Origin: Coprobacter sp. | Lineage (GTDB): Bacteria > Bacteroidota > Bacteroidia > Bacteroidales > Coprobacteraceae | DNA: 42,127 nucleotides | NCBI GenBank assembly: GCA_022511245.1 | Contig: JAFLRV010000004.1 | Coordinates: 1 to 42,127 of the forward strand | Reading direction: 5' to 3' | In this document: piece by piece, positions 1 through 42,127 of the stretch | Numbering within the stretch: the first letter of the stretch is position 1 | Layout of the letters: every line of letters begins with the position of its first letter | The notes under the pieces: model-generated | Seen by the model: only the letters and a program-made list of their open reading frames with translations | What the model was told of the DNA's origin: nothing | Database searches by the model: none | Translations under genes and position numbers: made by a program

Positions 1-389
1 TCTTCAATAACAAACGTATCGTATATCTCAAAAGGGAGTGAGAGTATCGTACTGGCCAGAAACAACAGGCCGAAAAAAAACAGCGTACTCCACAACAGCG
101 AGCCGGGAAACACCGTCTGGACCCACGCATCCATACGCCCGAAAAATCCGGTACAGAGCAACAGGACAACCAATGCGGTCATAACCGTATCGGTGATGCT
201 TGCAAAACGGTTGTTTATTGCAAAATAACGTTGCTGCTCGGCATATTGCCGTTCGTCGTACAGCCCGGCCAAAGCCGGTGGCAAATGGGGCGAAGCGGCC
301 CGGCGGTTAAGCCGTGACAGGAGTTGCTGTACCGCATATTCGGATACGACAAAACCCAAGATAATCCACCCGATAACATTGTATTCCAT
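1..389 (-). CDS. M48 family metallopeptidase (CAAX protease/Ste24-like), N-terminal part, truncated by window edge
   Basis: Open minus-strand frame from ATG at 389 to the window edge: MEYNVIGWIILGFVVSEYAVQQLL...LPFEIYDTFVIEE. Membrane-rich, ends in the 'YDTFVIEE' motif typical of the M48 N-terminal domain. 5 bp downstream of tsaD. Confidence 0.75.
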   Translation of the reverse strand, partial: MEYNVIGWIILGFVVSEYAVQQLLSRLNRRAASPHLPPALAGLYDERQYAEQQRYFAINNRFASITDTVMTALVVLLLCTGFFGRMDAWVQTVFPGSLLWSTLFFFGLLFLASTILSLPFEIYDTFVIE

Positions 390-394
390 AATCG

Positions 395-1414
395 TTATAA
401 TTCTATCCGGGCAAACGGAGCGGCATCGACAGGACAAAAATCGTTGTCGAGATATTTATAATAGCCGGTAATGGCCACCATAGCGGCATTGTCGGTCGTA
501 AACGAGAATTTGGGCAAACAGACATTCCATCCATACCGGGTCCCGTACTCCTCAAAAGCAGCCCGCACGGCCGAATTGGCCGATACGCCGCCAGCTACCG
601 CCACCTCCTTTATCCCCAAATCCTGAGCGGCTTTGCGCAACTTCTCCATGAGAATATCCACAATCGTGGCCTGCAAAGAGGCGCACAAATCGTTTTTATT
701 CTCCTCGATAAAATCGGGATTTTCTTTCATCCGGTCACGCAACAGATAAAGGAACGAGGTTTTCAGTCCGCTAAAGCTGTAATTGTATCCTGCAATATGC
801 GGTTTATTGAACCGGAAGGCTTTGTCGTTTCCCTCTTTGGCCAGCCGGTCGATAACCGGTCCGCCCGGATAGGGCAGCCCCATCACTTTGGCACATTTGT
901 CGAAAGCCTCGCCGGCAGCATCGTCGATAGTCTGTCCGATGACCTCCATATCTCTGTATGAACTTACTTTTATAATCTGAGAGTTTCCACCTGATACCAG
1001 CAGGCAGAGGAAAGGGAACGAGGGAGGTACGGCTTCGCTCCCGGCCTCCTTAATAAAGTGGGCCAGCACATGAGCCTGCAAATGGTTGACCTCCACCATA
1101 GGAATACCCAGTGCCGATGAAAAACCTTTGGCAAAAGAGGTGCCTACCAGCAATGAACCCATCAGACCGGGCCCTCTGGTAAACGCAACGGCACTCAGCT
1201 CTTTTTTCGACACACCGGCCCGCTTCAATGCCTCTGAAACCACCGGAATAATATTTTGCTGATGAGCTCTGGAAGCCAGTTCGGGAACAACCCCTCCGAA
1301 AGATTCATGGACAGCCTGACTTGATATTACATTCGACAGCAGCACCCCGTCCCGGATAACAGCCGCCGACGTGTCGTCGCAAGAAGACTCTATTCCTAAA
1401 ATTATTGTACTCAT
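395..1414 (-). CDS. tsaD: tRNA N6-adenosine threonylcarbamoyltransferase TsaD
   Basis: MSTIILGIESSCDDTSAAVI..., HLQAH, PGGPVIDRLA, GGVSANSAVR motifs. ORF track starts at 1459 but the start is most likely 1414. Confidence 0.97.
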   Translation of the reverse strand: MSTIILGIESSCDDTSAAVIRDGVLLSNVISSQAVHESFGGVVPELASRAHQQNIIPVVSEALKRAGVSKKELSAVAFTRGPGLMGSLLVGTSFAKGFSSALGIPMVEVNHLQAHVLAHFIKEAGSEAVPPSFPFLCLLVSGGNSQIIKVSSYRDMEVIGQTIDDAAGEAFDKCAKVMGLPYPGGPVIDRLAKEGNDKAFRFNKPHIAGYNYSFSGLKTSFLYLLRDRMKENPDFIEENKNDLCASLQATIVDILMEKLRKAAQDLGIKEVAVAGGVSANSAVRAAFEEYGTRYGWNVCLPKFSFTTDNAAMVAITGYYKYLDNDFCPVDAAPFARIEL

Positions 1415-1530
1415 AACTCTTCTCAAACGCATGTTTTTGCAGTGGACGAAATTACACAATAAAAAATAATTATTTCACAGCGGGGTCGAAAATTATTTCC
1501 CGAAAAATCATAAATTTGCGTCTCAATGGT

Positions 1531-4500
1531 ATGAAGACACTGTATAAAATATTCAAATACATCATTATCTGTGTAGTGGCTTTCACCGGCATGCTGTATG
1601 CGGGTCTCTATCTCCTTTTGCATATCCCCGCCGTACAACGGAAAGTCAAAGAGGTCAGCACAACCGAACTCAGCGAAAGACTGGGAGTGCCGGTGTCTGT
1701 GGGAGAGGTAACCATTTACCCGTTCGACAAAGTTGCCCTGTATGATGTCTGCCTGCCCGACCGGCAGAACGATACCCTGCTGTATGCCCGGAAAGTAATG
1801 GCGGGCGTAGAACTGACATCGCTGTTTAACCGTAAACTGACGTTCACGACGGCACACCTGCTGGATTTCGACATACGCCTGACCCGGAAAAATCCCGAAG
1901 CCGACTTAAATCTGCAATTCGTCATCGAGGCGTTCCGGCAGAAAGAGAAAAAAAAGAAATCGCCTTTCGATGTACAAATCAATACCGTTGTCATCCGACG
2001 GGGAAACATCTCCTACGACCTGCTCTCCGAACCGGAAAAAACGGTCTCCGGATTCGACAGGAACCACATCTCCGTCCGCAATTTCCTTTCCACCATATCG
2101 CTGAAATCTCTGCGCCGGGACTCTATCAATATCAATGTACGGCGGTTGAGTTTTGAGGAAAAATCCGGATTTGTCCTGCCCAAACTCTCTTTTAAACTGG
2201 CGGCAAACAACCGGGAGGCCTATTTTTCCCAATTTTCCCTGCAACTGAAACAGTCGCTTATCGCACTGAATACGGCCCATGTAGATTTGAGCCGGATGAA
2301 AGAGGTGTCCCAATTCTGCGACAGTTGCGACATACGGTTCGCCATCGACAACTCCCGGCTGGTATTTAACGATTTGGCTCCATTTGTACCGGCATTGCAA
2401 AATTTCAATACCCCCACCGATTTTTCCTGTTTCGTTGAAGGTGCCGTAAACCACCTGAAACTAAACCGGTTGCAGTTCAACTACGGAAAAGGAGATATCA
2501 TAGCGTCTCTGGAAGGAACCCTCGACGGCATTACCCGCATACAAGAGGCGTTCCTGTTCGGAAAAGTCAGCGACCTGCGGGCCACACCGGAAGGACTGGC
2601 CTCCATTATCAACAATTTCTCTTCAACAGACCAGCAAGTGTCTCCCGTACTCACCCGGTTGGGAATTACCCATTTTCAAGGCGAAATATCGGGATTCCTC
2701 AGCAATATGGTCATGTTCGGAACGCTCTCCGGAGATCCCGGAAAAATATCCGCCGACCTCATGCTCTCCCGCAATTTCGAGACACAGTCTCTGGCCTATC
2801 AAGGCAGTATCAAAACAGATGATTTCGACCTGCACCGGCTGTTCGGCAAAAACAACCTGTTCGGGTCGGTCGATTTAAACCTCGATCTCGACGGACGCCA
2901 TTATGTGAACGGAACCCCGACAGGCCAGCTCGCCGGACAAATAGGCCGCATCGAATACAACGGATACGCCTATGAAAACATCCAGCTCAACGGCGATTAT
3001 CAGGGGTCCCGGTTCGAAGGGGCTGCCATCATCGACAACGAAAACGGCTATCTCTCCCTGTTGGGAGCCATAGATCTGATGAATAAAAGACCTGAATTCG
3101 ATTTTATGGCATACGGCAGACATATCCGGCCCGAAGCCCTGAAACTGACCAACAAATACAAGGGTGCCGACCTCTCTTTCGGGATGCACGCCAATTTTAC
3201 CGGCAACTCGCTCGACAATGCAGAAGGAGAACTCTCCATTGACAGCGTAGAATTTATAAAAGGCGACGATTCTTTCTTTTTGAACCAATTTCGCATTATC
3301 GCACACAACGAAGATATTCCGCAGTATATACAGGTCCGCTCCGATATCCTCAACGGCGAGATTCAGGGGAAATATTCGTTCCAGTCGCTGAAAAACTCAC
3401 TTACCAACATTATCGCCTCCGTGCTGCCGGCCGTTGTGTCGCCCCCTGCTGAAAAGAAGAAATCCCCCAAAAGCATTCCGGTCGAAAATTCATTCAACTA
3501 CCTTTTCGAGATTAATCCGACCGAAGAGCTGTCCCGGATATTCGAACTGCCCGTTACACTGGCTTCCGGAGGCGAAATCGAAGGATTCTACAACGATACG
3601 GAAAACCGCTTCCGGCTGAATACGATTTTCCCTTCGCTGCAATACAAAAAGTCGAGATTCAACAACGTATTGCTGCACACGGAGAAAAAACAAGACAACC
3701 TCTCTCTGTCGGTTCGGGCCAGCAACACCAATAAAAAGAACAAAACACTTTTATGGGCGATTCAGGCCGATGCCTGCAACGACAATCTGGAAACCCGCAT
3801 TAACTGGAGCAACGCCGGAGAATCCACTTTCTGCGGCGAACTGTCGGCTTCTACCCGTTTCATCCGAACCGGAGCAAAAAAACCGGCGGCAACCATAGAA
3901 ATCAACCCGACGAATATCATTCTGAACGATTCGATATGGAAAATCCTGCCGGCCACCATTACCGCCGACTCCGGCAAGATAAACATCGAACATTTTGAAA
4001 TCCGGCACGACAAACAGTACCTTCATATCGACGGTATGGCGTCCAAATCGCCGGACGACGAGATAGACCTGCGGCTCAATGACCTCAGCCTCAACTATAT
4101 TTTTGAATCGCTGAACATTCCCAATGTCTCGTTCGGAGGACAGGCAACCGGAAATATCCTCGTCTCCGATTTGCTCTCCGGCGCCCCCCGACTAAACACC
4201 CATAAATTCCATGTCAAGGACTTCTCCTACAACGATGCCGTTTTCGGAGACCTTAACCTGTACAGCCAGTGGGAAAACGAGAGTCAAGGCATTCTGTTGC
4301 AAGGTAGCGTTTCCCAGCACGGACATCCCGATACGGGGATATACGGACACATATTCCCCACCAAAGACTCGCTGCATCTCTCTTTCGACGCCCACTATCT
4401 GAACCTCGATTTTCTGCGCCCGTTCATCGGCAACATCCTGACCGGATTCACCGGACGAGCTTCCGGGAAAGTCGACTTTTACGGAAAATTCAACGCCCTC

Positions 4501-6045
4501 ACCGTTACAGGCGATGCCTATGCCCAAAACGTAACATTCGGTATCGATTACCTGAATACGGTCTATTCTCTCTCCGACAGCATTCATCTGACCCCCAACC
4601 TGATACGATTCGAAAATGTGACCGTGTCAGACAAATTCGGACGCACCGGGCTGGCCAGAGGACGGCTCGAACACAACCATTTCAAAAACATGACATACGA
4701 TATCGGTATCTCCGACGTACACAATATGCTGGTATTCGATGTGACCGAACTGATTAATCCGGATTACTACGGTACGGTATTCGGTTCAGGAACAGCCTCC
4801 ATTACCGGAGACATGGCCCGGACCAATATCGATGTGAACATGAGAACCGACGACAATTCCAAATTTACGTTCGTACTTACCGGCAGCGAAACAGCCAGCG
4901 ATTATCCCTTTATCACTTTTGTAAACAAAGCGCAGGAAATGCGGCGGCAAGAGGGAGCGAACCCGACCGGACAGCCACTGCCAACCCCCAACCCAAAACC
5001 GGAAAATCCGGCCAATACCCATGTCATCAACGTCAATCTCCAAATCGACGCCACACCTGAAGCCACCATGCAAATCGTTATGGACCCGGTGACAGGAGAC
5101 CTCATCAAAGCCAACGGGACAGGCGGAATCCGGCTCGAATACAATACATTCGCCGACATGAAGATGTACGGGACCTACACGCTGGAAAAAGGAAGCTACA
5201 GTTTCAACCTGCAAGACCTGATTACCCGGTTGTTCAACATCAAATCCGGCAGTTCGATTTCGTTTCGGGGCGACCCGCTGGAAGCCTATCTCGACATTAC
5301 GGCCACCTACTCTTTGACCGCAAATCTGACAGACCTGTCCGAAAGTTTCGCCCAAGAAAAAGAGCTGAGCCGTACCAGCGTACCGGTAAACACCGTATTG
5401 AGCGTATCGGAAAATCTCCAGCATCCCGACCTGAAATTCGACATCGAATTCCCCACCCTGACACAGGATATCGACCGGCAGGTACGAAGCATCATCAGCA
5501 CCGAAGAGATGATGAACCGGCAAATCATCTACCTGCTGGCGCTGGGGAAATTCTATACGCCCGACTACATGAATACGGGCCAACGCAGCAACGAACTGGC
5601 ATCGGTCGCATCCTCGACATTGTCATCGCAATTAAACAACATGCTGGGACAAATCAGCGACAAACTGAACATCGGCACCAATATCCGAAGCGACAAAGGC
5701 GATTTTTCCGATGTCGAAGTCGAACTGGCCCTGTCCAGCCAGCTGCTCAACAACCGGCTTATCCTGAACGGGAACTTCGGATACCGTGACAATCAGGTCA
5801 ACAGCAATGCTTTCGTAGGCGACTTCGACCTCGAATACCTGCTCAACAAAAGCGGTAATATGCGGCTCAAAGCCTACAACCACTACAACGACCGCAACTA
5901 CTACATCAAATCGGCGCTCACCACACAAGGGGTCGGCGTGATGTTCAAACGGGATTTCAGCCGCCTTTCCGAAATCTTCAACCAAATATCGGACAATATG
6001 GCCAAACGCCGCCAGAAACGGGCAGAAAAACGAGACAGGGAATAA
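1531..6045 (+). CDS. TamB-like translocation/assembly module protein (AsmA-like N-terminus, TamB C-terminal domain)
   Basis: About 1505 aa, N-terminal TM helix, repetitive beta-rich body, C-terminal '..LSSQLLNNRLILNGNFGYRDN...GDFDLEYLLNKSGNMRLKAYN' typical of Bacteroidota TamB-domain proteins. Confidence 0.9.
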   Translation: MKTLYKIFKYIIICVVAFTGMLYAGLYLLLHIPAVQRKVKEVSTTELSERLGVPVSVGEVTIYPFDKVALYDVCLPDRQNDTLLYARKVMAGVELTSLFNRKLTFTTAHLLDFDIRLTRKNPEADLNLQFVIEAFRQKEKKKKSPFDVQINTVVIRRGNISYDLLSEPEKTVSGFDRNHISVRNFLSTISLKSLRRDSININVRRLSFEEKSGFVLPKLSFKLAANNREAYFSQFSLQLKQSLIALNTAHVDLSRMKEVSQFCDSCDIRFAIDNSRLVFNDLAPFVPALQNFNTPTDFSCFVEGAVNHLKLNRLQFNYGKGDIIASLEGTLDGITRIQEAFLFGKVSDLRATPEGLASIINNFSSTDQQVSPVLTRLGITHFQGEISGFLSNMVMFGTLSGDPGKISADLMLSRNFETQSLAYQGSIKTDDFDLHRLFGKNNLFGSVDLNLDLDGRHYVNGTPTGQLAGQIGRIEYNGYAYENIQLNGDYQGSRFEGAAIIDNENGYLSLLGAIDLMNKRPEFDFMAYGRHIRPEALKLTNKYKGADLSFGMHANFTGNSLDNAEGELSIDSVEFIKGDDSFFLNQFRIIAHNEDIPQYIQVRSDILNGEIQGKYSFQSLKNSLTNIIASVLPAVVSPPAEKKKSPKSIPVENSFNYLFEINPTEELSRIFELPVTLASGGEIEGFYNDTENRFRLNTIFPSLQYKKSRFNNVLLHTEKKQDNLSLSVRASNTNKKNKTLLWAIQADACNDNLETRINWSNAGESTFCGELSASTRFIRTGAKKPAATIEINPTNIILNDSIWKILPATITADSGKINIEHFEIRHDKQYLHIDGMASKSPDDEIDLRLNDLSLNYIFESLNIPNVSFGGQATGNILVSDLLSGAPRLNTHKFHVKDFSYNDAVFGDLNLYSQWENESQGILLQGSVSQHGHPDTGIYGHIFPTKDSLHLSFDAHYLNLDFLRPFIGNILTGFTGRASGKVDFYGKFNALTVTGDAYAQNVTFGIDYLNTVYSLSDSIHLTPNLIRFENVTVSDKFGRTGLARGRLEHNHFKNMTYDIGISDVHNMLVFDVTELINPDYYGTVFGSGTASITGDMARTNIDVNMRTDDNSKFTFVLTGSETASDYPFITFVNKAQEMRRQEGANPTGQPLPTPNPKPENPANTHVINVNLQIDATPEATMQIVMDPVTGDLIKANGTGGIRLEYNTFADMKMYGTYTLEKGSYSFNLQDLITRLFNIKSGSSISFRGDPLEAYLDITATYSLTANLTDLSESFAQEKELSRTSVPVNTVLSVSENLQHPDLKFDIEFPTLTQDIDRQVRSIISTEEMMNRQIIYLLALGKFYTPDYMNTGQRSNELASVASSTLSSQLNNMLGQISDKLNIGTNIRSDKGDFSDVEVELALSSQLLNNRLILNGNFGYRDNQVNSNAFVGDFDLEYLLNKSGNMRLKAYNHYNDRNYYIKSALTTQGVGVMFKRDFSRLSEIFNQISDNMAKRRQKRAEKRDRE

Positions 6046-6050
6046 CATAA

Positions 6051-6085
6051 AAAATGGGTTACAGCATAGCCGCATAACCCATTTC
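6051..6085. terminator. Stem-loop between convergent tamB-like and DUF4241-like genes
   Basis: AAATGGGTTA - 13 nt loop - TAACCCATTT, perfect 10-bp stem. Confidence 0.75.
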
Positions 6086-6110
6086 TTCCATTATTATTTC
6101 TGTATGTTAT

Positions 6111-6851
6111 TTACTCTTCCTCGCAATACGTCTGCTCGATATCGATAAAGAAGATAACAAGCTGGCAGATATTGCCGTTTTCGTCGAATCCCCAGTAAAC
6201 GGGATAGGCTCCGTCGCCGAAACCGCTTTGGAAAACGGGGAGATGATAGTCAGTACCCGGAATTTGCCAGTTAATCCAGTCTCCGTCCACACGCTGGTAT
6301 TCGGGATGTTCCTGATAACTCTTTTCAAAAAGAGGAGAAAAATAATCGTTATAATACTCTTTTCCGGGATTTTCCCGATGCCACTGTTCCCACCAGTCAC
6401 AAAACGCCTGATGAACCTCTTTGTCACAAATACATCCCAATCCGGCATCGACATTGAAACCGAAATACATATCTCCGTCCAGTTCAGATAAATCTTCATC
6501 TCCGATCAAGGCTTCATAAAAATGAACGGGACGGGATTCGGAGAACCGGAGCCGGACGGCAGCATAACGGGCACAATCACCCTCTCCGTCGGGTTTGACA
6601 ACACAAACCTCCGTACGGTACGTCCCGGCAGGAACTGAGCAGAAATAGGGTTTTTCCTCCCGCTGAACAAGATACACAAACGGGTCCCGTACCAGCACCT
6701 GTCCACTGGGCAGACTGCACGGCCCTATATCCATCACATCTAATCGGGCAGTAGCTATCTGCGACTGCTCGAAATAGGCATTCAAATCTACCGGAGGAAC
6801 ACTTTTGTCTTTCACCTGTTCCCACTGCTCTAACCACTCTTTTGCAGGCAT
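6111..6851 (-). CDS. DUF4241-like protein
   Basis: 246 aa ORF; 'PSGQVLVRDPF...PYFCSVPAGTYRTEVCV...YFGFNVDAGLGCICD...' resembles DUF4241 proteins. Confidence 0.65.
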   Translation of the reverse strand: MPAKEWLEQWEQVKDKSVPPVDLNAYFEQSQIATARLDVMDIGPCSLPSGQVLVRDPFVYLVQREEKPYFCSVPAGTYRTEVCVVKPDGEGDCARYAAVRLRFSESRPVHFYEALIGDEDLSELDGDMYFGFNVDAGLGCICDKEVHQAFCDWWEQWHRENPGKEYYNDYFSPLFEKSYQEHPEYQRVDGDWINWQIPGTDYHLPVFQSGFGDGAYPVYWGFDENGNICQLVIFFIDIEQTYCEEE

Positions 6852-6876
6852 ATCGCTATCTCTTTTTTAATAAAGT

Positions 6877-7332
6877 TTACCGGCCTCTTTTAGTTTGAGA
6901 CTGGGACTGAGGTTGTTGCGGCTGTGCCTGCGGCTGATTCTGCGGTCGGGGCTGAACCTGAGGTTGAGCCGGAGAACCGGGTTGGGGCGCCGGCTGTTTC
7001 TGCGTCTTGCCCTGCTTGTCTATATAGTGCCATTTGTTGCTTTCCCATGCCGGATTCGCACCGCCGGGAGGTGGCGGAGGCGTGGCGGGCATTCCTTTTT
7101 TCGTGACTTTGGCCTGCCCGTTCTCAAACGGATAACCGAAAGCATATTTGGGTCTGACCACGACCTTCCCCGCCTGATTGGTATAACCGATACGGCCGTG
7201 CTTATCGACAATACGGCGCATGCCGTCGTGATAGATATCGTCTCGGTTGTCGTACCGGTAAACGGTGTAATTGCCCGGAATACATCCGACCATAAACAGC
7301 AAAGTCATGGAATAAACAAACTTTTTCATCAT
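6877..7332 (-). CDS. WG-repeat-like lipoprotein with P/Q-rich C-terminus
   Basis: MMKKFVYSMTLLFMVGC lipobox; 'VDKHGRIGYTNQAGKVVVRPKYAFGYPFENGQAKV' is WG-repeat-like; low-complexity PQ tail. Confidence 0.75.
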   Translation of the reverse strand: MMKKFVYSMTLLFMVGCIPGNYTVYRYDNRDDIYHDGMRRIVDKHGRIGYTNQAGKVVVRPKYAFGYPFENGQAKVTKKGMPATPPPPPGGANPAWESNKWHYIDKQGKTQKQPAPQPGSPAQPQVQPRPQNQPQAQPQQPQSQSQTKRGR

Positions 7333-7399
7333 ATCGAGATATTATGGTTATTTTCATCCAAGAGACATCCGAATTTATTCTCCGTCGCCCCTCACTGCA

Positions 7400-7430
7400 C
7401 AAAAATAGGAAAAAAGAAAACGAAGACAAA
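7400..7430 (-). promoter_or_regulatory. Bacteroidota-type promoter for the WG lipoprotein/DUF4241 pair
   Basis: On the minus strand TTTG (7430-7427) - N19 - TATTTTTG (7407-7400), matching TTTG-N~19-TAnnTTTG. Confidence 0.6.
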
Positions 7431-7497
7431 CCTTTTGTATCAACTATTTTCATACCTTTGTATAATCGGTAAAAAATACAATCGAAACATAACCATA

Positions 7498-9021
7498 ATG
7501 AAAACTTGTTTTACATTTTTAAAAAGCTGGGCAATATTTGCCATCGCGGTTTTCACCCTGTTTTCCTGTAAAAAACAAAACAGCGACTACCTGCAATCGA
7601 TTCCGGCAGACGCCGATATGGTGGTCTCGCTCAATCTGCAAAATTTAATCGAGAAAGGAGATATAGCCGCACTGTTGAAAAATCCCCGCATAGAAAAAGC
7701 GGTGCAACAGGGATTAAACAACCTCTCTCCCGAAAGCCGGACAGTCATGGAGGAAATTTTGCGCCATCCGCAGGAAGCCGGACTTTCGTTGAAAGACAAT
7801 ATCGTTTTCTTTTTCAATATAACCGAAAATGAGTTCGGCCTGCTGTCGAAAATCGAAGACCGGAAAAAATTCGAAAACACGCTTTCCGCCTTGTTTTCCG
7901 CAAACGGCTCCGGGCAAAAAATCGGCCAGCACGGTAACGGCTGTTTTTTGGAGATGGGCAACGGTTTTGTCTGTGCATTCGACGACGATAAAGCGGTGCT
8001 TTTCGGGAGACCTTACCTCCTGACAGGAATGAAGGATGAAGCTCTCCAACTGCTGAATCAGAAAAAAGAGCAGAGTTTGTTGTCGAACGACGGATTTACC
8101 CGATTCCTGCAATCAAAGAAAGACATCGACATCTGGGTATCCTTGTCTGTATACACCCGTCAAAATCCGGTCTACACAGCGATTCTCCCGGAAGGATTGA
8201 CCAACGACATGTACATTACCCACCACATCGATTTCCAGCAAGGAAAAATTGTCGACAATATTGAAAACCTATGCGGCAATTCCGACGGACAGAAATCATG
8301 GGAACATTTCTTATCTTTCATCGGCAATTCGGCGAACGATTTTCTACCCTATTTCCCGGAAAATACATGGGGAATCTGGAGTCTTGACCTCAACGGAAAG
8401 AAACTGTATGATATCCTTTCCGAAAATCCCTATTTTGCCCTGATGAGCGACAATGTATCGGGCGAAATAGACTTGCAGGGGCTTATCGGTTCCATCGACG
8501 GAAACATAACCGTCGGAATGACGGGGCTTTCCGCAAACGATGTATTCGGATATATGCCGCATCTCACGCTGCTGGTTGCGGTCAAAGACCATTCGCTGCT
8601 GGACTTTCTGAAGCAGAACCTGCAACTGCTGAATGTATCGGCTCTCGCCGACAACCAGTACAAAGTGAACTGGAGCGGAACAGACATCTATTTCGGACTG
8701 ATAGACAAACACATTCTTTACATCTCGACCGATACAAAAGTCCCCCGAAAAGCCGCTGCCCCATTTTCGGAAACGCCGGCGGCCAAAATTTTCAAATCGG
8801 GAGGTGCTATGGCCATCGATATGAAACCCTTGCGGCAATGTTTATCTTTGATATTGCCGGCCAAAGATTATTCCCAAATCGACACATGGTTATCGACCAT
8901 CTCTTCGATTGAATCCCAATCGGAGAATCTGTCGGGCAAACTCACCATTCACATGAGCAATGTGTCGGAAAATGCCTTGTCCACGATTTTAAGAAGTATC
9001 GAAAGCCGGACACAACCCTAA
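7498..9021 (+). CDS. DUF4836-like lipoprotein
   Basis: MKTCFTFLKSWAIFAIAVFTLFSCKKQNSDYLQSIPADADMVVSLNLQNLIEKG; lipobox LFSC and 'IPADA..V..ln' opening typical of DUF4836. The 6895 start in the ORF track is an artefact. Confidence 0.75.
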   Translation: MKTCFTFLKSWAIFAIAVFTLFSCKKQNSDYLQSIPADADMVVSLNLQNLIEKGDIAALLKNPRIEKAVQQGLNNLSPESRTVMEEILRHPQEAGLSLKDNIVFFFNITENEFGLLSKIEDRKKFENTLSALFSANGSGQKIGQHGNGCFLEMGNGFVCAFDDDKAVLFGRPYLLTGMKDEALQLLNQKKEQSLLSNDGFTRFLQSKKDIDIWVSLSVYTRQNPVYTAILPEGLTNDMYITHHIDFQQGKIVDNIENLCGNSDGQKSWEHFLSFIGNSANDFLPYFPENTWGIWSLDLNGKKLYDILSENPYFALMSDNVSGEIDLQGLIGSIDGNITVGMTGLSANDVFGYMPHLTLLVAVKDHSLLDFLKQNLQLLNVSALADNQYKVNWSGTDIYFGLIDKHILYISTDTKVPRKAAAPFSETPAAKIFKSGGAMAIDMKPLRQCLSLILPAKDYSQIDTWLSTISSIESQSENLSGKLTIHMSNVSENALSTILRSIESRTQP

Positions 9022-9028
9022 GCTCCCT

Positions 9029-9676
9029 ATGGATACCATAACACTACAACAGGTACTGCCGGCCGTCTTTGCCGAAAACCGGGAGGAGATCGATTCGGAA
9101 ATATGGCTCTGCGAACGGGTGCTGCAAAAAGGGAAATCCTACTTGATAGAGGCGGTTTCAGGAGCCGGCAAATCTTCTTTCTGTAGCTATCTGTACGGGT
9201 ATCGGCACGACTATTCCGGCGATATCCGGTTCGACGGACAATCTACCCGGACTTTTTCTATCCGGCAATGGACACAGTTGCGACGGACCGCTATCAGCTG
9301 CCTGTTTCAGGATTTGCGCCTGTTTCCCGAACTGACGGTCCGGGAAAATATCGAACTTAAAAACAGCCTGACCCGACATAAACCGGAAACGGAAATACGC
9401 CATTATTTCGACAGACTGGGAATCGGCGACAAATGGGAATCGAAAACAGCCCGGCTCTCTTTCGGACAACAACAGCGGGTCGCCTTTGTCCGGGCACTTT
9501 GCCAGCCCTTCGATTTCATTCTGCTCGATGAGCCGATAAGCCACCTGGATGATGCCAACGGGCAGATAATGGCCGACATTCTGCTGCACGAGTGTAAAGC
9601 GCAATCGGCCGGCATCATCGTCACCTCGATTGGAAAACATCCGGATATTTCCTACGATGAAATACTCCGTTTATAA
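9029..9676 (+). CDS. ABC transporter ATP-binding protein
   Basis: Walker A AVSGAGKSS, signature LSFGQQQRV, Walker B FILLDEPISHLDD. Confidence 0.93.
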   Translation: MDTITLQQVLPAVFAENREEIDSEIWLCERVLQKGKSYLIEAVSGAGKSSFCSYLYGYRHDYSGDIRFDGQSTRTFSIRQWTQLRRTAISCLFQDLRLFPELTVRENIELKNSLTRHKPETEIRHYFDRLGIGDKWESKTARLSFGQQQRVAFVRALCQPFDFILLDEPISHLDDANGQIMADILLHECKAQSAGIIVTSIGKHPDISYDEILRL

Positions 9677-9681
9677 ATGAC

Positions 9682-10887
9682 ATGCACATGAAAACAGTCT
9701 GGAAACTGCTTCGTCAACATATCAGCATTGCGCAATTTGCGGGATTCGTACTCGCCAATCTGGCCGGTATGATTATCGTGCTCTTCTGCCTTCAGTTTTA
9801 CAACGATGTCATTCCTTTCTTTTCGGGGAACGACAGCCTGCTGAAAAACGACTATCTTATCCTCTCCAAAAGTGTCGGCACTTCAGGTTACGGAAAAAAC
9901 AACCGGTTTACCGAATCCGATATCGAAGATATACAAGGACAGCCGTTTGTCCAGCATGTCGGGGAGTTTACCTCCAGCCAGTATCATGTATCGGCCGGTA
10001 TCAATCTCATCGGAGGACAGATGCAGCTCTCTACCCAAATGTTTTTCGAATCGGTTCCCGACCGGTTTGTCGATATTGAAACCGCCACCGACTGGCATTT
10101 CGATGAACGCACCGGATTCATTCCCATTATTCTGCCCAAAAATTACCTGAATCTGTATAATTACGGATTTGCCCAGTCCCGGAGTCTGCCCCAGCTTTCG
10201 GAAGGCATACTCGGCCTTATCGGCCTCGACATCCGGATATCGGGGAACTCGCTTTCCCGCAATTTCAAAGGCCGCATCGTCGGCTTTTCCAACCGGCTGA
10301 ATACAATACTCGTTCCCGAATCTTTCATGCAATGGAGCAACCGCACATTCGGCAACGGACACCAGGCAGAACCGGCCCGGCTCATCGTCGAGGTGAACAA
10401 TCCGGCCGACGACAAACTGGTACAATACCTGCAGGCCAAAGGATACGAGCCCGAAAATGACAAACTGGACGCCGGGAAAACCAGCTATTTTCTGAAAATA
10501 ACCGCCGCACTGGTAATCGGCATAGGCATCCTTATCAGCGCCCTCTCGTTTTTTATCCTTATGCTCAGCATCTACCTGCTGTTGCAGAAGAACACGCAGA
10601 AACTGGAAAATTTGCTGCTCATCGGGTACAGTCCGGAGCAGGTATCTCGCCCCTATCAGATATTGACCGTAGCACTCAATACCGTTGTCCTCGTCATCTC
10701 TCTCGTTGTCGTTTTTCTTGTCCGGGAACATTATCTCGAACTGTTCGGCAAGATGTGGCCGGGATTCGAAAGCAGTTCAACGACAACAGCTGTCTTGACG
10801 GGTTTTCTGCTGCTGGGATTGACATCCATACTGAATATTCTGACAATTCGTCACAAAGTAAATACCTTGTGGGACGGTACCCGATAA
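9682..10887 (+). CDS. FtsX/MacB-like ABC transporter permease
   Basis: One N-terminal TM helix, large extracytoplasmic domain, three C-terminal TM helices; 5 bp downstream of the ATPase gene. Confidence 0.8.
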   Translation: MHMKTVWKLLRQHISIAQFAGFVLANLAGMIIVLFCLQFYNDVIPFFSGNDSLLKNDYLILSKSVGTSGYGKNNRFTESDIEDIQGQPFVQHVGEFTSSQYHVSAGINLIGGQMQLSTQMFFESVPDRFVDIETATDWHFDERTGFIPIILPKNYLNLYNYGFAQSRSLPQLSEGILGLIGLDIRISGNSLSRNFKGRIVGFSNRLNTILVPESFMQWSNRTFGNGHQAEPARLIVEVNNPADDKLVQYLQAKGYEPENDKLDAGKTSYFLKITAALVIGIGILISALSFFILMLSIYLLLQKNTQKLENLLLIGYSPEQVSRPYQILTVALNTVVLVISLVVVFLVREHYLELFGKMWPGFESSSTTTAVLTGFLLLGLTSILNILTIRHKVNTLWDGTR

Positions 10888-10912
10888 AAACAGAAACATA
10901 TATCCAAGACTT

Positions 10913-12199
10913 ATGAAAACCGAACTTCTTTATACATTATATCAAGCCCACCCCGTCATCACGACCGACAGCCGCCGGTGTATTCCGGATTCTATCTTTT
11001 TCGCATTGAAAGGCGAAAATTTCAACGGAAACCGTTTTGCAGCTCAAGCACTCGAAGCCGGATGCGCTTATGCTGTCGTAGATGAAGCCGAATATGCCAC
11101 AGACAACCGCATCATACTGGTCGACAACTGCCTGAAAGCCCTGCAACAGCTGGCCCGGCATCACCGGCGCAACTTGGGATTACCCGTCATCGGCATTACC
11201 GGAACCAACGGCAAAACCACGACAAAAGAGCTTACGGCTGCCTGTCTGTCTCAAAAGTACAATATTTGGGCGACACAAGGCAATCTCAACAACCACATCG
11301 GCGTTCCGCTTACCCTGCTGCAACTCACCGCAGCCCACGAAATGGCGGTAATAGAGATGGGAGCCAGCCATCCGGGCGATATTCGGGAACTGGTCGACAT
11401 CGCCGAACCGGATTACGGCATCATCACCAATGTAGCCAAAGCCCATTTGCAGGGATTCGGCTCTTTTGAGGGGGTTATCCGCACCAAATGCGAACTGTAC
11501 GATTACATCCGGGAACATCAGGGGCATATTTTTATCCAGCACGAGAACGGCTATTTGCAGCCCCAAAGTCAAGGGATAGAAAAAACGGAATACGGAACCA
11601 CTGAAAATCTGTACGTCAGCGGCCACGTTACCGACTGCTCTCCGTTCCTTGCCTTTGAAATCCAATTCAACAGTGCCGACAAACTGGCTGTACAAACGCA
11701 ACTCATCGGGAGCTACAATCTGCCCAACGCACTGGCAGCCGCAGCCATAGCCACCCGGTTCGGAGTATCTCCTGCACAAATAAAAACAGCTATCGAAACC
11801 TATACGCCGCAAAACAAACGCTCCCAACTGCAAAAAACGGCGGACAATACGTTGATTATAGATGCCTACAACGCCAACCCGGCCAGCATGGAGGCTGCCT
11901 TGAACAACTTTATGGACATGAACGCCCCATCCAAAGCCGTCATACTCGGCAACATGGGAGAACTCGGCGACGGCAGTGCAGACGAGCACCAAAAAATCAT
12001 AGAGAAACTGGAAACAGCCGGGTTCGACAAAGTCCTGCTTTCCGGAGGAGAGTTTTGTAAAACAACGACAGACTTTCCCTGTTTCCCCGATACCGATGCG
12101 CTGGTACAGGAACTGAAACTGCATCCGTTGAAAGGATACACGATTCTGATAAAAGGTTCGAGAAGCACCCGGTTGGAACAATGCATCGAATGGCTTTGA
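10913..12199 (+). CDS. murF: UDP-N-acetylmuramoyl-tripeptide--D-alanyl-D-alanine ligase
   Basis: ITGTNGKTTTKEL, WATQGNLNNHIGVPLTLL, EMGASHPGDI, DAYNANPASMEAAL. Confidence 0.96.
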   Translation: MKTELLYTLYQAHPVITTDSRRCIPDSIFFALKGENFNGNRFAAQALEAGCAYAVVDEAEYATDNRIILVDNCLKALQQLARHHRRNLGLPVIGITGTNGKTTTKELTAACLSQKYNIWATQGNLNNHIGVPLTLLQLTAAHEMAVIEMGASHPGDIRELVDIAEPDYGIITNVAKAHLQGFGSFEGVIRTKCELYDYIREHQGHIFIQHENGYLQPQSQGIEKTEYGTTENLYVSGHVTDCSPFLAFEIQFNSADKLAVQTQLIGSYNLPNALAAAAIATRFGVSPAQIKTAIETYTPQNKRSQLQKTADNTLIIDAYNANPASMEAALNNFMDMNAPSKAVILGNMGELGDGSADEHQKIIEKLETAGFDKVLLSGGEFCKTTTDFPCFPDTDALVQELKLHPLKGYTILIKGSRSTRLEQCIEWL

Positions 12200-12240
12200 C
12201 AAATTGCTGGAACAGGCCTACGGATATCGATTAAAAACTG

Positions 12241-12248
12241 TACTTTTG
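12241..12248 (+). promoter_or_regulatory. Candidate -7 element for cca
   Basis: TACTTTTG 30 nt before the proposed cca start at 12279; no clear -33 box. Confidence 0.4.
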
Positions 12249-12278
12249 CACCTGAAAATCCCGAAATCGTTTAAATCT

Positions 12279-13718
12279 ATGCAACCGGACAGCGTACATC
12301 TTGAAAAACAGCTCAAAAATCCCTTATTCCCATTGATATCGGAAACAGCCGACGAACTGGGAATGCCCTGCTATGTCATCGGAGGATATGTCCGGGATAT
12401 ATTTCTGGAAAGGGACTCCAAAGACATCGATGTCGTCACGCTGGGCAGCGGAATCAATCTGGCGACGGCCTTTGCCGAAAAGTTAGGACCCAAAGCGCAT
12501 CTGTCCGTTTTCAAAAATTTCGGAACCGCACAGGTAAAATACAAAAATCTGGAGGTCGAATTTGTCGGTGCCCGCAAAGAGTCCTACAACCGGAACTCCC
12601 GTAAACCGATTGTGGAAGACGGGACACTGACCGACGACCAGAACCGGCGCGATTTTACGATAAATGCACTGGCGATTTGCCTGAACCGGAATCATTTCGG
12701 AGAACTGACCGACCCGTTCGGAGGAGTGAAAGATTTGACAAACCGAATCATACGCACCCCTCTCGACCCGGACATTACGTTCAGCGACGACCCGTTGCGC
12801 ATGATGCGGGCCATCCGTTTTGCAACCCAGCTCGGATTTACGATAGAAGAGCAAACTTTTCAGGCCATTGCCCGAAACAAAGAGCGCATCGAGATTATTT
12901 CCAAAGAGCGCATCATCGACGAACTGAACAAGATTATCGCCGCCAAACAACCCTCGACCGGATTCATACTGCTCGACAAATGCGGACTGCTGCCGCTGAT
13001 ATTTCCTGAACTGCATGCCCTCAAAGGTATAGAAAACCGGGACGGACGGGGACACAAAGACAATTTTTACCACACATTGACGGTGCTCGACAATGTATCG
13101 GTACAGAGCGACAACCTGTGGTTGCGATGGGCAGCCCTGTTTCACGACATTGCCAAACCGGCGACCAAGCGGTACGAAGAAAAACTGGGATGGACATTCC
13201 ACAATCACAATTTCATCGGGGCCCGCATGATTCCCGGCATATTCCGCCGGATGAAACTCCCGCTCAATGAAAAGATGAAATATGTACAGAAAATGGTCGA
13301 TCTCCATATGCGGCCGATTGTCCTGGCCGAAGAAATCGTTACCGATTCAGCCGTGCGGCGCCTGCTGTTCGACGCCGGAGACGATATCGATGATCTGATG
13401 ACATTGTGCGAAGCCGACATTACATCGAAAAACCGGGAAAAAGTAAAACGCTATCTTGCCAATTTTGCACTGGTACGCCAAAAACTCAAAGAGATAGAAG
13501 AAAAGGACCGCATCCGGAATATGCAGCCGCCGATAAGCGGAGAGGAAATTATGGAGATTTTCGGATTGAGTCCCTGCCGCACCGTAGGCGACATCAAGAC
13601 TGTACTCAAAGACGCCATATTGGACGGCATTATCCCCAACGAAAGAGAGGAAGCCTACCGCTACATGCTCGAATACGCCCGCACGCTCGGACTGGAACCG
13701 GTCAATCCGCCGGCATGA
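12279..13718 (+). CDS. CCA tRNA nucleotidyltransferase / polyA polymerase family with HD domain
   Basis: CYVIGGYVRDIFLERDSKDIDVVTLG, RRDFTINALAICL, DPLRMMRAIRFATQLGF, HD motif LFHDIAKP. Confidence 0.93.
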   Translation: MQPDSVHLEKQLKNPLFPLISETADELGMPCYVIGGYVRDIFLERDSKDIDVVTLGSGINLATAFAEKLGPKAHLSVFKNFGTAQVKYKNLEVEFVGARKESYNRNSRKPIVEDGTLTDDQNRRDFTINALAICLNRNHFGELTDPFGGVKDLTNRIIRTPLDPDITFSDDPLRMMRAIRFATQLGFTIEEQTFQAIARNKERIEIISKERIIDELNKIIAAKQPSTGFILLDKCGLLPLIFPELHALKGIENRDGRGHKDNFYHTLTVLDNVSVQSDNLWLRWAALFHDIAKPATKRYEEKLGWTFHNHNFIGARMIPGIFRRMKLPLNEKMKYVQKMVDLHMRPIVLAEEIVTDSAVRRLLFDAGDDIDDLMTLCEADITSKNREKVKRYLANFALVRQKLKEIEEKDRIRNMQPPISGEEIMEIFGLSPCRTVGDIKTVLKDAILDGIIPNEREEAYRYMLEYARTLGLEPVNPPA

Positions 13719-14187
13719 CTTTCGTCACCCGGAGGCCGATATCGTCGATGTGACGTATGACATCCTCCCGCATCCCCTGTTGCACGGAGAACCGGTATTC
13801 CCCGCTTTGCGGGAACCGGAACTGCTTTTTAAACGGAATCACCTGCTGGTAGGAGGCACCCCAGCCCGAACCGTACCACTTGCCGTAGACATCGGCCAAC
13901 CGGCACTCCAGCGTATCGGTACATGCCCGGCCCTCTTCATCGGTATATCCGACAAACAGCCACAAATTGCTATAGGCATAGTCGTTGGTATAACGCAGTG
14001 ATATATCGATATCGTAGAGACTTAACGTATCTTCTATTTCCGGCAAAAACGTCTGAATCTCCTGTTTGTCCCACCCGTCGGGCGAAAGATGATTGAATGA
14101 ATAAAATGCCACCTCTTTGTTGCGGCAGGAACACAATCCTGCCACCAGCAACAAAAACGCGCCTATGCTGTATATCGATGTTTTCAC
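13702..14187 (-). CDS. gldH: Gliding motility lipoprotein GldH
   Basis: Lipobox GLCSC, 'VAFYSFNHLSPDGWDKQE...DISLRYTNDYAYSNLWLFV', downstream of a PSP1-domain gene. Confidence 0.88.
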   Translation of the reverse strand: MKTSIYSIGAFLLLVAGLCSCRNKEVAFYSFNHLSPDGWDKQEIQTFLPEIEDTLSLYDIDISLRYTNDYAYSNLWLFVGYTDEEGRACTDTLECRLADVYGKWYGSGWGASYQQVIPFKKQFRFPQSGEYRFSVQQGMREDVIRHIDDIGLRVTKVMPAD

Positions 14188-15389
14188 GCCGGTTTCTGTG
14201 ATTCGTTCTCCGGTTTCCGGTTCGGCTTCGGAGTATTGTTGTTGCCGCCGTCACCGTTATTACCCGGTTTCTTGGCAAAAGATTTTTTCTTGCGTCTGTT
14301 CCCGTTCGATTTCTTTTTGGCTTTGTCAAACCGGGTCAGACTATCCTGCCCTACCACATCCTGAAACTCCTTCTTAACCGGCTCCTTAGCCGAATCCGGC
14401 ACCAGACTGTCAGGATGCACGCCCCGTTTGTTCAGTGCAATAATCTCAAATACACGGGAAGCATCGAGCGTAACCAGATTAACCGCCATATCCTTACTGG
14501 TGGAATAGGTCATCTGCCGCTTGAATATATCGGTCTTGAAATGGTAATAGGTCCCTTCTTTGGTCTCCAGCGGAATCTCTCTCGAAGGCAGTTTTTTCTG
14601 GCTCTCCACATAGGCATCGGCCTCATAATTGAGACAGCATTTCAGTTTGGCGCACTGTCCGGCCAGTTTCTGCGGATTGAGCGAAATATCCTGATATCGG
14701 GCGGCACTGGTAGCGACCGAAACGAAATTCGTCATCCAGCTGGAACAGCACAGCTGCCGTCCGCAAGGACCGATTCCGCCTATGCGGCCCGCTTCCTGCC
14801 GGGCTCCGATCTGTTTCATTTCAATACGCACCTTGAAAGCATCGGCGAGTACCTTAATCAGTTGGCGGAAATCGACCCGGTCATCGGCAATATAATAAAA
14901 AATGGCCTTATTGCCGTCTCCCTGATACTCCACATCGCCGATTTTCATGTTCAGTTTCAAATCTTCCGCAATTTTGCGGGCCCGCAGCATCGTATCGTGC
15001 TCCTTAGCCTTCGCCTCTTCACATTTTTCCAAATCATTGGGTTTCGCCTTGCGATAGATTCTTTTCAAATCGGGACTGTCGGGTTTTACGCCGTTTTTCT
15101 TCATCTGCAGCAGCACCAGACGACCGGTAAGCGTCACAACGCCGATATCGTGACCGGGATTGGCTTCCACCGCCACGACATCACCCTTTTCCAGTTTGAT
15201 ATGCGTCGAGTTTTTGTAATACCCTTTCCGGGTATTTTTAAACTGCACCTCCACCATGTCGGTGTCTTTATGCGATTCGGGCAAATCCGACAGCCAGTCG
15301 TAGCAATGCAGTTTGACAGCCTGCTCTTTGCAACAACACTTTTTTTTCGGTGGTTGGTTATTTATATTGTTATCTGATGTATTGTCCAT
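14184..15389 (-). CDS. PSP1 C-terminal domain protein (RicT/YaaT-like)
   Basis: 'GDVVAVEANPGHDIGVVTLTG', 'RIGGIGPCGRQLCCSSWMTNFVSVATSAARYQDISLNPQKLAGQCAKLKCCLNYE' conserved Cys-rich PSP1 core. Real start probably MDNTSDNN at 15389. Confidence 0.92.
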   Translation of the reverse strand: MDNTSDNNINNQPPKKKCCCKEQAVKLHCYDWLSDLPESHKDTDMVEVQFKNTRKGYYKNSTHIKLEKGDVVAVEANPGHDIGVVTLTGRLVLLQMKKNGVKPDSPDLKRIYRKAKPNDLEKCEEAKAKEHDTMLRARKIAEDLKLNMKIGDVEYQGDGNKAIFYYIADDRVDFRQLIKVLADAFKVRIEMKQIGARQEAGRIGGIGPCGRQLCCSSWMTNFVSVATSAARYQDISLNPQKLAGQCAKLKCCLNYEADAYVESQKKLPSREIPLETKEGTYYHFKTDIFKRQMTYSTSKDMAVNLVTLDASRVFEIIALNKRGVHPDSLVPDSAKEPVKKEFQDVVGQDSLTRFDKAKKKSNGNRRKKKSFAKKPGNNGDGGNNNTPKPNRKPENESQKPA

Positions 15390-15482
15390 ATCATCGTATT
15401 CTCTTTCAACGACACCGGCTGCAGGCTGCATCCGCATACCCGCAGCCCGTACCGTTCATGACGGGCATCTGCCCTCCTGTGT

Positions 15483-17024
15483 TTATTTTGCGAAACTTAC
15501 CGCACGGGTTTCCCGTATTACGGTTATCTTCACCTGACCCGGATAGGTCATTTCGTCTTGTATGCGTTTGGCGATTTCAGTCGAGAGATTTTCGGTTTCG
15601 GCATCGTCTATCTTGTCTGCGCCGACAATTACCCGCAACTCACGACCGGCCTGTATGGCATACGTCTTCAATACGCCCGGATAGGAAAGAGCCAGCTGTT
15701 CAAGGTCATTCAACCGTTTGATATAAGCCTCGACAATTTCCCGGCGGGCACCCGGACGAGCTCCTGAAATAGCATCGCACACCTGCACCAGCGGAGCAAT
15801 GAGACTCGACATCTCCACTTCATCGTGATGGGCTCCGATAGCATTGCAGATATCCGGTTTTTCCTTGTATTTCTCGGCCAGTTTCATACCCAGCAAAGCA
15901 TGCGGCAGTTCCGGCTCTTCATCGGGCACCTTGCCTATATCGTGCAGTAATCCGGCCCGTTTGGCTTTCTTGGGATTCAATCCCAGCTCACTGGCCATGA
16001 CAGCGCACAAATTGGCCGTTTCACGGGAGTGCTGCAACAAATTCTGACCATAAGAAGAACGGTATTTCATTTTACCTACCAGACGAATCAGTTCGGGATG
16101 CAACCCGTGAATACCCAAATCAATAGCTGTACGCTTACCCGTTTCGATAATCTCCTCTTCAATCTGTTTGCGCACTTTGGCGACAACTTCCTCGATACGG
16201 GCCGGATGTATACGGCCATCGGTTACCAGCTGGTGCAATGCCAGACGGGCAATCTCACGACGCACGGGGTCAAATGCCGAAAGAACAATCGCTTCCGGCG
16301 TATCGTCCACAATAATTTCCACTCCGGTAGCCGCTTCCAAAGCCCGGATGTTGCGGCCTTCGCGACCGATGATGCGGCCTTTCATTTCATCGGATTCGAT
16401 ATGGAACACCGTCACCGAATTTTCTATCGCCGTTTCCGTCGCTACCCGCTGTATGCTTTGTATAACGATACGTTTGGCTTCTTTGTTAGCCGTCAGTTTG
16501 GCCTCATCCATAATATCGTTGATATAGGATGCAGCCTCCGTCTTGGCCTCTTCTTTCAGCGATTCTATCAGTTTTTCCTTTGCCTCATCAGCCGAAAGAC
16601 CGGAAAGATGTTCCAGTTTCTCCACTTCGATTTTATGCAGCCGCTCCAACTCCTGTTTCTTTTTCTCAATCACTTCGAGCTGGGCATCCAGATTCGAACG
16701 AATGGCATCGGCCTCACTCTTTTTCCGTTGCAATTCCTGTTGCTGCTGATTCAGCTGCAACTCTTTCTGACGGGCTTTGGCTTCGGCCGACTGCAACTTG
16801 GCATTGCGGGCATTGGCCTGTTTCTCCATATCCGCTTTCAGGTGAAGGAACTTTTCTTTCACCTCCAGCATTTTGTTTTTCTTAATCACTTCAGCCTCTT
16901 TATCGGCCTCTTCAATAATCGATTTCACTCTGGCATTCAACAGTGTACGGTAAAGGACGTAAACCAGACCGCCCCCTGCCAACAAACAACCGACACCGAC
17001 TCCAATTAACGATATGTAATCCAT
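15483..17024 (-). CDS. rny: Ribonuclease Y
   Basis: N-terminal TM, long coiled coil, KH motif '[31 protein letters not shown]', HD motif 'LLHDIGK'. Confidence 0.96.
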
Positions 17025-17049
17025 CTGTTTCGTGTTTAAATTATTATAA

Positions 17050-17094
17050 AAAAGCACTACAACGCAGGCATTTCTACCTCGTGCAGTGCAGGAA
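17050..17094 (-). terminator. Bulged hairpin plus U-tract between zapA and rny (terminator-like; possible small RNA 3' end)
   Basis: Minus strand: GCACTGCACGAGGTAGAAATGCCTGCGTTGTAGTGC followed by TTTTTT. Confidence 0.55.
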
Positions 17095-17119
17095 AATATT
17101 CACTCAAAAATTGGTTTGT

Positions 17120-17419
17120 TCAGTCTTTTTTCAAATAGCCATTCAACTCCTCATCCAGCTCCTTAATCGATTGGGTCAACATATCTACATCACGCGACTC
17201 TTTCATCTTCAAATATGTATATGCTATTTCCAAAGCTGCCATACTCAAAAAATCCTGTTGACTTTTCGCTTCATCCGCACGGTAACGTGTGGCATAATTG
17301 GCCAGCTTCACCTCTATCAATTTTGCCGCTTTCCGGATTAACTCTTCCTCTTCCCGTTTAATAGTGAGAGAATGAGTTTTCCCAGCTATTATCAAATTAA
17401 TTTTCAACTTATCGTTCAT
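17120..17419 (-). CDS. zapA: Cell division protein ZapA
   Basis: 99 aa, 'KINLIIAGKTHSLTIKREEEELIRKAAKLIEVKLANYATRYR...LSMAALEIAYTYLKM'. Confidence 0.88.
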   Translation of the reverse strand: MNDKLKINLIIAGKTHSLTIKREEEELIRKAAKLIEVKLANYATRYRADEAKSQQDFLSMAALEIAYTYLKMKESRDVDMLTQSIKELDEELNGYLKKD

Positions 17420-17425
17420 AGCATC

Positions 17426-17719
17426 CTATTCATTTAATAATGAGATGCACTTATCGATTTCCCGCACTAATTTGTTAAACCTGTTCCGGGCTTCACGGAC
17501 ATCTTCCATACCGAAAGACAACCCTTTTGCCGTTTTCAGATTCTGATATTTGACCTTCATCTCCTCCAATTCCGTTTTGAGAGCCGTTATTTCATTCGAT
17601 TGTTGCTCAATAACCTGTTCTTTGGTCTCGACCAGCTCCTTCAGTTCTTCATAACGCCTCATCATCTCTTTGATTTTAGCGCTTAAAGCATCCAATGACA
17701 ATTTCGGATTATCGGACAT
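17426..17719 (-). CDS. Small coiled-coil protein upstream of zapA (ZapB-like)
   Basis: 97 aa, continuous heptad-rich coiled coil, 6 bp from zapA. Confidence 0.7.
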   Translation of the reverse strand: MSDNPKLSLDALSAKIKEMMRRYEELKELVETKEQVIEQQSNEITALKTELEEMKVKYQNLKTAKGLSFGMEDVREARNRFNKLVREIDKCISLLNE

Positions 17720-17737
17720 TCTATATCAAATTCTACA

Positions 17738-17745
17738 CAAATATA
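17738..17745 (-). promoter_or_regulatory. Candidate -7 element for the zapB-like/zapA/rny direction
   Basis: Minus strand TATATTTG 19 nt before the start at 17719; no clear -33. Confidence 0.4.
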
Positions 17746-17934
17746 GGAATTATCATCGAATATCGGCACATATAATCAAATATTTTAACTCTTTCCTAAA
17801 AATTTTTACGACGACACAACACTTTCCGACGAGACCCAAAACAAACAAAATCCTCGTAATACCATGTATCATAATAAGTTATGAGAATACATAAACATAG
17901 TTGTCATAAAATCGGAACACCCATATAATTTTTG

Positions 17935-17942
17935 TATCTTTG
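17935..17942 (+). promoter_or_regulatory. Candidate -7 element for the radical SAM gene
   Basis: TATCTTTG 24 nt before ATG 17966; no clear -33 at standard spacing. Confidence 0.4.
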
Positions 17943-17965
17943 TCACAAAATACAAACTTACGTTT

Positions 17966-19615
17966 ATGAGACTACTTTGGATTGACCTGAACAGTTCCTA
18001 TACCCATGCTTCGCTGGCTTTGCCGGCCATACATGCACAGATACCGGATGACCCGATGGTCAAATGGACGGTCGTATCGGCCACCATCAATGAAAATATC
18101 GGAACCATCGTGGAGAATGCCGCCCGATACCGGCCCGATATCATCGCCGCAACAACATGGCTTTTCAACCGGGAGGTGCTGTTGCATGTCATATCCCGTC
18201 TCAAGACACTTTTTCCGGCGGCCACCGTCATTTTGGGAGGCCCCGAATTTTTAGATAAAAACTATGTTTTCTTACAGTCACACCCCTATATCAACTGTGT
18301 CTTTCGGGGCGAAGGAGAAGAGCATTTCCCGCAATGGCTTCAGGTGGTCTATGATGTCGAACAGTGGGAAAACATCGCCGGACTCTGTTATTTCGACAAC
18401 CGGGGAACATATCACGACAACGGTACAGCCCATGTACAGCAATTCGACCGGCTGAAAGCTCCCGAATCGAGCCGTTTTTTCAACTGGGAGAAACCGTTTG
18501 TTCAGCTGGAAACGGCTCGGGGATGCTTCAATACCTGTGCCTTTTGCGTGAGCGGCGGAGAAAAACCGGTACGGACCCTTCCCGTCGAAAGTATACGTAC
18601 CCGGCTGCAAAACATCGCCGCTCACGGCATACGGGAAGTCCGCATACTCGACAGAACGTTCAATTACGACGCCGCACGGACACAAGCATTGCTCGCCCTT
18701 TTCTGTGAGTTCAAAGACACCCTGCGGTTCCATGTAGAGGTTCATCCGGGATTGCTCACCGACAGCATAAAAGAAACACTCCGCAACATCCCGTCGGGAT
18801 TGCTGCATATCGAAGCCGGCATACAAAGTCTGCACGAAGAAGTACTTGAACGCTGTGAACGTAAAGGCGATTTCAAGAATTCGCTGGAAGGACTGACTTT
18901 TTTGTGTCACCTGCCCAATGTGAAAACCCATGCCGATTTAATTGCCGGACTGCCGTTGTACCGTTACAAAGACATTATCGAAGACGTGCATATACTGGCA
19001 TTAATCGGAGCCGAAGAGATACAGCTCGAATCCCTTAAAATTCTTCCGGGCACGGTCATGAGAAACCAGGCCGTCCAATGGGGCATACGATACGCTCCCC
19101 TGCCGCCTTATGAAGTGCTGCAGACCGATGACATGTCGACCGGCGAACTGCAGCAGGCCCGTCGGCTGTCCCGCCTGCTCGACTACTATTACAACTGCCC
19201 GGCATGGAGACGCATCACCCGCCAGCTTATATTGAGGGAATGCGATTTTATCATCCGGTTTCTCGAATACCTCACGGATTGCGGCGCAATAGAAAAACCG
19301 CTGAGCATCGAAAAACGGGGGCTCCTGCTTTATACGTTCTGTCGGAGAGAATATCCTCGACATGCCGAGTCCGTGTCGGTTGCTTGGATTCAGGCCGGCA
19401 TGTCCCTGAAAAAAGAGCCGGCAAAGGGAATCCGGACCAAAGGTTTACAACCGCCGTCCGACTGGAGAATCATCGAAGGCGAATATCGTGAAAACATGAA
19501 ACTCTGCACCCTGACGGGAACCAACATTCAATATTGGTTCGGCTACGACATCCGGGAGAAACAGGGAGTTCCGCACATGGTAGCCATTACCGATTTGCAG
19601 AAATCTCCCGAATAA
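17966..19615 (+). CDS. B12-binding domain radical SAM protein (DUF4080-type)
   Basis: N-terminal cobalamin-binding-like domain (VILGGPEF), radical SAM cluster motif ETARGCFNTCAFCVSGG (CX3CX2C), 'LIAGLPLYRYKDI...LQLESLKILPGT' type motifs. Confidence 0.9.
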   Translation: MRLLWIDLNSSYTHASLALPAIHAQIPDDPMVKWTVVSATINENIGTIVENAARYRPDIIAATTWLFNREVLLHVISRLKTLFPAATVILGGPEFLDKNYVFLQSHPYINCVFRGEGEEHFPQWLQVVYDVEQWENIAGLCYFDNRGTYHDNGTAHVQQFDRLKAPESSRFFNWEKPFVQLETARGCFNTCAFCVSGGEKPVRTLPVESIRTRLQNIAAHGIREVRILDRTFNYDAARTQALLALFCEFKDTLRFHVEVHPGLLTDSIKETLRNIPSGLLHIEAGIQSLHEEVLERCERKGDFKNSLEGLTFLCHLPNVKTHADLIAGLPLYRYKDIIEDVHILALIGAEEIQLESLKILPGTVMRNQAVQWGIRYAPLPPYEVLQTDDMSTGELQQARRLSRLLDYYYNCPAWRRITRQLILRECDFIIRFLEYLTDCGAIEKPLSIEKRGLLLYTFCRREYPRHAESVSVAWIQAGMSLKKEPAKGIRTKGLQPPSDWRIIEGEYRENMKLCTLTGTNIQYWFGYDIREKQGVPHMVAITDLQKSPE

Positions 19616-19640
19616 TTCCGGCCCGACCGGTACCCATTCG

Positions 19641-19648
19641 TATATTTG
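19641..19648 (+). promoter_or_regulatory. Candidate -7 element for the Crp/Fnr gene
   Basis: TATATTTG 20 nt before ATG 19668. Confidence 0.4.
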
Positions 19649-19667
19649 TGACAGAAACCAGCGCATT

Positions 19668-20243
19668 ATGCAAGAATTCATCGACTATCTACAGGATAAA
19701 CTGCAATTATCGGCCCTGCAAACCGAAATGCTGAAAACCCGTATCGTTGCCCAACATTTCAAGAAAGGAGAGATACGGGTCAATTCCGCCGAATTCGAAG
19801 GCCAGCTGTTCTATATCCGGCAGGGCTGCTGCCGCAGTTTTTACCTGAAAGACGGGAAAGACATTACGTTCTCTTTCGCCCTCGAAGGCGACCTGTTGGT
19901 TTCGATACGTTCCAAAGCGACCCAAAAAGACTATCCGGAAATCATAGAATTTCTCGAAGACACCGAAGCCTTTTCGCTGAAACTGCCTCCGATTGACAAA
20001 GCCGGCAAAAATTTCCCCCAAATTACCCGTTTCGCCCTGAACATCTTGTACCGCTACAATATCTTTCTGGAAGAACGCATCATCAACCTGCAATGCAAAA
20101 CAGCCAAAGAACGTTACGAATGGCTGCTTTCGAAACATCCGAAACTCCTGCAAAGAGCCCCGTTGGGCCATATCGCCTCTTTTTTGGGTATAACGCCGGA
20201 AACACTCAGCCGCATACGGGCCGATAAAAAAAAGAACCTCTAA
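19668..20243 (+). CDS. Crp/Fnr family transcriptional regulator (no Fe-S cysteine cluster)
   Basis: cNMP-binding-like beta-roll and C-terminal HTH 'GHIASFLGITPETLSRIRADKK'. Confidence 0.88.
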   Translation: MQEFIDYLQDKLQLSALQTEMLKTRIVAQHFKKGEIRVNSAEFEGQLFYIRQGCCRSFYLKDGKDITFSFALEGDLLVSIRSKATQKDYPEIIEFLEDTEAFSLKLPPIDKAGKNFPQITRFALNILYRYNIFLEERIINLQCKTAKERYEWLLSKHPKLLQRAPLGHIASFLGITPETLSRIRADKKKNL

Positions 20244-20316
20244 TCACTTTTTGCCGGAAGCAAAGTCAGCCTATCCCCCATTTTTTAACCTCCTTTATTA
20301 TTATTTGTACAGCTTT

Positions 20317-20330
20317 TTGACAAAAATCAA
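20317..20330. promoter_or_regulatory. FNR/CRP-like box upstream of the RND operon
   Basis: TTGAC-AAAA-ATCAA, one mismatch to TTGAT-N4-ATCAA; centred about 42 bp before the predicted start site. Confidence 0.4.
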
Positions 20331-20352
20331 AAAGTAAAAACAAAAATCAAGA

Positions 20353-20360
20353 TACTTTTG
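20353..20360 (+). promoter_or_regulatory. Candidate -7 element of the RND efflux operon
   Basis: TACTTTTG, 81 nt before ATG 20441; no canonical -33 TTTG at N19. Confidence 0.5.
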
Positions 20361-20368
20361 CAGTCGAT

Positions 20369-20387
20369 TTTATCCGTGACGGATAAA
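20369..20387. promoter_or_regulatory. Perfect 19-bp palindrome, candidate operator
   Basis: TTTATCCGT-G-ACGGATAAA, 8 bp downstream of TACTTTTG. Confidence 0.55.
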
Positions 20388-20440
20388 TATTCCCGAGAAA
20401 ATAGTAAATTTAAGAAGATAACAATCAAAACAAGCTGACA

Positions 20441-21613
20441 ATGAAAATTAGCAATTTTATGACTCATCCGTTTCAGAAAGTCATTATCATCGCCTTGTCT
20501 CTGTCACTGTTTGCCTGTGACAAAAAAGGACAAACCTCGCAAAATGCCGTACCGGAATACGCTGTTATCACCCTTGCTCCCGAAGCCATAGAGCTTAACA
20601 GCAGCTATCCTGCCACGATAAAAGGCTGCCAGGATATCGAAATCAGACCCAACGTCGGCGGATTCATTACTAAATTGTGCGTAGACGAAGGCTCCATAGT
20701 GCGAAAAGGACAACTCTTGTTTGTTATCGACCCCATTCCGTATCAGGAAGCGGTCAAGGTAGCCGAAGCCAACGTCAAGGTAGCCGAAGCCAACGCCGCA
20801 ACAGCAGAACTTACGGTCAACAACAAAAGAGAACTCCGAAAGAAAGATATCATCAGCGATTACGACCTGCAGATGGCCGAAAACCAGCTGGCCACCCAAA
20901 AAGCCGTGCTGGCACAGGCACAAGCACAGCTGACCACCGCCCGCAACAACCTTTCCTACACGCAGGTAACCAGTCCGTCCGACGGTATCGTCGGCAACAT
21001 ACCTTTCCGTACCGGAAGTCTGGTCGGCCCCACATCGGCTACTCCGCTGACCGTCGTTTCAGACATTACCAAAATGTATGTATATTTCTCGATGAACGAG
21101 AAACAAATTCTTGACCTTACCCGGCAGGGGAACGGCGCTCTGGCCCAAATGCCCGAAGTGCAGTTGCAGCTGGCAGACGGAAGCATCTATCCCGAAACCG
21201 GAAAAATCGAGACGTTGAGCGGTGTTATCGACCCGGCTACCGGAGCAGCCAGCATCCGGGCGACATTCTCGAATCCCGACAAAATACTGCGCAGCGGCGG
21301 TTCCGGTAAGATTCTGGTACCCGTCAAAAACGATGCCGCCCTTGTTATTCCTCAAAAAGCCACCTACGAAATACAGGACAAACGGTATGCATTCGTAGTG
21401 AACGACAGCTCGACCGTAAAGATTGCCGGCATCGAGGTGCTGCCTATCAATAACGGGCAGCAATATGTCGTCACCTCCGGACTGAATGCCGGCGACCGCA
21501 TCGTAGTCGAAGGCGTGGGAACGACCGTCCGGGACGGAATGACCATCAAACCCATTACCCCCGAAGAATCGGCAGCCAAAATCCAACAGGTTACACAAGC
21601 CGCCCAAAAATAA
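20441..21613 (+). CDS. RND efflux periplasmic adaptor (membrane fusion) lipoprotein, AcrA/MexA-like
   Basis: Lipobox LFAC, lipoyl/hairpin segments, 'YTQVTSPSDGIVGNIPFRTGSLVGP', 'LRSGGSGKILVPV'. Confidence 0.95.
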   Translation: MKISNFMTHPFQKVIIIALSLSLFACDKKGQTSQNAVPEYAVITLAPEAIELNSSYPATIKGCQDIEIRPNVGGFITKLCVDEGSIVRKGQLLFVIDPIPYQEAVKVAEANVKVAEANAATAELTVNNKRELRKKDIISDYDLQMAENQLATQKAVLAQAQAQLTTARNNLSYTQVTSPSDGIVGNIPFRTGSLVGPTSATPLTVVSDITKMYVYFSMNEKQILDLTRQGNGALAQMPEVQLQLADGSIYPETGKIETLSGVIDPATGAASIRATFSNPDKILRSGGSGKILVPVKNDAALVIPQKATYEIQDKRYAFVVNDSSTVKIAGIEVLPINNGQQYVVTSGLNAGDRIVVEGVGTTVRDGMTIKPITPEESAAKIQQVTQAAQK

Positions 21614-21672
21614 AATACACCGTCTATCTTGGATAAAGCGGCACATTTCATCCGCATAAACACATCAGAATT

Positions 21673-24600
21673 ATGAAATTAGACAGATTTATAAAACGCC
21701 CGGTACTATCGACGGTAATCTCCATACTTATCGTCATATTGGGTATACTGGGACTTATATCGTTGCCGGTAACGCAATACCCGACTATAGCCCCGCCGAC
21801 CGTACAGGTAAGCACCTCCTACACCGGAGCCAATGCCCAGACGGTGCTGAACAGTGTCATCGCCCCGCTGGAAGAGCAGATTAACGGAGTGGAAAACATG
21901 ATGTATATGACCTCTACCGCCGCCAATACGGGAGAAGCCACTATTCAGGTATATTTCAAACAGGGAACCGACCCCGACATGGCCGCCGTAAACGTGCAGA
22001 ACCGGGTAGCCAAAGCGCAGGGATTCCTTCCCGCCGAAGTTACCCGTGTAGGTGTCATCACCAGCAAGCGGCAGACCAGTATGCTCATGAGTATTTCCGT
22101 GTTCAGTTCCGACGACCGGTACGACGAAACATTTCTCCAGAACTATGTAAAGATTAATCTGATACCTCAGATTCAGCGTGTGGCCGGTGTCGGCGACGCC
22201 ATGGTGCTGGGAGCCGACTATTCGATGCGTATATGGCTCAAGCCCGATGTTATGGCACAGTACAAGCTCATGCCGAGCGATATCTCCGCCATTCTGGCCG
22301 AACAGAACATCGAAGCCGCTCCGGGACAGTTCGGCGAAAGCGGCGAACAGTCGTTCCAGTACATCATGAAATACAAAGGACGCCTCTCCACCCCCGAAGA
22401 ATTTGAGGAAATTGTAGTGCGTGCCACCGAAGACGGAGAGGTGCTGCGGCTGAAAGACATAGCCCGCATCGAATTGGGCGGATTGTCCTACGGATTCGGT
22501 ACCCGTACCAACGGACATCCCGGCGTAACGGCCATGATATTCCAGACCGCCGGCTCCAATGCCACAGAAATTATCAACAACATCAGCGAAATTCTCAAAG
22601 AGTCGTCCAAAGATTTTCCGCCGGGCGTGAAATACGATGTCCTGCTGAATGCCAATGATTTCCTCTACGCCTCTATCCATGAGGTATTGAAAACGCTGTT
22701 GGAAGCATTTATTCTGGTATTCCTCGTGGTATTCATCTTCTTGCAGGATTTCCGTTCGACACTGATTCCGGCCATTGCCATTCCGGTGGCGCTGGTAGGT
22801 ACATTCTGCGTACTTTCTTTAATCGGATTCAGCCTTAACCTGCTCACCCTCTGTGCCCTTGTACTGGCCATTGCGATAGTGGTCGATGATGCGATAGTAG
22901 TCGTCGAAGCCGTACATGCCAAACTGGATCAAGGTTACAAGTCACCGATGAAAGCCTCTATCGATGCCATGAACGAGATCTCGGGTGCCATTGTTTCCAT
23001 TACGTTGGTCATGATGTCGGTATTTATCCCCGTAAGTTTCATGCCGGGAACCTCCGGAACCTTTTTCCGTCAGTTCGGTCTGACGATGGCTATCTCTATC
23101 GGTCTGTCGGCCGTGAACGCCCTTACGCTGAGTCCCGCACTCTGTGCGCTGTTCCTCAAACCCCATCAGGAGGACGGAGACAACAGCGGCAAAAAAAGTT
23201 TGATGAAACGGTTCCACACCGCCTTCAATACAGCATACGATGTCACCCTCGAAAAATACAAAAAGGGAGTCATGGTATTCATCAACAAAAAATGGTTGGG
23301 ATTCGCAGCCGTTGTCATCAGTATCGCAGCTTTGGTACTCTTGATGAAAAACACCCCGACCGGACTGGTGCCCAACGAAGACACCGGCACCTTCTTTGTC
23401 GTAGTCGATATGCCGCCGGCCACCTCGTTGGAACGGACAAAAGCCGCTTTGAAAGAAATCGACAACCTGATAGCATCGAACCCGGCCGTCAAGAGCCGTA
23501 CCGAGATTGCCGGTTACAGCTTCATCGCCGGACAGGGAAGTTCATACGGAACATTCATCTGCAAACTCAAGCCGTGGGAAGAGCGAGGCAAAGGGCAAGA
23601 TGTCAATTCAGTAGTGGGAACATTGTATATGCAGGCCATGAATCTGATTAAAGATGCCCGGGTGCTGGTATTTGCACCCCCGATGATTCCGGGATACAGT
23701 ATCACCAACGGTTTCGAACTGAATCTGCAGGACAAGACCGGAGGCGATTTGGACAAATTCTACTCCATCGCCCAGAACTTCCTGGCCAAACTGAACGAAC
23801 GGCCCGAAATTTCGGCCGCCCGCACCCTGTTTAACCCCAGTTATCCGCAATACATGGTGGATATCGACGTGGCCAAGTGCAAACAGGCCGGAATCAGTCC
23901 GAGCACCCTGCTGACCGCATTGCAAGGGTACTACGGCGGATTGTATGCCTCCAACTTCAACCGGTTCGGAAAACTCTACCGGGTCATGATACAGGCCGAT
24001 GCCAATTTCCGGGTCAATCCCGAAACGCTGAACCAGATTATGATTCGCAACGGCAACGACATGGCGCCTATCACCCAGTTCATGACCCTGCGTAAAGTAT
24101 ACGGTCCTGACAATATCAAGCGGTTCAACATGTTTACCGCCATGTCGATTAACGGTTCCCCCGCACCCGGCTACAGTTCAGGACAAGCCATTCAGGCAAT
24201 TGAAGAGGTAGCCAAAGAAACGCTGCCGGCCGGCTACGGATACGAATATTCCGGTATGACACGGGAAGAACAAAGTTCCAGCGGAAATACCACCTATCTG
24301 ATATTCCTGCTCTGTTTCGTATTCGTTTACCTGCTGTTGAGCGCACAGTACGAAAGCTATATCCTGCCGTTGGCCGTTATCCTTTCGGTACCGTTCGGAT
24401 TGATGGGCAGTTTCATCTTTGCCCAGTTCATGGGAGTAGAAAACAACATCTACATGCAAATCGCCCTGATTATGCTCATCGGTCTGTTGGCCAAAAATGC
24501 CATACTTATCGTTGAGTTCGCCCTCGAACGCCGGCAAACCGGAATGAGCATCGTTTCGGCAGCCGTTCTCGGAGCTTCGGCCCGGTTGCGTCCCATCCTG

Positions 24601-24852
24601 ATGACCTCTCTGGCAATGGTTATCGGATTGCTGCCCATGATGTTCGCACACGGTGTAGGAGCCAACGGAAACAGTACACTGGGAACCGGAGCCATCGGAG
24701 GTATGTTCATCGGTATGATTTGCCAGATATTCGTCGTACCGACCCTGTTCGTAGCTTTCCAGAGTTTGCAGGAAAAATTCAAACCTATCGAATGGAAAGA
24801 CCTCGACAATACCGAATTCGAAGCCGATATCGAGCAATATATCAGCAAGTAA
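21673..24852 (+). CDS. RND efflux transporter permease, AcrB/MexB-like (HAE1)
   Basis: 1059 aa, 'FIKRPVLSTVISILIVILGILGLISLPVTQYPTIAPPTVQVSTSYTGANAQTV', 'LAIAIVVDDAIVVVEAV', 'SAVNALTLSPALCALFLKP'. Confidence 0.97.
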   Translation: MKLDRFIKRPVLSTVISILIVILGILGLISLPVTQYPTIAPPTVQVSTSYTGANAQTVLNSVIAPLEEQINGVENMMYMTSTAANTGEATIQVYFKQGTDPDMAAVNVQNRVAKAQGFLPAEVTRVGVITSKRQTSMLMSISVFSSDDRYDETFLQNYVKINLIPQIQRVAGVGDAMVLGADYSMRIWLKPDVMAQYKLMPSDISAILAEQNIEAAPGQFGESGEQSFQYIMKYKGRLSTPEEFEEIVVRATEDGEVLRLKDIARIELGGLSYGFGTRTNGHPGVTAMIFQTAGSNATEIINNISEILKESSKDFPPGVKYDVLLNANDFLYASIHEVLKTLLEAFILVFLVVFIFLQDFRSTLIPAIAIPVALVGTFCVLSLIGFSLNLLTLCALVLAIAIVVDDAIVVVEAVHAKLDQGYKSPMKASIDAMNEISGAIVSITLVMMSVFIPVSFMPGTSGTFFRQFGLTMAISIGLSAVNALTLSPALCALFLKPHQEDGDNSGKKSLMKRFHTAFNTAYDVTLEKYKKGVMVFINKKWLGFAAVVISIAALVLLMKNTPTGLVPNEDTGTFFVVVDMPPATSLERTKAALKEIDNLIASNPAVKSRTEIAGYSFIAGQGSSYGTFICKLKPWEERGKGQDVNSVVGTLYMQAMNLIKDARVLVFAPPMIPGYSITNGFELNLQDKTGGDLDKFYSIAQNFLAKLNERPEISAARTLFNPSYPQYMVDIDVAKCKQAGISPSTLLTALQGYYGGLYASNFNRFGKLYRVMIQADANFRVNPETLNQIMIRNGNDMAPITQFMTLRKVYGPDNIKRFNMFTAMSINGSPAPGYSSGQAIQAIEEVAKETLPAGYGYEYSGMTREEQSSSGNTTYLIFLLCFVFVYLLLSAQYESYILPLAVILSVPFGLMGSFIFAQFMGVENNIYMQIALIMLIGLLAKNAILIVEFALERRQTGMSIVSAAVLGASARLRPILMTSLAMVIGLLPMMFAHGVGANGNSTLGTGAIGGMFIGMICQIFVVPTLFVAFQSLQEKFKPIEWKDLDNTEFEADIEQYISK

Positions 24853-24873
24853 GAACCTTTTAAAAACAAAAGA

Positions 24874-26250
24874 ATGAAAAAACAAATCTTATATACCGTA
24901 TGTCTGGCAACCTTGATGAGCAGCTGCCACATATACAAATCCTACGACCGTCCCGATGTCGACATACAAGGACTTTACCGGGATCCTGTCTCTGTACGGG
25001 ATACGCTGGTGTCGGACACGGCCAATATGGGAAATCTGCCTTGGAAAGAGATTTTCACCGACCCGCAGCTGCAAATACTCATACAAACCGGACTGGAACG
25101 CAATACCGACCTCCAGAACGCCCTGTTGAGCGTAAAACAGGCCGAAGCCGGACTGACAGCCGCCCGCATGGCCTATGTCCCCACACTGGCGCTGGCTCCG
25201 CAGGGAGGTATCAGCAGTTTCAACAACATCTCCTCCGGATGGACATGGACAGCTCCGGTCGCTGCCAGCTGGGAAATCGACATCTTCGGCAAGCTGCTGA
25301 ATGCCAAACGGAAAGCCAAAGTAACACTGTTGCAAAGCGACGATTACCGGCAGGCCGTACAAACACAAGTTATCTCGGCCATCGCTTCATATTACTATAC
25401 CCTGCTGATGCTCGACAAACAACTTGCCATCAGCCAGGAAACAGTCGTATTGTGGGACAAAAGCCTGGAGACGATGCGGGCCATGAAACAGGCCGGCATG
25501 CTTAACGAAGCGGCCATTGCCCAAAGCGAAGCCAACAGCTATATGGTCAAGACCTCCATTCCCGAAATGAAAAAACAGATTCGGGAAATCGAAAACGCCC
25601 TGTCGCTGCTGCTCCGGCAGGTACCCCAGACCATAGAGCGGGGAACTCTCGATGCACAGACCTTCCCGGCAGCCATTCAGGTCGGCATCCCGGCACAGCT
25701 GCTCTCGAACCGGCCCGATGTAAAAGCGGCTGAAATGGCTCTGGCCGCCGCCTATTACGATACCAACAGTGCCCGTGCCAACTTTTACCCGCAGCTTACA
25801 CTCTCCGGGACACTCGGCTGGACCAATCAGGCCGGAAGCATGATTATCAATCCGGGCAAAATGATTCTTTCGGCACTGGGTTCACTCACCCAACCCCTCC
25901 TCTATCGGGGAGCCAATATCGCCCAGCTGAAAATAGCCAAAGCCCGGCAGGAAAGTGCCAGACTCAGCTTCGAACAGGCTCTTCTGAATGCCGGCAGCGA
26001 AGTGAGCAACGCCCTTTCCCAATACGAAACGGAACGGCAAAAAAGCGCACTGCGGGAAAAACAGATTGAATCGCTGGAAAAATCGGTCGAATACACCCAG
26101 CAGCTGCTCACGCTGGGCACCTCCACCTATCTGGAAGTACTTACCGCACAACAATCGCTGTTGAGCGCACAACTCTCGGAAGTTACCGACAATTTCCAGC
26201 AGATGCAAGCCATCGTCAACCTCTACCGGGCATTGGGCGGAGGAAGATAA
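24874..26250 (+). CDS. TolC/NodT-family outer membrane efflux lipoprotein
   Basis: Lipobox LMSSC, 'ASWEIDIFGKLLNAKRKAK', 'LLSNRPDVKAAEMALAAAYYDTNSARANFYPQLTLSG'. Confidence 0.95.
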   Translation: MKKQILYTVCLATLMSSCHIYKSYDRPDVDIQGLYRDPVSVRDTLVSDTANMGNLPWKEIFTDPQLQILIQTGLERNTDLQNALLSVKQAEAGLTAARMAYVPTLALAPQGGISSFNNISSGWTWTAPVAASWEIDIFGKLLNAKRKAKVTLLQSDDYRQAVQTQVISAIASYYYTLLMLDKQLAISQETVVLWDKSLETMRAMKQAGMLNEAAIAQSEANSYMVKTSIPEMKKQIREIENALSLLLRQVPQTIERGTLDAQTFPAAIQVGIPAQLLSNRPDVKAAEMALAAAYYDTNSARANFYPQLTLSGTLGWTNQAGSMIINPGKMILSALGSLTQPLLYRGANIAQLKIAKARQESARLSFEQALLNAGSEVSNALSQYETERQKSALREKQIESLEKSVEYTQQLLTLGTSTYLEVLTAQQSLLSAQLSEVTDNFQQMQAIVNLYRALGGGR

Positions 26251-26264
26251 AATAGTAACCTTAA

Positions 26265-27056
26265 ATGAATAACAGTATGATCAGTCCATTGGCTTATGTA
26301 AATCCGAATGCAAAAATCGGAGAAAACGTCACAATACACCCGTTTGCCTATATCGACGAAAATGTCGAAATCGGAGACAACTGTACCATCATGCCCTATG
26401 CCAGCATCCTGTCCGGCACACGCATGGGAACCGGAAACACGGTATATCAGGCCGCTATCATCGGAGCGACCCCGCAAGATTTCAAGTTCAAGGGAGACAA
26501 CACGTTTGTAATCATCGGAGACAACAACACCATCCGGGAAAAAGTAATTATCAACCGGGCGACATTCGAAGGCGATGCTACCGTTGTAGGTAACGGCAAT
26601 TACATTCTCGAAGGTGCCCATATCGCCCACGACACCCGCGTAGGAAATGGATGCGTATTGGGGAACGGCACCAAAACCGCCGGCAACTGCACCCTCGATG
26701 ACTCAGCCATACTGGGCAGCGGCGTCATTCTCAAACATGGCTGCCACATCGGAGGCTGGACGCTAGTCCGGGACGGGAGCCGTGTCAACAAAGACGTACC
26801 GCCTTATATTATCGCCGCTCACAACCCCATCGGCTATTCCGGCATCAATGCTGTTCTGCTGTCGAAACAGGGCCATCTCAGCGACGAGATTCTCGACAAT
26901 ATCGCCAAAGCCTACCGGCAGATTTACCAATGCGGCACCAGCCTGAACAATGCCCTGCGCAATATCCGGCAGATGGTAACGCTGTCACCCGAAATCGAAT
27001 ACATTCTCCGATTCATCGAACAGTCCGACAAAGGCATCATCGGAAACGTACAGTAA
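26265..27056 (+). CDS. LpxA-like acyl-ACP--UDP-N-acetylglucosamine O-acyltransferase family
   Basis: Left-handed beta-helix hexapeptide repeats, 'ILEGAHIAHDTRVGNGC' catalytic-His motif, LpxA-type C-terminus 'QIYQCGTSLNNALRNIRQM'. 14 bp after the OMF gene. Confidence 0.85.
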   Translation: MNNSMISPLAYVNPNAKIGENVTIHPFAYIDENVEIGDNCTIMPYASILSGTRMGTGNTVYQAAIIGATPQDFKFKGDNTFVIIGDNNTIREKVIINRATFEGDATVVGNGNYILEGAHIAHDTRVGNGCVLGNGTKTAGNCTLDDSAILGSGVILKHGCHIGGWTLVRDGSRVNKDVPPYIIAAHNPIGYSGINAVLLSKQGHLSDEILDNIAKAYRQIYQCGTSLNNALRNIRQMVTLSPEIEYILRFIEQSDKGIIGNVQ

Positions 27057-27073
27057 CCTATTCCTAAAAAACA

Positions 27074-27110
27074 GCAGAGCCGCCGGACACCATATGTCCG
27101 GCGGCTCTGC
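27074..27110. terminator. Strong bidirectional terminator
   Basis: GCAGAGCCGCCGGACA-CCATA-TGTCCGGCGGCTCTGC, perfect 16-bp stem, A-rich/T-rich flanks, between convergent genes. Confidence 0.93.
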
Positions 27111-27129
27111 CATTTTCAACAGACGGTAT

Positions 27130-28317
27130 CTATCCCATTATATATTTCCCGACTTTGGGTATGCGCTGCAGACACACGGAGACGACAGCGACACAGACAA
27201 AGGCGCACACCGCAGAAAGCAGTATCTCGGCCGGAGCCGTCCAGAATCCCAGCCGGCTCTGAAGCCCGGTACCTAACCAATCACGGATTCCCGCAGACAG
27301 GGGAACCAATATCAGCAGATGACACAGATACATCCCGTAACTGGCTTTGGAAACCGGCAATACGACACGCCGATACCCCTTGCCTGAGGCCGTTATTTTG
27401 CGCAAAACGAGAATCCACGCCACCGTCATCAATGCGACTCCGACGGTGTCATTACACCAGGTCGTTTCCCACCAAACGGCTTTTTCAACCAACCCTTCCA
27501 CCGGGAAACAGCCACCGGCTGTCGCCAGCACCCTCCGCCAGAAACCGCCGAACGATACGGCAAAACCGACTAAATAACAGGGGACAGCCACAGCAAGACT
27601 TCTTTTCCACGACAGGTCACCGACAAATTTCCGGAAATAAAGCCCCAGTAACAGATAGCCGATAAAACCGCTGAAATAGTAAAATACCCCGTACCCGTTC
27701 CAGCTGGCCTCACCCCAAAGGGGGAACAATGCCTGACGGGGCAATCCCGACGGGCCGTAAATCACCGTCGGCTCTCCGCCGGCAACCCAGTCCCGAATTA
27801 ACGGAATCAACGTGGTAAAGAAACAGACTCCCAAATAAAACTGAAGTTCTTTTTTCTCCACTTTTTCAGCCCACGAAGAGAGCAGAGGCATCAAAAGATA
27901 GACCCCCAGCAACATGTATACATACCACAAATGACCTGCCGAATAATTGAAATTAAGCAGTAAATTTTTAAAATTGTCGGCCGGCTCGCCCCATACCAGT
28001 GCGTAAATTACCGACCAAAGGGCGAACGGAATCAAAATCCGCACGGCCCGGCGACGGAAAAATTCACCGGTCGAATAGTGAAGCGGGAACTGCAAATAAC
28101 TGGATATTACGACAAAAACAGGCACACAGGCCCGGACTACGGTGTCGAAAAACGCTGTCCAGAAAGCATCGGTTCCGGTAAGAATGAGCGAACCGTCACC
28201 ACCCAAATAAAAAGGTTCCGTACTGTGTACCACGATAACCATAAAACAGGCCAGCATGCGTGCCCAGTCCATCCATACCGTCCGTTTTGCATCTTGTGCT
28301 TGAATTGTTTTTTCCAT
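27130..28317 (-). CDS. Acyltransferase 3 family membrane protein
   Basis: 'VWMDWARMLACFMVIVVHSTEPF', multiple TM helices, 'SKASYGMYLCHLLIL'. Start 28317 or 28326. Confidence 0.88.
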   Translation of the reverse strand: MEKTIQAQDAKRTVWMDWARMLACFMVIVVHSTEPFYLGGDGSLILTGTDAFWTAFFDTVVRACVPVFVVISSYLQFPLHYSTGEFFRRRAVRILIPFALWSVIYALVWGEPADNFKNLLLNFNYSAGHLWYVYMLLGVYLLMPLLSSWAEKVEKKELQFYLGVCFFTTLIPLIRDWVAGGEPTVIYGPSGLPRQALFPLWGEASWNGYGVFYYFSGFIGYLLLGLYFRKFVGDLSWKRSLAVAVPCYLVGFAVSFGGFWRRVLATAGGCFPVEGLVEKAVWWETTWCNDTVGVALMTVAWILVLRKITASGKGYRRVVLPVSKASYGMYLCHLLILVPLSAGIRDWLGTGLQSRLGFWTAPAEILLSAVCAFVCVAVVSVCLQRIPKVGKYIMG

Positions 28318-28371
28318 TGTATTCACTCTTTAACTGATAGTGCAAAATAGCTCAAAGTAATTCAAACAACA

Positions 28372-28387
28372 TTTGATATGCATCAAA
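28372..28387. promoter_or_regulatory. Perfect FNR/CRP-like box upstream of the acyltransferase gene
   Basis: TTTGAT-ATGC-ATCAAA, exact TTGAT-N4-ATCAA, in the 66-75 bp gap between crp/fnr-like and acyltransferase genes. Confidence 0.55.
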
Positions 28388-28392
28388 AAAAG

Positions 28393-28968
28393 CTATAAAG
28401 CCCTTATCCGGCTCAGGGTCGCCGGATCCATTCCCAGATAGGAGGCAATATCTCCCAGCGAAGCACGGGAGGAGATTTCGGGAAACTGTTCCCGGAACAT
28501 CTTATACCGGCTTTCGGCCGGAAGAGTCAGCCGCTCTTTGTGGGAGCGGTGCAACCGGCGGTATTCATTCTGGTGTATCACCCGGCCCCAGTTGCATAAC
28601 TGCAAGTTGTTGCAAAACAAATTTTCCAGTGCGGGCAGCGCAATCCGCCACGCCTCGACCGGTTCTGCCGCCTGAGCATATTCCTGACTGGGCAATCCGT
28701 AATACAATTCATCCATGCTGAATACCAAACCGCCTTCAATCGTAAACGAAGTGACAATCTCTTTTCCGTCCTCTAACCAAAAATGGCGTATCAAACCCTT
28801 CTCGATAAACCATGCATAGCGGCAGAACGCATCGCCCCGAAGAATCATCTCTTTTTTCCGGAAACGGCACTCTTCCAGCTGTCCAGCCAGCAGCGATACC
28901 GTCGCCTCGTCGACGGGAACCACTCTCCGCATCATCTCCAGAAACCGGCTTTGGCTGAACGCTATCAT
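28393..28968 (-). CDS. Crp/Fnr family transcriptional regulator
   Basis: beta-roll domain, HTH 'LGDIASYLGMDPATLSRIRAL'. Confidence 0.87.
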   Translation of the reverse strand: MIAFSQSRFLEMMRRVVPVDEATVSLLAGQLEECRFRKKEMILRGDAFCRYAWFIEKGLIRHFWLEDGKEIVTSFTIEGGLVFSMDELYYGLPSQEYAQAAEPVEAWRIALPALENLFCNNLQLCNWGRVIHQNEYRRLHRSHKERLTLPAESRYKMFREQFPEISSRASLGDIASYLGMDPATLSRIRAL

Positions 28969-28975
28969 AACAATC

Positions 28976-30121
28976 TCAGATTTTTACAAATATCCTGCAC
29001 CGGTAGAGCAGCAGAAGAATCAGAAACACGATTGAAAAGTTGGCGAAAGTAAGCCAAACGGCATACCACTCCGGCCCGACAATCCGCTCCAGCCCGAACG
29101 TAAGCGATGCCGCCACACAGCGAAAGTTAACCACCTCGCCGAGTACATAGGCCGTTATCGAATTCATACCGTAGATTCTCAACCACAGCCAGCCTCGTGT
29201 ATGGCCGCATACATCTATCCACCAGTAAAACAGTGCCATAAGCACAAAACACAGGCCACCGGAAAAAAGAGTCATACTGCATGTCCACAACCGTTTGATA
29301 ATCGGCATCTGTATCTGCCACAACAATCCGGCGACTATCAGTCCGGCACCGATACAAAGCAACTGACGCACAGCCCGCAGGCGGGTTGCTCCGGCCTCTT
29401 TCATGACCTGCCCGGCAAAACTGCCGAGCATCACCGACACCCCGAACGTGAGACTGCTCCAAATCCATGTATACGTATAACCGGGCCAAAAATGCCACGA
29501 ACCGGCCTCGTCCCAATACACGCCATCCCGCCAACGGCCCAGCACCCACCGGTCGACCTGCTCGGCAAAATTTCCCTCCGGTGTGAAATCTCCGCAAAAG
29601 GTCATGGGAACCCAATAGATAAAAAGCAACACCGCAACGGCCGCCACCTGCCTGCGCAGCGACAAATGAAGCATCAGCATCGACGCAATCAAATAACCGG
29701 CCGCAATCGCCTGAAGCGTATTGGAATAGAGACGCAGCGCTTTCATATCGAGAGCCAGCAAATTGCCCTGTACGACCATCCCGAGCAGAAAGAGGATAAC
29801 GACCCGCCTGACGATTTTGACATATACTGGGCGACGGGAAGGCATCGACCGGTATTTCGCCAAAGAGAACGGCATCGACACCCCGCTCATAAACAGAAAC
29901 AGCGGCATCACCAAATCCCAAAAACGGAATCCGGCCCAACTTTCATGGTCGAACTGATACAATACCCTGTCGAGCCACCCGATGCGGGCGGTCTCTCCGA
30001 CAGCAATCAGCACCGGCTGGAGAAAGACCAGCAGAAACAAGTCGAATCCCCGCAGTATATCGAGCGAGAGCAAACGGTCTCCCGGACGGGCGATATTATC
30101 CATACAATTATTACGTACCAT
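28976..30121 (-). CDS. DUF5009 / heparan-alpha-glucosaminide N-acetyltransferase-like membrane protein
   Basis: 'RLLSLDILRGFDLFLLVFLQPVL', many TM helices. Start 30121 directly abuts the upstream stop codon (TAA|ATG); 30103 is an alternative. Confidence 0.82.
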   Translation of the reverse strand: MVRNNCMDNIARPGDRLLSLDILRGFDLFLLVFLQPVLIAVGETARIGWLDRVLYQFDHESWAGFRFWDLVMPLFLFMSGVSMPFSLAKYRSMPSRRPVYVKIVRRVVILFLLGMVVQGNLLALDMKALRLYSNTLQAIAAGYLIASMLMLHLSLRRQVAAVAVLLFIYWVPMTFCGDFTPEGNFAEQVDRWVLGRWRDGVYWDEAGSWHFWPGYTYTWIWSSLTFGVSVMLGSFAGQVMKEAGATRLRAVRQLLCIGAGLIVAGLLWQIQMPIIKRLWTCSMTLFSGGLCFVLMALFYWWIDVCGHTRGWLWLRIYGMNSITAYVLGEVVNFRCVAASLTFGLERIVGPEWYAVWLTFANFSIVFLILLLLYRCRIFVKI

Positions 30122-30598
30122 TTAATCTGTTTCTTTTAATTTTTCACCCACGATGCGGGCGGCCGCCATAATATAACCGATACAGGGACGACGCCGGTAA
30201 TAATTTTCCGTCCGCTCCGACGGTTCCGAAGTATCGTGCTTACAGGTCAGATTCAGCAACTCACGGCAAACGAGAGAGCCGTTCTCCTGCTCGAACCGGG
30301 CCGCCAGCTCCTGAACGACGGCATAATTTCTTGCTTTGGCAGCCCTGCCCTCCGGCGTGTCGGCCGGCCGGTCGGCGGGAAACTTCAACCCGGCCACCAG
30401 AAACGAGGCGCTTACCGCCCCGCAGACCTCACGCAAACGGCCCATTCCGCCGCCCAAAGGTGCCACTAATTTCGCACCGAAAGAGGCCTCGATACCGAAC
30501 AAATCGCAATAGGCCAAAAATACAGCCTGCGAACAGTTGTATCCTTGAAGGAAAAAGGCTTTTGCCCGTTCGGTTCTCTCCGCTACATCTATCTCCAT
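30122..30598 (-). CDS. C-GCAxxG-C-C family redox-type protein
   Basis: 'AFFLQGYNCSQAVFLAYCD...PLGGGMGRLREVCGAVSASFLVAGL...CRELLNLTCKHD...C'. Confidence 0.85.
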   Translation of the reverse strand: MEIDVAERTERAKAFFLQGYNCSQAVFLAYCDLFGIEASFGAKLVAPLGGGMGRLREVCGAVSASFLVAGLKFPADRPADTPEGRAAKARNYAVVQELAARFEQENGSLVCRELLNLTCKHDTSEPSERTENYYRRRPCIGYIMAAARIVGEKLKETD

Positions 30599-30602
30599 AC
30601 CA

Positions 30603-31265
30603 TTACCACTGTATCGGCGTTATACCGTGTTCCTGCAAATAGGCGTTAGTCCGGCTGAAATGACGGTTACCGAAAAATCCCCGATGCGCCGACAAAGGAG
30701 AGGGATGCGGTGAGGTCAGCACCAGATGTTTCGAACGGTCGATGAAACTGCCTTTCCGCTGGGCATAAGAGCCCCACAGGATAAAGACCAGATGCTCCCG
30801 TTCGGCCGCCAGCCGGTGAATAACGGCATCGGTAAACTGTTCCCAACCCCGATTCTGATGCGACCCGGCCTGGTGGGCCCGCACTGTCAGCGTGGCATTG
30901 AGCAGCAATACACCCTGCGCCGCCCAGCGGGACAAATCACCGCTTGCTGGGACAGGAGCTCCCAAATCGGAAGCTATCTCTTTAAAAATATTCTGCAACG
31001 AAGGCGGGAAAGGGATTCCGTCGTTAACCGAGAAACACAATCCGTTGGCTTGTCGGGGTTCATGATAGGGGTCTTGTCCCAGTATGACCACCTTTACCCG
31101 GTCGAAAGGGCAGGCATCAAAGGCATTAAACATCTGCCGGCCGGGAGGATATACGGTAGCGGTCGCATATTCCGAACGGACAAAATCGGTAAGTTTCACA
31201 AAATAATCTTTGTCAAACTCCTCCTGTAAACGCTGTTTCCAGCTCTCCTCTATACGGACATCCAT
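30603..31265 (-). CDS. ung: Uracil-DNA glycosylase
   Basis: 'VVILGQDPYHEPRQANGLCFSV', 'GVLLLNATLTVRAHQAGSH', 'VLTSPHPSPLSAHRGFFGNRHFSRTN'. True start MDVRIEES at 31265. Confidence 0.97.
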   Translation of the reverse strand: MDVRIEESWKQRLQEEFDKDYFVKLTDFVRSEYATATVYPPGRQMFNAFDACPFDRVKVVILGQDPYHEPRQANGLCFSVNDGIPFPPSLQNIFKEIASDLGAPVPASGDLSRWAAQGVLLLNATLTVRAHQAGSHQNRGWEQFTDAVIHRLAAEREHLVFILWGSYAQRKGSFIDRSKHLVLTSPHPSPLSAHRGFFGNRHFSRTNAYLQEHGITPIQW

Positions 31266-31296
31266 AAATATTGTATTAAACTTTTTGATATATCTA

Positions 31297-31327
31297 TTTG
31301 CAAAGCTACAAATATTTCTTACATTTG
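31297..31327 (+). promoter_or_regulatory. Consensus Bacteroidota promoter for tRNA-Arg
   Basis: TTTG (31297-31300) - N19 - TACATTTG (31320-31327), 10 nt before the tRNA 5' end. Confidence 0.75.
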
Positions 31328-31337
31328 CACTCCGAAA

Positions 31338-31410
31338 GGCCCCATAGTTTAGTGAATAGAACGTCAGATTCCGGTTCTGAAGGTCGCAGGTTTGAGTCCT
31401 GCTGGGGTCA
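31338..31410 (+). tRNA. tRNA-Arg(CCG)
   Basis: 73-nt cloverleaf: acceptor GGCCCCA/TGGGGTC, D stem GTTT/GAAC, anticodon arm TCAGA-TTCCGGT-TCTGA, T arm GCAGG-TTTGAGT-CCTGC; CCA not encoded. Confidence 0.93.
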
Positions 31411-31413
31411 CTG

Positions 31414-31450
31414 AACGAGACGAATGACATTTCATTGGTCTCGTTTTTCT
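31414..31450 (+). terminator. Terminator downstream of tRNA-Arg
   Basis: AACGAGAC-g-AATGA-loop-TCATT-g-GTCTCGTT followed by TTTCTTTTT. Confidence 0.85.
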
Positions 31451-31494
31451 TTTTACATCCTCGCAATCCGCTGTTTTTATGGGGATTATCCCGG

Positions 31495-32712
31495 TTACAG
31501 GGTTTCAATCACTTTGTCGAGCACCTCCATACGCTGCCTGTAGCCTTGTTTGAGTCGGTCGACAGCTTTGGGAAACGACAGTTTCGTATCTTCGTTTACG
31601 TAGTCGTATTTTTTGTTGGACCAACGGTTCATATTCATCTCTGCCGACTCTTTTATTTGCGTCGCCCGCATATCGATATAACCCTCTATTTGTTCGAGAC
31701 TGCTTTTATGCATTGTCCAACGCTCTTTCACCCGTTCGGTGAACGCAGCATTTTTCATCAAGGCCCCATACCAGAGGCTCGAAGATATGATGAGCGATTT
31801 GGGAGTCGACGGTTTGAAAGTGGCGTAGTCGAAATCCCATACCGGACCGGCACACAGCTTACCGTTCCGGTCTTTGTACATATAGCAGCTTTTCGGATGA
31901 TTGGGTTCGCCGTTCCCCGTGAGTTCGTGCACCAGCCACCAGTCTATAAACGAATCCATATCGATGTAATCGAACAGGTTCTCGCCTGTGCTGTTGCCGC
32001 CGTAAAGCATATTTTCGATGCGGTTGAAATAGTTTTGTACATAATTCATCTGTGCGGCGGCAATATTTTCATCCGGGTCTTTGAATTGTACGGGCAGACC
32101 TTGATATGATGTCGTAAATTTAAACAACTCGTCGTAATTGATGTCCAGTTCAAAAACATATCCGCCGGTAACCGATACATCGTCAATGTCGGTCGGCCCT
32201 ATCCCGGTGATGTTCAACCGGTTCTGGTCGACCTTAATCTGCTCGCACAGATAGTAGTTGCCCAAAGGCTCGCCGTTCATGACCACCTCTACAAATTCGC
32301 CATGCGGCGTCCATGCCAGTCCCGGCATGCAACGGGCAATCTCGAAAGATACGTCATTTCTCAGACAGGTGTGGTCCAGATAGTTGGCAAGCAGCACCCA
32401 GCGTTTGTGCTTGGGCATGCCCAATACCTCTTCCTTTTTGTCGAGTTTGATGGCATAAGGCTTTTTAGGGTATCTCCAGGTCGAATTGCCACGTCCTTTT
32501 ATCTGCACGTTTTCATATACGGCATCGTTCCCGCCGGAGTTGCATATCGATATACGGCAAGATTTCACCCAATCTTCTTTGCTTACAATCTTTGCGGGCG
32601 TGGTGATATATACGATGGGAAGTCTGCTGCCGGAAAGGTCTATCTCCTCTTTTTCACAGCCTACCAAAACGAATATTGCCGCCAGAATGAATACAACAGA
32701 AAATTTTTTCAT
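31495..32712 (-). CDS. CotH-like kinase family lipoprotein
   Basis: Lipobox LVGC; 'VQIKGRGNSTWRYPKKPYAIKLDKK...VLLANYLDHTCLRNDVSFEIAR...GGYVFELD...GPVWDFDYATF'. Confidence 0.92.
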   Translation of the reverse strand: MKKFSVVFILAAIFVLVGCEKEEIDLSGSRLPIVYITTPAKIVSKEDWVKSCRISICNSGGNDAVYENVQIKGRGNSTWRYPKKPYAIKLDKKEEVLGMPKHKRWVLLANYLDHTCLRNDVSFEIARCMPGLAWTPHGEFVEVVMNGEPLGNYYLCEQIKVDQNRLNITGIGPTDIDDVSVTGGYVFELDINYDELFKFTTSYQGLPVQFKDPDENIAAAQMNYVQNYFNRIENMLYGGNSTGENLFDYIDMDSFIDWWLVHELTGNGEPNHPKSCYMYKDRNGKLCAGPVWDFDYATFKPSTPKSLIISSSLWYGALMKNAAFTERVKERWTMHKSSLEQIEGYIDMRATQIKESAEMNMNRWSNKKYDYVNEDTKLSFPKAVDRLKQGYRQRMEVLDKVIETL

Positions 32713-32760
32713 AACCGATACGCACTTAAAAATCTTTGCGAACGAACGTACAACACGGGG

Positions 32761-32790
32761 CAAAGATACAAAAAAAGGGGGTGTGTCAAA
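32761..32790 (-). promoter_or_regulatory. Candidate promoter for the CotH-like gene
   Basis: Minus strand TTTG (32790-32787) - N18 - TATCTTTG (32768-32761); 48 nt before ATG at 32712. Confidence 0.6.
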
Positions 32791-32801
32791 ACACCCCTTT
32801 T
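32771..32801 (-). terminator. Second hairpin downstream of nqrF, overlapping the CotH promoter spacer
   Basis: Minus strand AAAAGGGGTGT-TTTGAC-ACACCCCCTTTT (one bulged C) followed by T-run. Confidence 0.55.
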
Positions 32802-32841
32802 GGCATTGCATCATATACCGCAGGCTGTCAGGTCACCAACG

Positions 32842-32872
32842 AAAAAAAGCGATGAAAATCATCGCCTTTTTT
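32842..32872 (-). terminator. Terminator downstream of nqrF
   Basis: GCGATGA-AAA-TCATCGC with A-run and T-run on either side. Confidence 0.8.
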
Positions 32873-32884
32873 CGTTCTGTATCA

Positions 32885-34147
32885 TTATGCGCCGAAATCG
32901 TCGTACATCAGCATTTCACGGGGAACGCCCAAATCCCACAACATTTTCTTGACGGCATTGGCCATCGGGCCGGGACCGCACATGTAATATTCGATATCTT
33001 CGGGAGCATCGTGCTCTTTCAGATAATTGTCATATATTACCTGATGGATAAATCCGGTATAGCCAGTCCAGTTGTCTTCGGGCTGCGGGTCGCTCAATGC
33101 GATATGGAACGAGAAATTGGGAAATTCCCGTTCGATGGCCCGGAAATCTTCTTCGTAGAAAATCTCCCGGCGCGAGCGGGCGCCATACCAGTACGATATT
33201 TTGCGGTCGGTCGTCTTCAGCGTGTGGAACAGATGCAGCAGGTGCGAACGCAAGGGGGCCATACCGGCTCCGCCTCCGATATAGAGCATCTCCCGTTTGG
33301 TATCGAGAATATGGAACTCCCCGTAAGGGCCCGATACGGTCACTTTGTCGCCCGGCTTGCGGGTAAAGATGTAAGAGGAGCATATACCCGGCTTGATGCC
33401 CTGCGCCCACGTTCCGGTATTGCGGTCGAACGGCGGCGTGGCGATACGGATGTTCAGCATCACGATATTGCCCTCAGCGGGGTGGTTGGCCATCGAATAG
33501 GCCCGATAGGTTTCCTCCTCGTTACGGCAGACAAGTCCCCACATCTTGTATTTGTCCCACTCGTCGTGGTATTCCTTGTCGATATCCATGTCGGAAAACT
33601 TGATATCGTATTTGGGCACATCAATCTGAATATAGCTGCCCGGCTTGAAATTGAGGGTTTCTCCTTCCGGCAGCCGCACGACGAACTCTTTGATAAAAGA
33701 GGCGACATTGCGGTTCGAAACCACTTCACATTCCCACTTTTTGATACCCAGTACCTCTTGGGGTATCTGTATTTCCAAATCGTTCTTGACTTTTACCTGA
33801 CAGGCCAGCCGGTAGTGGTCATGTATCTGTTTGCGGGTAAAAAAGCCCGTTTCGGTAGGCAGTATCTCACCGCCGCCTTCCAGTACCCGGCAGCGGCACA
33901 TTCCGCAGCTGCCGCCCCCGCCGCAGGCCGAAGGCAAAAATATTTTGTTGGCCGACAACGAAGCCAGCAGCGTCGTACCAGCATCGGTCACCACCTCCCG
34001 CTCCTTGTCGTTGATGTCGATGGTCAGTTTCCCTGAAGGGGTCAACTTGTTTTTAGCCAGCAGCAATACGGCCACCAACACCAGTATCAACAGCAGAAAT
34101 ATAACTACGGCAGCTCCCACTGTGGGATTTATCAGTAATAATGTCAT
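32885..34147 (-). CDS. nqrF: Na+-translocating NADH:quinone reductase subunit F
   Basis: 2Fe-2S motif 'LPSACGGGGSCGMCRCRV', FAD/NAD motifs 'RAYSMANHPAE', 'YIGGGAGMAPLRSHLLHL', 'YYMCGPGPMANAVKKML'. Confidence 0.98.
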   Translation of the reverse strand: MTLLLINPTVGAAVVIFLLLILVLVAVLLLAKNKLTPSGKLTIDINDKEREVVTDAGTTLLASLSANKIFLPSACGGGGSCGMCRCRVLEGGGEILPTETGFFTRKQIHDHYRLACQVKVKNDLEIQIPQEVLGIKKWECEVVSNRNVASFIKEFVVRLPEGETLNFKPGSYIQIDVPKYDIKFSDMDIDKEYHDEWDKYKMWGLVCRNEEETYRAYSMANHPAEGNIVMLNIRIATPPFDRNTGTWAQGIKPGICSSYIFTRKPGDKVTVSGPYGEFHILDTKREMLYIGGGAGMAPLRSHLLHLFHTLKTTDRKISYWYGARSRREIFYEEDFRAIEREFPNFSFHIALSDPQPEDNWTGYTGFIHQVIYDNYLKEHDAPEDIEYYMCGPGPMANAVKKMLWDLGVPREMLMYDDFGA

Positions 34148-34175
34148 TGTATCTTTCGTTTAAATTGAAACCCGA

Positions 34176-34790
34176 TTATAGTTTAATTCCCAAAAAGCTC
34201 ATAAAGGCGATACCCATCAGTCCGGTGGCGATAAAGGTAATCCCTATGCCCCGCAGCGGTGCCGGTACGTTGGAATAGGCCAGTTTTTCCCGAATAGCGG
34301 CAATTCCCATAATGGCCAGCAGCCATCCGATACCCGAACCTAACCCGTAAACCGTTGCAGCTCCCACCGACGGGAATGCCCGCTGCTGCATAAAAAGCGA
34401 ACCGCCCAAAATGGCGCAGTTAACGGCTATCAGCGGCAGGAAGATACCTAACGAGGCATACAGGGCCGGAGCGTATTTCTCGACGAACATCTCGACCAGC
34501 TGCACCATAGAGGCGATAACGGCGATAAACATAATCAGACTGAGGAAACTCAAATCGACCGTTTTATACTCTTCGCCGAGCCACTGCAAGGCTCCCGGTT
34601 TCAGGATATAGTTTTCGAGCATATAATCTACCGGCAGGGTAATTACCAGCACAAAAGTTACGGCCAGTCCCAGACCGATAGCGGTCTTTACACTTTTCGA
34701 TACGGCCAAATAAGAACACATCCCTAAAAAGTAGGCAAATATCATATTGTCTATAAAAATAGACCGGATAAACAGATTCAGATTTTCCAT
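34176..34790 (-). CDS. nqrE: Na+-translocating NADH:quinone reductase subunit E
   Basis: 'IDNMIFAYFLGMCSYLAVSKSVKTAIGLGLAVTFVLV', 'NCAILGGSLFM'. Confidence 0.97.
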   Translation of the reverse strand: MENLNLFIRSIFIDNMIFAYFLGMCSYLAVSKSVKTAIGLGLAVTFVLVITLPVDYMLENYILKPGALQWLGEEYKTVDLSFLSLIMFIAVIASMVQLVEMFVEKYAPALYASLGIFLPLIAVNCAILGGSLFMQQRAFPSVGAATVYGLGSGIGWLLAIMGIAAIREKLAYSNVPAPLRGIGITFIATGLMGIAFMSFLGIKL

Positions 34791-34814
34791 TTTTCGCTTG
34801 TTTTTATGTAGTTC

Positions 34815-35441
34815 TTATCTTTTTTCCTGCAACTCTTTGTTTCTCGCCCGGTGTACCCAGATGATACAGGCTGCCGTTATCAACGCCATCGGAGGCAATA
34901 TCATCAAACCGTTGTTTTCGTAGCCCCAGTCGTAAAAAATCTGCGGAACGACCTGATAACCGAACAGGGTTCCCGAACCCAGCAATTCCCGGAAGAAAGC
35001 CACGATAACCAGAATAATCCCGTAACCGATACCGTTGCCTACGCCATCGAGGAAAGAGTCCCACGGGCCGTTACCCAAAGCAAAGGCTTCGAGACGTCCC
35101 ATCAATATACAGTTGGTAATAATCAGTCCCACAAATACCGACAACTGTTTGCTTACATCGTAGGCGTAGGCCTTCAGCACCTGATCTACGATAATCACCA
35201 GTGCGGCGACCACAACCAGCTGTACGATGATACGGATGCTATTGGGAATAGTATTCCGCAGCAGCGATATGATGACATTGGCAAACGCCAGTACGGCGGT
35301 TACCGACACCGCCATGACAAAAGCCGGTTCCAATTTGGCGGTTACCGCCAGAGCCGAGCAGATACCCAATACCTGCACGATAACCGGATTATTTTTCGAG
35401 AGGGGGCCGAGCAATACTTGTTTCGTCTTTTTCGATATCAT
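34815..35441 (-). CDS. nqrD: Na+-translocating NADH:quinone reductase subunit D
   Basis: '[28 protein letters not shown]', '[34 protein letters not shown]'. Confidence 0.97.
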
Positions 35442-35456
35442 ATTTTCTTCCTCCGC

Positions 35457-36164
35457 TTATTTTTTTAATGACTCCAAAAATTTCTGATACGGGGTCAGAC
35501 AGTTCTGCATCATCGACTGCACCCCTTTGCTGGTAATCGTTCCGCCCGATATGGCATCGACATAATCGGCTCCGTCAACGGGTTTCTGTCCTTTTTTCTC
35601 TACCGTTACCGATTTGAACACACCGTCGATAAAAAGCCGTTTTCCCTGATACTGGTCCGAGAAAGCCGGTTTTTCGATTTCGGCTCCCAGTCCCGGCGTT
35701 TCGCCCTGATGAGCGAAATAAGCACCATAAATCGTATCGCCACCGGCATCGACCGAAACATATCCCCAGATGGGGCCCCACAATCCGGCGCCGTACATCG
35801 GGAAGATGTATTTCTCGGAACCGTCATCCAGACGGCATACGAAAACGGGCAGCTCCCGCTCTCCGGCCGGTCGTTTCACCTGCACGGCCACATCGACAAG
35901 GAAGGCATCGCCGGGAACCCGGTTTCCCTGTTCGTCGACCAGATAGGAATCAACGATATATTTTTTATACAAGTCTTCCGCATCCTTTGCATCGGAAGCG
36001 ATGTTGACCGAACTCAATATCTGTTTCATCTTGTCAATCCGGACATTCTGGGTCTGCGCCGGCTTCAGGGCCAATGCGGCCAAAGCCAGTACCGCAGCTA
36101 CCACAACCACCATGACAGCGGCATATATCACCGTATAAACATTACTCTGTTTGTTCATCTTCAT
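35457..36164 (-). CDS. nqrC: Na+-translocating NADH:quinone reductase subunit C
   Basis: 'LLNNEL'-type flanks absent by eye but 'MYGAGLWGPIWGYVSV', 'GETPGLGAEIEKP', 'DAISGGTITSKGVQSMM' flavinylation-site context and operon position fit. Start at 36164 preferred over 36176. Confidence 0.95.
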   Translation of the reverse strand: MKMNKQSNVYTVIYAAVMVVVVAAVLALAALALKPAQTQNVRIDKMKQILSSVNIASDAKDAEDLYKKYIVDSYLVDEQGNRVPGDAFLVDVAVQVKRPAGERELPVFVCRLDDGSEKYIFPMYGAGLWGPIWGYVSVDAGGDTIYGAYFAHQGETPGLGAEIEKPAFSDQYQGKRLFIDGVFKSVTVEKKGQKPVDGADYVDAISGGTITSKGVQSMMQNCLTPYQKFLESLKK

Positions 36165-36172
36165 TTCTCCTT

Positions 36173-37387
36173 TCATGCGTTAGTTCCGGCAGCCCGTTTG
36201 ATTCTCCGTTTCATGTTGCGGCCCACCACGAAATAGTCGATAAGCGGGGCAAACACATTCATCAGCAATACCGCCAGCATGGCTCCTTCGGGATAACCGT
36301 TGTTATACACCCGGATGACAATGGCGACAACCCCGATTAAAAAGCCGTATATGTATTTCCCGGCGGTCGTGCGGGCGCCGGTCACCGGGTCGGTGGCCAT
36401 AAAGACAGCGGCAAAAGCAAATCCGCCCAGACAAATCTGTTCGACGGGAGTCAGCAGCGAAGCCGGATATACGGGTGAGGCAAACAGATGGGCCACATAT
36501 CCCATACACAACCCGCCGGCAAATACCGACAGCATGATGCGCCAGCTGGCTACGCGGGTAAAGAGCAGTATCGCCGCCCCGATGAGAATGGCCAGCGTAG
36601 AGGTCTCCCCGATAGAACCGGGAATGAGCCCCACAAAGAAATCCCACAACGAAGCAGGCTCGCCCAGTATATTCGTAATGTGCAGCGACTCACCCGTCGA
36701 GGTGGCTACCTGACCCAGCGGCGTAGCTCCTGAAAAATTGTCGACCGTTGCTCCGGCTCCCAGTCCGAACGTATCGGAGGTGCGCACAAAAACGGCATCG
36801 CCCGACATTTTGGAGGGATAGGCAAAAAAGAGGAACGCCCGTGTAACCAATGCAACGTTGAACACGTTCATACCGGTACCGCCGAATACCTCTTTGGCAA
36901 AAATGACGGCAAAAGCCGTAGCCACAGCAATCATCCACAGCGGGGTGTCCACAGGAACAATCATCGGAATCAGGATACCCGATACCAGGAAACCCTCCTG
37001 TATCTCGTGACCTCGCAGCTGGGCAGCTGTAAACTCGATACCCAGTCCCACAGCATACGAAACGACGATTTGGGGAAGAACGGACAAAAAGCCGAAAAGG
37101 AACATCGCCCAGCCACTCACCGATGCGGCTTGTCCGATAGCCATATAGTGCTGATACCCGACATTGTACATGCCGAAAAGCAGGGCCGGAATCAACGCCA
37201 GAATAACCACCGACATCGTGCGTTTGGCATCGATGCTGTCGTGGATGTGTACACCCGTTTTCGAGGTCGAGGCCGGCACGAACAGAAATGTTTCGAAGCC
37301 TTCAAAAACAGACTGAAACTTTTCGAACCGGCCGCCCGGCTGGAAATCGGGTTTTATCTTGTCGATATAATTTCTTAATGCTTTCAA
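36173..37387 (-). CDS. nqrB: Na+-translocating NADH:quinone reductase subunit B
   Basis: 'HIHDSIDAKRTMSVVILALIPALLFGMYNVGYQ', 'DNFSGATPL' flavin attachment motif, 'FMATDPVTGARTTAGKYIYG'. Confidence 0.97.
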   Translation of the reverse strand: MKALRNYIDKIKPDFQPGGRFEKFQSVFEGFETFLFVPASTSKTGVHIHDSIDAKRTMSVVILALIPALLFGMYNVGYQHYMAIGQAASVSGWAMFLFGFLSVLPQIVVSYAVGLGIEFTAAQLRGHEIQEGFLVSGILIPMIVPVDTPLWMIAVATAFAVIFAKEVFGGTGMNVFNVALVTRAFLFFAYPSKMSGDAVFVRTSDTFGLGAGATVDNFSGATPLGQVATSTGESLHITNILGEPASLWDFFVGLIPGSIGETSTLAILIGAAILLFTRVASWRIMLSVFAGGLCMGYVAHLFASPVYPASLLTPVEQICLGGFAFAAVFMATDPVTGARTTAGKYIYGFLIGVVAIVIRVYNNGYPEGAMLAVLLMNVFAPLIDYFVVGRNMKRRIKRAAGTNA

Positions 37388-37417
37388 TGTTATATATTAT
37401 TTTGAGGTTATACCTGT

Positions 37418-38764
37418 TTAGTTCATCTCTTTCATCAGTTCGTCGAGACCTGTACGGATAATTTTCTGTATTTCCAGTTTCGAGGTATCCACGAACTCGC
37501 ACAAGGCAAAATCTTCCGGTGCCACTTCATAGATACCCAGATTTTCCATTTTCTCCACATCGAAAGCCAGCACTGCTTTGATGAGAAACTCCGGCAGGAT
37601 ATCCATCGGCAACACCCGGTCATATTCGCCCGACATGATAATGGCCCGCTCGCCGCCGTTCAGCCGGGCATCGAGCGTATAACTCTTTTTGGGGAACAAC
37701 CACGAAAAATAGGTGTGGCTTACACTGAATTTTTTCAATCCCGGCATGGCCCAGCCGAAGAGTTCGTGACAGTCGTCCCCTTCGGGGATAACGGTCAGCT
37801 GGCTGTGCGGCGCCCGCAGGTAATCCATTTCCGAAATATGCGTACCGGTCAGTACATTACCGCTGATAATGCGGCGATGGTAATCGGCCGGTGTCAACCG
37901 TCCCGCCAGCAACGAATCGATACGGGCTCCTACACAGGTGCGCACATACACCGGATTTGCCACTTCGGAACCGGTTACAGCTACCAGACGGGAGAAATCG
38001 ACCACGCCCTTATTGAGCAGACGACCGATAAACAACACATCGAAAGCGTTCATCGTCCACACGACCTCGCCTTTGTTCACCGGAGCGATATGCTGTATCT
38101 GCACCCCGACATTACCGGTCGGATGAGGGCCGTCGAAAAGAACAGATTCTACGTTCGACACGGCAATCGGAGCTTTGGCCGGCATCCCGACATACACCTT
38201 GCCCGAAGTGAGTTTGCGCAACGCATCCAGTCCGGTTTGGAAATGGGCCTCCTCCCCTTTCAGCACGAAACCGAAATCGGGGGCCAGCGGCGCCGTATCC
38301 CACGCCGTTACGAAAATATCCCGCGGCGTTACATCGGGATTGGCAATCACATCGTAGGGACGCTGTTTGATAAAGGGGAACATTCCGGCCTGCAACAACA
38401 GTTCCTTCATCTGCTCGCCCGACAGTTCGTCCGCCGACTTTTTCCCGAACTCCACAAAGGTCTGTTCGGCATCGGCCTTTATCGTAATGTCCAGTACCTT
38501 ACGGCGCTCGCCACGATTTACCGCCACCACTTCACCGCTTACCGGAGCGACGAATTTTATCTCCGGCCGGTTCTTGTCGTACATCAGCGGCGTTCCGGCA
38601 TCGACGTGCTCACCGGGTTTTACAACGACTTTGGGGACCACCCCGTGAAAGTCGTCCGGAACCAGTGCATAATATTCGCACGGAGCCGACTCCTCGACCA
38701 CCCCTGCCGGTTTCCCTTTCAGGTTGATATCAAGTCCTTTCTTTAATTTTATCACCTTCGTCAT
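37418..38764 (-). CDS. nqrA: Na+-translocating NADH:quinone reductase subunit A
   Basis: MTKVIKLKKGLDINLKGKPAG..., 'YFSWLFPKKSYTLDARLNGGERAIIMSGEYDRVLPMDI'. The 38992 start is an upstream extension. Confidence 0.96.
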   Translation of the reverse strand: MTKVIKLKKGLDINLKGKPAGVVEESAPCEYYALVPDDFHGVVPKVVVKPGEHVDAGTPLMYDKNRPEIKFVAPVSGEVVAVNRGERRKVLDITIKADAEQTFVEFGKKSADELSGEQMKELLLQAGMFPFIKQRPYDVIANPDVTPRDIFVTAWDTAPLAPDFGFVLKGEEAHFQTGLDALRKLTSGKVYVGMPAKAPIAVSNVESVLFDGPHPTGNVGVQIQHIAPVNKGEVVWTMNAFDVLFIGRLLNKGVVDFSRLVAVTGSEVANPVYVRTCVGARIDSLLAGRLTPADYHRRIISGNVLTGTHISEMDYLRAPHSQLTVIPEGDDCHELFGWAMPGLKKFSVSHTYFSWLFPKKSYTLDARLNGGERAIIMSGEYDRVLPMDILPEFLIKAVLAFDVEKMENLGIYEVAPEDFALCEFVDTSKLEIQKIIRTGLDELMKEMN

Positions 38765-38797
38765 ATCGACTTTAATAAAATATTTCAAAATAAAGTG

Positions 38798-38805
38798 CAA
38801 AGATA
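38798..38805 (-). promoter_or_regulatory. Candidate -7 element of the nqr operon
   Basis: Minus strand TATCTTTG 33 nt before nqrA ATG; no canonical -33. Confidence 0.45.
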
Positions 38806-38880
38806 ACTTTTTGTCCCGATAATCGAGAGCAGAATGACAGAAAATTTCTTTAATTCCGTTCAAACTCCCCACCTCACACA

Positions 38881-38922
38881 AAAAAAGCAGGCAAAAAGTT
38901 GTAACCCCTTTTGCCTGTTTTT
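38881..38922 (-). terminator. Terminator downstream of the FGE-like gene
   Basis: CAGGCAAAA - 12 nt - TTTTGCCTG with A- and T-runs on either side. Confidence 0.7.
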
Positions 38923-39014
38923 CATTCATTTGTGCGGTTCGGTGCCGCCTGCACGGGCAGGACCGATATTTTTTCTTTTCCACTCGGGACATCGCTCCCG
39001 AAACACCGTCGGAA

Positions 39015-39893
39015 TCAGTTTAACGGCAGTACGATACGCACCCCGTAGTATTGGCGACGGCGATCCAATGTGGCGGCGATGCCGATACGGTACGACACCC
39101 GGTTGTAATAATCGTCATAGTAATAGCTGCCGCCCCGAAGCACGCGGGCAGAACCGGATGAGGGCCCTGTAGGATTGGTCTCCGGCGTACTGCTGTAACT
39201 GCCGAACCAGTCACTGCACCACTCATATACATTGCCGCTCATATCGTACAATCCCAACGCATTGGGCGCCTTCGAGCCTACCTTATGCGTCTTGTTATTG
39301 GGGTCGTTTATATTATACCACGCCACTTCTTCTATATCGTTGCTCCCGGCATATTTGTAATAGGTACCGGACTGGCCTTTCGTGCGGGTATATTCGTCCT
39401 TCTGTCCGCCCCGCGCCGCATACTCCCACTCCGCCTCCGTCGGCAGCCGGAAGTTTTTCCCGGTCATCTCGTTCAGCTTGGCGACAAATTCCTGGCAGTC
39501 GTTCCACGATATAAACTCCACCGGCAAATCATCGCCCCGATAAGTACTCGGATTCACCCCCATAACCTTTTTCCACAGCTTCTGTGTCACTTCATATTTC
39601 CCGATGTAATAGGAGTCCAGCGTCACTTCGTGTACCGGAGATTCTTCGCTGGATGCCGCCGCCGCATCATAATTGACTTCGTTCGGGTTGCGGTCCTGCG
39701 CCCCCATGAAGAAGGTACCACCCTCCACAAAAACCAGTTCATCATACTCCAGGTCGGGGAATATATTTATCTCGGCAGCCGGGCCCTCTTCGGTGTCACG
39801 GTCCTTATCGCTGTCTTGAGGATTATCCTCTTTGCTGCAACTGCTCATGGCCAGCAACGCCGCCATAAACCACATCATTCCTTTCCTTGTCAT
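39015..39893 (-). CDS. FGE/SUMF1-fold lipoprotein
   Basis: Lipobox AMSSC; 'MVFVEGGTFFMG'-type opening (LVFVEGGTFFMGAQ), 'VTLDSYYIGKYEVTQKLW', 'FRLPTEAEWEYAARGG', 'NVYEWCSDWFG', 'RVLRGGSY'. Confidence 0.92.
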   Translation of the reverse strand: MTRKGMMWFMAALLAMSSCSKEDNPQDSDKDRDTEEGPAAEINIFPDLEYDELVFVEGGTFFMGAQDRNPNEVNYDAAAASSEESPVHEVTLDSYYIGKYEVTQKLWKKVMGVNPSTYRGDDLPVEFISWNDCQEFVAKLNEMTGKNFRLPTEAEWEYAARGGQKDEYTRTKGQSGTYYKYAGSNDIEEVAWYNINDPNNKTHKVGSKAPNALGLYDMSGNVYEWCSDWFGSYSSTPETNPTGPSSGSARVLRGGSYYYDDYYNRVSYRIGIAATLDRRRQYYGVRIVLPLN

Positions 39894-39988
39894 TGTTTTT
39901 TCTGTTTGGTTTATAATTTCTGACAACAAAAATACACATTTACTTTATTTATCCTCATTTTATCTCCCTGAAAATTAAACAATCCGAT

Positions 39989-42127
39989 TTACCGCACCAA
40001 ACTGAGCCGTACGGCAATACCGAAATTGCTGTCGGAAATGGGATATGCAGTGGAAGAGACCAACGGGGTGTTGATTTGCCGCTCATAGAAAGCTCTCAGG
40101 GTAATATAGCGGCTCAGGGCATAATCGGCCGATACTTTAAGCATCATTGTCCGGGTACCGCTTGTCGCTTGAGTAAAGTTCTGCTCGATACGCCGTATCA
40201 GGGCCAGTGTTTTGCGGAACGACCAGTCGGCCCGCAAAGTGAGGTCGTTGCTGAAGTTGCCCGACCGGCCGCTTTTCATTTTCAATACGGCATTGAGGTC
40301 GACAATCTTGTATCCGGCTCCGACCGTAATATCCTGTGTGGATGATTCGACAATCTGTCCGGCGGCCGAATTGAGGCTCAAATTGCGGGAATCCTTGTAT
40401 TCGGCCCGTAAAGTCACGTTATTGTTCATCGTCATGTCGATACCGATGAGCGGAGCAAAACTTTCGGTAATGCTCACCGACGAGATATCGAACGGCGACG
40501 ACGGCACCGGATTGCCGGAGAGTTCGTCCAGCACAAACCCCCAGCCGTTGCTGCCCGCTCCGTCCGCTTCGAGCCAGTTCAGGTATGAGGCGAACGAGCC
40601 CACTGAATAGGTACACCGGTAGGCATGGCTCAATGTGATACTGCGAAAATGCTTCTGCAACGCCTTAATCTTTCCCAGACCATCATAGGTTATGCGCCAG
40701 TTGGGCAACAGACTTTTCAGTGAGGGGAAAGCCGTAAGCCCCACTTTGTTGGGGTCTTTACCACTGTAGGCGGCAATAAAGGCAGGAATCATCACATCGG
40801 CCGAATTCAGATTCACTCCGCCGTTCTGGGGATTGTAGAGAGTCCCTGCCAGCTGGGGCGACCCTTGAGCGATATACCCCAGTCGGGGATAACGCAAGTC
40901 ATGACCGGTATACATCTGACCGATGCGGTCGGCAATGACCTGCCGGTAAGCCAGAAAATTGTCGAACGTGCGAGAACTGTATCCGTTCCCCGCTTTGGAC
41001 GGCTTCAAAGCGGTCTTTATCGCCACGTGAGTCATGGTGAAGTTACCGCCTTGAATGCGGGGCATCCCTTCATACATGAACTGCACCTGATTGTTGTGGT
41101 TATGGGTACGGTTGGCGTTCAACGAAATTTTCAAGCCTTTGAAAGGTTCGACAGAGGCATCTATCTGCACCTCTTCGGTACGGTTGACCACTACGGGCGA
41201 AACCAGCGAATCGTTGACGATGAGCCAGTCTTTCTCCATGATTTTACGGATATATTCCTCGCCGGTCAGGCCGAAAGCAAAATCGAGACCCGGTGCCAGC
41301 ACGTCATAAGCGGCCGACTGTCCGAAAATGTCGCCCACATTCGGTTTGAACGAGGGAACATTCATCGTATTGGAACGGCGGTAACGCACATTCACGTTGC
41401 GCACCATCATGGCAAAACGGGAGGTGTATTCGAGGGCTTTGTACCATTTTTCGTCTTCCATGCGCTTGCCCGATGCCACCGTCAGACTGATGCGTACACT
41501 GTCTTTTGTCAACAGGACGATATTGTTCCGGTCGACCACTCTGTATTTTACCGGATAGACTTTTCCGTCGGAGCCTTTCGCCGTCACGATAACCCGTTTG
41601 TTGTCGAGATTGTGACGTATGGCCACCGTCGTGTCTTTCTTGAGCTGAACCTGTCGGGTATAGGGCTTTTTCTTCTGGCTGCCCGATGCCGAGCCCCGAC
41701 TGGAACTGCTGAACTTCCGGTTGACATTTTTCAGAAATTTCGATTTGTTGTACAGCGATTCCAGATTGAACCGGCTGTCGAAATTCCACTGTCCCTGATT
41801 GTTGATGTTATTTCCCAGATTGGTCTCAGCATCGACAGCCACCCCTCTGTTCCATGCATAAGTAGAGTTATACTTCACCGAGAAGTTAATCCAGTCGAGT
41901 ACCGGAATCCGGTTAAAAGGGGCATCGAACGATGCATTGAACACCTGATTGTAATTCCACGGACGGCCCAGCTCCACGATACTGCGCATTACGGTATCTT
42001 TCCATGCCTCGAACTCATCGGGGAAAAGTTTTTTGTTGACAATGCCGGCCGGTTCGTCCACCCGTGCATTGGTCATGGTCGACAAGGAGAAATTGAGGGC
42101 TTTCATCATATTCCACTGAATACCGAA
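39989..42127 (-). CDS. sprA: Cell surface protein SprA/Sov (T9SS outer-membrane translocon homologue), C-terminal part, truncated by window edge
   Basis: Frame stays open past 42109 to the edge (FGIQWN-MMKALNFSLSTMTNARVDEP...). 'ITLSHAYRCTYSVGSFASYLNW', 'DISSVSITESFAPLIGIDMTMNNNVTLRAEYKDSRNLSLNSAAGQIVESSTQDITVGAGYKI' and barrel-like C-terminus are SprA-like. Confidence 0.9.
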   Translation of the reverse strand, partial: FGIQWNMMKALNFSLSTMTNARVDEPAGIVNKKLFPDEFEAWKDTVMRSIVELGRPWNYNQVFNASFDAPFNRIPVLDWINFSVKYNSTYAWNRGVAVDAETNLGNNINNQGQWNFDSRFNLESLYNKSKFLKNVNRKFSSSSRGSASGSQKKKPYTRQVQLKKDTTVAIRHNLDNKRVIVTAKGSDGKVYPVKYRVVDRNNIVLLTKDSVRISLTVASGKRMEDEKWYKALEYTSRFAMMVRNVNVRYRRSNTMNVPSFKPNVGDIFGQSAAYDVLAPGLDFAFGLTGEEYIRKIMEKDWLIVNDSLVSPVVVNRTEEVQIDASVEPFKGLKISLNANRTHNHNNQVQFMYEGMPRIQGGNFTMTHVAIKTALKPSKAGNGYSSRTFDNFLAYRQVIADRIGQMYTGHDLRYPRLGYIAQGSPQLAGTLYNPQNGGVNLNSADVMIPAFIAAYSGKDPNKVGLTAFPSLKSLLPNWRITYDGLGKIKALQKHFRSITLSHAYRCTYSVGSFASYLNWLEADGAGSNGWGFVLDELSGNPVPSSPFDISSVSITESFAPLIGIDMTMNNNVTLRAEYKDSRNLSLNSAAGQIVESSTQDITVGAGYKIVDLNAVLKMKSGRSGNFSNDLTLRADWSFRKTLALIRRIEQNFTQATSGTRTMMLKVSADYALSRYITLRAFYERQINTPLVSSTAYPISDSNFGIAVRLSLVR

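Follow-up and report, generated by a model that had tools for sequence, protein, structure and literature searches.

Positions 19 and 56 of tRNA form a Watson-Crick pair, the outer face of which serves as the stacking platform of the elbow (PMC4810234), and the pair found there, G19-C56, has been termed conserved or invariant (PMC4810234, PMC7912444, PMC6337575). The exceptions found in the literature, tRNA-Pyl and the type II mitochondrial tRNAs among them, lose the canonical elbow contact (PMC7609411). Since G19-C56 is usually called invariant, bacterial sequences are normally silent on selection at these positions. No description of A19-U56, U19-A56, 19-56 covariation or the tRNA elbows of Bacteroidetes was found in the open-access literature, the subscription literature being outside the scope of the search.

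The gene studied here lies in a 42,127-nucleotide stretch of DNA from Coprobacter sp., which was analysed as a whole and is referred to as the window. With the canonical bacterial elongator tRNA-Arg(CCG) (RF00005) it shares the cloverleaf, the anticodon CCG, the 7-base T loop, U8, A14, G15-C48, G18-U55, U54-A58 and A20, whereas it has A19-U56 where the canonical tRNA has G19-C56. The departure from G19/C56 is common to tRNA-Pyl and the type II mitochondrial tRNAs. However, in those the contact between the D loop and the T loop is lost, while the window tRNA would keep it by compensation.

Structure and surroundings of the tRNA-Arg(CCG) gene

The features of the locus were determined as follows.

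30603-31268, minus strand: uracil-DNA glycosylase gene (ung), the divergent neighbour of the tRNA, named from its own sequence
31297-31327, plus strand: putative Bacteroidetes-type promoter TTTG-N19-TACATTTG, ending 10 bases 5' of the tRNA
31338-31410, plus strand: tRNA-Arg(CCG) gene with A19-U56, CCA not encoded (ARAGORN, Rfam RF00005, orthologues)
31351-31358, plus strand: D loop AGTGAATA, read as A14 G15 U16 G18 A19 A20 U20a A21 (sequence, orthologue-fixed numbering)
31391-31397, plus strand: T loop TTTGAGT, read as U54 U55 U56 G57 A58 G59 U60 (sequence, RF00005, homologue alignment)
31413-31446, plus strand: hairpin resembling a terminator, with a T-rich stretch after it (-18.4 kcal/mol, z -6.6)

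The tRNA-Arg(ccg) called by ARAGORN at 31338-31410 was the sole tRNA gene of the window. The Rfam model RF00005 aligned over the full length of the gene (model positions 1-71 of 71) with a score of 62.4 bits, the cut-off being 29. All stems were paired, the anticodon CCG was situated within the 7-base loop TTCCGGT, and the discriminator A73 corresponded to window base 31410. A19 and U56 were located at window bases 31355 and 31393, respectively, and the numbering of G18 and A19 was anchored by orthologue D loops longer by one base (AGCTGAATA, AGTTGAATA). The RF00005 match and the orthologue-fixed numbering confirmed both substitutions as they had been read in the initial annotation, and neither the comparison with Bacteroidales orthologues nor the alignment at 19 and 56 shifted them to G19 or C56. 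The other tertiary partners, described there as normal, were intact in the sequence and in the homologue alignment.

Among the features of class I elongator tRNAs, U8, A14, R15-Y48, G18-U55, U54-A58 and the 7-base T loop were all present, and G19-C56, which RF00005 does not require, was replaced by A19-U56. Judged from its sequence, the gene belongs to a variant class I elongator tRNA; the replacement is no ground for exclusion, as RF00005 is satisfied regardless. The D loop contains A20. This base is an arginine identity element in E. coli and may have the same bearing on the ArgRS of Coprobacter.

The promoter pattern TTTG-N19-TAnnTTTG had a single plus-strand match across the 42 kb window, at 31297-31327, and this promoter was kept within Coprobacter, in agreement with the consensus promoter proposed earlier. 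The terminator proposed together with it was supported in part: a hairpin with a T run was present on the same strand, but it was absent from the list of a generic terminator scanner. The C. secundus copy had no similar sequence downstream of the tRNA, showing that the hairpin is not conserved as sequence in that species. The arrangement of ung and the tRNA was observed also in Coprobacter and three further families. CGG, expected to be common, was the top arginine codon of the window (260 of 597). The conserved promoter, the ung synteny, the conservation in the genus and the matching codon demand are indirect signs that argue for a functional rather than a decayed gene, as had been supposed.

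Two further gene groups of the window were judged from their open reading frames: a run resembling an operon for the Na+-translocating NADH:quinone reductase (Nqr) at 32885-38770 on the minus strand, and an RND efflux-like trio (adaptor, pump and outer-membrane channel) at 20441-26250 on the plus strand.

The 19-56 pair in Bacteroidales tRNAs

A19-U56 was detected in the tRNA-Arg(CCG) of all five Coprobacter genomes (species) examined, and identical 73-base genes were found in another family. Among 104 Bacteroidales tRNA-Arg(CCG) genes with the full sequence parsed, a set collected in part for its resemblance to the window gene and hence leaning to A-U, 76 carried A19-U56, 24 G19-C56 and 4 U19-A56, with no mismatched pair. 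A pattern search with N at positions 19 and 56, which is free of this bias, resulted in 84 tRNA genes from 83 genomes: 48 A-U, 34 G-C, 2 U-A and no other combination (counts were read off the list of the search, and matches without the anticodon stem were left out). In the Bacteroidales sample, most tRNA-Arg(CCG) genes carry A19-U56. The exceptional status given to the pair in the initial annotation did not hold, as A19-U56 is routine in this tRNA across the order (76/104 and 48/84) and occurs also in tRNA-Arg(ACG) and tRNA-Gly(TCC).

Within the class but outside the order, the tRNA matches with a CCG anticodon read G19-C56; a few of these, starting with GATTA, were taken to carry G19 plus an extra loop base. 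Within the sampled Bacteroidota, A19-U56 was confined to Bacteroidales.

The U19-A56 genes, located at L095, L111, L140 and L292, represent a transversion of the elbow pair on both sides and belong to two families. The tRNA-Arg(CCG) of L091 (G346), from a genome of about 1.0 Mb, combined A37 (loop TTCCGAT) with the T loop TTTGATC; the other tRNA-Arg(CCG) genes had G37.

In the complete congener genome G001, A19-U56 was present in tRNA-Arg(CCG), in two tRNA-Arg(ACG) sequences and in tRNA-Gly(TCC), the remaining elongator types being G19-C56. The genome of the window itself held a second A19-U56 tRNA, a tRNA-Gly(TCC) at G000:C41:5783-5855 (L007) with the D loop AGTTGATA and the T loop TTTGAGT. 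The isoacceptors tRNA-Arg(ACG) and tRNA-Gly(TCC) are the closest counterparts of the window tRNA in genus and order, sharing the same replacement; they differ from it in isoacceptor type, and tRNA-Arg(ACG) retains A15-U48. Across the order, A19-U56 and G19-C56 both occurred in tRNA-Arg(ACG), always as Watson-Crick pairs, and the same was true of tRNA-Gly(TCC) among the matches listed. Outside the order, none of the listed tRNA-Gly(TCC) matches of Bacteroidota had A19-U56.

The states of the isoacceptors were uncoupled. In G019 tRNA-Arg(CCG) was A-U and tRNA-Arg(ACG) was G-C, while the reverse was found in G016, G024, G030, G043, G065 and G097. A genome-wide cause hitting all isoacceptors together is contradicted by these uncoupled states.

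Switching and covariation of the pair

To trace the changes of the 19-56 state, a tree of TsaD proteins from 76 genomes was used; it was built from a single gene by a quick search, which makes exact change counts soft. On the best tree the state of tRNA-Arg(CCG) changed at least 18 times, and well supported branches force a minimum of 10 changes of the A-U label. Positions 19 and 56 switched jointly in each of the 7 independent pairs compared on well supported branches (sign test, p 0.016). Together with the lack of mismatches in the 104 genes, this result bears out the earlier proposal that the two changes compensate each other. U19-A56 was found beside A19-U56 within one genus twice (G006/G222 and G384/G248). 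The many changes to A-U and U-A, always as a pair, are direct evidence from evolution that Watson-Crick pairing is needed here but no particular base pair is.

In tRNA-Arg(CCG) the elbow pair was associated with the Levitt pair: G15-C48 accompanied A-U and U-A, and A15-U48 accompanied 23 of the 24 G-C genes. This hinted that the strong Levitt pair G15-C48 is needed for A19-U56. The idea was contradicted by tRNA-Arg(ACG) (L165, G001), where A15-U48 occurs together with A19-U56, and the type of the Levitt pair therefore does not dictate the elbow pair.

Explanations of the A19-U56 pair

The window gene most probably encodes an ordinary elongator tRNA for CGG codons, the elbow of which would need a Watson-Crick pair and not G-C specifically. 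The D loop and the T loop would dock through A19-U56 instead of G19-C56. As A-U or U-A keeps the Watson-Crick geometry, the elbow would retain the flat outer surface used for stacking by RNase P, RNase Z and the ribosome. The substitution may be regarded as an old compensated change inside Bacteroidales, the pair being free to shift among G-C, A-U and U-A in three isoacceptors provided both partners change. The RNA is predicted to fold with A19-U56 and to be processed, charged and used normally, and the switching is probably mostly neutral. The order offers ready natural variants for probing how RNase P, the ribosome and modification enzymes recognize the elbow. Tools and annotators demanding GG/TTC may undervalue genuine Bacteroidales tRNAs.

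The association of the 15-48 and 19-56 pairs could instead stem from two old tRNA-Arg(CCG) lineages, one with A-U and G15-C48 and the other with G-C and A15-U48, which coexist in the order and replace one another through transfer or differential loss, leaving few of the apparent switches as mutations. The two pairs travel together in 76 + 23 of the 104 genes, plus the 4 U-A genes, and some related G-C and A-U genes differ elsewhere in the tRNA too, as the sister pair G092/G195 does at many positions; some switches may thus be gene replacements and not point changes. However, the N-at-19/56 search listed no genome with both types. G205 carries the G-C set of pairs on an otherwise A-U-type backbone, and G088 combines G19-C56 with G15-C48, which is otherwise typical of A-U genes. 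U19-A56 arises within A-U clades, and the A15-U48 with A19-U56 of tRNA-Arg(ACG) indicates that the pairs are not obligately linked. This history is possible but rather unlikely; it is compatible with the explanation given above of how the tRNA works.

Returning to an elbow that would need only a Watson-Crick pair, positions 19-56 may be under relaxed, isoacceptor-specific selection owing to an elbow-reading component of Bacteroidales that tolerates or prefers A-U and U-A. This extension is doubtful; if true, it would make the order a natural laboratory in which an "invariant" pair evolves freely within Watson-Crick limits.

An adaptive role, in which A19-U56 excludes or tunes an elbow-reading enzyme (a modification enzyme, a tRNase or RNase P) or alters the decoding of CGN/GGA, is improbable. 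Rather than being spread over all tRNAs, the pair is found mainly in three isoacceptors, of which two are CGN-reading arginine tRNAs; elsewhere C56 is required by one elbow enzyme, in the 2-thiolation of m5U54 in Thermus (PMC7912444). In contrast, the states are unlinked within genomes (G019 versus the six reverse cases), and the repeated switching speaks against a single shared selective agent.

A phage origin was rejected, just three distant phage tRNA-Arg matches being found, and no E. coli match was found. A sequencing error or a decaying pseudogene, suggested by the departure from a nearly invariant pair, has a negligible probability: both bases were present in four other, independent Coprobacter genomes and in the identical 73-base genes of another family, which rules out the error, and the paired stems, the 62.4-bit score and the kept promoter argue against decay. 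A change private to the window genome was ruled out by the orthologues across Bacteroidales.
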